Positions 1 through 63,692 of a stretch of 63,692 nt of DNA are shown here, piece by piece. This DNA is from Acidimicrobiales bacterium (GTDB lineage: Bacteria > Actinomycetota > Acidimicrobiia > Acidimicrobiales > GCA-2861595): contig DATLFN010000012.1 in NCBI GenBank assembly GCA_035540975.1, forward strand, positions 1 through 63,692, written 5' to 3'. The notes beneath the pieces are model-generated. The model was not told the DNA's origin and made no database searches. It saw nothing but the letters and a program-made list of their open reading frames with translations. A program made the position numbers and the translations under genes. Position 1 is the first letter of the stretch, and the number at the start of each line of letters is the position of its first letter.

Positions 1-321
1 ACGGCCAACGCGTCGGTCAAGGCCGGCGGCGACATCGTCAAGGCCGTCGACACCCAGATCACCACCGCCCGCGGCGTGGTGGCGACCCAGGGCGACGCCG
101 TGCTGTCGGCGCTGACCCAGGTGCGCACCAACCTGCCCGCCACCATCACCGCTTCGGTGAGCGGCGGCGGCGAGACGACGGCCGGCCCGGCCGTCCCCTC
201 GACGAGCACCGGCGTGTCGGCCACCGGCTCGGCCAGCGGCTCGGCGTCGACCGCGCCGGCCTCGGCCAACCTGGTGGGCTCGGCCACGGGCTCGGTCAGC
301 GCCCTGCTGGGCGGCAAGTAG
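1..321 (+). CDS. C-terminal end of an uncharacterised low-complexity protein (partial)
   Basis: The frame is open from the first base of the window to a TAG at 319-321, so the gene begins upstream. About 106 residues are visible. The first half is helix-like with regularly spaced hydrophobics (DIVKAVDTQITTARGVV). From about residue 55 it turns into a Ser/Thr/Ala/Gly-rich tail (STSTGVSATGSASGSAS) ending SALLGGK. Such tails are common at the ends of secreted or surface proteins, but no domain is recognisable and no function is offered. A strong hairpin 33 bases after the stop ends the transcript. Confidence 0.6.
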   Translation, partial: TANASVKAGGDIVKAVDTQITTARGVVATQGDAVLSALTQVRTNLPATITASVSGGGETTAGPAVPSTSTGVSATGSASGSASTAPASANLVGSATGSVSALLGGK

Positions 322-353
322 CACCCCGCAGCTCACCTCCACCTCCACCTCCA

Positions 354-391
354 CGCACCGACGGCGGCCCCCAGGGGTCGCCGTCGGTGCG
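354..391. terminator. bidirectional hairpin terminator between convergent genes
   Basis: Two 18-base arms (354-371 and 374-391) pair along their whole length with a single G-T wobble and leave only two unpaired bases in the centre. The hairpin lies between the end of the plus-strand partial gene and the end of the minus-strand MMPL gene, so it can end transcription from both sides. There is no U-tract, which is usual in such G+C-rich genomes. Confidence 0.7.
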
Positions 392-428
392 CGGGGCGAC
401 TCAGGCGGTGGGCCGGCGAGCCCGCCGA

Positions 429-2808
429 TCAGCCGACCAGGCACTGCTCCTTGGCCTCGGCTTCGGCGAACCCGTGCTCGGCGTGGCCCTCGACGTCCAG
501 CTTCGGCAGGAGGCGCTCCAGCCCCCGCGGCAGCCACCAGTTCCGATCCCCCAGGAGCTCCATGGTGGCGGGGACGAGGAGCATGCGGACGATGGTGGCG
601 TCGAGGAGGATGGCGGCGGCCAGGCCGGTCCCCATGAGCTTGGTGACCCGGTCCTGCTCGAGGATGAAGCTGCCGAAGACGAAGACCATGATCGCCGCCG
701 CCGCGGTGATGACCTTCGCCGTCGCCGCCAGCCCGTCCGCCACCGACTCCCGGCTGTCGCCGGTGCGGCGCCACTCCTCGCGGACCCGTGAGAGCAGGAA
801 CACCTCGTAGTCCATGGACAGGCCGAAGACGATGGCGAACAGCATCATCGGCGCCCACGGCTCGATGGGCGCCGGCTCCACGCCGGTGACGTCGCTCAGC
901 CAGCCCCACTGGAACAGCGCCACGACGATCCCGTAGGCGGCGCTGACCGACAGCACGTTCATGATCACCGCCTTGAGTGGGACCAGCAGCGACCGGAACA
1001 CCAGCATGAGGAGGAGGAACGACAGGCCCAGCACGGCGGCGAACAGGTACGGCATCCGGTCGGACAGGTACTGGGAGAAGTCGACGTTGACCGCCTGGGT
1101 ACCGGTGACCTGGACGTCGACCCCCGCCGCTCTCTCGGCCGGGAGCAGCACCTCGTCGCGCAGCCGCTTGACCAGGTCGGTCGTCGCCTCGTCCTGCGGT
1201 CCGGTCGTGGGGATCAGGTTCCACAACACGGCCGTGGGGTTCTCGGAGTCGTCGGGCTGGGCCGGGGAGACGAACACCACGCCGGGATCGGCGGCGGCCG
1301 CCTCGTCGATGGCGTCCAGGTCCGCCAGGTCCACACCGTCGGGCACCCGGGCCACGAGCAGGAGTGGCCCGTTGAAGCCGGGCCCGAAGCCCTGCACCAG
1401 CAGGTCGTAGGCCTTCCTGGTGGTGGTGTCCTCGGCGTAGTTGCTCTCGTCGGAGAAGCCGAGCCGCAGGCCCAGCACGGGGAGGGCGAGCACGAGGAGG
1501 GCCACCGCGCCGGCGACGGCGGCGCTCCACGGGCGGCGCTGGATGAACCGGCTCCACTTGTAGGCGGTGGTCTCCCGCACGGGCTTGCGCCGGTGGTGGA
1601 TCTCCTTCCTCAGCGGGGCGAAGAAGAAGCCGGCGACGAAGACCACCACCGCCAGCGGGAAAGCGATCGTCAGCGGGGTGAACTTGAGACCGACGCCGGC
1701 CAGGGCGACCGCCACCAGGCCGGCGGCGACGAGCCCCCCGCCAGCGGGTCAGCTCGATGCGCTCGCCGGCGAAGCCGAGCAGGGCCGGGAGAAGCGTCAG
1801 GGAGGCGCAGATGGTCACGAACACCACCGACGCGGCGCCGACGGCCAGGCCGGTCACGAAGCTCACGCCCATGATCAGCAGGCCGAGGAGGGAGATGACC
1901 ACGGTCGTCCCGGCGAAGAGCACCGACCGCCCGGCGGTGTCGAGGGCGATGGCGACCGACTCCGGCACCGGGTGCCCCAGGTGGAGCTGCTCGCGGTACC
2001 GCGTGGCGATGAGCAGGGCGTAGTCGATCCCGACCCCGAGCCCGATCATGACCCCGAGGAAGGTGGCGAAGTCGGGGATCGAGACGAGGTGGCTGGCCAG
2101 CGAGATCAGCATCGACCCGAGGCCGATGCCGAAGAGGGCGACCCCCACGGGGAGCCCCATGGCCAGCACCGAGCCGAAGGCGAGGATCAGGATCACCATG
2201 GCGAAGGCCACGCCCAGGACCTCGGACGACGGCTCGTTGAACCCGGCGAAGATGAACCCGCCGGTCTCGACCAGGAGGCCCTCGATGTCCGGCGCGCCCT
2301 CCCGGATCTCCTCGCCGATCTCGGACGCCCGTTGGAACTCCACGTCCTCGGGGAACTCGATGGTGGCGAAGGCGATCTTCCCGGCGTGCGGGCCCTCGGA
2401 CGCGATCTGCCGCTCGCCCCCCTCGGCATACGGGCTCTGGACGCGTTCGACTTCCTCGATCGCCGCCACCCGGTCGAACACGGCCTCCATGGCGGAGCGG
2501 ACGGCCGGGTCCTCCACCCCCTGCTCGGCCCGGAACACGATGGTGCCCGACTGGCCCGTGCCCTGGCCGCCGAAGGACTCGTCGAGGATGTCGAACCCGT
2601 CCTTCGACTCGACGTCGGGCAGGTTGAAGTCGTCCCGGAAGGCGTTCCCGACGGCGCCCGACAGCGCGCCGCCGAACACCAGGACGGCGATCCACGCGGC
2701 GAGGACGACCCGGCGCCGGTCGTGGCAGCGGGCCCCGAGCCGGGCGAAGCGAGAGGTGCGCAACGCGTTGCCGGGCTGGAGCCCGGTCGAAGGACGATCC
2801 TCGGTCAT
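429..2808 (-). pseudogene. MMPL/RND family membrane transporter, frameshifted
   Basis: Read from ATG 2808 the minus strand encodes an N-terminal cytoplasmic stretch, a first membrane helix (VVLAAWIAVLVFGG), a periplasmic loop and a run of helices with the family sequence GLGVGIDYALLIATRYREQ. This frame ends in TRWRG at base 1735. The matching second half (LVAAGLVAVALAGVGLK through a second set of helices, GLSMDYEVFLLSRVREEW) continues in another frame to the stop at 429. A run of six C at 1734-1739 (six G on the coding strand) holds one base too many; with five, the two halves join into one protein of about 792 residues, normal for MMPL proteins that export lipids or drugs. The 429-1715 part alone has a GTG but no helices 1-5. 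The slip is either a true mutation or a homopolymer sequencing error. The 190 bases upstream hold no gene. Confidence 0.85.
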
Positions 2809-2998
2809 GCGGCCCTCCTTGTCGGCGCGCCGCTACGACGACTCGGCATGGCGGAAGTCATCGGTCCGGGGCAGAGGCGCACGATGGTACGTAGTCCGGG
2901 CCGCTACACCGGACCATTTCCGATCGAGTCCCCACCCGGGCCGGCCGGGGGCCCCCGGCGAGGGACGGCCGAGGCGCAGTGCCCGGCGGCGGCGGCGC

Positions 2999-4222
2999 TC
3001 AGCTCGCCCGCCGGAGGCGGGCGACAACGTCACCGAGGATCGCCACCGCCTCCTCCAGCTGGGCGTCGGACAGGTAGGGGGCGGGGCCGAGGCGCACGAC
3101 GTCGCCCCGGCTGTCGCACGAGACGCCGCCCGCCCCCAACCCCCGCCGGAGCTCGCCGGCGTGGGGTGACCGCAGGGCCACGAAGCCGCCGAGGGAGCCG
3201 GGCGGCGCCTCCCGGTCCCGGGTGATCACGCCGTCGGGCAGGCCCAGGCCGTCGAAGGCCGTGCGCACCACGCCCGTCTGGTGCAACGAGACGCGGCGCA
3301 GGAACGCCGGCGTGAGGCCCCGGGCCGCGAAGAACTCGAACACGGCCGCCGCCCGGTAGTGGCTGGCCGGGTCGTAGGTGGCGCCGGCGAAGCGGGTGGC
3401 GGGCGGCCCGTAGCCGACGATCTCGGGACGGGCGCCGTCGTACCGGTCGTCGATCTCGGCGAACCATCCGGTGATCGCCGGCCGCATGTCGGCGCCGGCC
3501 GGCGGGATGCGCAGGAAGGCGTTCCCCTCGCCCAGCTGGAGGTACTTGTAGCCGCCGCCCGTGACCCACGCGCCGGCCAGGCCGAGGTCGTGGACGGGGA
3601 ACGGCACGGCGCCGAGGGCGTGGTAGGCGTCGACCAGCAGCTCGGCACCGACCTGTTCGCACCGCCCGGCCAGCCCCGCGAGGTGGGGCACGATCCGGGC
3701 CGACGAGAACAGCACGGCCGACACGGCGACCAGGGCGGTGCGGCCGTCGGCCTCCACCGCCAGCCGCTCGGAGAGCGTGCCGACGGGCTCGGCCGGCACC
3801 CGGACCACTTCGAGCCCCTCCTCGGCCAGCCGCGCCAGCTGGCGGCGGAGCGAGTGGAACTCGGCGTCGGTGGTCACCACCCGCGGCCGCCGGCGCAGGT
3901 CGAGGGACGACAGGAGCTTGACGACGAGGTCGTGGGTGTTGGGGCCGAGGGCGATCTCGCCGCCGGGGTCGCCCAGCACCGCGCGGTACCCCTCGCGCAC
4001 ACGCTCGGCCATCGCCTCGGCCCGCTCCCACTTGCCGTCCGCCGCCTCGGCGGCGTCGGCGAAGCACCTCAGCAGCCCGGCCTCGGCCACGTCGGGCCAC
4101 GCCTGGTGCGAATGGCCGGTGAGGAGGAGCCGCTTGCCCACCCGGAAGCGGGAGTAGTGGGGCGCCAGGGCGTTCGGCGTGGCCCGCAGGTCGTCGAGCG
4201 CCGGAGGAGGGGCGGGTGTCAC
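2999..4222 (-). CDS. kynureninase-like PLP-dependent enzyme (aminotransferase class V fold)
   Basis: The protein is 407 residues from GTG 4222. Family features visible in order are the cofactor region (GPNTHDLVVKLLSSLD), the aspartate segment LLVDAYHALGAVPF that holds the PLP ring, and the Schiff-base lysine in GGGYKYLQLGEGNAF. Kynureninases cleave kynurenine or 3-hydroxykynurenine to anthranilates and alanine. The start is chosen because GTG 4222 overlaps the stop of the upstream tryptophan dioxygenase remnant in a 4-base GTGA junction, typical of translational coupling, and because the family resemblance begins right after it (LDDLRATPNALAPHYSRFRV). A longer frame to 4441 is open but overlaps the remnant. 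The neighbour supports kynureninase over other class V enzymes. With the dioxygenase broken, its substrate would have to come from elsewhere. Confidence 0.75.
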   Translation of the reverse strand: MTPAPPPALDDLRATPNALAPHYSRFRVGKRLLLTGHSHQAWPDVAEAGLLRCFADAAEAADGKWERAEAMAERVREGYRAVLGDPGGEIALGPNTHDLVVKLLSSLDLRRRPRVVTTDAEFHSLRRQLARLAEEGLEVVRVPAEPVGTLSERLAVEADGRTALVAVSAVLFSSARIVPHLAGLAGRCEQVGAELLVDAYHALGAVPFPVHDLGLAGAWVTGGGYKYLQLGEGNAFLRIPPAGADMRPAITGWFAEIDDRYDGARPEIVGYGPPATRFAGATYDPASHYRAAAVFEFFAARGLTPAFLRRVSLHQTGVVRTAFDGLGLPDGVITRDREAPPGSLGGFVALRSPHAGELRRGLGAGGVSCDSRGDVVRLGPAPYLSDAQLEEAVAILGDVVARLRRAS

Positions 4223-4485
4223 AGCCGGTTGCGGACGGCCCGCAGGCCGGGGAACACGGGGCGGAACAGCATCGAACGCAGGTACGCCACGCCCGCCGAG
4301 CCGTCCGTCCCCGGGCATTTCACGATCGTGCGCTCGGCCATCAGGTACCGGGCGTCGGTGGCGGAGGGATGTTCGTCGTCCGTCCGCACAGGATGCCACC
4401 CCGCCACGGAGCCCGGATCGGCGCGGCGGCGGGGTGGCCACCGCCGATGTCAGGACGCCAGCAGCTCGGCGAGACGCAGTAGCTC
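4219..4485 (-). pseudogene. remnant of tryptophan 2,3-dioxygenase (C-terminal part only)
   Basis: The last 40 residues match the end of tryptophan 2,3-dioxygenases closely: LMAERTI, then a PGT-GSAGVAYLRS block, LFRPVFP and the terminal AVRNRL, where the family has ERTIG, GTGGSSGVAYLR, LFRPFFP and AVRTEL. Upstream in the same frame RELLRLAELLAS resembles the preceding helix, but a TGA at 4450-4452 interrupts the frame and a poorly conserved stretch separates the two. The haem-binding N-terminal three quarters (about 200 residues) are missing; 4486-4564 holds nothing recognisable and the next gene begins at 4565. Several conserved residues are also changed (VKCPGTDG for GxKxGTGG). A frame from GTG 4407 encodes 62 residues, but I read this as gene decay within a former kynA-kynU operon. 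Confidence 0.65.
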
Positions 4486-4564
4486 CCGGCGGGCGGCGCC
4501 TCGAACTCGCGGGTGATGAGTCCGACCGATCGGTTCAGAAAGAGGCGCCGGTACCGACGCCGGG

Positions 4565-5038
4565 TCAGGCCGAGACGAACAGGCCGTCGGCCGAGGGGTC
4601 GACGACGCCCGGGGGCTGCCAACGGCCGCCCAGGCGTGACCGCGACGACCTAGCGCCGGCCCGGAGGTCCCGACGGCGCAGGGTCGCCCACACCACCTTG
4701 CCGCCGTCGTCGGCGTCGACCCCCCACGCCTCGGCCACCGAGGTCACCAGCGCCAGGCCGCGACCGGACGTGGCGAAGCGCGGTGGCGTCGTCGGCACGG
4801 GGCAGCGGGGGTTGTCGTCGTGGACCTCGACGCGCACGGTGTCGGCGCCGATGCCGAGCTGGACGAGGAGGTCCGTCCGGGCATGCTGGACGGCGTTGGT
4901 GACCAGCTCGTGGGCGACGAGCGTCACCATCCAGGCCGTGTCCCCGGTGACGCCGCCGTCGTTCAGGGCGCCCTGGACGAAGCGCCGGGCGCGCCATGCG
5001 CTGTCCAGGTCCGGAGGAAGGCTGAGAACGGCGTCCAT
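4565..5038 (-). CDS. RsbW-like anti-sigma factor / serine kinase (HATPase_c fold)
   Basis: This 157-residue protein, from ATG 5038, is a single GHKL ATPase domain. The N box is HELVTNAVQHA, the G1 box is the DDNP segment and the G2 box is TSGRGLALV. Proteins of this build in actinomycetes either bind a sigma factor directly or phosphorylate an anti-anti-sigma partner. No sigma or anti-anti-sigma gene is adjacent. The RsbQ/RsbP relic 5 kb away suggests a partner-switching system was once complete here. The C-terminal 30 residues after RRRDLRAGARS are basic and not part of the fold. Confidence 0.8.
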   Translation of the reverse strand: MDAVLSLPPDLDSAWRARRFVQGALNDGGVTGDTAWMVTLVAHELVTNAVQHARTDLLVQLGIGADTVRVEVHDDNPRCPVPTTPPRFATSGRGLALVTSVAEAWGVDADDGGKVVWATLRRRDLRAGARSSRSRLGGRWQPPGVVDPSADGLFVSA

Positions 5039-5152
5039 CAACAGGCGTCGGGACCGTCGTCCCGTGCGCGCCACGTACCCCGGCCGCGAACGGGACAAAC
5101 CGCCCCGGGCGCCGGGTCTCGCCGCCGTTCGCGGGTCGCTAGTGTCGGCCCG

Positions 5153-5533
5153 ATGGGGCCCGAGGACGCCCGTCGCTACGCCCGGCTGCTCTCCTACGGG
5201 CGCATCGCCCTCGGCGTGACGGCGCTGGTCGCGCCCCGTCTCCCGTCGCTGCCGTGGCTGGGCGACGCCGAGTCTCGCCGTTCCTCCGTCCAGCTCCTCG
5301 CCCGGTCGCTCGGGGCGCGGGACGTGGCGCTCGGGCTCGGCCCGGTGCTGGCGCTGCGCCATGAGGCCCCGGCCCGGGGCTGGATGGAGGCGGGCGGGCT
5401 GGCCGACGCCGGCGACCTGGTGGGCACCCTCGTCGCCTGGCGGACGCTCCCGCGCCGGACCCGCCTCGTCATGCTCGGGGTCATCTCGTCGTCGATGGTC
5501 GCCTCCCGCGTCCTGGCGACGTCGCTTCACTGA
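5153..5533 (+). CDS. small membrane protein of unknown function
   Basis: A 126-residue protein from ATG 5153, just upstream of which lies the divergent RsbW-like gene. Hydrophobic segments occur around residues 15-35 (GRIALGVTALVAPRLP), 52-68 (ARDVALGLGPVLAL) and 100-120 (LVMLGVISSSMVAS), consistent with three or four membrane passes. The pattern resembles small actinobacterial DUF4267-type membrane proteins, but I cannot assign the family with certainty. The 114 bases between the two divergent starts must hold both promoters. Confidence 0.6.
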   Translation: MGPEDARRYARLLSYGRIALGVTALVAPRLPSLPWLGDAESRRSSVQLLARSLGARDVALGLGPVLALRHEAPARGWMEAGGLADAGDLVGTLVAWRTLPRRTRLVMLGVISSSMVASRVLATSLH

Positions 5534-5680
5534 CGGACGACCGGCGGTGATCCGGACAGCCGCCCACCACCCGGTAGGTTGGGCGACCGGCCGCGCCCGT
5601 GCGGCGGACCCGCCGCCGCCCTCACGGCCGGCGCACGGTGCGTCGCCACCGGCCGGGCCCCGACCTGCGAGGAGGCAACC

Positions 5681-5947
5681 GTGAACTGTCCCGTCGACGG
5701 CGCCACGCTGGAGATGAGCGAGCGCCAGGGTGTCGAGATCGACTACTGCCCGAACTGTCGGGGTGTGTGGCTCGACCGCGGGGAGCTCGACAAGATCATC
5801 GAGCGGTCGGAGTCCTGGTCGCCGCCGCCCGAGCCGCGGCGGGACCGCGACGACGACCGTCACGAGCCGCGACGCGACGACCGCTCGGCCGTCCCCTACA
5901 AGAAGAAGAAGCGGTCCTCGTTCCTGAGCGAGCTCTTCGAGGACTGA
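5681..5947 (+). CDS. zf-TFIIB-type zinc ribbon protein
   Basis: An 88-residue protein from GTG 5681 with a good ribosome site (GAGGAGG) eight bases before. It opens with NCPVDGATL and has CPNCRGVWLDRGELDKI, the CxxD...CxxC-GVWLDxGEL signature of zf-TFIIB proteins, which bind one zinc. The rest is a charged Asp/Arg-rich linker and a conserved-looking C-terminal FLSELFED tail, as in many bacterial members of unknown role. The 147 bases before it hold no gene. Confidence 0.8.
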   Translation: MNCPVDGATLEMSERQGVEIDYCPNCRGVWLDRGELDKIIERSESWSPPPEPRRDRDDDRHEPRRDDRSAVPYKKKKRSSFLSELFED

Positions 5948-5986
5948 CTGACGGCAGCCGCCGCGGCCGCCGCGGCCGCCCGGACG

Positions 5987-6322
5987 TCAGCCGCCGCCCG
6001 GGTGCATGCCGGGCGACCGCGACTGGTCGAGGCAGAACGACGCCCCGGGCGCGAACCCGTTCGGGAAGTGGAACCCCGGCCCCGGCCCGCCGGGCACGGC
6101 GGCACCCGATCCTCCGGCCGCCGAGCCCACCTGGCCCGCCGGCGGCCAGGAGGAGAGGTGGCCCCCGGTGACGTAGTCGCCCACGATGTGCTGGCCGTGG
6201 ACGGCGATCCCGAGGGTGGTTGCGCACGTCGGCGCCGCCCCCGACGGCGTCGCCCCTGCCCCGACGGCGACCAGGCCGGCGACGATGCCGGCGGCCACGC
6301 CGGCACCGACCCGTCGGCGCAT
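5987..6322 (-). CDS. small secreted protein of unknown function
   Basis: A 111-residue protein from ATG 6322. It has a Sec signal peptide (MRRRVGAGVAAGIVAGLVAV then GATPSGAA, likely cut after an Ala-x-Ala-like site near residue 29), followed by a Gly/Pro-rich domain with two cysteines, one at APTCATTLG and one at ASFCLDQS. Its ATG overlaps the stop of the DUF4242 gene by one base, so the two are probably translated together. No family recognised. Confidence 0.6.
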   Translation of the reverse strand: MRRRVGAGVAAGIVAGLVAVGAGATPSGAAPTCATTLGIAVHGQHIVGDYVTGGHLSSWPPAGQVGSAAGGSGAAVPGGPGPGFHFPNGFAPGASFCLDQSRSPGMHPGGG

Positions 6323-6600
6323 CACGCCACCTCGGCGGTGGTGGGGTCGATGACCCGGCGGACGCGGCGGACCTTGTCGGCCGGGAAGCCGCCGCCGCGA
6401 GCGTGCTCGAGGACGGCGCCCTCGTCGTCGGCGACGTAGACGCAGTGGATCCCGTCGTCGGTCACGTAGCTGTGCAGCCACTGGACCCGCGGGGCCAAGC
6501 CGGCCAGGACCTCGTTGGACTTCTGGGCGATGGCCCGGACCTCGTCGTCGCTGAACTGCCCGGCGCCCGGGATGCTGCGCTCGATAAGGAACTTCGGCAT
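6322..6600 (-). CDS. DUF4242 protein, SCO4226 nickel-binding type
   Basis: A 92-residue protein with the whole DUF4242 pattern: the start MPKFLIERSIPGAG, the middle AIAQKSNEVL and QWLHSYVTDDGIHCVYVADD, and the end GFPADKVRRVRRVIDPTTAE. The Streptomyces member SCO4226 is reported to bind nickel. That role here is inferred from the family only. Nickel enzymes (a hydrogenase large subunit and urease) lie 9-14 kb away, but no operon link is visible. The downstream secreted protein overlaps it by one base. Confidence 0.8.
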   Translation of the reverse strand: MPKFLIERSIPGAGQFSDDEVRAIAQKSNEVLAGLAPRVQWLHSYVTDDGIHCVYVADDEGAVLEHARGGGFPADKVRRVRRVIDPTTAEVA

Positions 6601-6672
6601 GGCGGATCCTCCTCGTCCCGCCGGGCCCAGGTGGCGCCGGCGTCGAGGACGACCGTACGAACCGGCCCTTCC

Positions 6673-9600
6673 TCAAACCTTCCCGGCCGACAGCTCGGAG
6701 GAAGCCAGCCGGCAACGGCCGGCGTCGAGGCGCTGGCCCCACCGGTCGAAGCCCTCGGCCGCCTGCTGGAGCAGCCGCGCCGCACCAGCCGCATCGCCGC
6801 TCGAGCGAGCCACGGCGGCCCTGGCCTCGTCGAGGGCTGCTCTCCAGCCGCCGCGGGGGTAGAAGGCGGCGACCACGCGCTCGCTGCGCGCCAGGTAACC
6901 GGCGGCGCGCTCCACCTCCCCGGCCGCCGCGCAGGCGATGGCCGCCGGGACGCTGAGGTTGACCGAGCACGGCGGGCACGTCTCCAGCGGCCCGCGGAGG
7001 TCCCGGTCCGCCTCCTCCACGGCGTCGACGGCGGCGCTGGCGTCGCGTGCGGCCCGGATCGCCGTGCCGTGGATCCGATCGAGGAGGTGGCGGGTCCCCA
7101 CCGGCGACCCCCGGGCCGCCACGAAGGCCTCGTCGAGCGCCGCCCGGGCGCCGTCCTCGTCGCCGGCCGCCAGCAGGGCCTCGGCCAGCCGCTGGAGAGT
7201 GAGCGCCTCGCCGCACAGGACCCCCACCGTCCGGTGCCGGGCCACGGCGGTGCGCAGGTGCCCGGTCGCCACCGCCACGTCGCCCCGCAGGAGGTGGGCC
7301 TCCCCGAGGAGCGTGGCCGCGAACGCCTCGGCCCTCGCCGCCCCGGCCTCGCCAGCTCGCCGGGCCAGGTCGGTGGCGAAGGCGATGACGTCCTCGTACG
7401 GCGCGCCGCCGTAGAGGTACGACTCGGCCACGCAGAGATGGGCGTCGATGACGACCGTGGCCAGGTCGGGGCGAAGGGTCGAGTCGAGCAGGTCGAGCGA
7501 CGCCCGCTGCGGCCAGGTGCCCCGCTCGTGGGCGACCATGGCGGTCAGCATGGTGGCGTCGACGAAGTCGCGGAGGTCGCCTGTCTCGACCGCCAGCGCC
7601 CGCGCCTCCCGCCCCGCCTCGTCGGCGTCGTCGAGCCGGCCGGCGCACCACCAGGCCAGGCCTCGGGCGACCAGAAGCTGGACGCGGTCGGCCGGGTCGA
7701 CGTCGTCCACGCCGGCCAGCGTCTCCAGGGCGGCGGGGATGTCGCCGGCGACGACGAGCGTCTTGGCCCGCCGGATGGCGAGCGACCGGCGGGCCGGCGG
7801 CTCGGCCACGGCCATCGCCACGGCGTAGGCGGCGGGGGCGCCGGGGTCGCCGACGGTGGCGAGCGCGTCGGCCCGCCAAGCCAACAGCTCCGGGTCGCGA
7901 GGTGCCACGGCCAGGCCGCGGTCGGCGAGGGTGACGGCGTCCGCCTGGGCCCCGACGGCGAAGGCGTCCACGACGGCCCGCCGCAGCCAGGGCAGGGCGT
8001 CGGTGCCCCGACCGGCGGCGAGGAGGTGGTGGGCCACCCGGGCGGCGGGGGCACCCAGGCCGGCCAGCCGCTCGGCGGCGGCCAGCTGGGCCTCTGTCAC
8101 CTGGGCGGGCGGGACGTCTCGGCACAGCTCCTCGCGGACGAGGTCGTGCCGGAAGCGGTACGACGACCCGCGGCGGGCGACGACGCCGGCGTCGGTGGCC
8201 GCCACCAGGTCGTCGAGCGCCCGGTCCGGCCCCACGCCGGCCAGGGCGGCGAACTCGTCGGCCGTGAGCTCCTCGGCCACCAGGGCGACGCGTCGCAGGG
8301 CCCGCTCGGTGTGGGTGGGCAGCCGTCGCATGCGGGCGGCGATGGCGGCGCCGACCCCGCCCGCCGGAGCGGCGGCCACGGCGTCGGTGCTGGTGGCCAC
8401 CTCGAGGGCGAGGAAGGGGTTCCCACCGCTCAGATCCCACACCAGGTCGAGCTCGTCCCGTGAGGGAACGCCGTCGCGGACGCCGGTGACGATGTCGTCG
8501 ATCTCCGGCCGTCGCAGGGGCCCCAGGTGGATGCCGACGGCCACGCCGCCGCCGACCAGCGCATCGCGCAGGTCGCGCACCGGCGGCGGAGGGCCGGGCC
8601 GCAGGCCGGCGACGACGAGCAGGCCCCGCGGGAACGGCGCGCCGGCGAGGAGGTGGAGCAGCTCGACGGTGGCGTCGTCGGCGTGGTGCAGGTCGTCGAC
8701 GACGAGGACGCCGTTCGTCGCGTCGGCGGCGGCCAGCAGATGCGTGACCAGATGGAGCACCGCCTGGCGATGGACGGGGACCGACGGCGCGGCTGCGGCC
8801 GTGCCGTCGAGGCGGGCGAGCAGGGAGCGCTCGGCGTCACCGAGGGCCCGGCCCAGGTCCGGCCGTTGGAGCAGCAGGCCGCCCACCGCCTCGGTGAGCG
8901 GGGCGTAGGGCAGCGACCGGGTCGACTCCCGGGCGGCTGCTCGGAGCACCAACCACCCGTCGGCGGCGGCCTGGTCGGCCAGCTCCTCGCAGAGCCGGGT
9001 CTTGCCGATGCCGGCCGGGCCCTCGACCAGGACCGCCGCCGGCCGGCCCTCGCGCGCCCGGCGCAGGGCGGCGCCGGCGCGCACGAGCTCGATCTCCCGT
9101 CCCACCAGACCGGGACGGACGGCGCCCGTGGCGGCCGTGCCGAGGATCTCCCGGTAGAGCCCCGTCGTCTCGGCCGACGGGGCGAGGCCCAGCTCGCGAG
9201 CGAGTGCGGTCCGCACGCGCTGGTACTGGCGGATGGCGGCGTGGACCCGACCGGCCGCCAGGTGCTCGCGCATCAGCGCCCGGTGGGCCGCCTCGTCGGT
9301 CGGCTCGGTGTCCACCACGTCGGCCCACCGCCCGGCGGTCCGGAGGAGGTCGACGTGGAGCCTCCGCAGCCGGTCCCGCTCGACCAGCGTCCACTCCTCG
9401 TAGCGATCCTCGGGGAGCAGGTCGCCGCTGTAGCCGGCGGCCGCCTCGGCGCAGGCGGCGGCGTCGCCGGACCGCAGGGCCGCCTCGGCCGAGGCCGAGA
9501 ACCGCTCGGCGTCGACGTCGACGGCGGCGCCCGGGCACAGCACGACGGCTCCGCCCCGGAGGACGACGAAGTCCCTGGACCCGGTCGCCCGTCGCGCCAG

Positions 9601-9816
9601 CGACGCCGCCTTGTGGAGGTTGGCGCGCGCCGCCCGGGGGTCGAGGTCGGGCCACAGGCTGTCCATGGCCTGTTCGGGCGTCAGCCGGTGACCGGGCGCC
9701 AGCGCCAGGAGAGCGACGAGCTGGCGCGACCGCCGGGACCTCCACGCGTCGGCGGGAACGGCCACGCCGTCGACGTCCACCTCGAACCCGCCGAGCATCC
9801 GCACCCGCACGTGCAC
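6673..9816 (-). CDS. SARP/AfsR-type regulator with AAA ATPase and repeat domain
   Basis: About 1047 residues. Domains in order: an OmpR-type winged helix (VRMLGGFEVDVDGVAVPADA, then RSRQLVALLALAPGHRLT) to about residue 90; a bacterial transcriptional activator domain to about 240; an AAA/STAND ATPase with Walker A EGPAGIGKTR and Walker B GVLVVDDLHHAD at about 260-560; then an alpha-helical TPR-like region to the end. No second DNA-binding domain is seen at the C-terminus. SARPs usually activate secondary-metabolite clusters near promoter direct repeats; no such cluster is in this window, so its target is unknown. Starts GTG 9816, 9810, 9804 and ATG 9798 are all possible and change only the first few residues. 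Confidence 0.85.
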   Translation of the reverse strand: MHVRVRMLGGFEVDVDGVAVPADAWRSRRSRQLVALLALAPGHRLTPEQAMDSLWPDLDPRAARANLHKAASLARRATGSRDFVVLRGGAVVLCPGAAVDVDAERFSASAEAALRSGDAAACAEAAAGYSGDLLPEDRYEEWTLVERDRLRRLHVDLLRTAGRWADVVDTEPTDEAAHRALMREHLAAGRVHAAIRQYQRVRTALARELGLAPSAETTGLYREILGTAATGAVRPGLVGREIELVRAGAALRRAREGRPAAVLVEGPAGIGKTRLCEELADQAAADGWLVLRAAARESTRSLPYAPLTEAVGGLLLQRPDLGRALGDAERSLLARLDGTAAAAPSVPVHRQAVLHLVTHLLAAADATNGVLVVDDLHHADDATVELLHLLAGAPFPRGLLVVAGLRPGPPPPVRDLRDALVGGGVAVGIHLGPLRRPEIDDIVTGVRDGVPSRDELDLVWDLSGGNPFLALEVATSTDAVAAAPAGGVGAAIAARMRRLPTHTERALRRVALVAEELTADEFAALAGVGPDRALDDLVAATDAGVVARRGSSYRFRHDLVREELCRDVPPAQVTEAQLAAAERLAGLGAPAARVAHHLLAAGRGTDALPWLRRAVVDAFAVGAQADAVTLADRGLAVAPRDPELLAWRADALATVGDPGAPAAYAVAMAVAEPPARRSLAIRRAKTLVVAGDIPAALETLAGVDDVDPADRVQLLVARGLAWWCAGRLDDADEAGREARALAVETGDLRDFVDATMLTAMVAHERGTWPQRASLDLLDSTLRPDLATVVIDAHLCVAESYLYGGAPYEDVIAFATDLARRAGEAGAARAEAFAATLLGEAHLLRGDVAVATGHLRTAVARHRTVGVLCGEALTLQRLAEALLAAGDEDGARAALDEAFVAARGSPVGTRHLLDRIHGTAIRAARDASAAVDAVEEADRDLRGPLETCPPCSVNLSVPAAIACAAAGEVERAAGYLARSERVVAAFYPRGGWRAALDEARAAVARSSGDAAGAARLLQQAAEGFDRWGQRLDAGRCRLASSELSAGKV

Positions 9817-9862
9817 GCGGAGAGTGTGGCACCCGCGACGATCCGGGGGGTCGCCGTCGCCG

Positions 9863-10078
9863 CTACGGGCCCGGGTCGGAGGGCGGCGGCGTCCGAGCGA
9901 CGCCGTCGTCCGCTTCCACGTCCTCGGCGTCGAGCTCCACGTACCAGACGTCGGCGCACTCGCGGCAGCGGTAGGTGACGACGTCGCCGACCCGCCACCC
10001 GGTCTCGGGTGCGCCGAGCGGCGACCGGTGGCAGGTCCCGCCGCAGTCGACGCACACGATCGTCCCGGGGATGCCCAT
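9863..10078 (-). CDS. small zinc-ribbon protein
   Basis: A 71-residue protein from ATG 10078. Four cysteines in CVDCGG and YRCRECADVW form two CxxC knuckles, with a further CH pair in GGTCHRSP, which suggests a zinc site. The tail is acidic and Pro-rich (AEDVEADDGVAR). It lies 46 bases upstream of the SARP gene on the same strand. Unknown role; similar small proteins are common in actinomycetes. Confidence 0.6.
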   Translation of the reverse strand: MGIPGTIVCVDCGGTCHRSPLGAPETGWRVGDVVTYRCRECADVWYVELDAEDVEADDGVARTPPPSDPGP

Positions 10079-10140
10079 GGGCGCAGCCTGGCACCTCGGG
10101 TCGTGCCCGGGAGCCCTCGCCCGGTAGATTCGCCGCCCTC

Positions 10141-10964
10141 ATGGGTGCGCTGACGAGGAACCACGTCCGCGTCTCCGGCGTCGCGGGCGGTCTCCCATGG
10201 TGTTCGCCCATGGGTTCGGGTGCGACCTCCACATGTGGCGGTACGTGGCGCCGGCGTTCGAGCCGGACCACCGGGTCGTCCTCTTCGACCACGTCGGCGC
10301 CGGCGGCTCGGACCTCGCCGCGTTCGATGCCGACCGGTACGCCACCCTCGACGGATACGCCGGAGACGTGTTGGAGATCTGCGCCGAGCTGGGGCTCCAG
10401 GACGTGGTGTTCGTCGGCCACTCGGTGAGCGCCATGATCGGCGTGCTGGCCGCCGTCCGGGAGCCCAGCCGCTTCGCCAAGCTGGTGCTGGTCGGCCCGT
10501 CGCCCCGGTACGTGGACGACGACGGGCACGTCGGCGGGTTCGGCCGCGCCGACATCGACGAGCTGCTGGACTCCCTCGACAGCAACTACCTCGGGTGGTC
10601 GCGGGCCATGGCGCCGGTGATCATGGGGCGGCCCGACCGCCCCGTGGCCGCCGCCTACCGCCCCGCCGGCGCCGGCGACGAGGTCGGCGGGGACTTCTAC
10701 GACGTCTTCGGGACACGCGGTGGTGCGTGGGTGGTGGTGCTGGGTGACGTCGGCGGGAAGGGAGCCGAGGCGGCCGCTGTGACGGCCCTCGCCCGCTACC
10801 CGCTCCGGGCGACCGCCATCGGCGACGCGGCGCCGGCACGGGTCCTGGAGGATCGCGCCGACGAGGTGGCACGGGCCGTCGTCGACGAGGTCGTGGTGTT
10901 CCAGGAGGGCGTCCCCCGGGACGACATCGCGCTCGTCGTCGTCGGCGTGCCGCCGGCGCGCTGA
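10141..10964 (+). pseudogene. RsbQ-RsbP relic: truncated hydrolase joined to a truncated PP2C phosphatase
   Basis: ATG 10141 starts an RsbQ-like N-terminus (MGALTRNHVRVSG), but the frame slips by one missing base near 10185-10197. The alpha/beta hydrolase then continues in the frame of 10197 (MVFAHGFGCDLHMWRY, VLFDHVGAGGSDL, nucleophile elbow GHSVSAMIG, SLDSNYLGWSRAMAPVIMG). After GRPDRP it jumps in frame to a SpoIIE/PP2C phosphatase (RPAGAGDEVGGDFYDVFG, VVLGDVGGKGAEAAA, ALARYPLRA). It then jumps again, missing the middle of that domain, to the closing PRDDIALVVV. The hydrolase lacks the region carrying its Asp and His, and the phosphatase lacks about half its core. In Bacillus, RsbQ and RsbP are neighbouring genes that activate sigma-B under energy stress. 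The simplest reading is deletion between and within two such genes. Confidence 0.75.
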
Positions 10965-11029
10965 CGGGCCGACTCCCGGCGGGTGCTCGGCACCGGGCGA
11001 CGCCGTACCGGCCGCGCCACCATGGAGGC

Positions 11030-11401
11030 GTGGACGCCATCAGCTTCACCGCCGGGATCACGTACAACGACGGGCGGGTCGTGACGGTCGACGTCACCGG
11101 CATCGACGCCGCCGGCATCTCGTACCGGTCGGAGGCGGGCGACGGCACGGTGCCGTGGAGCGAGGTCAAGGCGGCGATGCTGGCCACCACCGACCACATG
11201 CTGGAGACGGGCGGCTCGATGCTCGCCATGGCCGAGGTGCTGCGGGACACCGGCGACCCGGGCCAGCGCTCCGAGGAGATGCGCCGGTTCGGCCTCGACG
11301 TGCTCGGGCAGGCCGCGCCACGGGTCTGCCCGCTGGGCGACGGGTGCGGGCTCCGCGCCGGGACCGGCCCGGGCGACGGTCCTCAGCCGCCGAGGAGGTA
11401 G
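11030..11401 (+). CDS. hypothetical protein
   Basis: A 123-residue protein from GTG 11030. The first 60 residues alternate like a beta-rich domain (MDAISFTAGITYNDGRVVTV, GISYRSEAGDGTVPWSEV), then comes a helical part (EVLRDTGDPGQRSEEMRRFG) and a Gly/Pro/Arg-rich end. Its last 19 bases overlap the end of the convergent soxR gene. I do not recognise a family. Codon use is like its neighbours. Confidence 0.5.
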   Translation: MDAISFTAGITYNDGRVVTVDVTGIDAAGISYRSEAGDGTVPWSEVKAAMLATTDHMLETGGSMLAMAEVLRDTGDPGQRSEEMRRFGLDVLGQAAPRVCPLGDGCGLRAGTGPGDGPQPPRR

Positions 11402-11817
11402 CGCGGGCCGGGACCCGCCTCGCCGGCCACGTCGCCCGGGTTTGCCAGCTTGCACAGCGACAGCGACAGGCAGCCGCACCCGATGCAGCCGTCGAGGCGG
11501 TCCCGGAGGCGCTCGAGGGTGGCGATGCGCTCGTCCAGGCGGGGCCGCCACGACGCCGACAGCCTCTCCCAGTCCCGCCGGTCGGGCGTACGCCCCTCGG
11601 GGAGCGACGACAGCGCGTCCCGGATCTCTGGGAGCGACAAACCGACCTGCTGGGCGATCCGGACGAACGACACGCGGCGGATTGTGTCGCGCCGGTACCG
11701 GCGCTGGCCACCGGCGGTACGGCTCGAGGAGATCAGCCTCTCGGCCTCGTAGAAGCGCAGCGCCGAAGGGGCGACGCCCGTCCGCTCGCTCAGGGCCCCG
11801 ATGGTCAGGTCGTCCAC
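11383..11817 (-). CDS. soxR: SoxR-type redox-sensing MerR regulator
   Basis: A 144-residue protein from GTG 11817 with GGGAG a few bases before the start. The N-terminal MerR helix-turn-helix and wing are clear (TIGALSERTGVAPSALRFYE, GQRRYRRDTIRRVSFV), followed by the dimer helix. The cluster motif CIGCGCLSLSLC (C-x2-C-x-C-x5-C) binds a [2Fe-2S] cluster whose oxidation by redox-cycling compounds switches target promoters on. In actinomycetes SoxR usually controls exporters and redox enzymes. The divergent ABC exporter, with a symmetric operator between the two, is the likely target here. Confidence 0.9.
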   Translation of the reverse strand: MDDLTIGALSERTGVAPSALRFYEAERLISSSRTAGGQRRYRRDTIRRVSFVRIAQQVGLSLPEIRDALSSLPEGRTPDRRDWERLSASWRPRLDERIATLERLRDRLDGCIGCGCLSLSLCKLANPGDVAGEAGPGPRYLLGG

Positions 11818-11843
11818 GCTCGCTCCCGTCGCAGGAAATCCGC

Positions 11844-11858
11844 TTGACTTCAAGTCAA
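11844..11858. promoter_or_regulatory. SoxR-type operator palindrome
   Basis: A perfect 15-base palindrome, TTGACTT-C-AAGTCAA, lies between the divergent starts of soxR and the ABC exporter. Each end reads TTGACT outward, so the same site offers a -35-like hexamer to both directions. MerR-family regulators bind symmetric sites inside the promoter spacer. That SoxR binds this one is inferred from position and symmetry. Confidence 0.6.
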
Positions 11859-11916
11859 CTTTAACCAGCAGACTGCGTCCGGGCGGGAATCCGTGAACGC
11901 CCGGGAGGACGTCGCG

Positions 11917-13845
11917 ATGGACATGGGGTTCAGCCAGTGGATGGCGCTGGAGAGCGCGATGCAGGGCGCCCAGCCGCGGCGGACCGTCACCAGGGCGACC
12001 CTGCGCCGGATCTGGGCGTTCGCCAAGCCCCACCGGCGCAAGCTGGCCGCCTTCCTCGCCCTCAGCGTGGTGGCGGCCGTCCTCACCGTCGCGAGCCCGG
12101 TGCTGGCCGGGCGGGTGGTCGACAAGATCATCGAGGGCCGCGGGGCGGACACCGTGGTCGGTCTGGCCCTGGTCATCGCCCTGCTGGCGGTGCTGGACGC
12201 CGCCGTGGGGATCGCCGAGCGCTGGCAGTCGTCCCGCATAGGCGAGGGGCTCATCCTCGACCTGCGCCGCGCCGTGTTCGCCCACGTGCAGCGCATGCCG
12301 GTGGCGTTCTTCACCCGGACTCGCACCGGTGCGCTCGTGAGCCGCCTGAACAACGACGTGATCGGCGCCCAGCGGGCGTTCACCTGGACGCTGTCGGGCG
12401 TCGTGACCAACGTCATCGGGCTGCTGCTCACCCTCGGGGTGATGCTGCGCCTGTCGTGGCAGATCACGGCCCTGGCCATGCTCCTGTTCCCGGTCTTCGT
12501 GGTGCCCGCCCGCCGCATGGGCGGCCGGCTGGCGCGGATGGAGCGCGAGGCGGCCGACCACAACGCGGCGATGACGACGCAGATGACCGAGCGCTTCTCG
12601 GCGCCGGGGGCGACGCTGGTCAAGCTGTTCGGCCGGCCGGACCACGAGGAGGCGCAGTTCGGCGAGCGGGCCGGGCGGGTGGCCGAGATCGGCGTGCGCA
12701 CCGCCATGGGCCAGTGGATCTTCCTCACCGCGCTGTCGATGGTGTCGGCCCTCGCCCTCGCCCTCGTCTACGGCCTGGGCGGGTGGATGGCGCTGCGGGG
12801 CGACCTCGAGCCCGGCACCGTCGTCACCCTGGCCCTCCTGCTCACCCGCCTCTACGGGCCGCTCACGGCGCTGGCCAGCGCCCGGGTGGACGCCATGTCG
12901 GCCCTGGTCAGCTTCGAGCGGGTCTTCGAGGTGCTCGACCTGCCGCCCCTGATCACCGAGAAGGCCGACGCCGTGGGCGTCCCCGACGGTCCCGTGTCCG
13001 TCGAGTTCGAGGGCGTGCGCTTCGCCTACCCGTCGGCCGACAAGGTCTCGTTGGCGTCGCTGGAGGAGGTGGCGGCCCTCGACACCTCCACCGGCGCCGA
13101 GGTGCTCCACGGCGTGTCGTTCCGCGTCGAGCCCGGGCAGCTGGTGGCCCTCGTCGGGTCGTCGGGGAGCGGCAAGTCCACCATCGCCGCCCTGGCCGCC
13201 CGGTTGTACGACGTCGACGCGGGCGCCGTCCGCCTGTCCGGCGTCGACGTGCGGGACCTGACGTTCCGGTCGATCCGCGAGACCCTGGGCGTCGTCACCC
13301 AGGACGGCCACCTGTTCCACGACACCATCCGCGAGAACCTCCGTTTCGCCCGCCCGGACGCCACCGAGGACGCGCTGTGGGACGCCCTGCGGCGGGCCCG
13401 GCTGGCCGACCTCGTAAGGTCCCTCCCCGACGGGCTCGACACGCTCGTGGGCGAGCGGGGCTACCGCCTCTCCGGCGGTGAGCGGCAGAGGCTGACGATC
13501 GCCCGCCTCCTGCTCGCCCGCCCGCGCGTGGTCATCCTCGACGAGGCGACGGCCCACCTCGACTCGACGTCCGAGGCGGCCGTCCAGGCCGCCCTGGGCG
13601 ACGCCCTGGAGGGGCGCACCGCCGTCGTCATCGCCCATCGCCTTTCCACCATCCGCGAGGCGGACCTCATCCTGGTGGTGGAGGACGGTCGGGTGGTCGA
13701 GCGCGGGACGCACGCCGAGCTGCTGGTGGCCGGCGGCCGGTACGCCGAGCTCCACCGCACGCAGTTCGACCAGCCGCGGCCCGGCGAGGGGCCCGCCGAC
13801 GACGCCCCGGCGGGCGCGACCGTCGCCCCGCTGGCCGCCTCGTAG
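11917..13845 (+). CDS. ABC exporter half-transporter (membrane and ATPase domains fused)
   Basis: A 642-residue protein with an ABC type-1 membrane domain of six helices up to about residue 330 and an ATPase domain after it. Walker A is GSSGSGKST, the signature is LSGGERQRL, Walker B is VVILDEATAHLDS with the catalytic Glu present, and the switch is IAHRLST. It probably works as a homodimer exporting drugs or lipids. ATG 11917 is preferred because GGGAGG lies 9 bases upstream; GTG 11893 in the same frame would add eight residues. It is divergent from soxR with the palindrome between them, so induction by redox-active compounds is likely. A 22-residue Ala/Pro tail ends the protein. Confidence 0.85.
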   Translation: MDMGFSQWMALESAMQGAQPRRTVTRATLRRIWAFAKPHRRKLAAFLALSVVAAVLTVASPVLAGRVVDKIIEGRGADTVVGLALVIALLAVLDAAVGIAERWQSSRIGEGLILDLRRAVFAHVQRMPVAFFTRTRTGALVSRLNNDVIGAQRAFTWTLSGVVTNVIGLLLTLGVMLRLSWQITALAMLLFPVFVVPARRMGGRLARMEREAADHNAAMTTQMTERFSAPGATLVKLFGRPDHEEAQFGERAGRVAEIGVRTAMGQWIFLTALSMVSALALALVYGLGGWMALRGDLEPGTVVTLALLLTRLYGPLTALASARVDAMSALVSFERVFEVLDLPPLITEKADAVGVPDGPVSVEFEGVRFAYPSADKVSLASLEEVAALDTSTGAEVLHGVSFRVEPGQLVALVGSSGSGKSTIAALAARLYDVDAGAVRLSGVDVRDLTFRSIRETLGVVTQDGHLFHDTIRENLRFARPDATEDALWDALRRARLADLVRSLPDGLDTLVGERGYRLSGGERQRLTIARLLLARPRVVILDEATAHLDSTSEAAVQAALGDALEGRTAVVIAHRLSTIREADLILVVEDGRVVERGTHAELLVAGGRYAELHRTQFDQPRPGEGPADDAPAGATVAPLAAS

Positions 13846-13858
13846 GAACGGCGGGCGC

Positions 13859-14278
13859 TCAGGCGCTGACCGGTTCGGCCACCAGGTGGGTGATGGGGAT
13901 GGCGAAGCGCCGTTCGGCGCGGTGGGGGAGGTCCTGGTGCAGCCAGCGCGACGCCCCCGGGGGCAGCGTCACCAGGAGGATCTCGTCGAACGGCGGCTGG
14001 TCGCGGAGGGCGTCGGCGATGGCGTCGAGGGGACGGGCGTCGCCCACCTCGCCGTCCACGTCGGCGCCCAGCTCGCGGAGCCGCTCGAGGGCGGACTCCA
14101 ACCGCCGGGCGGCGAGGGCCCGGTCGCGCCCCTCGGTCCACGTGAGGTGGTCGTGCGTGTGCGTCGCGGGGACCACCACGTGGAACCGGCAGGGACCGGC
14201 GGCCAGGCACGACCGGACCTTGTCGGCCAACGCCTCGCTGGACAGCGTCTGGTTCGAGACCACGAGGTAACGGCGCAT
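13859..14278 (-). CDS. hypothetical protein, possible universal-stress-like fold
   Basis: A 139-residue protein from ATG 14278. It begins with a beta strand followed by a polar loop (MRRYLVVSNQTLSSEALADK), has a central VVVPATHTHDHL, a long helix (ALAARRLESALERLRELG) and ends in PPFDEILLVTLPPGASRWLH with a strand-like PITHLV. This alternation, with the pairing of an acidic beta edge and a GASRWLHQDLP segment, resembles small USP-type or permease-associated proteins of actinomycetes. No nucleotide-binding GxxGS pattern is visible. Only 13 bases separate it from the convergent exporter gene. Confidence 0.6.
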   Translation of the reverse strand: MRRYLVVSNQTLSSEALADKVRSCLAAGPCRFHVVVPATHTHDHLTWTEGRDRALAARRLESALERLRELGADVDGEVGDARPLDAIADALRDQPPFDEILLVTLPPGASRWLHQDLPHRAERRFAIPITHLVAEPVSA

Positions 14279-14392
14279 TGCCTCACCCCTTCCTTCGTGC
14301 TCTGAGGCCAGGGTACGACCGCCGGCCGTTCTGCGATAGGGCCGGTGTGCGTCCCCGTGGCCCCGGCGCCTCCCGCCGGGGCAGCATGGGGC

Positions 14393-15013
14393 ATGACCCG
14401 CCGCCGACCCGGGGCCACCGCCGCCGGGGTGGCCGTGGCCGCCGTGCTCGCCGCCTGCTCGTCGGGCGGCGAGGGCGACCCCGCCGCCTCGCCTCCGACC
14501 GCGGCGACCACCACCACCACCACCGTCGCACCGCCTCCGTCGTCGTCATCGCCAGCGACGGCCGGGTACCGGCTGGAGCTGCGCGGGTTCGGGCCCGTGC
14601 GGGTGGGCATGACGGTCCAGGAGGCGGGCGCCGCCCTGGGCACCAGGCTGGCCCCGGTGATCGAGCCACCCGACGAGGAGTGCGCGACCTACGGGCCCGA
14701 GTCGGGGTTCGACGGCGTCGGATTCCTCGTGGCGCGAGGCGTCGTCGCCCGCACCGACGTGACCGCCGGGTCGACGCAGACGCCGGAAGGGGTGGCCATC
14801 GGGCAGTCGGAGGACGAGGCCCAGCGCCGGTACGGAGGGCGCCTGGCGGTGGGCGACCACGACTACCTCGTGGGCGGGCGTTACCTCACCCTCATCCCGA
14901 CGGCGCCGGCCGACGAGGGCTTCCGCCTGGTCATCGAGACCGACGGGCGCAAGGTGACGGCGCTGCGCGCCGGCCGCCTGCCCGAGGTGGAGTACTCCGA
15001 GGGCTGCCTGTAG
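14393..15013 (+). CDS. putative lipoprotein of unknown function
   Basis: A 206-residue protein from ATG 14393. The signal ends in VLAACSSG, a lipobox with the cysteine at about residue 22, then a Thr/Pro/Ser-rich linker and a globular domain (YRLELRGFGPVRVGMTVQEA with repeats of GTRL and PDEECATYGPESG). That domain resembles secreted beta-sheet proteins often annotated as lipoproteins in actinomycetes. Its pattern GPVRVGMTVQEA is also found in secreted DUFs with two such half-repeats. Unknown role. Confidence 0.65.
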   Translation: MTRRRPGATAAGVAVAAVLAACSSGGEGDPAASPPTAATTTTTTVAPPPSSSSPATAGYRLELRGFGPVRVGMTVQEAGAALGTRLAPVIEPPDEECATYGPESGFDGVGFLVARGVVARTDVTAGSTQTPEGVAIGQSEDEAQRRYGGRLAVGDHDYLVGGRYLTLIPTAPADEGFRLVIETDGRKVTALRAGRLPEVEYSEGCL

Positions 15014-15032
15014 GCGTCCCCCGGACGCGGCG

Positions 15033-15060
15033 AGCTCCCCGTCGGCAAGGACGGGGAGCT
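15033..15060. terminator. hairpin terminator after the lipoprotein gene
   Basis: Arms of 11 bases (15033-15043 and 15050-15060, AGCTCCCCGTC and its complement) pair perfectly around a six-base loop, 20 bases after the lipoprotein stop. No U-tract. The remaining 177 bases to the end of the convergent hydrogenase gene hold no gene that I can see. Confidence 0.7.
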
Positions 15061-15237
15061 GGCCGAAGACCACAGGAAGGGCGGATTCGGCCTCCGCCCT
15101 CCCTGGCGCACGTCCCGGGGAGCAGGACGTGGTGGGTAGCCGCCGCCCGGCACCGAAGCGCCGAGGCGAGGGCTCCATCGGGTGGCCGCCGAGGCGGCCG
15201 GTCGTTCGTCTGCCGCTGTTCTCGGCAGGGCGTTCGG

Positions 15238-17118
15238 CTACTCGAGCGTGCACCCGCAGGAGTTCACCTCACGGGTGATGATCCCCCGGCCGGTGTCCAT
15301 GTGCGTGGTGCACGGCATGCAGGGGTCGAAGCTGCGGATGGCCCGCAGGACGTCGAGGCCCTTGACCTGCTCGTCGGGCACGCTCTCGAGGAGCGGGGTG
15401 TCGATGATGGCCTGCTCGTAGGGGCCGAGGCCGCCGAACGGGTCGCGGGGCGAGGCGTTGAGCGTCGACGGGGTAGTGATCTGGTAGTTGACGATCTTGC
15501 CCTTGTCCATGTGCATGTGGTGGGCCAGCCAGCCGCGGCCGGCCTCCCAGAACCCCATGGCGATGCGCTCATCCTTGGGCACCTTGTACGGCGTGTGGAC
15601 CTTGGTCTCGCCCCGCCGCCAGTACTCGAGGGCCTTCAGCATGCAGTTCATGCCGATGGCGGCGGTGAAGGCCATGGAGTAGGCCCGGGCCCGGTTGCGC
15701 TCGACGGCGTTGATGACCCGGGGCACCTTCCAGAACAGCTCCTCCTCCGGGAGGCCGTGGCGGGGCATCACGATGCGCAGGCCGTCGCCGGTCGACTCGA
15801 AGAAGGGGTTGTCCACGGTGTTGTTGGCGAGAGCCGTCGACCACAGCTGGCCGTAGGCGCCCGTCTCGATGGTGCGCCGGTCCCAGCGGGGGGCGGTGTC
15901 CCAGGTGTACTTGCCGCGGAAGTCGGTGGCCGTGGGCTTGGGGATGGTGGTCTTGTTCCACGGGTGGTACGGGGAGATGGGGTTGCCCAGGGGGTCGGTG
16001 CGGAAGCGCGGGCCGCCCGAGCGGGTCCAGTCCTCGTAGAACGAGTGGTCGATGAACTCCTCGAAGCCCATGTTGATCTGGGTGATGTTGGTGGTGACCT
16101 GCTTGCCCTCGATGATCACGCACGGCTTCGACCACCGCTGGTTGCCCCAGGTGTCGATGTTCTGGAACGTCGCGTCGTAGTACTCCGAGTTGTCCCAGAT
16201 GCCGGTCTGGGCGAGGTTGCACTCGCGCTGGCCGACCTGCTCGTACGCCGGGTTGGCCTCCAGGAAGAAGTCGATCAGGTCGTCCCAGATGCGGCAGATG
16301 ACCTTGGCGAAGTCGAAGATCTTGCCCAGCTGGGTGTAGTACTCGTTGAACGACGACGTGGAGATCGTGGTGGTCACGCCGCCGGGGGCGAGGGTCGACG
16401 GGTGCGGGTACTTGCCGTACATCAGCATGCACATGATGCGGCCCACCCGCGTCCACTCCAGGGCCTCCAGGTAGATCTGGCCCGTGAGCGGGTTGAGGGC
16501 GTCCATGATGTCCTTGATGGTGCGGTACCCGTGCACGTCGCCGTGGGGCGACAGGGTGCGCTCGGCCCGGGTGACCAGCTCGGGGTTGGTGACCGACACC
16601 AGCGCCGTCGAGTAGTCGGGGCCGGCCAGCAGGCCGAGGTGCAGCGGGCGGTCGTAGAACATCTCGCCGACCTCGCCCAGGTTGCGGACCTCGGTGCCGA
16701 GGGGCGGCGGGGCGGCGCCGAAGGCCATGTCGAGGCACTGCGAGGAGACGGTGGCGTGCACGCCGCCGCACACGCCGCAGGCCCGGGAGCTGATGTCGAT
16801 GGCGTCCCGGGGGTCGCGGCCCTGGAGGATCAGCTCGTAGCCGCGGAACAGCATGGCCCGGGAGTGGGCCTCGACGGCGACGCGGTTCTCCAGGTCGAGC
16901 ACGCAGTGGACGGCGAGGGCGCCGGCCACGCGGGTCATGGGGTCGATGTTCCAGTCCCGCAGGCGGGGCGGGGCGGCCAGCTGGGCACCGGGGCCCTCCT
17001 GGCGGCGCACGTAGCCCTTGGGCCTGGCCGGCGACACCGCGTAGGGGTCCCCCGCCCCCTCGCGCAGCGTGGCCTTCCCGTCCTGGTCGAACTCGATCGG
17101 TAGGTTCTTGAAGCACAT
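15238..17118 (-). CDS. [NiFe]-hydrogenase large subunit, orphan
   Basis: A 626-residue protein from ATG 17118 (AGGAG 12 bases upstream). The nickel ligands are complete: RACGVCGGVH near the N-terminus (Cys114, Cys117, His121) and DPCMPCTTH near the C-terminus (Cys600, Cys603, His606). After His606 there is a 20-residue tail ending SCGCTLE. In the family such a tail is cut off by a dedicated endopeptidase after nickel insertion, so the protein appears to be a maturing catalytic subunit. It resembles the actinobacterial group 1 enzymes that oxidise trace H2, but I cannot fix the subgroup. No small subunit, Hyp factor or endopeptidase gene lies beside it. The upstream neighbour is a divergent regulator and downstream is a convergent lipoprotein. 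Partners must be elsewhere. Confidence 0.85.
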   Translation of the reverse strand: MCFKNLPIEFDQDGKATLREGAGDPYAVSPARPKGYVRRQEGPGAQLAAPPRLRDWNIDPMTRVAGALAVHCVLDLENRVAVEAHSRAMLFRGYELILQGRDPRDAIDISSRACGVCGGVHATVSSQCLDMAFGAAPPPLGTEVRNLGEVGEMFYDRPLHLGLLAGPDYSTALVSVTNPELVTRAERTLSPHGDVHGYRTIKDIMDALNPLTGQIYLEALEWTRVGRIMCMLMYGKYPHPSTLAPGGVTTTISTSSFNEYYTQLGKIFDFAKVICRIWDDLIDFFLEANPAYEQVGQRECNLAQTGIWDNSEYYDATFQNIDTWGNQRWSKPCVIIEGKQVTTNITQINMGFEEFIDHSFYEDWTRSGGPRFRTDPLGNPISPYHPWNKTTIPKPTATDFRGKYTWDTAPRWDRRTIETGAYGQLWSTALANNTVDNPFFESTGDGLRIVMPRHGLPEEELFWKVPRVINAVERNRARAYSMAFTAAIGMNCMLKALEYWRRGETKVHTPYKVPKDERIAMGFWEAGRGWLAHHMHMDKGKIVNYQITTPSTLNASPRDPFGGLGPYEQAIIDTPLLESVPDEQVKGLDVLRAIRSFDPCMPCTTHMDTGRGIITREVNSCGCTLE

Positions 17119-17244
17119 CGGCTGTCGTCTCCTGGACGCGGTGTCGGCCGCTGGGTGCCGGCGATCGGTGGGTGCAGTCTGCACACACCCTGTTACGTCT
17201 GGTAAAGCTTCAGTAAGCGGCGCTAATGGGCAGGAAGGCGGTCG
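17119..17244. promoter_or_regulatory. divergent promoter region of hydrogenase and its regulator
   Basis: The 126 bases between the two starts are less G+C-rich than the surroundings and hold GTTAC, TAAAG and TAAGC at 17192, 17203 and 17214, spaced by exactly 11 bases. GTTAC-n6 resembles half of a GlnR site, but the other elements do not fit well. TGCAGTCTGCA at 17174-17184 is an imperfect short palindrome. The regulator ATG has AGGAAGG before it. Confidence 0.4.
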
Positions 17245-18387
17245 ATGTCGCTACCCGACGGTCGTGTAAGCAGCGGTGTCGCCGACCTCGACACCGTGCT
17301 GGGCGGCGTCATCCCCGGCGACAACGTCGTGTGGGTGGCCGACGACCCGGTCGTCGCCACCCGCCTGGAGGACTCCTTCCTGGCATCGGCCGGGAGGGCG
17401 GGCCTTCCCAGGGCGTACGTGACGACGTCGACCCGCCCCGACCTCGTGGCCGGGCGGGTCGGTCCCGGCGTCCTCGTCCTCGACGCCCGGCCGCGGCAGT
17501 CGCATGCGGCGGCGGACGTGCTGGAGCAGGCGCTGATGGAGGTGTGCGCAGCCCCGGTACCGGCGTGCGTCGTCATCGACGGGCTGGACGCCCTGGCCCG
17601 CCGCTGGGGGCCGCAGCGGGGGCTGGCGTTCTTCAGCCGGGTGTGCCCCCGGATGTTCGACGCCGGGGCGATCGCCTACTGGCGCGCGCCGAGGCGTGAT
17701 CTGGGCGCCCCCTTCGTCGACCAGGTCCAGAAGGTCACGCAGTGCGTGCTCGAGGTGGGCCGGGGGTGGCTGCGCATCGTGAAGGCGGAGGGCCGTCCCT
17801 CCACCGTCCAGGGCCTCCAGCTCGGCCTGTCGGTGGACGACGAAGGCGTACACCTCGACCACGAGCGGGCCGTCGGGCGGCTGGGCCGGGGGCTGGAGCT
17901 GGTGCGCAGGCAGCGCAGCCTGAGCCAGGCCGATCTCGCCCGGCTGGCCGGCGTGACGGCCAGCGCCATCTCGCAGGCCGAGGCGGGCCGCCGCGGCCTG
18001 TCGCTCGACACCCTGCTCACGCTCTCCGAGCGGCTCGGGGTCACGATCGACGAGCTGCTGGGCGGCGTCGGCGGCCCCGGGTACATGCTGGCGCGGCGGG
18101 ACCGGACGAGGAGCGGCGGACCGCACGCCGCCCTGCTGGACGACCCGGGCACCGGCCTGCGTGCGTACCTGGTGACGCTCGCCGCCGGGGAGTCGGGCAC
18201 GCCCCACGTCAGGCACCGCGGGGCCGAGATGGTCCTGGTGGCCGGCGGGCTCGTGCAGGTGCGGGTGGCGGACGACACGCCGGTGATGCGGGCGGGCGAC
18301 GCCCTGGTCGCGACCGACGCGGCGATCGGCGGGTGGCGGAACCTCACCATGGAGCCGGCCCGCCTGTTCTGGGTGCTGCGGGACTGA
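17245..18387 (+). CDS. KaiC-like ATPase fold / XRE helix-turn-helix / cupin regulator
   Basis: A 380-residue protein from ATG 17245 with a good AGGAAGG site. Residues 1-170 look like a RecA/KaiC-type domain: [20 protein letters not shown], then a strand-rich core with [10 protein letters not shown] and [14 protein letters not shown] in the Walker B position. The P-loop lacks the GK[ST] (it reads [11 protein letters not shown]), so ATP binding is doubtful. Residues 211-272 are an XRE helix-turn-helix ([37 protein letters not shown]). Residues 290-380 are a cupin with [18 protein letters not shown]-cupin regulators usually sense small ligands; adding a KaiC-like domain is unusual. Divergence from the hydrogenase gene makes that gene the likely target, and urease downstream a second candidate. 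Confidence 0.8.
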
Positions 18388-18417
18388 CGTCGGCACCGGT
18401 GGTGTGCTCCGACCGCC

Positions 18418-18455
18418 GTAACACCCGGTTGTGGTCGGGGAAACACGATGGAAAC
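18418..18455 (+). promoter_or_regulatory. GlnR-like repeated half-sites upstream of ureA
   Basis: Four five-base elements start exactly 11 bases apart: GTAAC (18418), TTGTG (18429), GAAAC (18440) and GAAAC (18451). GlnR of actinomycetes binds gTnAc-n6-GaAAc units in such 11-base steps and controls urease and urea uptake by nitrogen supply. The second element fits poorly. The site lies about 70 bases before the ureA start and 30 bases after the regulator gene, where a promoter is expected. Confidence 0.45.
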
Positions 18456-18525
18456 AGCACGTCGTTAGCTTCCGTTCGTCTGCGGCCCCATCCGGGTGCC
18501 GCTCCGCGGAAGGAGGCACGCGCCG

Positions 18526-18828
18526 GTGAGGCTCACGCCGACCGACGTCGACAAGCTGCTCGTGTCGGTGGCGGCCATGGTCGCCCGCGAGCGGCGGGGT
18601 CGCGGGCTGAAGCTCAACGTCCCGGAGGCGACGGCCGTTCTCTCCTCGTTCGTCCTGGAGGGCGCCCGCGATGGTCGGTCCGTGGCGGACCTCATGGCGG
18701 AGGGCCGCCACGTGCTCGGCCCCGACGACGTGATGGAGGGCGTGGGCGAGATGCTCCACGAGGTGCAGGTCGAGGCCACGTTCCCCGACGGCACCAAGCT
18801 GGTGACCATCCACCGGCCCATCTCCTGA
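18526..18828 (+). CDS. ureA: urease gamma subunit
   Basis: A 100-residue protein, the usual length of the gamma subunit, from GTG 18526 with GGAAGGAGG 10 bases upstream. The family pattern is complete: [13 protein letters not shown] at the start, [21 protein letters not shown] in the middle and [21 protein letters not shown] at the end. It forms the urease trimer-of-trimers with UreB and UreC. Its stop overlaps the ureB start (TGATG), so the two are translated together. Start of an operon of six ure genes and probably the five urt genes. Confidence 0.95.
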
Positions 18829-19148
18829 TGGTCCCGGGCGAGCTGGCGGCTGCCGGTGGGGAGGTCGAGGTCAACCCCGGCCGGGAGCGGCGGGCGCTGG
18901 TCGTCGAGAACACCGGCGACCGGCCCGTGCAGGTGGGGTCGCACTTCCACTTCGCCGACGTGAACGCCGCCCTGGCGTTCGACCGCGAGGCGGCGTTCGG
19001 CTTCCGGCTGGACGTCCCCGCCGGCACGGGCGTGCGGTTCGAGCCGGGCGTGTCGCGCGACGTCGCCCTCGTCGCCCTGGGAGGGACGGCCACCGTTCCC
19101 GGGCTCCAGCTCCGTGCCGGTGGGACCGGCGCCGGCGGGGACGGCTGA
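18828..19148 (+). CDS. ureB: urease beta subunit
   Basis: A 106-residue protein from ATG 18828, overlapping the ureA stop by one base. Family pattern: [20 protein letters not shown], the core [39 protein letters not shown] and VRFEPG near the end. It is a structural beta-sandwich subunit that cups the active site of UreC. Two bases separate it from ureC. Confidence 0.95.
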
Positions 19149-19150
19149 GC

Positions 19151-20854
<1,704 letters not shown>

Positions 20855-20857
20855 GCC

Positions 20858-21502
20858 GTGACGACCGCCACCCTCCTCCTGCTCGGCGACGGCCGCTTCC
20901 CGGGCGGCGGCTCGGCGCACTCGGGCGGCCTGGAGGCCGCCGTGGCTTCTGGCCGGGTGACGGATCTCGACGGTGTCGAGCGGTTCCTGGCGGGCCGCCT
21001 GGCCACCACCGGTCTGACCGACGCCTGGCTGGCGGCGTCGACGTGCGCCGGCGGCGACCCCGAGGTGCTGGAGGCCGAGTGCGAGGCCCGCTGCCCGTCG
21101 CCCGCTCTCCGGGCCGCCGGTCGCGTGCTCGGGCGCGGGCTGCGGCGCGCCGCAGCGGCGTCGTGGCCCGCCCTGGCCGCCGTGCGCGTCGAGCAGCACC
21201 CGGTCGTCCTCGGGCTGGTCGCCCGGGAGGCGGGCCTGTCTCCGCCCGACGCCGCCGCCCTCGCCGTGCACGGACTGGTCGCCGGCGCGGTGTCCGCCGC
21301 CGTGCGCCTCCTCCCGGTCGACATGGCGGATGCCGCAGCGGTGGCCGCCCGCCTGGCGCCCCTGGCCGACGCCGTGGCGGCCGAGGCCTCCGCAGTGTCG
21401 GTCGGTGGCGCCGCCGCCGCCGGCCCGGCGTGGTCGGCGCCCGTCCTCGAGCAGCGGGCCGAGGAGCACGCGGCCTGGGAGGTGCGCCTCTTTGCATCGT
21501 GA
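20858..21502 (+). CDS. ureF: urease accessory protein UreF
   Basis: A 214-residue, all-helical protein from GTG 20858, three bases after ureC. Family points: [21 protein letters not shown] at the start, DAWLAAS, and the closing [18 protein letters not shown]. UreF binds UreD and UreG on apo-urease and controls the GTPase step. It is more Ala-rich than typical members. The end overlaps the TTG start of ureG by 11 bases. Confidence 0.85.
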
Positions 21503-22184
21503 CCACGACCACGACGACGATGTGGCTGCGGGCGGCGGCCCCCCTCCGCGGGCCGGCGGTGCGCCAAACTCGCGCCGGCCGCTGCGCGTCGGCGTCGGCG
21601 GTCCGGTGGGTTCGGGCAAGACGGCGCTGGTCGCCGCCCTGTGCCGTGCGATGTCAGGGCGGCGCCAGGTCGCCGTCGTCACCAACGACATCTACACGCG
21701 CGAGGACGCCGAGTTCCTCCTGCAAGCCGGCGTCCTCCCGCCCGATCGCATCACCGCCGTGGAGACGGGCTGCTGCCCGCACACCGCCATCCGCGACGAC
21801 GTGTCCGCCAACCTGGACGCCGTCGAGCGCCTGGCGTCCGACCATCCGCGCCTTGACCTCGTTCTGATCGAGTCGGGCGGCGACAACCTGACCGCCACGT
21901 TCAGCCCGGCCCTGGCCGACGTGCAGCTGTTCGTCATCGACGTGGCCGGGGGTGACAAGGTCCCGCGCAAGGGCGGCCCCGGCGTGAGCCGCTCGGACCT
22001 GCTGGTGGTGAACAAGACCGACCTGGCGCCGCTGGTCGGGGCCGACCTCGGGGTGATGGCCCGGGACGCGGCCCGCCAGCGGGGAGACCGCCCGACCGTC
22101 TTCCTCTCCCTGGTCGACGACCCGGCGGCGACCGAGGTCGTGGCCTTCCTCGAGTCGCGGCTTTGCTCGCCCGTCTCGACGTAG
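21492..22184 (+). CDS. ureG: urease accessory GTPase UreG
   Basis: A 230-residue SIMIBI-class GTPase. P-loop [13 protein letters not shown], the switch [13 protein letters not shown] with the nickel-binding [16 protein letters not shown], and the base-specificity motif VNKTD are all seen. Starting at TTG 21492 gives a His/Asp-rich N-terminus (HRDHDHDDD), as in many UreG proteins where it stores nickel; GGGAGG precedes TTG by 9 bases. The only other in-frame start, GTG 21522, would lose this stretch and has no ribosome site. UreG carries Ni and GTP to urease with UreF and UreD. There is no ureE gene, so the His-rich end may take its place. Confidence 0.9.
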
Positions 22185-23011
22185 CCGTCGACGGCGACCG
22201 CGTCGTCGGGCTGTCGGCCTCGCCACCGCTGGCCGCCAAGGTGCTGGCCGGGATCCACGGTCCCGAACTGCTGCTGGTGGGGGCGGCGGCCAGCCTGGTC
22301 GAGGGCGACGAGCTCGCGGTGTCCCTGCGCCTGGGGCCGGGCGCCCGCCTCACCGTGCGCACGGCTGCCGCCACCCTGGCCCACCCCTGCCCCGGGGCCG
22401 GCTCCACCACGTTCGACGTCCACGCCGACCTCGGCCCCGGCGCATCCCTGGCCTGGTTGCCCGAGCCCCTGGTGGCGTGCGCCGGGTGTCGCCACGGGGG
22501 GAGGGCCCGTGTCCGCCTCGCCGCCGGAGCGGCCGCCGTGTGGTCGGAGACGCTCGTGCTCGGGCGGTGGGGCGAACGCCCCGGCGACGTCGCCGTCCGG
22601 CTCGACGTCGACCTCGCCGGCACCCCCCTGCTGCGGGACGGGCTCCGGGCCGGCCCGTCCGCCCCCGCCTGGGACGGCCCCGCCGTCCTCGACGGCACCC
22701 GCCACCTCGGGTCGGTCGCGCTGCTCGGGCTGCGGCCCCGGGCCGGACCCGTGCAGCGTCGGACCGTGCTTGCCCTGGCCGGTGAGGGCGCGCTCGTGCG
22801 CGCCGCCGGCTCCGACGCGGCGTCGGTGGAGCGCCGGCTCGCCCCGTGGAGGTCGGCCTTCGTGGCCGATCTGGCGACCGTCGTGCCCGCGGGAGGGGAC
22901 GGCTTTGCCGACGGAAGGAACGGGTCAGGCAATGGTCACCGACCCGCCACACCGGCGTCATGTGAGGGCAATGCGCCGTCTCTACGTTTCGGCGCGTCGC
23001 CAAAGGGCTGA
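22163..23011 (+). CDS. ureD: urease accessory protein UreD (UreH)
   Basis: A 282-residue protein from TTG 22163, overlapping the end of ureG by 22 bases. Family pattern: [49 protein letters not shown] and [15 protein letters not shown]. It is the scaffold that binds apo-urease and passes nickel. The sequence is less conserved than the other ure genes and the C-terminal 30 residues are a Gly/Asn-rich tail not shared with the family. It ends 32 bases before urtA. Confidence 0.85.
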
Positions 23012-23043
23012 CGGCACACAGCACCGAAAGACAGGGGAGCGCA

Positions 23044-24336
23044 TTGGGACGACGAGGCATCGCGGCGCGGGCGGGGTGGAGGAGGCTGGCGTGCACGCTG
23101 GTCGTCGGGACGCTGGCGCTGGCGGCGTGCGGCGGAAGTGGCGACGACGAGACGGCGACCGGCGGCGGCACCGGGGAGGCGTCCGGAGAGAGCGTGAAGG
23201 CCGGGGTGCTGCACTCGCTGAGCGGCACGATGTCGATCAGCGAGGTGGCGGTCAAGAACGCCTCGCTGCTGGCCATCAAGGAGATCAACGCCGCCGGCGG
23301 CGTGCTCGGCAGGCAGATCGAGCCCATCGTCGAGGACGGCGAGTCCAAGCCCGAGGTCTTCGCCCAGAAGGTGGAGAAGCTGCTCACCACCGACGACGTC
23401 GCCGTGGTGTTCGGCGGGTGGACGTCGGCCAGCCGCAAGGCCATGAAGCCGGTGGTCGAGGGCGCCGAGGGCCTGCTGTTCTACCCGGTCCAGTACGAGG
23501 GGCTCGAGGTGTCGCCCAACATCTTCTACACCGGAGCCACGACGAACCAGCAGATCATCCCCGCCCTCGACTACATGAAGGAGCAGGGCCTCATCAACGT
23601 CTACCTCGTCGGCTCGGACTACGTGTTCCCGCGTACCGCCAACAAGGAGATCAAGGCGTACGCGGCCGCCAACGGCCTGAACATCCTCGGTGAGGACTAC
23701 CTCCAGCTGGGCGACACCAACGTCCAGGGCATCGTGCAGAAGGTGCTGGACGCCAAGCCCCAGGTCGTGTTCAACACCCTGAACGGCGACAGCAACGTGT
23801 CGTTCTTCAAGGAGCTCAAGGCCAAGGGGAACACGCCGGAGAAGATCCAGACCATCTCGGTGTCGATCGCCGAGGAGGAGGTCGGCGGCGTCGGCGTCGA
23901 CAACCTGGTCGGCCACCTGGTGGCTTGGAACTACTACCAGACGACCGACGAGCCGATGAACGCCAGGTTCGTCGAGGCGTTCAAGAAGGAGTACGGCGCC
24001 GACAAGAACACGGCGGACCCGATCGAGGCCGGGTACAACTCGGTGTACATCTGGAAGGCCGCCGTCGAGAAGGCCCAGACCTTCGACAAGGCGAAGGTCA
24101 TCGCGGCGGCGGGCGGCATCGAGCTCGACACGCCGGAGGGCAAGCTCACGGTCCACCCGACCAACCACCACGTCTTCAAGACGGCCCGCATCGGCAGGAT
24201 CAACGCCGAGGGCCTCATCGACGAGGTGTGGAACTCCGGGAAGCCGGTCGAGCCGGACCCGTGCCTCGACACCTACGCCTGGGCGGACGGTCTCGCCACC
24301 GGCGAGGCCCGCGCGGAGTGCGACGCCGCCAAGTAG
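23044..24336 (+). CDS. urtA: urea ABC transporter, substrate-binding lipoprotein
   Basis: A 430-residue protein from TTG 23044, with AGGGGAG seven bases before. The lipobox LALAACGG anchors it at about residue 22. Family pattern: VKAGVLHSLSGTMSISEV, EINAAGGVLGRQIEPIVEDG, VFGGWTSASRKAMKPVVE, FYPVQYEGLEVSPNIFYTGA, ending AWADGLATGEARAECDA. These mark the urea and short-chain amide receptors rather than general amino-acid receptors. Together with urease directly upstream this is a urea scavenging unit. A long hairpin follows the stop. Confidence 0.93.
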   Translation: MGRRGIAARAGWRRLACTLVVGTLALAACGGSGDDETATGGGTGEASGESVKAGVLHSLSGTMSISEVAVKNASLLAIKEINAAGGVLGRQIEPIVEDGESKPEVFAQKVEKLLTTDDVAVVFGGWTSASRKAMKPVVEGAEGLLFYPVQYEGLEVSPNIFYTGATTNQQIIPALDYMKEQGLINVYLVGSDYVFPRTANKEIKAYAAANGLNILGEDYLQLGDTNVQGIVQKVLDAKPQVVFNTLNGDSNVSFFKELKAKGNTPEKIQTISVSIAEEEVGGVGVDNLVGHLVAWNYYQTTDEPMNARFVEAFKKEYGADKNTADPIEAGYNSVYIWKAAVEKAQTFDKAKVIAAAGGIELDTPEGKLTVHPTNHHVFKTARIGRINAEGLIDEVWNSGKPVEPDPCLDTYAWADGLATGEARAECDAAK

Positions 24337-24341
24337 GGAGC

Positions 24342-24379
24342 GCCGGGGGTCGCCCGCCCACCCGGGCGACGCCCCCGGC
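24342..24379 (+). terminator. hairpin between urtA and urtB (partial terminator or mRNA stabiliser)
   Basis: GCCGGGGGTCGCCCG (24342-24356) pairs with 24363-24379 with one two-base bulge, leaving a six-base loop. It starts 5 bases after the urtA stop and 20 bases before urtB. There is no U-tract. Such hairpins after binding-protein genes often let the receptor be made in excess over the membrane parts. Confidence 0.6.
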
Positions 24380-24399
24380 CCCTTGCACGAGAGGCCGCC

Positions 24400-25293
24400 A
24401 TGGAGACCTTCGTCGGGAACCTCTACATCGGGATGACGCTCGCCTCGATCCTCCTGGTGGTCGGGCTCGGCCTCACCTTCACGTTCGGGCAGATGGGCGT
24501 GATCAACATGGCCCACGGCGAGATGATCATGGCCGGCGCCTACGTGCCGTACGTCCTGCAGACGTCGGTGCTCGCGGGGGCGAAGGGCGCCGCCGTGCTC
24601 ATCGCCTTCCCGATGGCCTTCGTGGCCGGCGGCCTGATGGGCGTGGCGATGGACCGGCTGCTGCTGCGCCGGATGTACGGGCGGCCACTCGACACCCTGC
24701 TGGTGACGTTCGGCATGAGCCTCGTCCTCCAGCAGGCGGCCCGGGACCTGTTCGGCGCCAACAACAAGGACGTCGTGACGCCGACGTGGCTCCGCGGCCA
24801 GTGGCACGTGTTCGGCGTCACCCTCACCCACACCCGCCTGTTCGTGCTCCTCACCGTCGTCGTGACCATGGCCGCCGTGTGGGTGTTCATGTCCCGCCTG
24901 GCCGCCGGGCGCCGGATGCGGGCGGTCATGCAGAACCGCGACCTGGCCGCGGTCAGCGGCCTGCGCACCTCCCGGGTCGACGCCACCACGTTCTTCCTCG
25001 GGTCGGGGCTGGCCGGCATCGCGGGCGTGGCGGTGTCGCTCATCGGTCCGATCGGGACCAGCACGGGCACGGCCTACATCCTGAGCGCCTTCCTCGTCGT
25101 CATCGTGGGCGGCTTCGGGAAGCTGCGGGGCGCCGTGCTCGCCGCCCTCATGCTGGGGACCCTGAACGCCTTCGTGGAGCGTTCCACCTCGTCCACCATC
25201 GGACGCGCCGCCGTCTTCGCGTTCGTGATCCTGTTCCTCCAGTTGCGGCCCAACGGCATCGTGTCGTTCCGGACGAGGGGCCTGGCGACATGA
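24400..25293 (+). CDS. urtB: urea ABC transporter permease UrtB
   Basis: A 297-residue membrane protein from ATG 24400 with about eight helices. It has the LIV-type permease points FGQMGVINMAHGEMIMAGAY near the start, VTFGMSLVLQQAARDLFG, and a C-terminal AFVILFLQLRPNGIVSFRTR. A segment VVIVGGFGKLRGAVLAALM is near the end. UrtB pairs with UrtC to form the channel. The stop TGA overlaps the urtC ATG (ATGA). Confidence 0.93.
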   Translation: METFVGNLYIGMTLASILLVVGLGLTFTFGQMGVINMAHGEMIMAGAYVPYVLQTSVLAGAKGAAVLIAFPMAFVAGGLMGVAMDRLLLRRMYGRPLDTLLVTFGMSLVLQQAARDLFGANNKDVVTPTWLRGQWHVFGVTLTHTRLFVLLTVVVTMAAVWVFMSRLAAGRRMRAVMQNRDLAAVSGLRTSRVDATTFFLGSGLAGIAGVAVSLIGPIGTSTGTAYILSAFLVVIVGGFGKLRGAVLAALMLGTLNAFVERSTSSTIGRAAVFAFVILFLQLRPNGIVSFRTRGLAT

Positions 25294-26510
25294 GCGAGAT
25301 CGCCGAAGCCCCGGCCGAGGTGGTCGAGGCGGCCGAGGACCAGCTGGCCGGAGCCGCACCCGCTCCACCCCGCCGCACGCCCCTGTCCGCGCTCGCGCCG
25401 CGGGCCTCGAGCCCGTGGGCGGGCCGCCTCGCCTTCCTCGCCTTCGCCGGCGTCCTCTTCGCCCTCCCGGGGATGCTGGGCGGCCCCACCGACGTGAGGA
25501 CGTGGGCGGAGTGGCTCTGCTACGCCATGGTCGCCGTCGGCCTCGACGTGGCGTGGGGCTACGGCGGGATGCTCGTCCTCGGCCAGGGCCTGTTCTTCGG
25601 CCTCGGTGCGTACGCCATGGGCATGCACCTGTCGCTCGAGCAGGTCCCGGACGGTTCCCTCCCGTCGTTCATGAGCCTCTACAGCGACTACACCGAGCTG
25701 CCCGCGCTGTGGCGCCCGTTCCGGAGCTTCTGGGTCTCGGCGGCCGTGGCCGTCCTCGTCCCGGTGCTGATCGCGGCCCTGCTCGGTCTCCTCGTCTTCA
25801 AGCGGCGGATCCGCGGACCGTTCTTCGCCCTGCTCACCCAGGCCACGGCGGTGATCTTCGCCCTCGTCCTCGTCGGCAACCTGGAGCTGACGGCGGGGTT
25901 CAACGGGCTCACCGGGTTCACCACCGTGTTCGGCCGCAACAAGTACGCGCCGTCCACGAGCACGTGGTTGTTCCAGGTCGCTGCCGGCGGGCTCCTCGTG
26001 GTGCTGGCCGTCGCCATGAAGGTGGTCCGCAGCCGCTACGGCAAGCTGCTCCAGGCCACCCGCGACAGCGAGGACCGGGTGCGCTTCCTCGGATACGACC
26101 CCGCCCTGGTGAAGACCTTCGGGTTCGCGGTGGCGGCCGGCATGGCCGGCCTGGCCGGCGCCGTGGCCGCGCCCGTCTTCGGCATCGTGTCGCCCGGGCA
26201 GTTCGACGCCGTGCCCTCCATCCTCATGGTCTGCTGGGTGGCGGTCGGCGGGCGGGGGACGCTGTGGGGAGCGGTCCTCGGCGCCCTCGTCGTGAACTGG
26301 ACGCGGGTCGAGGTGAGCACGGCCCGCCCGGACGACTGGCAGTACCTCCAGGGCCTGCTCTTCGTCGGGGTCCTGGCCTTCGCACCGGGCGGCCTGGCGG
26401 GCATCGCCAGGTCGGCCTGGGGCTGGCTGGCGGCGGTCGCGACCGGGTCCCGGCGACGGCATGCGGGCGAAGGGCCGGTGCTGGGGCTGGAGCCGGCGGT
26501 GGAGGCGTGA
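25290..26510 (+). CDS. urtC: urea ABC transporter permease UrtC
   Basis: A 406-residue membrane protein from ATG 25290, in a 4-base overlap with urtB. The first 45 residues are an acidic and Pro-rich cytoplasmic tail longer than usual. Then come helices with AMVAVGLDVAWGYGGMLVLG, LGQGLFFGLGAYAMGMHL, LVLVGNLELTAGFNGLTG and the signature FLGYDPALVKTFGFA. All four features match the UrtC permease. It overlaps urtD by 4 bases (GTGA). Confidence 0.93.
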   Translation: MSEIAEAPAEVVEAAEDQLAGAAPAPPRRTPLSALAPRASSPWAGRLAFLAFAGVLFALPGMLGGPTDVRTWAEWLCYAMVAVGLDVAWGYGGMLVLGQGLFFGLGAYAMGMHLSLEQVPDGSLPSFMSLYSDYTELPALWRPFRSFWVSAAVAVLVPVLIAALLGLLVFKRRIRGPFFALLTQATAVIFALVLVGNLELTAGFNGLTGFTTVFGRNKYAPSTSTWLFQVAAGGLLVVLAVAMKVVRSRYGKLLQATRDSEDRVRFLGYDPALVKTFGFAVAAGMAGLAGAVAAPVFGIVSPGQFDAVPSILMVCWVAVGGRGTLWGAVLGALVVNWTRVEVSTARPDDWQYLQGLLFVGVLAFAPGGLAGIARSAWGWLAAVATGSRRRHAGEGPVLGLEPAVEA

Positions 26511-27325
26511 CCGCGGAGCTCGATGTCCGCGGCCTCACGGTGGAGTTCGACGGGTTCCGGGCGCTCGACGGAATCGACTTCGCCGTCGAACGGGGCGAGC
26601 TGCGGTTCCTCATCGGCCCGAACGGTGCGGGCAAGACCACGCTGGTGGACTGCATCTCCGGGCTCACCAGGCCGTCGGCGGGCGACGTCTCGTTCGAGGG
26701 CCGACGGCTGAACGGCATGCCCGAGCACCGGCGGGTGCGGCTCGGGATCGGGCGCAGCTTCCAGACGCCCACCGTCTTCGACACCCTCAGCGTCGTCGAG
26801 AACCTCGACCTGGCCGAGTCGTTCCGCCGGTCGGCGCTCGGGATGCTGCGCCGGCGACGCTCGGTCACCGAGGGGGTGGCCGCGACCTTGGAGCGCGTGG
26901 GCCTGGTCGCCGCCGCCGACCGGCCCGCCGCCGCCCTCAGCCACGGCCAGAAGCAGTGGCTCGAGATCGGCATGCTGCTGGTGCAGGGGCCCAAGCTGCT
27001 GCTGCTCGACGAGCCGGTGGCGGGGATGAGCCCCCAGGAGCGTCTCGACACCGGCGCCCTGCTGAGCGAGCTGGCCGGCGACCACACCGTGGTGGTCATC
27101 GAGCACGACATGGCGTTCCTGCGCCGGTTCGCCCGGCGGGTGACGGTCATGCACGAGGGCCGCGTCGTGTCGGAGGGCACCGTCGACGAGGTGCAGGCGG
27201 ACCCCGTCGTGCGGGAGGTCTACCTCGGAAGGTCGCGCGACGAGCGGTCGGGCGCCCTGGCATCGCCGGTGGCCGACCCCGTCCTGGAGGCCGTGACGCT
27301 GGCGAGCGGGACGGACGAGCGGTGA
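26507..27325 (+). CDS. urtD: urea ABC transporter ATPase UrtD
   Basis: A 272-residue ABC ATPase from GTG 26507. Walker A GPNGAGKTT, signature LSHGQKQWLEIGM (Urt-typical in place of LSGGQ), Walker B LLLLDEPVAGMS with the Glu and the H-switch VIEHDM are all present. The Q-loop is RSFQTP. It ends with an extra 25-residue tail before the GTGA overlap with urtE. Confidence 0.92.
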   Translation: MTAELDVRGLTVEFDGFRALDGIDFAVERGELRFLIGPNGAGKTTLVDCISGLTRPSAGDVSFEGRRLNGMPEHRRVRLGIGRSFQTPTVFDTLSVVENLDLAESFRRSALGMLRRRRSVTEGVAATLERVGLVAAADRPAAALSHGQKQWLEIGMLLVQGPKLLLLDEPVAGMSPQERLDTGALLSELAGDHTVVVIEHDMAFLRRFARRVTVMHEGRVVSEGTVDEVQADPVVREVYLGRSRDERSGALASPVADPVLEAVTLASGTDER

Positions 27326-28017
27326 ACCTCGAGCTCCAGGACGTCCGCATCGCCTACGGCCGGGCCGAGGTGGTGTCCGGGGTGAGCCTGGAAGTCCCCC
27401 GCGGTCGGGTGACGTGCCTCATGGGCCGCAACGGCGTGGGGAAGACCACCCTCCTCAACGGGGTCATGGGCCTCCTGCCCCTGCGGTCCGGGCACGTCAG
27501 GGTCGACGGCCGGGACGTGACCCGCCTCTCCACGCCCCAGCGGGCCCGGGCCGGCATCGGGTACGTTCCCCAGGGTCACCAGGTGTTCCCCCATCTCACC
27601 GCCAGGGAGAACCTGGTCGTCGTGCTGGAGCGGGACCGCGGCGCGGACCCGGCGGCGGTCGACGAGGCGCTGGACGTCTTCCCCGCCCTGCGCACGCTGC
27701 TCGACCGCCCGGCCGGCCTGCTCTCGGGCGGCCAGGCCCAGCAGCTCGCCATCGCCCGCGCGTTGGTCGGCCGGCCGGCGCTGCTGATCCTCGACGAGCC
27801 GACCGAAGGCATCCAGCCGTCGATCATCCTCGAGATCGAGGACGCCATCGCCCGCCTCCACGCCGCCGGGATGACGATCCTGCTGGTGGAGCAGTACGTG
27901 GAGTTCGCCCTCCGCCTGGCCCAGCGCTACGCCGTCATGGAGGGCGGGCTGGTCGTGCACGCGGGCGACGTGTCGGCCGTGGATCCCACCGCCTTCGCCG
28001 ACCTGCTCACGGTGTGA
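27322..28017 (+). CDS. urtE: urea ABC transporter ATPase UrtE
   Basis: A 231-residue ABC ATPase from GTG 27322. Walker A GRNGVGKTT, the Q-loop YVPQGHQVFPHLT, signature LLSGGQAQQLAIARAL, Walker B LLILDEPTEGIQPS and H-switch LLVEQYVEF match UrtE of cyanobacteria and actinomycetes. It ends the run of ure and urt genes. The 68 bases before the padR gene contain a small ACCCT-AGGGT stem. Confidence 0.92.
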   Translation: MNLELQDVRIAYGRAEVVSGVSLEVPRGRVTCLMGRNGVGKTTLLNGVMGLLPLRSGHVRVDGRDVTRLSTPQRARAGIGYVPQGHQVFPHLTARENLVVVLERDRGADPAAVDEALDVFPALRTLLDRPAGLLSGGQAQQLAIARALVGRPALLILDEPTEGIQPSIILEIEDAIARLHAAGMTILLVEQYVEFALRLAQRYAVMEGGLVVHAGDVSAVDPTAFADLLTV

Positions 28018-28085
28018 GCGACGTTTCACCGGACGGACACCCGCGCCGAACCCGCGTGTAACCCTCGGTCCGTAGGGTCCGGCGC

Positions 28086-28448
28086 ATGATCTCCGTCGCA
28101 GCCGGTCCCCACCTTGACCACCTGGAGGCGTGCCTGCTGCTCTCGCTCGCCGAGCGGCCCGCCTACGGCTACCAGCTGAAGCGGTCGCTCGCCGAGCTCG
28201 ACCTCGACGTCCCCGACCTCGGGCGGATCTACCGGACGCTGCGCTCGATGGAGGAGCGCGGCCTCGTGGAGTCCAGGTGGGACACGGGGGGGAGCGGGCC
28301 CGCCCGCCGCACCTACGAGCTGACCGCCGCCGGGGGCGACCAGCTCCAGGCCCAGGCGGCCGCCGTCCGCCGGTCCAGACGGGCGCTCACCCGGTTCCTC
28401 GGGCGCTACGAGCGGCTGGCCCTGCCCCACTCCGGCGCGGTGGCGTGA
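28086..28448 (+). CDS. PadR-family transcriptional regulator
   Basis: A 120-residue protein from ATG 28086. The winged helix is typical: LEACLLLSLAERPAYGYQLK, DLGRIYRTLRSMEERGLVES, then a wing with TGGSGPARRTYELTAAGG. The C-terminal helix (QAAAVRRSRRALTRFLGRY) makes the dimer. It has its own promoter space of 68 bases after urtE. PadR repressors generally control exporters or degradation genes in response to small ligands; the target is not evident. Confidence 0.8.
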   Translation: MISVAAGPHLDHLEACLLLSLAERPAYGYQLKRSLAELDLDVPDLGRIYRTLRSMEERGLVESRWDTGGSGPARRTYELTAAGGDQLQAQAAAVRRSRRALTRFLGRYERLALPHSGAVA

Positions 28449-28501
28449 CCGTCACCCGGCCCGGTCCGCACAGCCACCGCTGACGTCGCGGAGCCCAGCG
28501 G

Positions 28502-29008
28502 TCACAGCCGGGCGAGCACGGCCCCCACGAAGGCATCCAGGTCGTCGGGCTTGCGGGAGGTGATGACGTTCCCGTCCTCCACGACCTCCTGGTCGACCCA
28601 GGTGGCGCCGGCGTTCACCAGGTCGGTCCGGATCGACGGCCACGACGTGAGCGTCCGGCCCCGGACGGCGTCCGCCTCCACGAGGAGGCTGCCGGCGTGG
28701 CAGATGGCGGCGACGGGCTTGTCGCCGTCGAACATGCCCTGCACGAACTTGACGATGCCCGGCGACGTCCGCAGCTTGTCCGGCGAGTACCCGCCGGGGA
28801 TGACCAGAGCGTCGAAGTCGGACGCGTTCACCTCGTCGGCCGTCGCCTCGATCGTGAACGCCGCCTTCCCCTTCTTGCCCCTGACCTCGCGGCCCGCCTC
28901 GGGGCCGATGACGGTCACCTGGTGACCGGCCTCTCGGATGCGGTCGTAGGGGACCTGGAACTCCGAGTCCTCGAAGTCGTCCGCCAGCACGAATGCGACC
29001 TTGGCCAC
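28502..29008 (-). CDS. DJ-1/PfpI family protein (glyoxalase/deglycase type)
   Basis: A 168-residue protein of the YraA/YhbO type from GTG 29008. It begins AKVAFVLADDFEDSEFQVPY with the conserved Glu, then LVIPGGYSPDKLR, and the nucleophile elbow AICHAGSLLVE with Cys at the sharp turn. The end HSVDDGNVIT-type part reads VEDGNVITSRKPDDLDAF. Members hydrolyse methylglyoxal adducts or act as redox chaperones. Convergent with the padR gene and upstream of a 330-base gap. Confidence 0.85.
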   Translation of the reverse strand: MAKVAFVLADDFEDSEFQVPYDRIREAGHQVTVIGPEAGREVRGKKGKAAFTIEATADEVNASDFDALVIPGGYSPDKLRTSPGIVKFVQGMFDGDKPVAAICHAGSLLVEADAVRGRTLTSWPSIRTDLVNAGATWVDQEVVEDGNVITSRKPDDLDAFVGAVLARL

Positions 29009-29062
29009 GTTGCCTCCTTCGTTCGGCGTGCGAACGGGTTCCTACCCGGTGACCCCGGTCGC

Positions 29063-29194
29063 CTACGCCCCGGGTCGACCCAGCGGCCTCCGGGTCGTCG
29101 CCCCCAGGCAGCTGCGCAGGGCCGCCTCGCCGGTCCAGTCGATGTCATCCGGGAGGTCCGGGGCGCTCCCCGGGTGCTGTGTTCGACGGTCCAT
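29063..29194 (-). CDS. possible small protein in the 29009-29338 gap
   Basis: The 330 bases between the DJ-1 gene and the IPP isomerase gene hold no clear gene. On the minus strand an ATG at 29194 follows GGGAGGAGG (very close spacing) and opens 43 codons with mostly G or C in third position (HPGSAPDLPDDIDWTGEAAL). This may be a short real peptide or chance in G+C-rich DNA. I see nothing else in the gap. Confidence 0.2.
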   Translation of the reverse strand: MDRRTQHPGSAPDLPDDIDWTGEAALRSCLGATTRRPLGRPGA

Positions 29195-29338
29195 CCTCCT
29201 CCCGGCTTCCCGGCGGCGGCGAACGGCGACGAGATTCACACCTGGCGCCGCCCGTTCCGTGCGTCTCAGCGCCGTCGCTCCGCCCATCCGTCGGGGTTAG
29301 GGTGGGCCGACTTGGCCACAGCCTCCGGAGACGCCACC

Positions 29339-30388
29339 GTGTCGCACGGTGCCGACCCGTCCTCCGACGGGGGCGCCGCCCGGGGACGGAACTCGGCCTC
29401 GGGCCACGACCTCTTCCGGCGCGGCCCCGGTCCGGTGACGGCCGGGCCCGACATCGGCGACGTGGTCGACCGGTTCCGGGCCGTCGTGGACGCGAACGTG
29501 TCCGGCACCGTCGACCTGCTCTCCCGCGTGGAGGCGTTGGTGCGCCGGGCCGTGGCCCAGCGCCCGGCGTCGGCGCCGCCCGCCGCCGACGTCCTGGCCC
29601 GGCTCGTCGACGCCGGCCTGTCGTCGTGCGCCGAGGTCAGCCGACACCTCCTGGCCCTGCTCGACGGGCTGGTGTCGGTGGCCGAGCGGGCGATGCTGCC
29701 CGCCACCGGCGAGGGCGGGAACGCCGCGGCCGACGCTGCCGCCGGCTCGGCGGTGGACCTGCGGGGGGACGGCCGCCCCGGCGAGCGGGTGCCGCCCGCG
29801 CCGGTCGCCGCCGAGGCCGACCCGCGGGCCGGCCCGGTGAGCGGGACGGGCGACGAGGAGCCCGGGGAGGAGGTCGTGCTGGTCGACGAGGAAGGCCGCG
29901 AGGTGGGCCGGTCCCCGAAGCTGGCCGCCCACACCGATCCCGGGCAGCTGCACCGGGCCGTGTCCGTCTTCGTCTTCTCGACCGCCGGCGACCTGCTGCT
30001 CCAGCGCCGGGCGCCGGCGAAGTACCACTTCGCCGGGCGGTGGTCGAACACGTGCTGCGGCCACCCGCGGCCGGGCGAGCCGGTGGTCGCCGCCGGCCGC
30101 CGCCGGCTGGTCGACGAGCTCGGCATGGACTGCGAGCTGGTCGAGGTGGCCACCTTCGGGTACGAGGCCCGCGACGACGCGAGCGGGCTGGTGGAGCGGG
30201 AGCTGGACCACCTCCTGGTGGGCGTCGCCGGGACGGCGCCCGACCCCCGCCCCGGCGAGGTGGACGCGGTGCGCTGGGTCGAACCGGGCGCCCTCGCCGC
30301 CGACATCGCCGCCGGCCCGAGCGCCTACACCCCGTGGCTGCCGGGGGCGCTGGCCCGGGTGATGGACGCCCGCCGCGCGCAGAGCTGA
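29339..30388 (+). CDS. idi: isopentenyl-diphosphate isomerase (type I) with long N-terminal extension
   Basis: A 349-residue protein from GTG 29339. Residues 176-349 are a complete type I IPP isomerase: LHRAVSVFVFSTAGDLLLQR, KYHFAGRWSNTCCGHPRPGE with the catalytic Cys240, a Nudix helix (GRRRLVDELGM) and ERELDHLL with the second catalytic acid. It converts isopentenyl to dimethylallyl diphosphate for terpenoid synthesis. Residues 1-175 are not seen in normal Idi proteins (about 180 residues): a disordered start, two or three helices (IGDVVDRFRAVVDANVSGTV, ADVLARLVDAGLSSCAEV) and an Ala/Gly/Pro linker. The extra part could bind another protein or regulate the enzyme. No in-frame start better placed than GTG 29339 is evident upstream of the catalytic part. 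Confidence 0.85.
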   Translation: MSHGADPSSDGGAARGRNSASGHDLFRRGPGPVTAGPDIGDVVDRFRAVVDANVSGTVDLLSRVEALVRRAVAQRPASAPPAADVLARLVDAGLSSCAEVSRHLLALLDGLVSVAERAMLPATGEGGNAAADAAAGSAVDLRGDGRPGERVPPAPVAAEADPRAGPVSGTGDEEPGEEVVLVDEEGREVGRSPKLAAHTDPGQLHRAVSVFVFSTAGDLLLQRRAPAKYHFAGRWSNTCCGHPRPGEPVVAAGRRRLVDELGMDCELVEVATFGYEARDDASGLVERELDHLLVGVAGTAPDPRPGEVDAVRWVEPGALAADIAAGPSAYTPWLPGALARVMDARRAQS

Positions 30389-30466
30389 CCGCGGCGTCCG
30401 GGTCTTTGGTCCCATTCCGGACGTGGGGCAGGAGCACCCGGACGGGGCGTCGAATCGTCTTTCCCG

Positions 30467-31378
30467 ATGCCGAGCGGCGGCGGGGACGGGGGGCGCGCGA
30501 CGGGACGGCGCGCGCGGCGGGCGGCGTGGTCGGCGATCGTCGCCGCGCTGTGCGGCGCCCTCGTGGCCGCCGCGTCGCCGGCCCGAGCCCAGGTCCCCGA
30601 CGTCGAGGCCGCGTTCGTGGCCCGCATCGGGGCCGAACGGGCGGCCGCCGGCCGGAGCCCCCTGTCGGTGGCGGACGACCTGGTGGCGGTCGCCCGGCGC
30701 CACTCGGCGACCATGGCCGCCGAGAAGCGGCTGTACCACAACCCGGCGCTGGGGAGCCAGGTCGTCAACTGGGTCAAGGTGGGCGAGAACGTGGGCACGG
30801 GAGGGACGGTCGACAACATCCACGCCGCCCTCATGGCGTCGTCCACGCACCGCGACGAGATCCTCGGTGCCGCGTTCACCGAGGTCGGGGTGGGCGTCGC
30901 CACCGCCGACGGTGCCCTGTGGGTGACGCAGGTCTTCCGGCTCCCGGAGACCGCCGCCGCGGCGGCGCCCCCGACTCCGTCGCCCGCCCCCGCCGCCGTG
31001 CCGCCGCCTCCTCCGCCGCCGCCCACCACGGTGGCCCGGCCGGCGACGCCAGCCCGGGCGGCGGCGACCCCGGCGGCGGCCGCCGCCCGGACGGCCGCCT
31101 CCCGCTCGGCGCCGGCCGCGGCGGCGGTGACGGTCCCGCCGTCGACCGCTCCGCCCACCTCGGCCCCTGCTGCCGCGGTCGCGCCGACGCTCGCACCGCC
31201 GCCCGGCCTGGCATCGCCGCCCTCGATCGCCCTGGCGCCGGTGCCGGTGTCCGCCTCCGCCGCGGTGCCGCTGCAGTCCGGGGTGGCTGGGGCGGGGATG
31301 GTCGCCGCGACCCTGCTGTGGGCGGTCACCGCCGGGCTGGTGCGGTCCGCCGTGCTGCGCCCGGGCCGCCGCCGCTGA
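30467..31378 (+). CDS. secreted CAP-domain (SCP/PR1) protein with Pro/Ala-rich stalk and C-terminal membrane helix
   Basis: A 303-residue protein from ATG 30467. A signal region (WSAIVAALCGALVAA, cut after SPARA) precedes a CAP domain at about 42-165: VARIGAERAAAGRSPL, HSATMAAEKRLYHNPALG and NVGTGGTVDNIHAALMASS, HRDEIL. Residues 170-275 are a Pro/Ala/Thr stalk, then one hydrophobic helix (GVAGAGMVAATLLWAVTAGL) and an Arg-rich end. CAP proteins bind lipids or act on the cell surface; the catalytic histidines of eukaryotic members are largely conserved (HSAT, HNPAL). It is anchored at the membrane and faces out. Confidence 0.75.
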   Translation: MPSGGGDGGRATGRRARRAAWSAIVAALCGALVAAASPARAQVPDVEAAFVARIGAERAAAGRSPLSVADDLVAVARRHSATMAAEKRLYHNPALGSQVVNWVKVGENVGTGGTVDNIHAALMASSTHRDEILGAAFTEVGVGVATADGALWVTQVFRLPETAAAAAPPTPSPAPAAVPPPPPPPPTTVARPATPARAAATPAAAAARTAASRSAPAAAAVTVPPSTAPPTSAPAAAVAPTLAPPPGLASPPSIALAPVPVSASAAVPLQSGVAGAGMVAATLLWAVTAGLVRSAVLRPGRRR

Positions 31379-31394
31379 CCGTCGCCGGCGCCCG

Positions 31395-32600
31395 GTGATC
31401 CGGCTCTCGGCGCCGGAGGCGCGCCGGGTGGCGCTGGCCGCCCAGGGGTTCGCCGACCGGAGGCCGGCGGGCCGGGTCGACGCCCGCCACGTGCGCCGGG
31501 TCCTGGGGCGGGTCGGGCTGCTCCAGATCGACTCGGTCAACGTGCTGGTGCGGTCCCACTACCTGCCGCTGTTCTCCCGGCTCGGCCCCTACCCGAGGGA
31601 CGTGCTGGAACGGCTTGCCTACGAGCAGGGCGCCCTGTTCGAGTACTGGTCGCACGAGCAGTCGCTCCTCCCGGTGGAGGCCCACCCGCTGGTGCGCTGG
31701 CGAATGGCCCGGGCGGCAGCCGGGCACACGTGGGCGGGGCTGGCCCGCTTCGCCGCCGAGCAGCCGGCGTTCGTCGAGTCCATCCTGGCCGAGGTGGCCG
31801 AGCGGGGCGGCCTCACCGCGTCGGCGCTGCGCCAGCCCGGCGAGCGCAGCGGCCCGTGGTGGGGGTGGGGCAAGGGCAAGCTGGCCCTCGAGTGGCTCCA
31901 CCGGGCGGGGCGCCTGGCCGCCGTCCGCCGGCCCAGCTTCGAGCGGGTCTACGACCTTCCCGAGCGGGTCCTGCCCGCCGACGTCCTGGCCCGGCCGACC
32001 GTCCCCGAGACCGAGGCCCGCAAGGCGCTGCTCGTGCAGGCGGCCCGGTCCCTCGGCGTGGCGACCGCCGCCGACCTCGCCGATTATCACCGCCAGCGGG
32101 TCGGCGCCGTGAGGCCACTCCTGGCCGAGCTGGTCGAGGAGGGCTCGCTGGCGCCGGCCCGGGTGGAGGGCTGGGACGCCCCGGCGTACGCCGACCCGGC
32201 GGCCCGTGCCCCCCGGCGGGTGGAGGCGGCCGCCCTGGTCTCGCCCTTCGACTCGCTGGTGTGGGACCGCCGGCGCACCGAGCGCCTCTTCGGCTTCCAC
32301 CTCCGCCTCGAGATCTACACGCCGGCCGCCGAGCGCCGATGGGGCTACTACGTGCTGCCGTTCCTCCTCGGCGACCGCCTCGTCGGCCGGGTGGACCTCA
32401 AGGCCGACCGCCGGGGCGGCGCCCTGCTGGTCCACGCCGCCCACGGCGAGGCGGGAGCGGACCCGGCGACGGTGTGCGGCCCCCTGGCCGCCGACCTGGC
32501 CTCGATGGCCTCCTGGCTCGGCCTCGGGACGATCGCCGTGGGCGACCGCGGCGAGCTGGCTCCGTCCCTCGCCCGGGCCGTGCGGAGCAGGGCCCGGTAG
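31395..32600 (+). CDS. YcaQ/AlkX-type DNA glycosylase (HTH_42, interstrand crosslink repair)
   Basis: A 401-residue protein from GTG 31395. It has the triple winged-helix HTH_42 layout with LGRVGLLQIDSVNVL near residue 42 (the QxD catalytic motif of AlkX/YcaQ, as opposed to the QxQ of AlkZ), HYLPLFSRLG, ALFEYWSHEQSLLPV and a later FDSLVWDRRRTERLFGFHLRLEIY. These enzymes unhook alkylated bases and interstrand crosslinks without a metal or cofactor. No mustard or azinomycin producer cluster is beside it, so it is probably for general repair. The stop is followed directly by a 7-base tandem repeat. Confidence 0.85.
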   Translation: MIRLSAPEARRVALAAQGFADRRPAGRVDARHVRRVLGRVGLLQIDSVNVLVRSHYLPLFSRLGPYPRDVLERLAYEQGALFEYWSHEQSLLPVEAHPLVRWRMARAAAGHTWAGLARFAAEQPAFVESILAEVAERGGLTASALRQPGERSGPWWGWGKGKLALEWLHRAGRLAAVRRPSFERVYDLPERVLPADVLARPTVPETEARKALLVQAARSLGVATAADLADYHRQRVGAVRPLLAELVEEGSLAPARVEGWDAPAYADPAARAPRRVEAAALVSPFDSLVWDRRRTERLFGFHLRLEIYTPAAERRWGYYVLPFLLGDRLVGRVDLKADRRGGALLVHAAHGEAGADPATVCGPLAADLASMASWLGLGTIAVGDRGELAPSLARAVRSRAR

Positions 32601-32601
32601 G

Positions 32602-32634
32602 CGCTCGTCGCTCGTCGCTCGTCGCTCGTCGCTC
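32602..32634. repeat. 7-base tandem repeat (CGCTCGT)
   Basis: Four full copies of CGCTCGT from 32602 to 32629 and a partial copy to 32634, between the ends of two convergent genes. It touches the stop codon of the DUF5709 gene. It may vary in copy number; no function visible. Confidence 0.8.
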
Positions 32635-33016
32635 AGCGGTCGTCGTCGTCCACGTAGCCGGGGTCCGGTGCGAACGACATGCCGAGCGCCTCGGGCTCGT
32701 CCTCCACGTGGAGGGCGGCCTCCTCGGCGCTCAGGGCGCCGGCGACGCCGGTGCCGGCCTCCTCGTCGGCCTCCAGCTCGTCCAGCACGTCCAGGACGTC
32801 CGGCTCCTCCCGGGCAGCGCGCCGGCGGACCGACTCGCCCATGCGCTCCTCCGCCTTGGTGGTGCCCCACTCGTCCACCCCCTGGGGGAAGTCGAGCGGC
32901 GCCGGCTCACCCTCGACGGCCTCGGTCGACAGGTGGGGCGGGTCGTCGACGGTGGCGGGGATCCCGTCCTCCACCAGGTCGGGCGCGGGACGCAGGTCGT
33001 GGCGTTCGGTCGACAT
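32633..33016 (-). CDS. DUF5709-like acidic protein
   Basis: A 127-residue protein from ATG 33016. It holds the typical middle PLDFPQGVDEWGTTKAEERM followed by GESVRRRAAREEPDV and acidic stretches to the end (DPGYVDDDDR). The family is almost limited to actinomycetes; members are small, unstructured and of unknown role. It shares a divergent promoter region of 80 bases with the epimerase gene. Confidence 0.75.
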   Translation of the reverse strand: MSTERHDLRPAPDLVEDGIPATVDDPPHLSTEAVEGEPAPLDFPQGVDEWGTTKAEERMGESVRRRAAREEPDVLDVLDELEADEEAGTGVAGALSAEEAALHVEDEPEALGMSFAPDPGYVDDDDR

Positions 33017-33096
33017 GCCCCTTCAGCTACCCGCCTCGGCGCCGGGCCAAGCGGCACGTTGCCGCCGCCCGCCGGCGGGGTAGACACTCGGCGACC

Positions 33097-34227
33097 GTGC
33101 CGGACTCCCACCAAGCCGCTCCCGCCGGCGCCCCGGCCACCCCCGGCACCGCCGGGCCCTCGCCCCGGGGCGTGCGCGTCGTGGTCACCGGCGCCACCGG
33201 CAACGTCGGGACCAGCGTGCTCGAAGCGCTCGGCGCCGACGACCGGGTGGCATCCGTCCTCGGCCTGGCCCGGCGCCGGCCCACCTGGCACCTGCCCAAG
33301 GTGACGTGGGCGGAGGCCGACGTGGTCTCGTCCGACCTGGTCGGGCTGTTCCGGGGGGCCGACGTGGTGATCCACCTGGCGTGGGCGATCCAGCCTTCGC
33401 ACCGCCCCGAGGTGCTGCGGGCGATCAACGTCGTCGGGTCGGCCCGGGTGTTCGACGCCGTGGGCGACGCCGGTGTCCCGTCGCTGGTCTACGCCTCGTC
33501 CATCGGGGCCTACTCGCCGGGGCCGAAGGACCGGGCCGTGGACGAGACCTGGCCCACCGAGGGCCTGGTGTCGAGCTTCTACGCCCGCCACAAGGCGGCC
33601 GTCGAGCGCCGCCTCGACCTGTTCGAGCACCAGCACCCGCACGTGCGGGTCGTGCGCCTGCGCAAGGCCTTGATCTTCAAGCGGGAGGCGGCGTCGGGCG
33701 TGCGGCGGCTGTTCGCCGGCCCCTTCGTGCCCCGGTGGCTGCTGCGGCCCGACCGGATCCCGGCCGTGCCCGACACGCCCGGGCTGGTCTTCCAGGCGGT
33801 CCACACGTCCGACGTGGCCGACGCGTACCGGCGGGCGGCGCTGGGCGACGCCCGCGGGCCGTTCAACATCGCCGCCGAGCCGGTCCTGGACGGCCGCCGC
33901 CTGGCCGAGGCCCTGGACGCCCGCCCGGTTCGGGTGCCCCGAAGGGCCCTGCGGGCCGCCGCCTCGGCCTCGTGGCGGCTCCACCTCCAGCCCACGCCCC
34001 CCGGATGGGTCGACCTGGCTTTCGCCGTGCCGGTCATGGACACCGCCCGGGCCCGGACCGAGCTCGGGTGGGCACCTCTCGTCGGTGCCGACGAGGCCCT
34101 TCGCCAGCTCCTCGACGGCATGGCGGACGGCGCCGGCCTGCCCACCCCGGCGCTGCGCCCCGGGCGTTCCCTGTCGCCGCTGCGGCGGTCGCCACCCCGC
34201 CCCCGCCCGGTCGGCACCGCCGGCTGA
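33097..34227 (+). CDS. NAD-dependent epimerase/dehydratase family protein
   Basis: A 376-residue short-chain dehydrogenase of the extended type from GTG 33097. The NAD motif is VVVTGATGNVG at residues 30-40, HLAWAIQP follows as the second dinucleotide contact, SSIGAYSPG gives the serine, and FYARHKAAVERRLD holds the Tyr/Lys-like YxxxK pair in YARHK. The last 70 residues are an added Pro/Arg-rich tail (SPLRRSPPRPRPVG). Likely acts on a nucleotide sugar or a steroid-like hydroxyl; substrate not predictable. A later start at the VVVTGATGN segment would cost 20 residues. Confidence 0.8.
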   Translation: MPDSHQAAPAGAPATPGTAGPSPRGVRVVVTGATGNVGTSVLEALGADDRVASVLGLARRRPTWHLPKVTWAEADVVSSDLVGLFRGADVVIHLAWAIQPSHRPEVLRAINVVGSARVFDAVGDAGVPSLVYASSIGAYSPGPKDRAVDETWPTEGLVSSFYARHKAAVERRLDLFEHQHPHVRVVRLRKALIFKREAASGVRRLFAGPFVPRWLLRPDRIPAVPDTPGLVFQAVHTSDVADAYRRAALGDARGPFNIAAEPVLDGRRLAEALDARPVRVPRRALRAAASASWRLHLQPTPPGWVDLAFAVPVMDTARARTELGWAPLVGADEALRQLLDGMADGAGLPTPALRPGRSLSPLRRSPPRPRPVGTAG

Positions 34228-34383
34228 CGGGCTGCCGCCCGGCTCGTGCACGCGACCCGGGCGCCGGAGTGGGGAAAGGGGGATGCTCCGGCGCCCGAGA
34301 CGCGTTCGCCGGCTCTGGCGCCCGGGAAGGCGGTCCGGCAGGCACCACCGACGGTCGTCGTGCGGTGCGTTTTCCGGCCCCCT

Positions 34384-34401
34384 GATACCCACGGCGGTAT
34401 C
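34384..34401. promoter_or_regulatory. inverted repeat GATACC-n6-GGTATC upstream of the sigma factor gene
   Basis: In the 255-base gap before the sigma gene, GATACC (34384-34389) and its complement GGTATC (34396-34401) flank six bases. This is 82-99 bases before the TTG start, where a promoter is expected. A dimeric regulator could bind here; which one is unknown. The rest of the gap shows no gene. Confidence 0.45.
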
Positions 34402-34482
34402 GGGACAAACCGGGGCGGCGAGGGAACGAGGGCGGCTCCCCAGGCGTTGTGCTAATCCCCACCTCGACGAACCAGGAGTCCG

Positions 34483-35436
<954 letters not shown>

Positions 35437-35442
35437 GGACGA

Positions 35443-35461
35443 GCCCGTCGAACGGGTCTTT
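35443..35461 (+). terminator. weak hairpin with short T-run after the sigma gene
   Basis: GCCCGT and ACGGGT pair around CGA, followed by CTTT, seven bases after the sigma stop. The stem is only six base pairs. The remaining 183 bases to the next start contain no gene that I can see. Confidence 0.4.
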
Positions 35462-35644
35462 GCGCCCCGAGGCGGCGGGAACTAGCGTCACCGCCCGGGT
35501 GAGCCGCTACCCCTCCGAGACAACCCGCCGTCGGGCAGAGCGAGGCCATCGGGCCACGGCGTCGGGGGCGAGCCAGTCCGCGCCCCCGCAGGCCCGCGGG
35601 ACTACGGTCACGCCCGAACGTCGCCACGGGAAGGACTCTTCGTC

Positions 35645-37531
35645 ATGACCGCACCTCTCCACCCGCCCGGCGGTGGTACGACTCGCCGCACCCGGGCGGC
35701 GAACGCACGGGCCGCCCTGGTGGCCGCGCTCGTCGCCACCACGGTCGGCACCTTCGGATGGGCCCCCACGGCCGGCGCCGACGGCACCGAGACGCTGGGG
35801 CCGCCGTCGGTCACTCTCGCCAAGGGCAGCGGCGTCGCCACCGGTGGTACGGGGATGCACACCCAGCCGGCGGCCATGACGGTCAACGTCCCGGCCGGGG
35901 CCACCGTCAAGCAGGTGCTCCTCTACTGGGAGGGCCACTACAACACCGGTGAGCCCGACTCGACGATCGTGGTGGAGGGCACCACGGTCGAGGGCACGCT
36001 GATCGGCGGGCCCCGGCTGTTCTTCGAGGACAAGTTCGCCGCCACCTACCGGGCCGACATCACTTCGCTGGACCTGGTCTCGGCGGGCACCAACACCCTC
36101 GACGTGTCCGGCCTCGAGTTCTCGTTCCGCAACAACGGCGCCGGCGTCCTCGTCATCTACGACGACGGCACCGAGACCATCATCGACGTCCGCGACGGCC
36201 AGGACCTCGCCTACTTCGAGTTCGACCCACCGCTCGACACGACCGTGGCGCAGACGTTCGACTTCACGGCATCCCCCACGGCGCGCCAGGCGACGCTCGA
36301 CCTGTTCGCCGCCAGCGTGGCCGACGGCGGCTTCCGCCCGAACGCCCTGGACGTCACCATCGCCGGCGACACGACGCGCTTCGTCGACATCTTCTCCAGC
36401 AACGCCGGGCCGGAGTTCGACGTCGTCCGGCGGACGATCACCGTTCCGCCCGGCGTCACCCAGATGACGGTCCAGGCCCTGTCGGTGGGCGACGGCAGCC
36501 CGAACAAGCCGGCGTCGTTCGACTGGATCGGCATCGCCCTGAGCCTGCGGCCCCCGCCCACCGGGCCCACGCCCGGCGCCACGGCCGCGCTGGCCTGCCC
36601 GGCCGGCGTCGCCAGGATCACGCTGACCAACACCGGCGGCAGCGGGACGACGTTCGACGTCTTCCGGGGCCAGGAGAAGCTCAACGCCCAGCCCGTCGCC
36701 GTCGCCGCCGGCGCCACGACCATCTTCGACTACACGCTCCGCCCGGCTGACGAGAACACCACCGTGCCGCTGCGGGCGGTGGCGGCCACCGGGGCGGAGT
36801 TCGACCTGGCGACGCCCGTCGACTGCAGCCAGGCGGGCCTGGTGGCGGCCCTCGCCGAGGACTGCGCCACCCGGGACGGTGTGCAGGGGATCCTCGTCCG
36901 GCTCGCGAACGACGGGACCGAGGCCGGCATCTTCACCATCGCGGGCCGTGACCCGGTCACCGTGGCCCCGAAGTCGAGCACCGACGTGTTCCTGGCCGTC
37001 CCCGAGGGCGCCGACTACTCCTTCAGGATCACCGGCGCCGGGGGGTTCGAGCGCACCATCTCGGGGACCCGTGAGTGCCAGGCGCCGCAGCTGGCGCCGC
37101 TCCAGCTCTGCGTCGAGGACGGGACCGGCGTGCTCGTGGCCGTCACCAACAGCGGCGAGGAGGGGGTCCCGGTCACCCTCGGCAGCGAGACGAAGACGGC
37201 GCCCGCCGGCGGCCGGGCGGAGTTCTTCGTCAAGCGCAGCGAGGACGACCCGGCGACCACGCTGACGGCCACCAGCCCGGGCAACCCGCCGCTCCAGGTC
37301 GCGCTCCCCGTCCACGACTGCCTCGGCGTCCTGTCGCAGGTCCTCGGGCAGACGGTGGCGACCACGACGACGGCCGCCCCCACCACGACCGTCCCGCCAC
37401 AGGTGGCCGGTGTCCAGCTGGCCCGGACCGGGTTCGGGTTCGGGACGGTGCTGCGGGTCGGGCTCCTGCTCGTGTCGGCGGGCGCGCTGGTGGTGCTCGT
37501 CGCCCGCCGCCGCCGGGCGACGGCAGGCTGA
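35645..37531 (+). CDS. large secreted protein with LARTG cell-wall anchoring signal
   Basis: A 628-residue protein from ATG 35645. A signal peptide with a twin-Arg-like start (RRTRAANARAALVAALVATT) ends near ADG at residue 46. Residues 50-305 form a beta-rich domain (VPAGATVKQVLLYWEGHYNT, VSGLEFSFRNNGAGVLVIYD, ITVPPGVTQMTVQ) like a DUF3344-type surface domain; residues 320-580 form repeated beta domains with paired cysteines (each starting near a Cys, VTNSGEEGVPVTL). At the end comes ARTGFGFG after a Thr/Pro stretch, a hydrophobic helix (VLRVGLLLVSAGALVVLV) and RRRR. This is a sortase signal of the LARTG form. No sortase gene lies in the window. Confidence 0.75.
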   Translation: MTAPLHPPGGGTTRRTRAANARAALVAALVATTVGTFGWAPTAGADGTETLGPPSVTLAKGSGVATGGTGMHTQPAAMTVNVPAGATVKQVLLYWEGHYNTGEPDSTIVVEGTTVEGTLIGGPRLFFEDKFAATYRADITSLDLVSAGTNTLDVSGLEFSFRNNGAGVLVIYDDGTETIIDVRDGQDLAYFEFDPPLDTTVAQTFDFTASPTARQATLDLFAASVADGGFRPNALDVTIAGDTTRFVDIFSSNAGPEFDVVRRTITVPPGVTQMTVQALSVGDGSPNKPASFDWIGIALSLRPPPTGPTPGATAALACPAGVARITLTNTGGSGTTFDVFRGQEKLNAQPVAVAAGATTIFDYTLRPADENTTVPLRAVAATGAEFDLATPVDCSQAGLVAALAEDCATRDGVQGILVRLANDGTEAGIFTIAGRDPVTVAPKSSTDVFLAVPEGADYSFRITGAGGFERTISGTRECQAPQLAPLQLCVEDGTGVLVAVTNSGEEGVPVTLGSETKTAPAGGRAEFFVKRSEDDPATTLTATSPGNPPLQVALPVHDCLGVLSQVLGQTVATTTTAAPTTTVPPQVAGVQLARTGFGFGTVLRVGLLLVSAGALVVLVARRRRATAG

Positions 37532-37564
37532 TCGACGGCCGCCCGCGAGCGGCGTCCCGGCCCG

Positions 37565-37792
37565 TCAGGGCCGAGGACGCCGCCTCGCCGGCCGCCCCGA
37601 ACCGAACCGCCGGTCGTCGTCGATGGGCACGACGTCGGCCAGACGGGTGTCACCGGCCCCGCCGTGAGCGTCCGCCGGCTCCAGGAGCGACAGGACGACC
37701 CGGCCGGGCAGGCCGGAGCTCGGGTGGAGGATGCGGCACAGGTCCACGCCGGGAGGCGCCGACGTCTCGTCCGGTCCTGCGATGCGAGGCAT
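37565..37792 (-). CDS. small hypothetical protein
   Basis: A 75-residue protein from ATG 37792 with GGGGGGA as ribosome site. Nearly every codon has G or C in third position, as in real genes here (ETSAPPGVDLCRILHPSS, LPGRVVLSLLEP, DTRLADVVPIDDD). It fills the gap between the anchored surface protein and the DUF6941 gene and runs towards the former. No family known. Confidence 0.45.
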   Translation of the reverse strand: MPRIAGPDETSAPPGVDLCRILHPSSGLPGRVVLSLLEPADAHGGAGDTRLADVVPIDDDRRFGSGRPARRRPRP

Positions 37793-37899
37793 GCCGTCCC
37801 CCCGTCTCCGTGGTCCCCGAGTGTCGGAGTCGACAACCGCCGGGGCGATACGGGAATTCCCGGAGATCGACCGGGCGCCGTCAACACTAGGTTGGGCCG

Positions 37900-38328
37900 G
37901 TGCGCGTGACGATGCTGCTCTGCGATGCCGCCCAGGTCTCGGACGGCAAGCTCTACATCCTCGGGGGTGGCTGGAGCGTCACCGGCCCCGATCCGGCGCC
38001 GTCCGCTGTCGCCATCAAGCTCGAGGTCGACTGGCACGAGGCCGGCACCCCCCACCACTGGGAGCTGTTCCTCCTGGACGCCGACGGCCGGCCGGCGTCG
38101 TTCAACACCCCCGAGGGGGCCCAGATCATCGAGATCCGGGGCGACTTCGAGGTCGGCCGGCCGGAGGGCGTCCCCGCCGGGACACCGATCGACCTGCCGC
38201 TGGCCATCAACATGGGACCCCTCCCACTCGCCCCGGGATCGCGCTGGACGTGGCGCTTCAGCGTCGACGGGACGCAGGACGACGCCTGGACCCTCGGCTT
38301 CACGACCCGCCCGGCGAGGGTGGACTGA
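37900..38328 (+). CDS. DUF6941-like protein
   Basis: A 142-residue protein from GTG 37900. It begins MRVTMLLCDAAQVSDGKLYI, then LGGGWSVTGPDPAPSAVAIK, and ends RWTWRFSVDGTQDDAW, which is the usual pattern of DUF6941 proteins in actinomycetes and phages (about 130 residues, beta-sandwich). Their role is unknown. Its last 29 bases overlap the end of the convergent methyltransferase-glycosylase gene. Confidence 0.75.
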   Translation: MRVTMLLCDAAQVSDGKLYILGGGWSVTGPDPAPSAVAIKLEVDWHEAGTPHHWELFLLDADGRPASFNTPEGAQIIEIRGDFEVGRPEGVPAGTPIDLPLAINMGPLPLAPGSRWTWRFSVDGTQDDAWTLGFTTRPARVD

Positions 38329-39409
38329 CCGCCGCTCCCGCGGCCGCCTCCCGGCCGAGGCGCAGGGCCGCGCCCAGGTGGGCGACCAGGTCGGCCCGCG
38401 AGGCGTGGGCGTTCAGCCCGCTGGTGGAGGGCATCACGTAGGCGGGCCGGGTGGCGAAGGGCGCCGGCTGGACGCCGGCCACGGCCCGCCGGTCGACCGC
38501 CGCCCGCCACCCGTCCAGACCGACGAAGCACACGGCCCCGGGCCGCAGCCACCGCACCAGTCGCTCCACCCGCGCCGCGCCCGCCCGGTACTCGGCCGCC
38601 GTCAGGGCGCTGGCCGCCGGGGTGGCCCGCTTGACCAGGTCGGTCAGGCCGACGCCGCAGGCTCGCAGGGCGTGCACGGCATCGCGGGGGCGGGTGACCA
38701 GCCCGGCCTCGACGGCCGCCGGCCAGAACCGGTTCGTCGGTCGGGCGTACCCCACGCCGCGGTCCGCCGCGTACACGCTCGGGTTCAGCCCGCACACGAG
38801 CAGCGTCATGCCGTCGCCGACGGTGTCGGCCAGCGTGCGGGTGCGGGTGCCCCGGGCCCGCACGGCGTCGCCCTCGACCTCCACGTGCTCGACGTCGAAC
38901 CCGGCGCCCACCAGGACGTCGACCAGGGCGTCCGGCTCCCAAGAGGAGAAGAAGCGGCCACCCACGTCGTCGGAGGGCAGATCGGTGCCCTCGTAGTCGC
39001 CCGCCAGAACCTGCACGTCGAGGGGGGCGCCGACGCCCATGGCCCGGTGGAGGTCGGCCAGCGCCATGGGCAGGCGGACGCGGGGGACGTGCAGGTAGCT
39101 CATGTTCGCCCACGCCCCTGCGATCCCACCGGTGCGCAGCGGCAGCGCCTCCAGGTCGCCCTGGACGGGCCACGCCGCGGGGGCCGCCTCCCGCAGGAGC
39201 CCCAGCATGGTGCGGGCGGCGTCGAGGGCGACGACCGGCGCGCCGAGGGCCGCCGTGTACCGGCCGGCGCCCGAGCCGGCGTCGAGGCGCACGGCCCCCT
39301 CGGCGACCCGGGCGGCGAAGGCGACGGCGCCGTCGTGGCGGACCGGCGCCCGCCGGGCGGCCCACTGGCGCCCGCGGGCTTCGTAGATCGCCACCGTGTC
39401 GCGCTCCAC
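38300..39409 (-). CDS. fusion of a SAM methyltransferase with a Mug/TDG mismatch uracil-DNA glycosylase
   Basis: A 369-residue protein from GTG 39409. Residues 1-195 are a class I methyltransferase (RLDAGSGAGRYTAAL, VVALDAARTMLGLLRE, VQGDLEALPL). Residues 202-369 are a complete mismatch-specific uracil/thymine-DNA glycosylase: LLVCGLNPSVYAADRG with the catalytic Asn, YARPTNRFWPAA, GVGLTDLVKRATP, and PSTSGLNAH that inserts into the DNA. Mug normally removes U or T opposite G as a protein of about 170 residues. A methylase joined to it suggests action on the same DNA or a nucleotide, or simple coexpression. Both parts have all their core motifs and share one frame, so this is not an assembly join. 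Confidence 0.8.
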   Translation of the reverse strand: MERDTVAIYEARGRQWAARRAPVRHDGAVAFAARVAEGAVRLDAGSGAGRYTAALGAPVVALDAARTMLGLLREAAPAAWPVQGDLEALPLRTGGIAGAWANMSYLHVPRVRLPMALADLHRAMGVGAPLDVQVLAGDYEGTDLPSDDVGGRFFSSWEPDALVDVLVGAGFDVEHVEVEGDAVRARGTRTRTLADTVGDGMTLLVCGLNPSVYAADRGVGYARPTNRFWPAAVEAGLVTRPRDAVHALRACGVGLTDLVKRATPAASALTAAEYRAGAARVERLVRWLRPGAVCFVGLDGWRAAVDRRAVAGVQPAPFATRPAYVMPSTSGLNAHASRADLVAHLGAALRLGREAAAGAAVSPPSPGGS

Positions 39410-39440
39410 GCGACGACCGTAACCCCGGTACCCTCCCGGC

Positions 39441-40298
39441 GTGCGTGCGTGGACGCGAGGGCTGGTGGTGGCCGTCGCCCTGCTGGCGGGCGCCTGCTCG
39501 GGGGGAGGAGACGAGGAGGCCGATCCGGGGTCGCCGCAGGGCATCCTGGCCGCCGCGCCCGCCCGGACCATCGAGGCGGGGTCCTCGAAGGTGGCCCTCG
39601 TGGCCAGCCTGGAGGGGCAGACCAGGGGCACGTTCGACGGTCAGGGCGAGCTCGAGTTCGGCCCCGAACGCGGCCGCCTGGAGGTCGACCTGGCGCCCCT
39701 CGGCCTGGCCGGCGAGGGCCGCACGAGGGTGCTGCTCGACGGTGACGTCGTCTACATCGAGCTGGGGCGGCGGCTGCCCGGCCTGGGCGACCGGCCGTGG
39801 GTGCGCATCGACCTCGACGGCCTGAAGGACGGGCAGGGCGACAACATCGAAGCGCTTCGCCAGCTCAAGGCCAACCACCCGAGCGCCGTCCTCAACGCCC
39901 TGCGCGGCGTCACCGGCGAGGTCACCGAGGTCGGCGCCGAGGACGTGCGCGGCACGCCGACCACCCACTACCGCGCCACCGTCGACCTGGAGGCGGCCAA
40001 GGAGGCGTCGCCCGAGCCGGTGCGCGACGTCCTCGACGAGGTCGTCCGCCAGCTCGGCACCGAGCGCCTCCCCGTCGAGGCCTGGGTGGACGCCGACGGC
40101 CGCCTGCGCCGACTGCGCTACACCGTCGACCTGGCCGACCTGGCCGACGACGCACCGGCCAAGGGCGTGGGGGAGGGCCGCTCGACCGCCACCCTGGAGC
40201 TGTACGACTTCGGGACTCCGGTGGCGTTCCAGGAGCCCGCCCCGTCCGAGGTCACCGACCTGGCCGAGCTGCTCGGGACGGGCGCCGCCGGGCGCTGA
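39441..40298 (+). CDS. putative lipoprotein, LppX/LprG-like
   Basis: A 285-residue protein from GTG 39441. Lipobox AVALLAGACSGG puts the Cys at residue 19. The mature part is like the LppX/LprAFG lipid-carrier domain: SSKVALVASLEGQTRGTF, LDGDVVYIELGRRLPGLGDR, WVRIDL, and ETTHYRATVDLE-type part (PTTHYRATVDLEAAKEA) followed by PVEAWVDADGRLRRLRYTVD. In mycobacteria such proteins carry glycolipids across the periplasm. Here no mycobacterial lipid genes are nearby. Only one base separates it from the convergent penicillin-binding protein gene. Confidence 0.75.
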   Translation: MRAWTRGLVVAVALLAGACSGGGDEEADPGSPQGILAAAPARTIEAGSSKVALVASLEGQTRGTFDGQGELEFGPERGRLEVDLAPLGLAGEGRTRVLLDGDVVYIELGRRLPGLGDRPWVRIDLDGLKDGQGDNIEALRQLKANHPSAVLNALRGVTGEVTEVGAEDVRGTPTTHYRATVDLEAAKEASPEPVRDVLDEVVRQLGTERLPVEAWVDADGRLRRLRYTVDLADLADDAPAKGVGEGRSTATLELYDFGTPVAFQEPAPSEVTDLAELLGTGAAGR

Positions 40299-40299
40299 G

Positions 40300-42561
40300 C
40301 TACGGCGGCGACGGCGCCGTGGTGGTGGTGGTCGTCGTCGTGGTCGAGGTCGTGGTGGGCGCAGCGGTCGTGGTGGTGACCGGCGCGGTCGTGGTCGTCG
40401 TCACCGCCGGGGCCGTCGTCGTGGTCGTCCCCCGGCGGGGCGCGGTGGTCGTGGTCGCCGCCGCCGTGGTGGTCGGGCTGCGGACGACGGTGGGGTAGGG
40501 GAGCGTCGGGGCCAGGGGCGGCAGGGTGGCGACGGTGGTGGGGACGGGCGCCGTCGTGGGCGGTGTCGTCCCCACGGTCGGGGCGGGGGCGGCCGGGCGC
40601 CGGTCGTCGCGGTCCAGCCCGAGGGCGCCCGGCGAGGCGGTGAAGATGTCCTCGGCGGGAAGCGGCTCCACGGCCGCCCGCATGGTGCCGGCGAAGATGG
40701 CCGCCGGGAACGACCCGCCGGTCACCCGGCGCCCGTGCACGTCGGTCATCGGGACCACGGCGTCGGGATGGCCGACCCACACGGCGGTGGCCAGCTGCGG
40801 CACGAAGCCCACGAACCAGGCGTCGCCGTACTCCTGGGTGGTGCCCGTCTTCCCCGCCACCGGCCGGCCGATGGCGGCGCCCTGGCCCGTACCGTCGGTG
40901 ACGACCCGGAGGAGGGCGGCGTTGAGCACACCGACCTCCTTCTCGTCGAACACCTGCCTCGTGTCGGGCTCGCGCTGGAACAGCACCTTGCCCTCGCGGT
41001 CGCGGATCTCGGTGATGGCGTAGGGCTCGGCCAGGACGCCCTTCGCCGCGAATGCCGCGAAGGCGGTCGCCTGCTCGAGCGGGGTGACGCCTCGGCGCAG
41101 CCCGCCCAGGGCGATGGCGGGACGGGCGCCCACGTTCTCGGCGACGTCGTGGATGCCGAGGGCCTCGGCCGTGCGTACGACGGCACCGGGCTCGATGTCG
41201 AGCACCAGCCGGGCGAAGACGGTGTTGATCGACCTGGTCATGGCCTCGTCGAGGCTGGCGCGGCCGCGCCCCTCGCCCTCGTAGTTGTGCACGGTGTAGC
41301 GCTCGCCCCGGTAGGTGAAGTCCTGCGGGGAGGAGGCGTCGAAGGTCGAGCGCGGGTCGACGCCGTCGGCCACCGCCGCCAGGTACACGTAGGGCTTGAA
41401 CGACGACCCGGGCTGGCGCCGCCCCTGGCTGGCCAGGTCGAACTTGAGGGTGGCGAAGTCGCGGCCGCCGGACAGGATGCGGATGGCGCCGTCGCCGGGG
41501 ACGACCGACGCCACCGCCGCCTCGGGGTCGGCGGGGTCGGGGAGCGCGGCCTGCACCGCCGCCACCGCTGCCTCCTGGGCCTTGGGATCGAGCGTGGTCT
41601 TGATGGTGAAGCCGCCCGTGAACAGGCGCTTGCTGCGGACCTCGGGGCTGGCGCCCAGCTCGGGCAGGGCCGCCGCCTCACGCTTGACGAACTCCACGAA
41701 GTGGGGCGCCTGGCCGCCCGTCGCCGCGGCGGGGACGACCTCCAGTGGCGCGGCCAGCGCCGCCTGGAGCCCGCCCTCGTCGAGCCACCCGTGCCGGCGC
41801 ATGTTGCGCAGCACCTGGTCGCGGCGCGCCTCGACGCGGTCGGGCCGGGCCCGGGGGTCCAGCGCCTCGGGCGCACGGATCTTCCCGGCCAGCGTGGCCG
41901 CCTGGGCGGGGGTGAGCTGCTCGGGCGCCGTGCCGAAGAAGGCCTGTGACGCCGCCGACAGCCCGTAGGCGCCGTCGCCGAAGTACACCTGGTTGAGGTA
42001 GCGCTCGAGCAGCTCGTCCTTGGAGTACCGCTCCTCCAGGCGGACGGCGTACTGCACCTCGTTGAGCTTGCGCAGGATCGTCCGCTCGGAGTCGGTGTAG
42101 TTCAGCTTGGCCAGCTGCTGGGTGATGGTGCTCCCGCCCTGGAGCCCGCCCTGGGCGTTGCGCACGACGGCCCGCAGCACCGCCGTCGGGTCGATGCCCC
42201 CGTGGTCGTAGAAGTTGGCGTCCTCGGCCGCCAGCACGGCACGGGTGACGTGGTCGGGCAGGGCGTCCAGCCGCACGGGCTCGCGGCGCTGGGCGCCGTC
42301 CAGCTCGGCCAGCACGGAGCCGTCGGCGGCCAGGACGGTGCTGCCCTGGGAGAGGTCCTCGAAGTTCCCGATGTCGGGTGCGATCGGTGAGAGGGCCACC
42401 AGGATGGCCCTGCTCGACAGCACGGCGACGCCTCGTCGCAGCGGAGCGACCAGCCCGACGACCACCAGGACCACGGCAGTTACGAGCGCGATGCGGCCCC
42501 AGGGAAGCCGGCGGAAGCGCCCCCGGGTGGGCGCGCCGACACCCGCCGCATCGGTCGGCAC
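40300..42561 (-). CDS. bifunctional penicillin-binding protein 1 (class A)
   Basis: About 753 residues. One membrane helix (IALVTAVVLVVVGLVAPL) anchors it; then the glycosyltransferase 51 domain with EDANFYDHGGID, the GGSTITQQLAKL loop and YLNQVYFGDGAYGLSAAS; then the transpeptidase with GSSFKPY (active Ser), SINT (SxN) and KTGTT. The end is a long tail of Thr/Pro repeats (TTTTTAP, TTTTT) that could span the cell wall. The start is uncertain: GTG 42561 begins the part with normal codon use; GTG 42609 or ATG 42699 add 16 or 46 residues of atypical use. It polymerises and crosslinks peptidoglycan. The 251 bases to the HU start are the divergent promoter region. Confidence 0.9.
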   Translation of the reverse strand: MPTDAAGVGAPTRGRFRRLPWGRIALVTAVVLVVVGLVAPLRRGVAVLSSRAILVALSPIAPDIGNFEDLSQGSTVLAADGSVLAELDGAQRREPVRLDALPDHVTRAVLAAEDANFYDHGGIDPTAVLRAVVRNAQGGLQGGSTITQQLAKLNYTDSERTILRKLNEVQYAVRLEERYSKDELLERYLNQVYFGDGAYGLSAASQAFFGTAPEQLTPAQAATLAGKIRAPEALDPRARPDRVEARRDQVLRNMRRHGWLDEGGLQAALAAPLEVVPAAATGGQAPHFVEFVKREAAALPELGASPEVRSKRLFTGGFTIKTTLDPKAQEAAVAAVQAALPDPADPEAAVASVVPGDGAIRILSGGRDFATLKFDLASQGRRQPGSSFKPYVYLAAVADGVDPRSTFDASSPQDFTYRGERYTVHNYEGEGRGRASLDEAMTRSINTVFARLVLDIEPGAVVRTAEALGIHDVAENVGARPAIALGGLRRGVTPLEQATAFAAFAAKGVLAEPYAITEIRDREGKVLFQREPDTRQVFDEKEVGVLNAALLRVVTDGTGQGAAIGRPVAGKTGTTQEYGDAWFVGFVPQLATAVWVGHPDAVVPMTDVHGRRVTGGSFPAAIFAGTMRAAVEPLPAEDIFTASPGALGLDRDDRRPAAPAPTVGTTPPTTAPVPTTVATLPPLAPTLPYPTVVRSPTTTAAATTTTAPRRGTTTTTAPAVTTTTTAPVTTTTAAPTTTSTTTTTTTTTAPSPP

Positions 42562-42811
42562 GCCGCGTCTCGCGACGATCGAAGGTGCTCCGCCGTGTTG
42601 GTTCGACACTGAAGGTGTGTGTGCCACACCGGATCGGGCGGCAAACCTGGCCCGCCGAGCTGCGGAAAAAACCGTTGCCGCGCAATGATTTTCCGACATG
42701 GGCTTCCAGAAAGCGTTGTGGCGCAAGCAATTTCGTCGGAAATGCTTGACCTCGCGGGCTGCTTCCTCTTTGATTGGCAGTCGTACTTCCCCAACATCCG
42801 AGGAGGATGGC

Positions 42812-43279
42812 GTGAACAAGGCCGAACTGATCGAGAAGGTGAAGGACGCGGGTGGCCTCTCGAGAAGCCAGGCCGAGGCAGCGGTCGATCTCACCCTCGA
42901 CTCGGTGGTCGCTTCCATCAAGTCGGGCGAGCGGGTCAGCCTGTTCGGCTTCGGCACCTTCACCCCGTCGTCCCGCGCTGCTCGCACCGGCCGCAACCCG
43001 CGGACCGGTGAGCCGGTCAAGATCCCGGCATCCACGGGCGTTCGCTTCGCTCCCGCCGCTGCGTTCAAGGCGGCTCTGAACCCGAAGTCCGCCGCCAAGA
43101 AGGCGTCGGCGGCCAAGAAGGGGGCCAAGGCGGCCCCTGCCAAGAAGGCGGCGAAGGCGGCCAAGGCGGCACCGGCCAAGAAGGCGGGCGCATCGAAGAA
43201 GGCTGCGCCGGCCAAGAAGGCCTCGTCGGCCAAGAAGGCCTCGTCGGCCAAGAAGGCCGCGAAGTCCACCAAGCGATAG
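42812..43279 (+). CDS. HU nucleoid protein with Lys/Ala-rich tail
   Basis: A 155-residue protein from GTG 42812 behind a strong AGGAGG. Residues 1-92 are a normal HU domain (NKAELIEKVKDAGGLSRSQA, LFGFGTFTPSSRAARTGRNP with the DNA-binding arm, TGEPVKIPAS). Residues 93-155 are repeated KKA, AKKA and PAKKA units, as in HupB of mycobacteria and HupS of Streptomyces. The tail resembles eukaryotic H1 and is known to bind DNA and to be acetylated in mycobacteria. It is followed 22 bases later by a free H1-like protein. Confidence 0.95.
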   Translation: MNKAELIEKVKDAGGLSRSQAEAAVDLTLDSVVASIKSGERVSLFGFGTFTPSSRAARTGRNPRTGEPVKIPASTGVRFAPAAAFKAALNPKSAAKKASAAKKGAKAAPAKKAAKAAKAAPAKKAGASKKAAPAKKASSAKKASSAKKAAKSTKR

Positions 43280-43301
43280 CGAAAGGCGGGTAAGAACTCA
43301 C

Positions 43302-43715
43302 ATGAGCCCCACGGCACCCAAGAAGGCGACCGGCGACGCGACGGCCAAGAAGGCCAGTCCGCGGAAGGCGGCGAAGGCCAACAAGGAAGCGACGAGCAAG
43401 CCGAACCCACCCACCGGGAAGGCGGGCGGCGCCCAGAAGAAGCAGGCGGGCTCGCCCGCGCTGGCTAAGACGACGATCCCCAACAAGCCGCCGGCCCGGG
43501 GCCGGGGCGTGTCGCCCTCGGCCGAGAAGGCCAGCGCCACGGGCAAGACGGGTGGCGCGGCCAAGAAGTCCGCCGCCAAGAAGGCGGCGCCGGCCAAGGC
43601 GGCGTCGAAGGGCGGCGCCAAGTCGACGGCCAAGAAGGTCGCCGAGAAGGCGTCCCCCAAGAAGGCGGCGAGCGGCGTGAAGGCCGCGCTCAAGCGGGTC
43701 GTAAAGAAGAAGTAG
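43302..43715 (+). CDS. histone H1-like Lys/Ala-rich protein
   Basis: A 137-residue protein from ATG 43302. More than half of the residues are Lys, Ala or Pro, arranged as KKA, AKK and PKK units (GGAAKKSAAKKAAPAKAAS, KKVAEKASPKKAASGVKAA). It has no HU domain, so it is a stand-alone tail protein. Such proteins coat or compact DNA. It is 22 bases after the HU gene, which suggests one transcript and joint action at the nucleoid. It may have arisen from a copied HU tail. Confidence 0.8.
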   Translation: MSPTAPKKATGDATAKKASPRKAAKANKEATSKPNPPTGKAGGAQKKQAGSPALAKTTIPNKPPARGRGVSPSAEKASATGKTGGAAKKSAAKKAAPAKAASKGGAKSTAKKVAEKASPKKAASGVKAALKRVVKKK

Positions 43716-43726
43716 CGGTCCGACCT

Positions 43727-43754
43727 GCGGGCGGCGCCCCGGCGTGCCGCCCGC
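43727..43754. terminator. hairpin terminator between convergent genes
   Basis: GCGGGCGGC (43727-43735) pairs perfectly with GCCGCCCGC (43746-43754). It lies between the ends of the H1-like gene and the PIG-L gene, and so works in both directions. Confidence 0.65.
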
Positions 43755-43755
43755 G

Positions 43756-44493
43756 CTAGAGCTTCGTCATCAGCTTGAACGCCTCGCCGAGGGCGACGGC
43801 GGCCACGGCGCCCTGCTCGGCGAGGCGTTCGAGCATGCGCCGGCGGAACGCGTCGACCTCGTCCTCGGCGTCGGGGTCGTCGATGCGCATCGTCGACCGG
43901 AACTGGCTGCGGTGCTCGAGCAGGGCGGCCAGCTTGGTGCCCTGGTGGCCGGCGACGTCCTCCACGTGGTCGACCTCGTCGGCCTCCCACAACAGCAGCG
44001 CCGACGGGCGGTGCGGCTCGATCCCCTGGTCGGGGAAGAAGTGGGGGTCGCGGGCGGCCACGATGCCGTCGGTCACGAGGAAGCCGGCGTTGCGGTGGTC
44101 GGGGTGCAGCCGGTAGCGGCGCCACGGGTCGTGGCCCAGCACGACGTCGGGCCGGATGCGCCGGATCCACTCGGCGACCTGCGCCTGCTGCTCGAGCCCC
44201 GACCGCAGCTCGCCGTCGGTCCAACCGAGGAAGACGACGTCGCCGGCGCCGCCCAGCGCCCGCGACGCGGCCCGCTGCTCCTCCTGGCGCCGGGCCACCA
44301 GCTCCGCCACGTCCTCGTCCGGGTCCCACGAGCCCTTCGACCCGTCGGTGCAGACGAGGTGGTGGATCTCGCAGCCGGCGGCGGCCCACTTGGCGAGGGT
44401 GCCGCCGCAGCCGAACTCGACGTCGTCGGGGTGGGCGCCGACGGCCAGGGCGCGGGCGGGAACGTCCAGGTCGGTGGTGACCTCGGCGCTCAT
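43756..44493 (-). CDS. PIG-L family deacetylase (LmbE-like)
   Basis: A 245-residue protein from ATG 44493. The zinc motif is AVGAHPDDVEFGCGGT and the third ligand is in LHPDHRNAGF; TDGSKGSWDPDED and GWTDGELRSG are also typical. Family members remove acetyl groups from GlcNAc-linked compounds, such as GlcNAc-inositol in mycothiol synthesis (MshB). Length is shorter than MshB (about 300), so the exact substrate is open. Its start overlaps the cofC stop by four bases. Confidence 0.85.
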   Translation of the reverse strand: MSAEVTTDLDVPARALAVGAHPDDVEFGCGGTLAKWAAAGCEIHHLVCTDGSKGSWDPDEDVAELVARRQEEQRAASRALGGAGDVVFLGWTDGELRSGLEQQAQVAEWIRRIRPDVVLGHDPWRRYRLHPDHRNAGFLVTDGIVAARDPHFFPDQGIEPHRPSALLLWEADEVDHVEDVAGHQGTKLAALLEHRSQFRSTMRIDDPDAEDEVDAFRRRMLERLAEQGAVAAVALGEAFKLMTKL

Positions 44494-45044
44494 CGCGGGG
44501 TGGCGCACAGCCCGGCCGGGGCCAGGTCGTCGGGCACGTCGACGTCGGCTCCCAGGCGCGGCTCGCGCACGACGCGCAGCGGGAGCCCGAGGTCCAGGGC
44601 GGCCCGGGCGTGACGGCGGAAGGAGGAGGGCCCGTACGAGAAAGGGAAGTCGCCGGCGGTCGGGACGCAGATCACGTTGGTCCCGTCGTCGCGGCGGTCG
44701 GGCACGATGGTGACGCCGGGGAAGCGCGCCACCCACGCCAGGTTTACGGCGAGGGGCAGGTCGGCGTGGGCCACGATGACCCGGGTGGCACCGTCCACCG
44801 CCAGTGCCTTCACGCCGTCGGCCACCGCGCCGTCCAGCCCCCGCCCCGGCGCCCACACGACCCGGGCACCCTCGGACACCGCCCAGTCGGCCACCTCGGC
44901 GTCGTCGCACACGACGGCCCGGGGGAGCTCCCCGGCCGCCCGCAGGACGGAGGCGGCCATCGACCGGGCCAGCTCGGCCCGGGGCGCCGGGAGCAGGGCG
45001 CCCGCCAGCCTGACCTTGGCCCGGGCGAACGCCTTGAGCGGCAC
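44490..45044 (-). CDS. cofC: 2-phospho-L-lactate (or phosphoenolpyruvate) guanylyltransferase, F420 synthesis
   Basis: A 184-residue protein if read from GTG 45044 (MPLKAFARAKVRLAGALL). The family patterns include VPLKAFARAKVRLA at the start, ASVLRAAGELPRAVVCDD, the core VIVAHADLPLA, then VIVPDRRDDGTNVICVP and GPSSFRRHARAA. It makes the activated lactyl or enolpyruvyl-GDP for coenzyme F420. The well-placed AGGAG at about 45070-45074 sits before an ATC (45063-45065), and reading from there adds IPAVAVL, which also fits the family, so the real start may be this non-standard codon. The next gene, gpsA, and the HU gene are usual neighbours in actinomycetes. Confidence 0.85.
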   Translation of the reverse strand: MPLKAFARAKVRLAGALLPAPRAELARSMAASVLRAAGELPRAVVCDDAEVADWAVSEGARVVWAPGRGLDGAVADGVKALAVDGATRVIVAHADLPLAVNLAWVARFPGVTIVPDRRDDGTNVICVPTAGDFPFSYGPSSFRRHARAALDLGLPLRVVREPRLGADVDVPDDLAPAGLCATPR

Positions 45045-45073
45045 GAGGACGGCGACGGCGGGGATGGCCGCTC

Positions 45074-45385
45074 CTACGCCAGGACCTCGAACACCCGCAC
45101 CACCGGTTCCTGGCGCAGCAGCTCGAAGAGCCGGACCTGGGCCTCCTTGGCCGGGCGCGAGGCCATCGCCGCGTCCATGGCGTCGGCCGTCTCCCACCGG
45201 GACACGGCGGCGCACTCGAGGAGCCCGCCCGGGTTGTGGTCCACGCTCAGGACCAGCTCCATGCTCACGCAGCCGGGCATGTCGCGGAACACGGGGAGGA
45301 TGTCGTCGGCGAACAGGCGCCGCACATCGGCGAGGTCGGCCGGGTCGACCGCCGTCTGGAACATCCGCATCACCGCCGTGCTCAC
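45074..45385 (-). CDS. antibiotic biosynthesis monooxygenase (ABM) domain protein
   Basis: A 103-residue protein from GTG 45385. The dimeric ferredoxin-like fold is suggested by VMRMFQTAVDPADLADVRRL, FRDMPGCVSMELVLSVDHN and ECAAVSRWETADAMDAAMAS with the typical SRW. Such proteins are small monooxygenases or stress proteins; no cofactor residues can be named. GTGA overlaps the phosphoesterase stop. Confidence 0.75.
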   Translation of the reverse strand: MSTAVMRMFQTAVDPADLADVRRLFADDILPVFRDMPGCVSMELVLSVDHNPGGLLECAAVSRWETADAMDAAMASRPAKEAQVRLFELLRQEPVVRVFEVLA

Positions 45386-46224
45386 GGCGCCCAGCCCGTC
45401 TTGGAGAACATGCCGGCCAGCTCCGGGCTGGTCTTCAGGCGCATGGCGTGGCGATCGAGCTCGGCGCCGAAGCGCTCGCCGATGCCGGGGTAGCGCAGGG
45501 TCACCCGGATGGCGCCCTCGGTCACCTCGATCATGTTGTACGACGGCCGGGTGTAGCCGCGCAGGCGGTACGACGACACCGTCCCCGAGTTGACGATCAG
45601 GATGTCGTTGAGCAGCCACACGTGGGGCACGTGCTTGTGCCCCGAGAGCACCAGGTGCACGTCGAGGTCGTCGAGCAGGGTGAGCACGTCGCCCGAGTCC
45701 CACACCTCGTTGCGCTCCCTCCCCGTCCCCGGCACGGGCACCAGGTGGTGGTGGAGCACGAAGCAGCGGACCTCGGCGTCGCCGGCGAACTGCTGGCGGA
45801 TCCAGTCGTAGCGCTCCCGCCCGACCTCGCCCTCGGCCAGGTCGGGTTTGGACGAGTCGATGGCGACCACCCGCATGGACAGCGGGGCGTCGCCGGCGAT
45901 GTGCAGCATGCTGTCGCCCTTCCCGACGCCCTCGCCTATGCCGAAGGTGTCGCGGAAGTGCAGGTAGCCGACGTTCTTGGAGTCGTGGTTCCCGGGGATG
46001 ACGATGGCGCGCAGCCCGGCGTCGAACAGCGGCTGGAGGTGCTGCTGGGCGGCGCGGAACTCGTGGGCGTAGCCGTCGGTGGTGAGGTCGCCGCCGACCA
46101 CGACGAGATCCGGCTGGACGGCGATGATCTCGCCCACGGCCGCCTCCAGCAGGGCGGCGTCGAAGAAGGGCGATCCGCAGTGGAGGTCCGACAGCTGGGC
46201 GATCAGGAACTCCTCGCGCGCCAC
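45382..46224 (-). CDS. metallophosphoesterase (calcineurin-like)
   Basis: A 280-residue protein from GTG 46224. All five metal motifs are present: QLSDLHCGS (DxH), VVGGDLTTDG (GDL), IVIPGNHDSKN (GNHD), VLHHHL (HH) and SGHKHVPHVW (GHxH). Such enzymes cleave phosphodiesters such as cyclic nucleotides or lipid-linked ones. Its start faces the gpsA start across 43 bases. Confidence 0.85.
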   Translation of the reverse strand: MAREEFLIAQLSDLHCGSPFFDAALLEAAVGEIIAVQPDLVVVGGDLTTDGYAHEFRAAQQHLQPLFDAGLRAIVIPGNHDSKNVGYLHFRDTFGIGEGVGKGDSMLHIAGDAPLSMRVVAIDSSKPDLAEGEVGRERYDWIRQQFAGDAEVRCFVLHHHLVPVPGTGRERNEVWDSGDVLTLLDDLDVHLVLSGHKHVPHVWLLNDILIVNSGTVSSYRLRGYTRPSYNMIEVTEGAIRVTLRYPGIGERFGAELDRHAMRLKTSPELAGMFSKTGWAP

Positions 46225-46267
46225 GGGCGAAGTGTAGGGGTGGTGCCGCGGTACCTATGGTGAGCGG

Positions 46268-47281
46268 GTGGCGACGAAGGTGGCCGTGCTCGGGGCCGGG
46301 TCGTGGGGGACGACGATGGCGGCGATGGCGACGTCGCACGCGCCGACGACGCTGTGGGCGCGCCGCCCGGAGCTGGCGTGCGCCGTCAACACCGAGCACC
46401 GCAACCCCGACTACCTCCGCGACGGAGCGCTCCCCCCGGCCCTCGTCGCCACCGCCGACCTGGAGGAGGCGCTGGACGGGGCGTCGGTCGCCGTCATGGC
46501 CGTCCCGTCGCACGGGTTCCGCGCCATCCTCGAGCAGGCGGCGCCGTTCCTGGGCGCCGGGACGCCGGTCGTCAGCCTCACCAAGGGCCTGGAGCAGGGG
46601 TCGCTCAAGCGGATGACCGAGGTCATCGCCGAGGTGGCGCCCGGCTGCCCGGCCGGCGTGCTGACCGGGCCCAACCTGGCCGGCGAGATCCTGGCCGGCC
46701 AGCCGGCGGCCAGCGTCGTCGCCCTCGACGACGAGGGCCTGGCCGCCGAGATCCAGGCGCTCCTCAGCACGCCCACCTTCCGGCTCTACACCAACCCCGA
46801 CGTGGTGGGCTGCGAGGTCGCCGGCGCCGTCAAGAACGTGACGGCCATCGCCGCCGGCATGGGCGACGGGATGGGCTTCGGCGACAACACCAAGGCGGCG
46901 CTCATGACCCGCGGCCTGGCCGAGATCACCCGCCTGGGCACGGCGCTGGGCGGGCACCCGCTGACCTTCTCGGGCCTGGCCGGCATGGGCGACCTGGTGG
47001 CGACGTGCATCTCCCGCCACAGCCGCAACCGCCACGTGGGCGAGCAGCTGGGCCGGGGCCGGGCGCCCGCCGAGGTGCTGGCGGGGACGCGCATGGTGGC
47101 CGAGGGCGTGAACACCTCGCGGGTCGTGCTCGAGCTGGCGGCGACCGTCGGCGTGGAGATGCCGATCGCCGAGCAGGTCGTGGCCGTGCTCCACGAGGGC
47201 AAGCGGGCCGTCGACGTCATCCCCACGCTCATGCTGCGGGAGGCCAAGCCCGAGCACACCGGCTTCGTCCCCACCCGGTAG
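46268..47281 (+). CDS. gpsA: NAD(P)-dependent glycerol-3-phosphate dehydrogenase
   Basis: A 337-residue protein from GTG 46268. The Rossmann loop is VAVLGAGSWGTTMA, then VVSLTKGLEQGSL, TGPNLAGEILAGQPAA, the catalytic Lys in VAGAVKNVTAIAAGM, and GLAGMGDLVATCISRHSRNR. The ending is TLMLREAKPEHTGF. It makes glycerol-3-phosphate for lipids and is the normal neighbour of cofC. It is not in the same strand as cofC here. Confidence 0.93.
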   Translation: MATKVAVLGAGSWGTTMAAMATSHAPTTLWARRPELACAVNTEHRNPDYLRDGALPPALVATADLEEALDGASVAVMAVPSHGFRAILEQAAPFLGAGTPVVSLTKGLEQGSLKRMTEVIAEVAPGCPAGVLTGPNLAGEILAGQPAASVVALDDEGLAAEIQALLSTPTFRLYTNPDVVGCEVAGAVKNVTAIAAGMGDGMGFGDNTKAALMTRGLAEITRLGTALGGHPLTFSGLAGMGDLVATCISRHSRNRHVGEQLGRGRAPAEVLAGTRMVAEGVNTSRVVLELAATVGVEMPIAEQVVAVLHEGKRAVDVIPTLMLREAKPEHTGFVPTR

Positions 47282-47403
47282 GAGCGCGGGCCGGAGCCGT
47301 CACGCTCCCCCGGGCCGCTCCCGCACCTCGACCGCCCGCCGTGTGGCGCCCGCTGCTCCCGGCCGTCCGCCCGTCCGCCCCACCCGTCGCTCCCGTCGGC
47401 GAA

Positions 47404-47424
47404 AAGGGCGCATAGCGCCCCTTC
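47404..47424. terminator. hairpin terminator between gpsA and ogt
   Basis: GGGCGC (47406-47411) and GCGCCC (47415-47420) pair around ATA, with A-rich and CTTCTT flanks. Convergent genes end on both sides, so it can act both ways. The rest of the 173-base gap holds no gene. Confidence 0.6.
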
Positions 47425-47454
47425 TTGCCGCCGGAACCGGTGCCGGCGGTCCGC

Positions 47455-48081
47455 CTACGCCGCTTCCAGCGCCAGGAGCGCCCGCTTCACGTCGAGGCCG
47501 CCCAGGTAGCCGCCGAGGGTTCCGTCGCTGCGGACGACGCGGTGGCAGGGGACGACGACCGGGACGGGGTTGGTGGCGCACGCCGTGCCCACGGCGCGCA
47601 CGGCGGCCGGGCTGCCCGAGGCGGCGGCGACGGTCGCGTAGCTCTCCGTGCGCCCGTAGCCGATGGTGCGCAGGTGCTCGAGTACGACGCGGCGGAACGG
47701 CGAGGCGAGGCGGAGGTCGACGGCGAGGTCGAAGCGCCGGCGGCGCCCGGCGAAGTACTCGTCGAGCTGGCGGGCGGCGTCGTCGAGGCGGGCCGGGGCG
47801 TGGAGGACCCGTCGGCTGACCCTCGAGGCGATCGCCTCCAGGACGGCGTCGTGGCCCTCCACGTCGAACGCGACCCGCACCAGCCCTTCCGGCGTCGCGG
47901 CCACCAGCAGCGTCCCGATGGGCGTGGCGACCGTGCGGTAGGCCACGTCGAGGAGGCCGGCGCCGGCGGCCGAGTCGACGAGGCGGGCGTGGAGCCGCCC
48001 GACGACCTCGCCGTCGTCGCCGTCGGCCCAGCCCGGTACCGGACCGGTGAGGTGGGCCACCAGCTGCCCGTCGGTCGTCAC
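47455..48081 (-). CDS. ogt: methylated-DNA--protein-cysteine methyltransferase
   Basis: A 208-residue protein from GTG 48081. The acceptor motif is VPVVVPCHRVVRSDGTLGGY with the Cys, and FRRVVLEHLRTIGYGRTESY is the DNA-binding helix region. It repairs O6-alkylguanine in a suicidal reaction. The first 50 residues are longer than usual and include GTGA coupling with the upstream ECF sigma gene. Being cotranscribed with a sigma factor suggests control by it. Confidence 0.9.
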   Translation of the reverse strand: MTTDGQLVAHLTGPVPGWADGDDGEVVGRLHARLVDSAAGAGLLDVAYRTVATPIGTLLVAATPEGLVRVAFDVEGHDAVLEAIASRVSRRVLHAPARLDDAARQLDEYFAGRRRRFDLAVDLRLASPFRRVVLEHLRTIGYGRTESYATVAAASGSPAAVRAVGTACATNPVPVVVPCHRVVRSDGTLGGYLGGLDVKRALLALEAA

Positions 48082-48575
48082 GACGCCTCCTCCCGTGCCC
48101 ACGTCCTGCGCAGGGCGGCCACGCCGTCGGACGCCGACCGGCGGGCCGCCACCTCGCTGCTGCCGATGAGGGCGCCGACCTCGGCGTAGGGCAGGCCGGC
48201 CACGTGGTGGTAGGCGACGGCCGCCCGCTGCTTGAACGGCAGCGCCGCCAGCGCCGCCCACAGCGCCGGGTCCCGCTCCGCCACCGCCTCGTCGAAACCG
48301 TCCTCGACGCCCCCGGCCAGGGTGGCAACGTCCGCGCTGGCGACGGGGGCGCGCGACGACGCCCGCAGGCGGTCGACCGCCTTGCGGTGGGCGATGGTCA
48401 CGAGCCACGCCCGCACGTCGCTCCCCGGGCGCAGCCTGGGATAGGCCTCCAGGGCCGCGAGGAACGTCTCGGACCAGGCGTCGTCGGCGTCGGCGGGGCC
48501 GAGCAGGGCGCGCACGACCCGGAGCACCACCGGCCCGTGGTCGGCGACGACGGCCTCGAACGGGCGCACGCTCAC
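48078..48575 (-). CDS. ECF-type RNA polymerase sigma factor
   Basis: A 165-residue protein from GTG 48575 (MSVRPFEAVVADHG). Region 2 is ADADDAWSETFLAALEAYPR with VRAWLVTIAHRKAVD, and region 4 is LPFKQRAAVAYHHVAGLPYA with SSEVAARRSASDG. The longer frame to GTG 48647 would overlap the promoter of the divergent sensor gene, so the inner start is chosen. No anti-sigma gene is beside it; the 4-base overlap with ogt makes DNA repair a likely part of its regulon. Confidence 0.8.
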   Translation of the reverse strand: MSVRPFEAVVADHGPVVLRVVRALLGPADADDAWSETFLAALEAYPRLRPGSDVRAWLVTIAHRKAVDRLRASSRAPVASADVATLAGGVEDGFDEAVAERDPALWAALAALPFKQRAAVAYHHVAGLPYAEVGALIGSSEVAARRSASDGVAALRRTWAREEAS

Positions 48576-48655
48576 ACCGGGGCCAACGTCCGGCGGCCCC
48601 GGAACGTGAGGTCGCCCGCATCGCGCCGGCGGCGGGTGACGCGACACTGTCGTCC

Positions 48656-50047
48656 ATGGCCTGCCTGCGGACGTCCACGGGGGGGACGCCCCCGGCTGAC
48701 CCCCTGGGCGAGGCGATGGCCGCCGCCGTCACCGACGTCCTGGAGGGGTCGACGGTCGACCTGACCTACGCCCCGAGCGACGGGCCTCCCGCCGAGCCGC
48801 CGCCGGAGCCGGGCATGGCGACGGCCACCGGCCCCGGCCCGTCGGGCTGGCACGCCACCGTCACCCTGCGCCTCGACGAGCGGGTGGCGCGGCTGGTCGC
48901 GTCCGGGCGGCGCACCTCGATCGTCGAGCTGCTCGACACCCTGCCCTCCGCCGCCATCCGGGCCGCCGGCCGCTTCCGCCACCACCATGCGACGGGGGAC
49001 GCCGCCGTCGCCCCCGCCCAGCGCCGGGCGCTGCGCGACACCCTCGCCACCGAGGTGCTGACCGACTACCTGGCGTCGCGCCTCGGCCGTCCGCCCCGCT
49101 CGGAGTTGGTCGCCGAGACGCTCGAGTTCCTCGTCGAGCTGGGTGGCACACGGGTGGAGTCCCACGACCTGACCCATGGTGTCATCGTGGCCGACGTCCT
49201 GCGGGACCGGCCGAGGCTGGAGTTCGCGTACCCCCGGGACGTCCGGGCCGCCAAGCGGGCGCCACTGCTGTTCGACGGCCAGCGCTCGGTCCTGGTCGTC
49301 GATCCCGAGGGCCGGGCCCGGACCGAGCTCCAGCGCCACCGCTTCGAGCGGCTGGCGCCCCACGTCGACCCCTCCCACGTCCACGAGGACGACTCGGTGG
49401 AGAGCGGCTCGCTGGTCGCCGCCGCCACCAGCGCGCTGGGCGGCCTGGGGTTCTTCGTCCGGGCCGACCGCAGCATCTGGACGTTCGTGGACGGGCAGCC
49501 CCTGCTCGTCCGCCGGGGCGAGCACTGGACGGCCTTCCCGCTCGAGCTGGCGTCGCTCATCTCCCGGATGATCGGTGGCGGGTCGGTCGCCGAGATGGTG
49601 ACGCGGGCCGCCTTCATGATCTCGGCCCAACCGGGCGGGGCCATCCTCGCCATCGTCGACGACGCCGCCGTCCTCGACGGGGTCGTCCCGCCCAAGGACC
49701 GCTACGACCTGCGCCACGAGGTGATCCGGACGGCGAGGGAGATCCGGCCCGAGGCGCGGCTCCACCACCTCATCGACGCCGAGGAACTCGATGAGCACAC
49801 CCTCGCCCGCCTCGCCCTCCTCGACGGCGCCACGGTGCTGGACCGGCACGGGCGCCTGCTGGCCTACGGTGCCATCGTCACCAGCACGGACAGCGAGCAC
49901 GAAGGTGCCCGTACGGCCGCCGCCAAGACCCTGTCGGAGACGGCGAGGGTGGTGCTCAAGGTGTCCGTCGACGGCGACATCACGGTGTTCCGCGACGGCG
50001 CCCACGTGGCGACGCTCCTGGGCCGCCCCGCCCACTTCACCCCGTAG
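48656..50047 (+). CDS. predicted sensor protein with a variant diadenylate cyclase (DisA_N-like, DACNV-type) domain
   Basis: A 463-residue protein from ATG 48656. The last 130 residues carry the DisA_N layout: LDGATVLDRHGRLLAYGAIV (the DGA motif), then HEGARTAAAKTLSETA where active cyclases have GTRHRAAxxLSE, and VVLKVSVDGDITVFRDG. The RHR triplet is replaced by ART, so making c-di-AMP is unlikely. Variant families of this type (DACNV) are predicted sensors of nucleotide signals. The first 330 residues are not a known family; part contains VDPEGRARTELQRHR and FFVRADRSIWTFVDGQPLLV. It starts 80 bases from an ECF sigma gene, in the divergent direction. Confidence 0.6.
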   Translation: MACLRTSTGGTPPADPLGEAMAAAVTDVLEGSTVDLTYAPSDGPPAEPPPEPGMATATGPGPSGWHATVTLRLDERVARLVASGRRTSIVELLDTLPSAAIRAAGRFRHHHATGDAAVAPAQRRALRDTLATEVLTDYLASRLGRPPRSELVAETLEFLVELGGTRVESHDLTHGVIVADVLRDRPRLEFAYPRDVRAAKRAPLLFDGQRSVLVVDPEGRARTELQRHRFERLAPHVDPSHVHEDDSVESGSLVAAATSALGGLGFFVRADRSIWTFVDGQPLLVRRGEHWTAFPLELASLISRMIGGGSVAEMVTRAAFMISAQPGGAILAIVDDAAVLDGVVPPKDRYDLRHEVIRTAREIRPEARLHHLIDAEELDEHTLARLALLDGATVLDRHGRLLAYGAIVTSTDSEHEGARTAAAKTLSETARVVLKVSVDGDITVFRDGAHVATLLGRPAHFTP

Positions 50048-50059
50048 CAGGATGGCTCC

Positions 50060-50398
50060 ATGGACGACGCGAGGCACTACCAGGTCCTGACGGCGGCAGG
50101 GAGCGAGGACGAGGCGGCGGCCATCGCCGACGCCCTCCTCGACCGCCGGCTGGCCGCCTGCGTGCAGGTCCTCGGGCCGGTCCGCAGCCGGTACCGTTGG
50201 GCGGGGCGGGTCGAGTCGGCCGACGAGTGGCTGCTGCTGGCCAAGACCACGGCTGCCGCCGTCGGCGAGGCGATGGCCGAGATCGGGCGGCGCCACAGCT
50301 ACGAGACGCCCGAGGTGACCGCCACGCCGATCGTGGCGGGCAGCGCCGGCTACCTGCGGTGGATCGACGCCGAGGTCGCCGGCCCGACGGCCCCGTAG
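50060..50398 (+). CDS. cutA: divalent cation tolerance protein CutA
   Basis: A 112-residue protein from ATG 50060. The family core is DEAAAIADALLDRRLAACVQ, SRYRWAGRVESADEWLLLAK, then HSYETPEVTATPIVAGSAGY with the conserved copper-site segment. CutA forms very stable trimers and is tied to copper tolerance or to signalling; its true role is unsettled. It lies 12 bases after the sensor gene and probably shares its transcript. Confidence 0.9.
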   Translation: MDDARHYQVLTAAGSEDEAAAIADALLDRRLAACVQVLGPVRSRYRWAGRVESADEWLLLAKTTAAAVGEAMAEIGRRHSYETPEVTATPIVAGSAGYLRWIDAEVAGPTAP

Positions 50399-50425
50399 CG
50401 CCACCCCGGCCGTACGCTGGGCTCC

Positions 50426-51427
50426 ATGACCGTGACCGAGCTGAAGCTGACCGAGTGGACGTCGTGCGGGGGATGCGCGGCGAAGTGGGGCGCGGCGCCC
50501 CTGAACGCCCTCGTGCGCCAGCTCGCCTGCGCGTCGTCGGACCTGCTCGTCGGCCTGGCGCCGTTCGACGACGCCGCCGTGTACCGGCTGACCGAGGACC
50601 TGGCCCTGGTGTCGACCACCGACTTCTTCCCGCCGCTGGTCGACGACCCGGCCGACTTCGGCGCCGTAGCCGCCGCCAACGCGTGCAGCGACGTGTTCGC
50701 CATGGGGGCCCGGGTCGTCCTGGCCCTCAACATCTCGGCCTTCCCCGAGCGCATGCCGGTGGAGGCGGTGGCCGCCATCCTCGGCGCCGCCGGCGAGGTG
50801 GTCGGCCAGGCCGGCGGCGTGGTCGCCGGCGGCCACACCATCCGCTCCGAGGAGCCGATCTTCGGCCTGGCCGTGCAGGGCCTGGTGCACCCCGACCGGG
50901 TCTGGACGAAGGCGGGGGCCCGGCCGGGCGACGTGCTGGTGCTCTCCAAGCCCCTCGGCACCGGCATCGTGCTGGCGGGGGGCTCGCCCGAGGACAAGAC
51001 GGCGGCCATCGCCCGCATGCGGGTGCTGAACCGGGCGGCCGCCGAGGCGCTCCTGGTCCTCGACGAGCCTCCGCACGCCGTCACCGACGTCACCGGGTTC
51101 GGCCTCCTCGGCCACTCGTGGGAGATGGCGGAGCGGTCGGGCGCCGTCGTCCGCATCGACTCCGCCGCCCTGCCGCTCTACGAGGGCGCCCTCCAGGCGG
51201 CCGAGGCGGGCGTCCGCACGGGCGGCGACGCCCGCAACCGGTCGCACCTCGAGCGCATCGTCACGTCCACCGCCGGTCCGGCCCTCGAGGCGCTGGCGTA
51301 CGACCCCCAGACGTCGGGCGGCCTGCTGGCGGCGGTGCCGGCGGCCGCCGCCGGGCGCCTGGCCGACGCCGGCTTCGTCGCCATCGGCGAGGTCGCCGAC
51401 GGCGAAGCGTCCGTGACGCTGAGTTGA
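50426..51427 (+). CDS. selD: selenide, water dikinase
   Basis: A 333-residue protein from ATG 50426. The active site reads SCGGCAAKWG, with Cys17 and Lys20 at the same positions as in E. coli SelD; Cys stands where some members have selenocysteine. Further points are TTDFFPPLVDDPADFG, ANACSDVFAMGA, VAGGHTI, LSKPLGTGI and the closing TSGGLL. It makes selenophosphate, so the organism uses selenocysteine or seleno-tRNA. No selA, selB or selenocysteine tRNA gene is in the window. Confidence 0.92.
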   Translation: MTVTELKLTEWTSCGGCAAKWGAAPLNALVRQLACASSDLLVGLAPFDDAAVYRLTEDLALVSTTDFFPPLVDDPADFGAVAAANACSDVFAMGARVVLALNISAFPERMPVEAVAAILGAAGEVVGQAGGVVAGGHTIRSEEPIFGLAVQGLVHPDRVWTKAGARPGDVLVLSKPLGTGIVLAGGSPEDKTAAIARMRVLNRAAAEALLVLDEPPHAVTDVTGFGLLGHSWEMAERSGAVVRIDSAALPLYEGALQAAEAGVRTGGDARNRSHLERIVTSTAGPALEALAYDPQTSGGLLAAVPAAAAGRLADAGFVAIGEVADGEASVTLS

Positions 51428-51449
51428 CCGCCCGCTAGCGTCCGCGGCC

Positions 51450-52160
51450 GTGGCGACCGCCGGCCATCAGCTGCGCCCCTCCCTTCGTCCCGCGGCGCCG
51501 ACGCTGGCCCGCGAGCGGGCGCTGTGGGCGGACGGGCACGACGTGGTGGTCGGCGTGGACGAGGTCGGGCGGGGCGCCTGGGCGGGCCCCATCAGCGTCG
51601 GCGCCGCCGTGGCGCCCACCGACCGGCGGGTCTACAAGGTGCGGGACTCCAAGATGCTCACCGAGCCGGAGCGTGAGCACCTGTACGACCGGGTGGCGTC
51701 GTGGTGCCGGGCGTGGGCCGTCGGCCACGCCTCCCAGGAGGAGTGCGACCGGCTCGGCATGTCGGAGGCGCAGCGGCTGGCGGCCCGCCGGGCCCTCGCC
51801 GGCCTCGGCGTCCGACCGACGCACGTGCTCGTCGACGGCCGCTGGGACTTCGTCGGCCTGGGCCCGTCGGCCACGACGCGTATCGTGAAGGGCGACGCCA
51901 CGTGCCTGTCCATCTCGGCCGCCGCCCTGCTGGCCAAGGTCACCCGAGACCGCCTCATGCGGGGCGAGGCGCCCCACTTCCCGGGGTACGACTTCGACCT
52001 CAACAAGGGGTACCCGTGCCCCCGCCACAAGGCCGCCCTCAAGGCATGGGGGCCGACCGCCATCCACCGCCGGACCTGGGTCTTCATGGACCATCTCCCA
52101 TGGGGGCCCCAGCGGCCGGCTCCGCCCACCCAGCCGGAGATCCTGGAGGAGACGCCATGA
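51450..52160 (+). CDS. rnhB: ribonuclease HII
   Basis: A 236-residue protein from GTG 51450. The catalytic acids are in VVGVDEVGRGAWAGPI (DE), VLVDGRWDF, KGDATCLSISAAALLAKVTR and YDFDLNKGYPCPRH. The protein cuts the RNA of RNA/DNA hybrids and single ribonucleotides from DNA. It is 22 bases after selD and its stop overlaps the start of the binding protein (ATGA). Confidence 0.92.
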   Translation: MATAGHQLRPSLRPAAPTLARERALWADGHDVVVGVDEVGRGAWAGPISVGAAVAPTDRRVYKVRDSKMLTEPEREHLYDRVASWCRAWAVGHASQEECDRLGMSEAQRLAARRALAGLGVRPTHVLVDGRWDFVGLGPSATTRIVKGDATCLSISAAALLAKVTRDRLMRGEAPHFPGYDFDLNKGYPCPRHKAALKAWGPTAIHRRTWVFMDHLPWGPQRPAPPTQPEILEETP

Positions 52161-53002
52161 CCATCCGTCCCGTCCGCTCCCGCCTGCTCGTGCTGGTCGC
52201 CGCCCTGGCGCTGCTGGGCGCCGCCTGCGGCGACGACGACGACGTGGAGACCAGCGCCACGTCGACCACGGCGGCCGGGGGCGCCACGCCGGGCGAGAAC
52301 CTCGACCTGGTGTCGGAGGGCAGGCTCACCGCCTGCACGGACATCCCGTACGCCCCCTTCGAGTTCGAGCAGGACGGGAAGTTCGACGGCATCGACATCG
52401 AGCTGGTCCGGGCCGTGGCCGGGCGGCTGGGCCTCACGGCCGAGTTCAAGGACGTGGACTTCGAGTCGATCTTCGCCGCGCTGAACGCCGGGGAGTGCGA
52501 CATCGTCGCCTCCTCGGTGAGCATCACCCCCGAGCGCCTGGAGACGCTCGACTTCTCGGAGGGCTACTACGAGATCAACCAGTCCCTGCTGGTGCGCAAG
52601 GGCGAGGAGGCGACGCTCGGCGACCTCGACAAGCTCGCCGGCCGGACCATCGGCGTGCAGTCGGAGACGACGGGCGCCGCCTACGCCCGGGCCAACGCCG
52701 AGGGGGCGACGATCCGCGAGTTCACCGGCGCCGATGAGCTGTTCACGGCGCTGAGGGCCAGGCAGGTCGACGCCGCCCTCCAGGACCTCCCGGTCAACTC
52801 GTACAACGCCAAGACGACGGGCGAGACGGTCGTGGCCAAGGTGTTCACCGAGGCCGAGAAGGAGCAGTACGGCTTCGCCATGAAGAAGGGCAGCGCCGAG
52901 CTGAAGGCGGCGATCGACGACGCCCTGGAGCAGGTGAAGGCGGACGACACGTACCCGACGATCCTGCGCCGGTTCCTGGGCGACACCGCCGGGGCCGTCT
53001 AG
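52157..53002 (+). CDS. polar amino-acid ABC transporter, substrate-binding lipoprotein
   Basis: A 281-residue family 3 binding protein from ATG 52157. Lipobox [13 protein letters not shown] with Cys at residue 23, then [59 protein letters not shown] and [16 protein letters not shown]. The ligand is a polar amino acid; the exact one is not predictable. It overlaps rnhB by 4 bases, and 218 bases separate it from the permease. Confidence 0.88.
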
Positions 53003-53220
53003 TGCTTCGACCTCATCCGTTCGCTTCGGTCACTCCATTCGGTCGAGTCGGATCGTGCTGCGGCGGGCGAGCGGAGCTCGCGCCGCCTCCGCGCTGTCCT
53101 TTGTCGGTGTCGGCAGCCGCAGAGGCCGCCTGCGGCGGCGAGTGCGGCCACGGACCTTGCCGACGGGGGCCGGGGGGAGCGGGCTCCGGCCCCTCCCCCC
53201 GCTGAGCCCCGGTCGCGGTC
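53003..53220 (+). other. structured gap between binding protein and permease genes
   Basis: The 218 bases after the binding-protein stop contain several stem-loops: GCGGCG with GCGAGC near 53058-53085, GCCGCAG and CTGCGGC (53116-53122, 53130-53136), and GGGGCCGG with CCGGCCCC (53166-53173, 53186-53193), with alternative pairings in the last. No reading frame with normal codon use is seen. It may reduce expression of the permease and ATPase relative to the binding protein. Confidence 0.45.
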
Positions 53221-53919
53221 GTGGACCGCCTGCTCGACGAGTTCTTCGACCTCGACGTCATCGCCGACCTGTTCCCGGGACTCGTCACCGAGGCCATGAA
53301 GAACACGCTCGTGTTCACCGTGCTGGGGTTCTCGGGCGGGCTGGCGCTCGGCCTGGTGCTCGCCCTCATGCGCATCAGCCGCACCCGGTGGCTGCGGTGG
53401 CCGGCGGCCACCGTCGTCGACGTGTTCCGCGGGCTCCCCGCCCTGCTGGTCATCGTGTTCATCGGCTTCGGCGTCCCGATCGCCTTCCCCGGGCTGGAGT
53501 ACCCGTTCCGGAAGTACACGCCCGGGTGCATGGCGCTCGCCCTCGTGGCCGGCGCCTACATCGCCGAGACGGTGCGGGCCGGCATCGAGGGCGTCCCCAG
53601 GGGCCAGATGGAGGCGGCCCGCTCGCTCGGCATGAGGTACCGGACGGCCATGCGGCGGGTGGTGCTGCCCCAGGCCTTCCGGCTGGTGATCCCGCCCCTC
53701 ACCAACGAGCTGGCCCTGCTGTTCAAGGACACCTCGCTGCTGGCCGTGCTCGGCACCGAGGCGGGCGGCAAGGAGATCCTCAAGTACGTCCGCGACGCCG
53801 TGAACCGCACGGGCGACACGTCGCCCCTCGTCGCCGGCGGCCTCGCCTACCTCGTCATCACCCTCCCGCTGCTGCGGGCCGTCGCCGTGCTCGAAGGGCG
53901 CGCCCGGGCGTCGCGATGA
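53221..53919 (+). CDS. polar amino-acid ABC transporter permease
   Basis: A 232-residue membrane protein from GTG 53221. Helices are seen at [19 protein letters not shown] and [18 protein letters not shown]. The ATPase contact loop is [20 protein letters not shown], followed by [20 protein letters not shown] and [11 protein letters not shown]. This is the HisM/GlnP pattern. Its stop overlaps the ATPase start by 4 bases. Confidence 0.9.
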
Positions 53920-54650
53920 GCGATCCCACCATCGTCGTCGAGGGCCTCGTGAAGCGCTTCGGCGACACCGAGGTGCTGAAGGGCATCGACCTGGAGGTCG
54001 CCAACCGCGAGGTCGTGTGCGTCATCGGTCCGTCCGGCTCGGGGAAGTCCACGCTGCTGCGTTGCATCAACCGGCTGGAGGAGCCCACCGCCGGGCGGAT
54101 CGTGGTCGACGGCGTGGAGGTCACCGACCCCCGGGTCGACCTCGACCGGGTGCGGACGTCGATGGGCATGGTGTTCCAGCAGTTCAACCTGTTCCCGCAC
54201 AAGACGGCGCTCGGCAACGTCACCCTGGCCCTGCGGACGGTGCTGAAGCTGGACCGGCGGGCGGCCGACGAGCGGGGGAGGGCGATGCTCGAGCGGGTCG
54301 GCCTGGCGGCCCGGGCCGACGCCTACCCGTCCCGGCTCTCGGGCGGCCAGCAGCAGCGGGTGGCGATCGCCCGGGCCCTCGCCATGGAGCCCACCGTCAT
54401 GCTGTTCGACGAGGTCACGTCGGCCCTGGACCCCGAGCTGGTCGGCGAGGTGCTGGGCGTGATGCGGGACCTGGCCGAGGGCGGGATGACCATGGTGGTG
54501 GTCACCCACGAGATGGGCTTCGCCCGCACGGTCGCCGACCGGGTCGTCTTCGTCGACGAGGGCGTGATCGTGGAGCAGGGCCCACCCGTCGAGGTCATCG
54601 GCAACCCGCGGCAGGCCCGCACCCGGGCCTTCCTCTCCAAGGTCCTCTGA
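53916..54650 (+). CDS. polar amino-acid ABC transporter ATPase (GlnQ-type)
   Basis: A 244-residue ABC ATPase from ATG 53916. Walker [19 protein letters not shown], the Q-loop [19 protein letters not shown], signature [17 protein letters not shown], Walker [15 protein letters not shown] and the switch [10 protein letters not shown]. These match GlnQ/HisP. End of the importer operon begun by the binding protein. Confidence 0.92.
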
Positions 54651-54718
54651 CGAGACCGGCGCCCGGTGCGGCCGGTCCGCGACTGGGACACGCCCGGGGG
54701 TGCCGCTATCTTGGCGGC

Positions 54719-54937
54719 ATGTCGAGTCGTGACGCCCTCGTGCTGCGGGCCTTCGCTGGCTGGACGGTGTTCGTGTGGGGCAACCGGATATGGAACATCC
54801 TCCGGGACGGCGAGCACGGCGCCGCCTTCAAGGTCGTCCACCTCGCGCTGGCGCTCGTGTCCGTGGCCTTCGCCGTGGCGGCGTGGTCGATCGTCACCAG
54901 GAACCGCAGGCGCGACCGCGTCGACATCGGCTCGTAG
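54719..54937 (+). CDS. small membrane protein, SCO4848-like
   Basis: A 72-residue protein from ATG 54719. There are two hydrophobic segments, ALVLRAFAGWTVFVWGNRIW and VVHLALALVSVAFAVAAWSI, followed by a basic tail. It resembles the SCO4848 family of small actinobacterial membrane proteins in size and topology. Function unknown. Confidence 0.6.
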   Translation: MSSRDALVLRAFAGWTVFVWGNRIWNILRDGEHGAAFKVVHLALALVSVAFAVAAWSIVTRNRRRDRVDIGS

Positions 54938-54978
54938 GGACCATCACGAGTGCCGGCTTCGCCAGTGGCGACCGGTTC

Positions 54979-55524
54979 GTGGTGGGGTGCTGGGAGCGCT
55001 CGCCCATCGGCCCCTTCGCCGACGTCATGTGGGCGACGCCCGACGGCCAGCGGCGGCTGCTCGTGCCGAGCGGCGGGGCGGGGGCGTTCGTGTCGGCCGT
55101 CTACACCTTCGACCGGGTCGACGTGGTGCCCTTGGTGGCGGCGCTGGCGGGCGCCGAGCTCGACGTCACGGCCGGTGACGTCCGGCTCCACGTCACCGGT
55201 GGCCGGGGGTGGCGCATCCCGTTCGCCCCGCTGCGCACGCCGGCGGTGACCCGTTGGGTGGAGGCACCGGTGGCGCACGCCCTGGTCCGGGTGCAGACCT
55301 ACGGCACCAGCCCGACGGGCGTGCGGGAGTGGTACCGGGCCGACGAGTACCGCCCCGTGGCGGCGGCCCGGGCGACGGTGGCGGGCCGCGACCTGGGCCC
55401 GCTGCGCCCGAGGTGGAAGGCGGCCGCCTTCGGGTTCAGCGAGCCGCCGAGGCGGGCCGCCATGGTGCGGGTCCGACCGATGCTGGCCGACCCGAGCGGC
55501 CGGCTCGACGCGGTGCTCCCGTAG
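54979..55524 (+). CDS. hypothetical actinobacterial protein (start uncertain)
   Basis: The frame to the stop at 55524 is clearly coding (VVGCWERSPIGPFADVMWAT, DFVSAV-like AFVSAVYTFDRVDVVPLVAA, VEAPVAHALVRVQTYGTSPT, REWYRADEYRPVA, LGPLRPRWKAAAFGFSEPP). I recall such proteins only as uncharacterised in actinomycetes. The start is not clear: the coding pattern seems to begin near 54946 (TSAGFASGDRF), where no ATG, GTG or TTG exists; GTG 54979 or 54982 are the first standard codons and have no ribosome site. A non-standard start or a sequence error just after the upstream stop is possible. Confidence 0.55.
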   Translation: MVGCWERSPIGPFADVMWATPDGQRRLLVPSGGAGAFVSAVYTFDRVDVVPLVAALAGAELDVTAGDVRLHVTGGRGWRIPFAPLRTPAVTRWVEAPVAHALVRVQTYGTSPTGVREWYRADEYRPVAAARATVAGRDLGPLRPRWKAAAFGFSEPPRRAAMVRVRPMLADPSGRLDAVLP

Positions 55525-55548
55525 CCTTCCGAGGGAGGCGAGGGCCGC

Positions 55549-58500
55549 TTGGAGCACACCACCGCACCACCCGAGGACGCCACCCCACCGGCCGGCGGCT
55601 GGGCCCGCCGGCTGTGGCCCTACCTGCGGGCGCACCGCCGCGACGTCGTCCTGTGCTTCGGCGCCGCCTTCGTCGGCCTCACCGTCGCCGCCCTGATCCC
55701 CCTGGCCCAGAAGGTCGTCGTCGATGACGTGGTCCTCGACCGGCGCCGGCCCCTCGGACTGTGGTTGGGCGTGCTGGTGGGCGCCGGTGTCGTCCGGTTC
55801 GGGGCGGCGCACGTCCGCCGCTACGTGGGCGGCCGGCTGGCCCTGCTCGTCCAGCACGACCTGCGCAACGACATCTTCGCCCGCCTCCAGCGCCTCGACT
55901 TCGCCCGCCACGACGAGGCGCACACCGGCCAGCTGGTGTCCCGGGCCGGCTCGGACGTGATGTTGGTGCAGACCCTCTTGAACTTCCTGCCCCTGATGGC
56001 CGGCAACGTGGTGATGCTGGTGGTGTCGCTCGCCGTCATGACGGTGCTGTCACCGCTGTTGACCGTGGTCGCGCTGGTCGCCGTCCCCCTCCTGCTCGTC
56101 TTGGCCGCCCGCCTGCGCACCACGGTGTTCCCCGCCGCCTGGGACGCGTCCCAGCGGGCGGCCGAGGTCGCCGGCGTGGTGGAGGAGGCGGTCAGCGGCG
56201 TCCGGGTGGTGAAGGCGTTCGGGCAGGAGAGCCGCGAGCTGGAGCGCCTCACCCGCGCCGGTGAGGACCTGTTCGCCTCGCGCATGCGCGCCGCCCGCAT
56301 CGAGGCCCGCTACGCCGCCACCTTCCAGCTGGTGCCGGCCCTCTCCCAGGTGGCGGTCCTGGCCCTCGGCGGGTGGCTGGCGCTGCACGGGCGCATCAGC
56401 GTCGGCACCTTCCTCGCCTTCTCGTCGTACCTCGTCCAGCTGGTCGGGCCCGTGCGCATGCTGTCGGCCCTGCTGGTGGTGGGCCAGCAGGCGCGGGCGG
56501 GCACCGAGCGCATCTTCGAGGTGCTCGACTCCAACCCGGGCGTGGCCGAGCGGCCCGGCGCCGTTACCCTCCCGCCGCTGCAGGGCGAGGTGGCCTTCGA
56601 GGGGGTGAGCTTCGGGTACCTGCGCTCCGAGCCCGTCCTGGCCGGCTTCGACCTGTCCGTCCGGCCCGGGGAGACGGTGGCCCTGGTGGGGACGTCGGGG
56701 TCGGGCAAGTCGACCGTCGCCATGCTGCTGCAGCGCTTCTACGACGTGCACGCCGGGGTGGTCCGCGTCGACGGGACGGACGTGCGGGACGCCACCTTCG
56801 AGTCACTGCGCCGCCAGGTCGGCGTGGTGTTCGAGGAGACGTTCCTGTTCTCCGACACCGTCCGGGCCAACATCGCCTACGGGCGGCCCGACGCCACCGA
56901 CGACGAGGTGGTGGCCGCCGCCCGGGCGGCGGAGGCGCACGACTTCGTGGCCGCCCTCCCCGACGGGTACGACACCGTCCTCGGCGACCGGGGGCTGACC
57001 CTGTCGGGCGGCCAGCGCCAGCGCGTCGCCCTCGCCCGGGCCCTGCTCACCGACCCCCGGGTCCTCGTGCTCGACGACGCCACCTCGGCCGTCGACTCAC
57101 GGGTGGAGGCCGAGATCCACGCCACCCTGCGCCGGATCCTGCGCGGGCGGACGACGTTGCTGGTCGCCCACCGGCGCTCCACGCTCCATCTGGCCGACCG
57201 CATCGCGGTCGTCGACGGCGGCGCCGTGGTGGACGTCGGGACCGACGCCGAGCTGCTGGCCCGCTGCCCGCTCTACCGGCGTCTGCTGGCCGGGCCCGGG
57301 GACACCGTCGAGGGCGACGAGGCACCCGGCCCGCCGAACGGAGCGGAGGCGGAGGCCGACCTGGCCCGGGCCGGCGCCGCCGGCGAGGGCGACGACGGCG
57401 GGGTCACGGCCGCCCTGTGGCGGCCGGCGGCCGGCACCGCCGGAGAGGCGCCGCGCCCCCGGGTGACGTCGGCACCCACGGGCGGGGCGGTCGGCCCGGC
57501 CGGTCACGGCTCGCTCCTGAGCGGCCCCGGTGCGTCCGACTTCCTGGCCCGCATGGGCACCACGCAGGAGCTCGTGGAAGCGGTCGAGGCCCTTCCGCCG
57601 GCCACCGACCGGCCGTCGCCCCGGGCCCGGGAGCTGGTGGCGGAGGCCGGAGCGCCCGGCGACACCCGCTTCGGGCTCCGCCGCGTCGTCGCGCCCTACC
57701 GCGGCCCGCTCGCCGTCGGGCTGCTCCTGGTGGCGCTCGACACCCTGGCCGCGCTGGCGGGACCGGCGCTCGTGCGGCGGGGGCTGGACGCCGGCGTGGT
57801 CGCCGGTTCCGAGCGGGCGCTGTGGGCGGCCAGCATCGCCTTCCTGGCCGTCGCCCTGGCCAACTGGGCCAACGTCTACACCCAGCAGCGGTACACCCGG
57901 CGCACGGCCGAGGAGCTGCTGTTCGGGCTGCGGGTGCGCATCTTCGCCCATCTCCAGTCCCTCGGCCTGGACTTCTACGACCGGGAGATGCCGGGGCGGA
58001 TCATGACCCGGATGACCACCGACGTGGAGAGCCTCTCCACCCTGCTCCAGAACGGGCTGCTGAACGCGGTGGTGAGCCTCCTCAGCTTCGGCGGCGTGGC
58101 CGTCGCCCTGGTGGTGATGGACGTGCGCCTGTCGCTCGCCACCATGGCCGTGCTGGTGCCGCTGACGGCCGCCACCGTGTGGTTCCGGCGCACGTCGGCG
58201 GCCGCCTACGACACCGCCCGCGAGCGGATCGCAACCGTCAACGCCACCCTCCAGGAGAACCTGTCGGGGGTCCGGGTGGCCCAGGCGTACGGGCGCGAGG
58301 GGCGCAACATCGGCGAGTTCCGGCGGATCAGCGGGGAGTACGTCAGCGCCCGGCTCGGCGCCCAGCGGCTGGTGGCGACCTACTTCCCGCTGGTGGAGCT
58401 GCTGGCCGAGGTGGCGGCCGTGGTGGTCCTCGGCGTGGGCGCCGGGCGGGTACGGGCGGGCACGCTCACCCCGGGCGAGCTGGTCGCCTTCCTGCTGTAC

Positions 58501-59394
58501 CTCAACCAGCTCTTCTCGCCCGTCCAGCAGCTGTCGCACGTGTTCGACAGCTACCAGCAGGCCCGGGCGTCGATGCGGCAGGTGGCGGCCCTGCTCGCCA
58601 CCCCGACGTCCACGCCCCGCCCGGCCTCGCCCGTCCCCGTCGGCCGGCTGGCGGGCGAGGTGCGGTTCGAGGGGGTGCGCTTCCGGTACCCGACGGCCAC
58701 CGGGGACGCCCTCGCCGGTGTCGACCTGTCGGTGCGGGCGGGCGAGCGGGTGGCCCTGGTGGGGGAGACGGGCGCCGGCAAGTCCACCCTGGTGAAGCTG
58801 CTGGCGCGCTTCTACGACCCCACCGAGGGCTCCGTCACGGTGGACGGGGTCGACCTGCGGGAGATCGACCTGGACGCCTACCGCCGCCAGCTCGGCTACG
58901 TCCCCCAGGAGGTGTTCCTGTTCTCGGGGACGGTGCGGGACAACATCGCCTACGGGCGCCGGGACGTCACCGAGGCCGAGGTGGAGGCGGCGGCCCGGGC
59001 GGTCGGCGCCCACGAGCTGATCGCCCGCCTCCCCGGCGGGTACCTCCACCCCATCACCGAGCGGGGCCGGTCCCTGTCGGCCGGGCAGCGCCAGCTCCTG
59101 GCCCTGGCCCGCGCCCACCTCGTCGACCCGGCCGTGCTGCTCCTGGACGAGGCGACGTCGAACCTCGACCTGGTGACCGAGGCGCGGGTCGCCCGGGCCA
59201 TGCAGGCGGTCGCCCACGGCCGCACGACGATCCTGGTCGCCCACCGGCTGCCGACCGCCGCGGTGGCGGACCGGGTCGTGGTGGTGGACGCGGGCCGGGT
59301 GGTGGAGGAGGGCACCCACGCCGAGCTGCTGGGCCGGGGCGGCCACTACGCCCGCCTGTGGCGGGCCTTCCAGGTGGAACCGCAGGCCGTCTAG
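55549..59394 (+). CDS. fused double ABC exporter (TMD-NBD-TMD-NBD) with one degenerate ATP site
   Basis: A 1281-residue protein from TTG 55549 behind GGAGGCGAGGG. Two complete exporters are joined by a linker of about 110 low-complexity residues (590-700). In the first ATPase domain Walker A is GTSGSGKST (residue ~382), the signature is LSGGQRQRV and Walker B is LVLDDATSAVDS, with Asp in place of the catalytic Glu. The second has GETGAGKST (residue ~1072), LSAGQRQLL and LLLDEATSNLDL with the Glu. The switch His are both present (VAHRRST, VAHRLPT). Exporters with one such degenerate site are heterodimers elsewhere (TM287/288, LmrCD); here both halves are one protein. Substrate unknown. Confidence 0.88.
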   Translation: MEHTTAPPEDATPPAGGWARRLWPYLRAHRRDVVLCFGAAFVGLTVAALIPLAQKVVVDDVVLDRRRPLGLWLGVLVGAGVVRFGAAHVRRYVGGRLALLVQHDLRNDIFARLQRLDFARHDEAHTGQLVSRAGSDVMLVQTLLNFLPLMAGNVVMLVVSLAVMTVLSPLLTVVALVAVPLLLVLAARLRTTVFPAAWDASQRAAEVAGVVEEAVSGVRVVKAFGQESRELERLTRAGEDLFASRMRAARIEARYAATFQLVPALSQVAVLALGGWLALHGRISVGTFLAFSSYLVQLVGPVRMLSALLVVGQQARAGTERIFEVLDSNPGVAERPGAVTLPPLQGEVAFEGVSFGYLRSEPVLAGFDLSVRPGETVALVGTSGSGKSTVAMLLQRFYDVHAGVVRVDGTDVRDATFESLRRQVGVVFEETFLFSDTVRANIAYGRPDATDDEVVAAARAAEAHDFVAALPDGYDTVLGDRGLTLSGGQRQRVALARALLTDPRVLVLDDATSAVDSRVEAEIHATLRRILRGRTTLLVAHRRSTLHLADRIAVVDGGAVVDVGTDAELLARCPLYRRLLAGPGDTVEGDEAPGPPNGAEAEADLARAGAAGEGDDGGVTAALWRPAAGTAGEAPRPRVTSAPTGGAVGPAGHGSLLSGPGASDFLARMGTTQELVEAVEALPPATDRPSPRARELVAEAGAPGDTRFGLRRVVAPYRGPLAVGLLLVALDTLAALAGPALVRRGLDAGVVAGSERALWAASIAFLAVALANWANVYTQQRYTRRTAEELLFGLRVRIFAHLQSLGLDFYDREMPGRIMTRMTTDVESLSTLLQNGLLNAVVSLLSFGGVAVALVVMDVRLSLATMAVLVPLTAATVWFRRTSAAAYDTARERIATVNATLQENLSGVRVAQAYGREGRNIGEFRRISGEYVSARLGAQRLVATYFPLVELLAEVAAVVVLGVGAGRVRAGTLTPGELVAFLLYLNQLFSPVQQLSHVFDSYQQARASMRQVAALLATPTSTPRPASPVPVGRLAGEVRFEGVRFRYPTATGDALAGVDLSVRAGERVALVGETGAGKSTLVKLLARFYDPTEGSVTVDGVDLREIDLDAYRRQLGYVPQEVFLFSGTVRDNIAYGRRDVTEAEVEAAARAVGAHELIARLPGGYLHPITERGRSLSAGQRQLLALARAHLVDPAVLLLDEATSNLDLVTEARVARAMQAVAHGRTTILVAHRLPTAAVADRVVVVDAGRVVEEGTHAELLGRGGHYARLWRAFQVEPQAV

Positions 59395-59513
59395 AGGAAC
59401 CGACGAATCCGGGGCGGCTCTGGCGATTGGGGGGTGCGCGGGCTCGGGAGAAATGGGAGGCTTTTTGGCGATCCGTACCGCGCCGGTGGAGCGGGGAAGA
59501 CGAGGAGGTGCCG

Positions 59514-61439
59514 ATGCGGACGAAGGCGCTGTTGGGGACCGGGCTGGCCCTGGCCCTCGTGGTGTTGGGCTCGCCGACCACGGCGTCGGCCCACCCACAG
59601 CAGCACGGGCCGACCGACGGCCACCTGACGGGGACCGGGGACTACGGGAAGATCGAGCTCGTCGGCCAGGTGGAGGTCACCGAGACGGAGGGCCTGGTGG
59701 CCGACGTCGCGGCCTTCGGGGACTACGCCTACCTCGCCAACTGGGGCGAGCCCGACTGCGCCGGCCCCGAGAAGGGCGGCGTCAACTCGCCCGACGCCGG
59801 CGCCTGGGTCATCGACATCTCCGACCCGTCCAACCCGCGGGAGGTCAACTTCATCCCCATGCCCCAGGACACCCGTCCCGGCGAGGGGATGCAGGTGCTG
59901 CACATCGAGACCGCCAAGTTCACCGGCGACGTGCTGGTCATGAACGCCGAGGCGTGCGGCAAGAACTACAAGGGCGGGTTCATGCTGTACGACGTCACCA
60001 ACCCGCTGAAGCCGGTGAAGCTGGCCGAGGGCTGGGGCGAGCGCACCAAGTCCGACACCCACCAGACCCACAGCGCCTTCGTGTGGCAGCCGCCGGGGTC
60101 GTCCAGCGCCTACCTCGTGCTCCAGGACGAGGAGGACCTCGCGGACGTCGACATCTTCGACATCACCAACCCCCGGCGCCCGCGGCTCATCAGCGAGCTG
60201 AACCTCAACACCTTCAACGTCGCCCAGCCCGAGCTCAACCTGGCCGATTCGTTCCTGCACGACATGACGGTCAAGTGCATGACCACCGGCACCTATGCCG
60301 GCAGGTGCATCATGATCGCCTCGTACTGGGACGGTGGGTACGTCCTGCTGGACGTCACCGACCCGGCCAACCCCATCTTCCTCTACGACACCGACTTCGC
60401 GGCGATCGACCCGGAGTTGCTGGAGCAGACGGGCACCGCCCTCACCCCGGAGGGCAACGCCCACCAGGCCGAGTTCACCGCCGACAACCGGTTCTTCATC
60501 GGGACCGACGAGGACTTCGCTCCGTACCGCTACCGCATCAGCACCGACGACGGGGGCCTCTACGACGCCAGCGAGTTCTCCTGGACGGTCCCCATCCAGG
60601 ACGCAACAGAGATCAGCGGGCCGACGGTGTTCGGCGGCTACGCCTGCCCCGCCGACCGGGCCTCGATCCCCTCGGCCGACACCTTGGACCTGGCTCCCGA
60701 CGAGGAGGCGATCCTGGTGGTCCAGCGGGGCCCGGCGGGTGACCCCAGCGCCTCCGGCGCGGCGTGCTTCTTCTCCGAGAAGGTGGAGACAGGGCAGCTC
60801 CTCGGCTACGACCTGGTGATCGTGGCCAACCATCACACGGGCGCGCTCGGCGGCCTCGGGCCGGACGCCTACTTCTGCGGCGCCATGGGCCACGAGTTCG
60901 ACGTCCAGATCTCGGCGCTCTGCGTCGGTCACCGCGCCATGCACGAGCTGTTCGACGACCCGAACGCGGCCGACAACTTCACATATCCGGAGTCGTACCC
61001 CACGGTCGGCACCGTCGGCGACACGTTGACGCTCACCAGCGCCTTCGACGGCTGGGGCTACGTCCACCTGTTCGACGCTGCCACCGGCGACGACCTCGAC
61101 ACGTTCGCCATCCCCGAGGCCATGGACCCGGCGTTCGCCACCGGGTTCGGCGACCTGACGGTCCACGAGGTGGCCACCGACCCCACCGACCCGAGCCTGG
61201 CCTACCTGTCGTACTACGCGGGCGGCCTGGTGGCGGTCCAGATCCAATGCTCGAACCCGGCCGACAACGCCACCTGCGAGCTGGTCGAGGTGGGCGGCTA
61301 CCTCGACCCGGAGGGCAACAACTTCTGGGGCGTGGAGGTGATCCCCAACCCGGCCGACGACCCGAACGTGACGGGCGACGAGGTGCTCATCCTGGCCAGC
61401 GACCGGGACTACGGGCTGTTCATCTTCCGGGACCCGTGA
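59514..61439 (+). CDS. secreted LVIVD-repeat beta-propeller protein with PA domain
   Basis: A 641-residue protein from ATG 59514 with GAGGAGGTG before the start. A signal peptide (ALLGTGLALALVVLG, cut after TASA) leads into LVIVD-type repeats: GLVADVAAFGDYAYLANWGE, VIDISDPSNPREVNF, LYDVTNPLKPVKLAE, VDIFDITNPRRPRLI and LLDVTDPANPIFL. Between about residues 370 and 480 a protease-associated (PA) insert appears (ILVVQRGPAGD, CFFSEKVETGQLLGYDLVI, VIVANHHTG). Six cysteines suggest disulphides. The propeller should bind partners outside the cell; it is 119 bases after the exporter. Confidence 0.8.
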   Translation: MRTKALLGTGLALALVVLGSPTTASAHPQQHGPTDGHLTGTGDYGKIELVGQVEVTETEGLVADVAAFGDYAYLANWGEPDCAGPEKGGVNSPDAGAWVIDISDPSNPREVNFIPMPQDTRPGEGMQVLHIETAKFTGDVLVMNAEACGKNYKGGFMLYDVTNPLKPVKLAEGWGERTKSDTHQTHSAFVWQPPGSSSAYLVLQDEEDLADVDIFDITNPRRPRLISELNLNTFNVAQPELNLADSFLHDMTVKCMTTGTYAGRCIMIASYWDGGYVLLDVTDPANPIFLYDTDFAAIDPELLEQTGTALTPEGNAHQAEFTADNRFFIGTDEDFAPYRYRISTDDGGLYDASEFSWTVPIQDATEISGPTVFGGYACPADRASIPSADTLDLAPDEEAILVVQRGPAGDPSASGAACFFSEKVETGQLLGYDLVIVANHHTGALGGLGPDAYFCGAMGHEFDVQISALCVGHRAMHELFDDPNAADNFTYPESYPTVGTVGDTLTLTSAFDGWGYVHLFDAATGDDLDTFAIPEAMDPAFATGFGDLTVHEVATDPTDPSLAYLSYYAGGLVAVQIQCSNPADNATCELVEVGGYLDPEGNNFWGVEVIPNPADDPNVTGDEVLILASDRDYGLFIFRDP

Positions 61440-61464
61440 GCCGCCCCGCCCGACGGGAGCAATC

Positions 61465-61500
61465 GTGACGGAGGGGCCGGTCCGTCGGCCCCTCCGTCAC
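61465..61500. terminator. perfect bidirectional hairpin terminator
   Basis: Two arms of 15 bases (61465-61479 and 61486-61500) pair without a mismatch around a six-base loop. It lies between the ends of the convergent LVIVD and dihydrolase genes, and the stop codon of the latter (61497-61499) is inside its right arm. Confidence 0.85.
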
Positions 61501-62333
61501 GCCCGGTGGGAGGTGCGGAGGTCGACGTCGAGGGCGAGAGTGAGGCAGCGGCAGGCGCCGCCCGCCTTGAGGAACTCGCCCACGTCGTGCACCGCCACCT
61601 CGAACCCCCACGACTCCAGCGTGCGGCCGACGGCGGGCGGGCACGACGGCATGTGCACCACGTCGCCGACCACGACCGAGTTGGCGCAGAAGGCCAGCGC
61701 CTCGTGCTCCTCGAGGACCAGCGGCTCGGGCACCAGGGCCTCGACCACCTTGCAGCCGTAGCGGTCCCACCCGGTCGGGGCCACGATGGCCCGGCGGTCG
61801 TCGAGCGGGCAGAAGGTCAGGTCGAGGTGGTAGAGGCGGGGGTCGACCAGCTCGACCGACCGTACCGGTGCGCCGGTGAGCCGGGACAGGGCCGTGTGCG
61901 AGGCGGCGTCGGAGCGGGTGCGGTAGCCGGACAGGAGGACGCCGGCGAAGGGCAGGGCGTCGCCCGCCCCCTCGTGGGAGACGTCGGCGGGCAGCGGTGC
62001 GACCTCGTACCCGCGGGCCTCGAACCAGGCGACGTCGTGGGGCACCTCCTCCTGGCGCTCGGGGTGGCGGAACCGGGCGGGCACGTAACGAGAGCCGCTG
62101 ACCACGCCGGCGTTGGCGGTGAACACCAGGTCGGGCAGGCCCTCGACCGGCTCCATGAGCTCGACCACGGCGCCCGAGCCCCGCAGTGCGTCCACCAGCG
62201 CGGCCCACTGCACGCGGGCCCGCTCGGGGTCGACGGCCACCTCGACGCTCATCCACGTGTTGATCTCGTAGAGCACCCCGAAGTGCTCGGGCGGGCACAT
62301 CAGGTAGCGCCGCCCCCACGGGAGGCCCCTCAC
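61497..62333 (-). CDS. arginine dihydrolase / DDAH-type amidinotransferase-fold enzyme (ArgZ N-domain-like)
   Basis: A 278-residue protein from GTG 62333. Catalytic points are LPDLVFTANAG (Asp68, and Asn74 in the family TANAG), YHLDLTFCPLD (His169) and GGACRCLTLAL (Cys263). The TANAG and LTFCPLD segments fit the arginine-guanidine-removing enzyme of cyanobacteria (ArgZ/AgrE N-domain), which turns arginine into ornithine, two ammonia and CO2, more than dimethylarginine hydrolases. The gene just upstream codes for the second half of those proteins (ornithine cyclodeaminase), 10 bases away, so the two act in sequence. A dimethylarginine or arginine deiminase role cannot be excluded. Confidence 0.75.
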   Translation of the reverse strand: MRGLPWGRRYLMCPPEHFGVLYEINTWMSVEVAVDPERARVQWAALVDALRGSGAVVELMEPVEGLPDLVFTANAGVVSGSRYVPARFRHPERQEEVPHDVAWFEARGYEVAPLPADVSHEGAGDALPFAGVLLSGYRTRSDAASHTALSRLTGAPVRSVELVDPRLYHLDLTFCPLDDRRAIVAPTGWDRYGCKVVEALVPEPLVLEEHEALAFCANSVVVGDVVHMPSCPPAVGRTLESWGFEVAVHDVGEFLKAGGACRCLTLALDVDLRTSHRA

Positions 62334-62343
62334 GGCCCCGGTC

Positions 62344-63558
62344 TCACCCGCACAGCTCCTGGCAGAGGCCCTCGGCGAACAGCCCGACGTCGGTGACGAT
62401 CCCCAGGGCCTGGTGGCTGCCCCGGTCGGCCAGCTTGGTGACGACCGCCTGGTTGATGTCCACGCAGAAGGTCTCGACGCCCGACGGCAGGCAGTTGCCG
62501 GTGGCGATGGCGTGGAGTGTGGACGCCAGCATCAGGGCCACGCCGACCCCCGGGAGCAGGTAGCGCATGGCGTCGGCCGCCTCCACCACGTCGGCGTACA
62601 CGTCGGGCAGGGGACCGTCGTCGCGGATGGAGCCGCCCAGCACGAAGGGCACGCCCCGCTTCACGCACTCGTACATCACGCCGCCGTCCACGTACCCGGC
62701 ATCGACGGCCGCCGCGATCGACCCGTAGCGGCGGACCTCGTTGATGACCCGGAGGTGGTTGGCGTGGCCGCCCTCGGCGGCGATGCCGGCGTCCACCGAC
62801 ACGCCGAGCGAGGTGCCCATGACGTTGGTCTCGATGTCGTGGGCGGCGAAGCCGTTGCCGGCGAACAGGACGTCGATCCACCCGTCGCGGACCATGCGGG
62901 CCACGGACGGCGCCGCCCCGGTGTGGACGACGGCGGGCCCGCACACCGCCAGGATGCGGCTTCCCGCCTCGCGCTGCATGCGCATGCGCGCGGCGACGTC
63001 GGCGACCAGCAGGGCCTTGGGCTTCTCTGAGGACACCTCCGAGCTCATGAACTCGAACGGGCTGGCGCCCCGGGGCCGCGCCGGGGGCGTCACCCGGATG
63101 CCCTCGTGGCCGACCACGACGAGGTCGCCGACCCGCACCCGGTGCATGGGGACCGTCCGGGCCCGGCCGCCGGCCGTGACGACCAGCCCGCAGTCCATCT
63201 CCGGGTTCTCCACCTCGACCCACCGGCCCGCCACCCGGACCGCCGTCGGCAGGTTGGTCGTCGAGTAGAAGCCGGCCGGCAGCACCCCGTCCCGGTCGGC
63301 CGCCACCAGCTCGGCGTCCACCACGTGGGCCCGATTGGCGCCGTGCGCCTGGAGCTCGACGAGCACGGACGTGAGGGTGTCCTCGTCGTCGGCCACGACC
63401 TCCAGGCGGGCCCGGCTCTCGTCGTGGTTGGTGCGCCCGATGTGGACGTCCAGCACCCGGTAGTCGGCACCGGCGGCGAGGATCACGTCCATGACCTTGG
63501 CCAGCGTCAGCGAGTCGATGATGTGGCCCTCGACCTCGACGACCTCCGACACGGTCAT
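62344..63558 (-). CDS. ornithine cyclodeaminase-type protein of the LOR/SDH family (TIGR00300)
   Basis: A 404-residue protein from ATG 63558 with GAGGTG before it. It begins VEVEGHIIDSLTLAKVMDVI, has DVHIGRTNHDESRARLEVVA, then the NAD-domain ILAVCGPAVVHTGAAPSVAR, LFAGNGFAAHDIETNVMGTS and GVSVDAGIAAEGGHANHLRV, ending AIATGNCLPSGVETFCVDIN. These match the family known from the C-domain of cyanobacterial ArgZ/AgrE and from an archaeal ornithine cyclodeaminase. It should turn ornithine into proline and ammonia with NAD. First gene of the two-gene arginine unit. A 36-base longer frame (from 63594) has no ribosome site. Confidence 0.85.
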   Translation of the reverse strand: MTVSEVVEVEGHIIDSLTLAKVMDVILAAGADYRVLDVHIGRTNHDESRARLEVVADDEDTLTSVLVELQAHGANRAHVVDAELVAADRDGVLPAGFYSTTNLPTAVRVAGRWVEVENPEMDCGLVVTAGGRARTVPMHRVRVGDLVVVGHEGIRVTPPARPRGASPFEFMSSEVSSEKPKALLVADVAARMRMQREAGSRILAVCGPAVVHTGAAPSVARMVRDGWIDVLFAGNGFAAHDIETNVMGTSLGVSVDAGIAAEGGHANHLRVINEVRRYGSIAAAVDAGYVDGGVMYECVKRGVPFVLGGSIRDDGPLPDVYADVVEAADAMRYLLPGVGVALMLASTLHAIATGNCLPSGVETFCVDINQAVVTKLADRGSHQALGIVTDVGLFAEGLCQELCG

Positions 63559-63692
63559 GTAAGCACCTCGGGTCCACCACTCGGCTCGGGGCACGGGGTC
63601 AGATGGGTGCCCCGGTGGTTTCGGGACGAGGCGAGCAATGTCGGTCTGCGGGTCGCGTGTTGAGCGTGTCGCCGCGCAGCAGTGATTGCCTG
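63559..63692 (-). other. upstream region of the arginine-catabolic pair (window edge)
   Basis: The last 134 bases hold no gene. They must contain the promoter of the two-gene unit on the minus strand. No clear -10/-35 pair or operator is visible. Confidence 0.4.

Follow-up and report, generated by a model that had tools for sequence, protein, structure and literature searches.

Relationship to Described Hydrogenases

The group 1m [NiFe]-hydrogenases (hhmSL) proposed by Ray et al. (2022, PMC9561532) occur in Actinobacteriota, have 5AA5 as their best template, and are encoded by adjacent small-subunit (S) and large-subunit (L) genes, in a cluster that also specifies a HybD-type peptidase, an FeS assembly protein, a CooC-type ATPase, and a TPR protein. 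The accessible part of that description, in which S and L lie side by side, makes no mention of a solo hhmL. The stretch of DNA analyzed here (the window, 63,692 bases) is the whole of contig C12 of a 3.45-Mb MAG (G000, 97% complete), whose nearest named relatives are MAGs of acidimicrobial and actinobacterial affiliation, several of them belonging to one “nzgw” series. It carries an L gene that is located 15 kb from the nearer contig end and stands alone with a divergent regulator gene (REG), the S–L adjacency of group 1m being absent from the window and present on contig C90 of the same genome.

Because the paired operon of this L type matches group 1m in its S–L adjacency, HybD-type peptidase, FeS protein, CooC, and TPR protein, group 1m is the named kind that it most closely resembles in gene content. 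The 5AA5 template, the occurrence in Actinobacteriota, the S–L adjacency, and the cluster genes are alike at C90 and in the relatives L110 and L112. The set of peptidase, FeS, CooC, and TPR genes is confined to the paired operon type: the operon at L110 encodes HycI (7.7e-16), NifU (6.9e-19), and a TPR protein, and a CooC-like ATPase is encoded on C90, where the assembly breaks off before the operon's L end. The window L is regarded as a paralogue of the L of such an operon, the window itself not being a full 1m cluster, and judged from its sequence it is probably a solo paralogue of the catalytic subunit of a high-affinity uptake [NiFe]-hydrogenase of the proposed group 1m type.

The group 1h enzymes (HofKG of Ralstonia eutropha and HhySL of mycobacteria) provide the nearest solved structure and show L homology over the full length, with the window L being 42–44% identical to HofG and to the Streptomyces L. 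The S of the window type, however, contains SCDGC, whereas L075, an aligned S that is closer to the 1h type, contains SCDGD, and the window L is solo. Group 1l, in which five small membrane proteins are encoded between L and S, differs as well, S and L being directly adjacent on C90 and C74.

The Solo Large-Subunit Gene

The L open reading frame was called at 15238-17184 on the minus strand, and its start was moved from the GTG at 17184 to the ATG at 17118, since MCFKNLP begins every complete relative. The resulting gene (15238..17118, minus strand) encodes a protein of 626 aa, which matches the Pfam family NiFeSe_Hases (E = 1.9e-65) and has as its best solved relative 5aa5, HofG of R. eutropha, aligned end to end at 510 bits. 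The two CxxC nickel motifs of [NiFe]-hydrogenase large subunits are located near the N- and C-termini, as CGVC (C114 and C117; 16768..16779, minus strand, aligned to HofG) and as CMPCTTH (C600, C603, and the cleavage-site H606; 15301..15321, minus strand), and H121 is likewise present. The CxxCxxH is followed by a 20-residue C-terminal extension (15241..15300, minus strand), which is alike in solo and paired L and is predicted from the sequence to be the target of a maturation protease; the HofG chain in 5aa5 stops at the histidine that matches H606. The four nickel cysteines, both histidines, and the cleavable tail reported in the initial annotation are thus all found. Its suggestion of a chaperone-like protein is unlikely, given that the catalytic and tail residues are fully conserved.

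No S homologue was found anywhere in the 63,692-base window, and L has neither a hyp gene nor a protease gene as a detected neighbor, in agreement with the initial annotation. An assembly error as the origin of this arrangement was rejected, the same arrangement being present in MAGs of separate series.

Other Hydrogenase Genes in the Same Genome

The genome contains three further L genes. The one on C90 adjoins S and runs off the end of the contig; over 408 aa it shares 94% identity with the L of the window, and it belongs to an S–L operon of the window-L type, situated near hypC, hypD, hypE, hypF, and the genes for a SIS protein and the CooC-like ATPase. The L on C152, which is 86% identical to the window L, is also solo, while C74 (L014:9191-13131) carries a second paired S–L hydrogenase followed by a HycI-like gene, with an L that is 53% identical to that of the window. 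A Pfam search of G000 for HycI returned nothing, yet a protein query does match the HycI-like gene on C74, so that genes of this sort escape the Pfam model. Besides the S genes on C90 and C74, an intact solo S with all cluster cysteines is encoded on C104 (L015:8602-9789), between a GGDEF-type gene and miaB, and is 67% identical to the operon S. A broken S fragment on C136 (L016:9552-10139), which directly continues a PAS-like stretch, has the appearance of a pseudogene.

The designation of L as an orphan therefore holds for the locus, there being no S on the contig, but not for the genome, and an L without a partner anywhere in the genome was rejected in view of the S genes on C90, C74, and C104. 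Of the two options originally offered for L, partners encoded elsewhere is the better supported, with an S of matching type on C90 and the solo S on C104; hypCDEF are accounted for on C90. It had also been proposed that an S elsewhere, of the same phylogeny and co-occurrence, would make this an ordinary split hydrogenase. The S genes elsewhere in G000 bear this out in part, but the enzyme is not an ordinary split one, since a normal S–L operon of the window-L type coexists in G000. More than a split is involved: the window gene is a paralogue of an L that is normally paired, the REG–L pair is kept across genera, and regulators of several kinds are found beside different solo Ls.

A more specific arrangement would be one in which the solo L pairs with the solo S of C104 to form an isoenzyme encoded at two loci. 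That the solo S is intact and keeps its cysteines speaks for this, as does its conservation beside miaB in a different genus: on C83 of G002 (L109:5255-6364) the gene order is that of C104 and all cluster cysteines are kept, G000 and G002 both have a solo L as well as a solo S, and a match of the C104 type is also found on C72 of G003. The two genes have, however, not diverged jointly, the solo S being 67% identical to the operon S and the window L 94% identical to the operon L. Furthermore, the REG–L genomes of the f29 family show no solo S of the C104 kind, and in G003 a solo S is present with no solo L detected. A dedicated isoenzyme is considered unlikely.

The Divergent Regulator and the Shared Promoter

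REG (17245..18387, plus strand) encodes a protein of 380 aa, to which Pfam, alignment, an AlphaFold model, and Foldseek assign a KaiC-fold domain, an XRE-type HTH, and a cupin. The N-terminal domain (residues 4–210) has no Pfam match; in the AlphaFold model (pLDDT 86) 196 of its residues superpose on KaiC with a Z of 22 and an rmsd of 2.6–3.0. The HTH domain (17878..18057, plus strand) is identified as PF01381 (HTH_3, 3e-13) and as PF13560 at residues 212–271, and the cupin domain (residues 305–380; 18157..18384, plus strand) as PF07883 (Cupin_2, 9.5e-8), with strands at 305–379 in the model. These assignments bear out the description of the neighboring gene as a divergent KaiC-like/HTH/cupin regulator. 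REG shares the RecA/KaiC fold with the KaiC-like ATPases but differs from them in having no Walker A P-loop and in being joined to DNA-binding and cupin domains; since Walker A is missing, and is indeed absent from all 13 aligned REG proteins, hydrolysis of ATP by the KaiC-fold domain is unlikely. The C-terminal half corresponds to XRE–cupin regulators (HTH_3 plus Cupin_2), with the HTH_3 regulator 1y9q of Vibrio cholerae as a Foldseek match, from which REG differs by its additional KaiC-fold domain.

Downstream of REG and on the same strand, the window contains urease genes (gamma, alpha, and UreG-like; 18496-22184), so that genes of two nickel enzymes, L and urease, flank REG; urease genes were not seen at the other REG–L loci read.

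L and REG share a divergent promoter region in the 126-bp gap between the ATG codons at 17118 and 17245 (17119..17244). A sigma-70 promoter scan gave nothing, and motif recurrence points to a candidate REG operator at 17213..17226, AGTAAGCGGCGCTAAT on the plus strand, which is a palindrome with the core AGC-N3-GCT. AGCNNNGCTWA is present in 7 of the 8 REG–L intergenic regions, as compared with a mean of 0.07 and a maximum of 1 in 500 shuffles; in the eighth, that of L064, AAGCATTGCTAAC is recognizable by eye, where it overlaps the REG start codon and lies outside the stretch tested. In the whole of G000, WAGCNNYGCTWAC occurs at only two sites, one of which is the window palindrome; the other (L107:4151-4163, on C131) is located at the 3′ end of a DUF3565/DUF1971 gene.

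The palindrome is absent upstream of S on C90, where, as in relatives, S is preceded by a different element, GGTGTAG-N2-TACACATACC, noted by eye. Because of this difference, REG probably governs the solo L and itself, and not the S–L operon. Palindromes of a similar kind also precede distant REG genes without an adjacent L, and a glutamate dehydrogenase gene lies within about 2 kb in five of six such cases, which suggests that the distant relatives have an older role in nitrogen or carbon control. L056–L060 are loci of such distant REG relatives and show both features, the nearby glutamate dehydrogenase gene and the upstream palindrome with the AGC-N3-GCT core.

Recurrence in Other Genomes

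The question raised by the initial annotation, whether the large-subunit/regulator pair recurs elsewhere, can be answered in the affirmative: seven further REG–L loci were found in six other MAGs, namely L022 (nzgw82), L023 (nzgw84), L024 and L028 (AVDCRST_MAG10), L025 (LC3_4), L033 (0707_bin12), and L064 (G082), with REG being 57–61% and L 75–78% identical to their counterparts in the window. As the divergent pair recurs in other genomes, its pairing is not a matter of chance. It has to be noted that all genomes compared are MAG assemblies. Further solo L genes have a divergent neighbor of another kind: at L018 (identified by Pfam) and at L020 and L038 (assigned by sequence likeness) it is an ArsR/HTH_20-type regulator, and at L034 an AraC/DJ-1 regulator. 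Numerous genomes of the same order and class show the window-type L in paired form only. The MAG G033 has four solo L genes and no matching S was seen in it; a state of four L without S is not claimed, as its contig C5 starts immediately ahead of the HycI-like gene that comes after a paired L, and the missing S is probably an assembly gap in an S–L operon broken by repeats.

At some of these loci the gene pair has a further companion. Directly downstream of the L at L028 (7893-9335), a weak HycI-like domain (E = 0.003) is fused to a SpoIIE phosphatase (1.6e-32); at L025 (3426-4731) the SpoIIE part is identified by Pfam, and matches to the L028 fusion are found on C52 of G033 and C1 of G082. 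A truncated remnant of the fusion follows position 7923 at L022, and no fusion is found in the window and no intact one at L024 or L022. In the paired operons, L is followed by a stand-alone homologue of the HycI-like part, and after it come genes for NifU-like, true HycI, and TPR proteins.

The fusion after L in some relatives, together with the conservation of a divergent regulator beside the solo L, would be consistent with a signaling module in which the matured solo L is a sensor of H2, nickel, or maturation, read by REG and, where present, by the HycI-like/SpoIIE phosphatase. Several observations make such a role decidedly unlikely: the window, L024, and L022 are without an intact fusion, no residues separate solo from paired L, and there are REG relatives without a hydrogenase neighbor, mostly near glutamate dehydrogenase. 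Known sensory hydrogenases, moreover, also use a small subunit. A form of signaling in which REG, the solo L, and, in several relatives, the HycI-like/SpoIIE protein together read out the maturation or H2-bound state of an L without its own S to transcription is considered quite improbable.

Constraint and History of the Large-Subunit Copies

Between the window L and the C90 L, dN is 0.042 and dS 0.28 (dN/dS ~0.15), and comparisons of the window L with four relatives gave a dN/dS of 0.12–0.19. No fixed difference separates solo from paired L (13 solo and 15 paired sequences), and departures from the columns that are invariant in paired L amount to 1.2–3.0% in solo L, as compared with 0–5.1% in held-out paired rows. 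The catalytic residues and tails are intact in all complete solo L. Going by these substitution patterns, solo and paired L are under strong purifying selection, and a relaxed, decaying copy was rejected for the window L on the grounds of its dN/dS of ~0.15 and the lack of any excess of departures from the paired-invariant columns.

In the L tree, computed without row L047, single clades of all REG-linked L (p-AU 4e-9) and of all solo L (p-AU 3e-6) are both rejected, and the window L is sister to the paired L of its own genome (100/98), as would be expected if the copies are kept interchangeable. That the REG-linked L do not form one clade even though the REG–L adjacency is conserved points to L copies having been homogenized, or repeatedly replaced beside REG, within lineages. 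Between the paired and the solo L of nzgw82 there are 12 differences in the first 76 nt and none in the next 119, a switch that would fit gene conversion and is only suggestive of it, the 5′ part of L being more variable in other comparisons, too (Fisher p = 0.036).

Such exchange could also be read as a sign that the solo L genes are redundant duplicates without a function of their own, kept for a time by duplication and conversion, and the loss of neighbors at some loci (the protease remnant at L022) and the broken S fragment on C136 would be in keeping with this. It is, however, very improbable in the face of the dN/dS of ~0.15, the intact tails and catalytic residues of all complete solo L, and the conservation of the palindrome across genera.

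Proposed Model and Implications

The reading on which the balance of probability falls, if only slightly, is that the solo L genes are regulated extra copies whose products pair with S made elsewhere. In this model, REG would bind the AGC-N3-GCT palindrome in the shared promoter and so control its own gene and the solo L apart from the S–L operon. The solo L would be matured by the general Hyp machinery, following which its tail would be cleaved, and would assemble with a distant S, either that encoded in the operon on C90 or, within this family, also the solo S of C104. The outcome would be an enzyme that oxidizes H2 and draws its catalytic subunit from several gene copies, each under its own regulation. 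In support of this model, the gene is intact, other L copies as well as S and hyp genes are present elsewhere in the genome, the arrangement recurs, the palindrome is found, selection is purifying, and there are no solo-specific residues. Against it, an extra L without an extra S brings no obvious gain unless L is limiting, and the HycI–SpoIIE fusion at some REG–L loci points to signaling.

No earlier description of solo L (hhmL) paralogues with dedicated regulators was found in the literature searched, which consisted mostly of open-access main texts. Soil bacteria that oxidize atmospheric H2 constitute a major sink for this gas. If a single hydrogenase has several separately regulated genes for its catalytic subunit, surveys that equate large-subunit genes with enzymes would overcount the latter. 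The recurring REG–L pair suggests that the supply of one half of the enzyme can be adjusted independently of the other; separate control of the catalytic and the electron-transfer subunits would, if true, be a testable idea, to which the candidate REG operator offers a direct handle in the regulation of the solo L.
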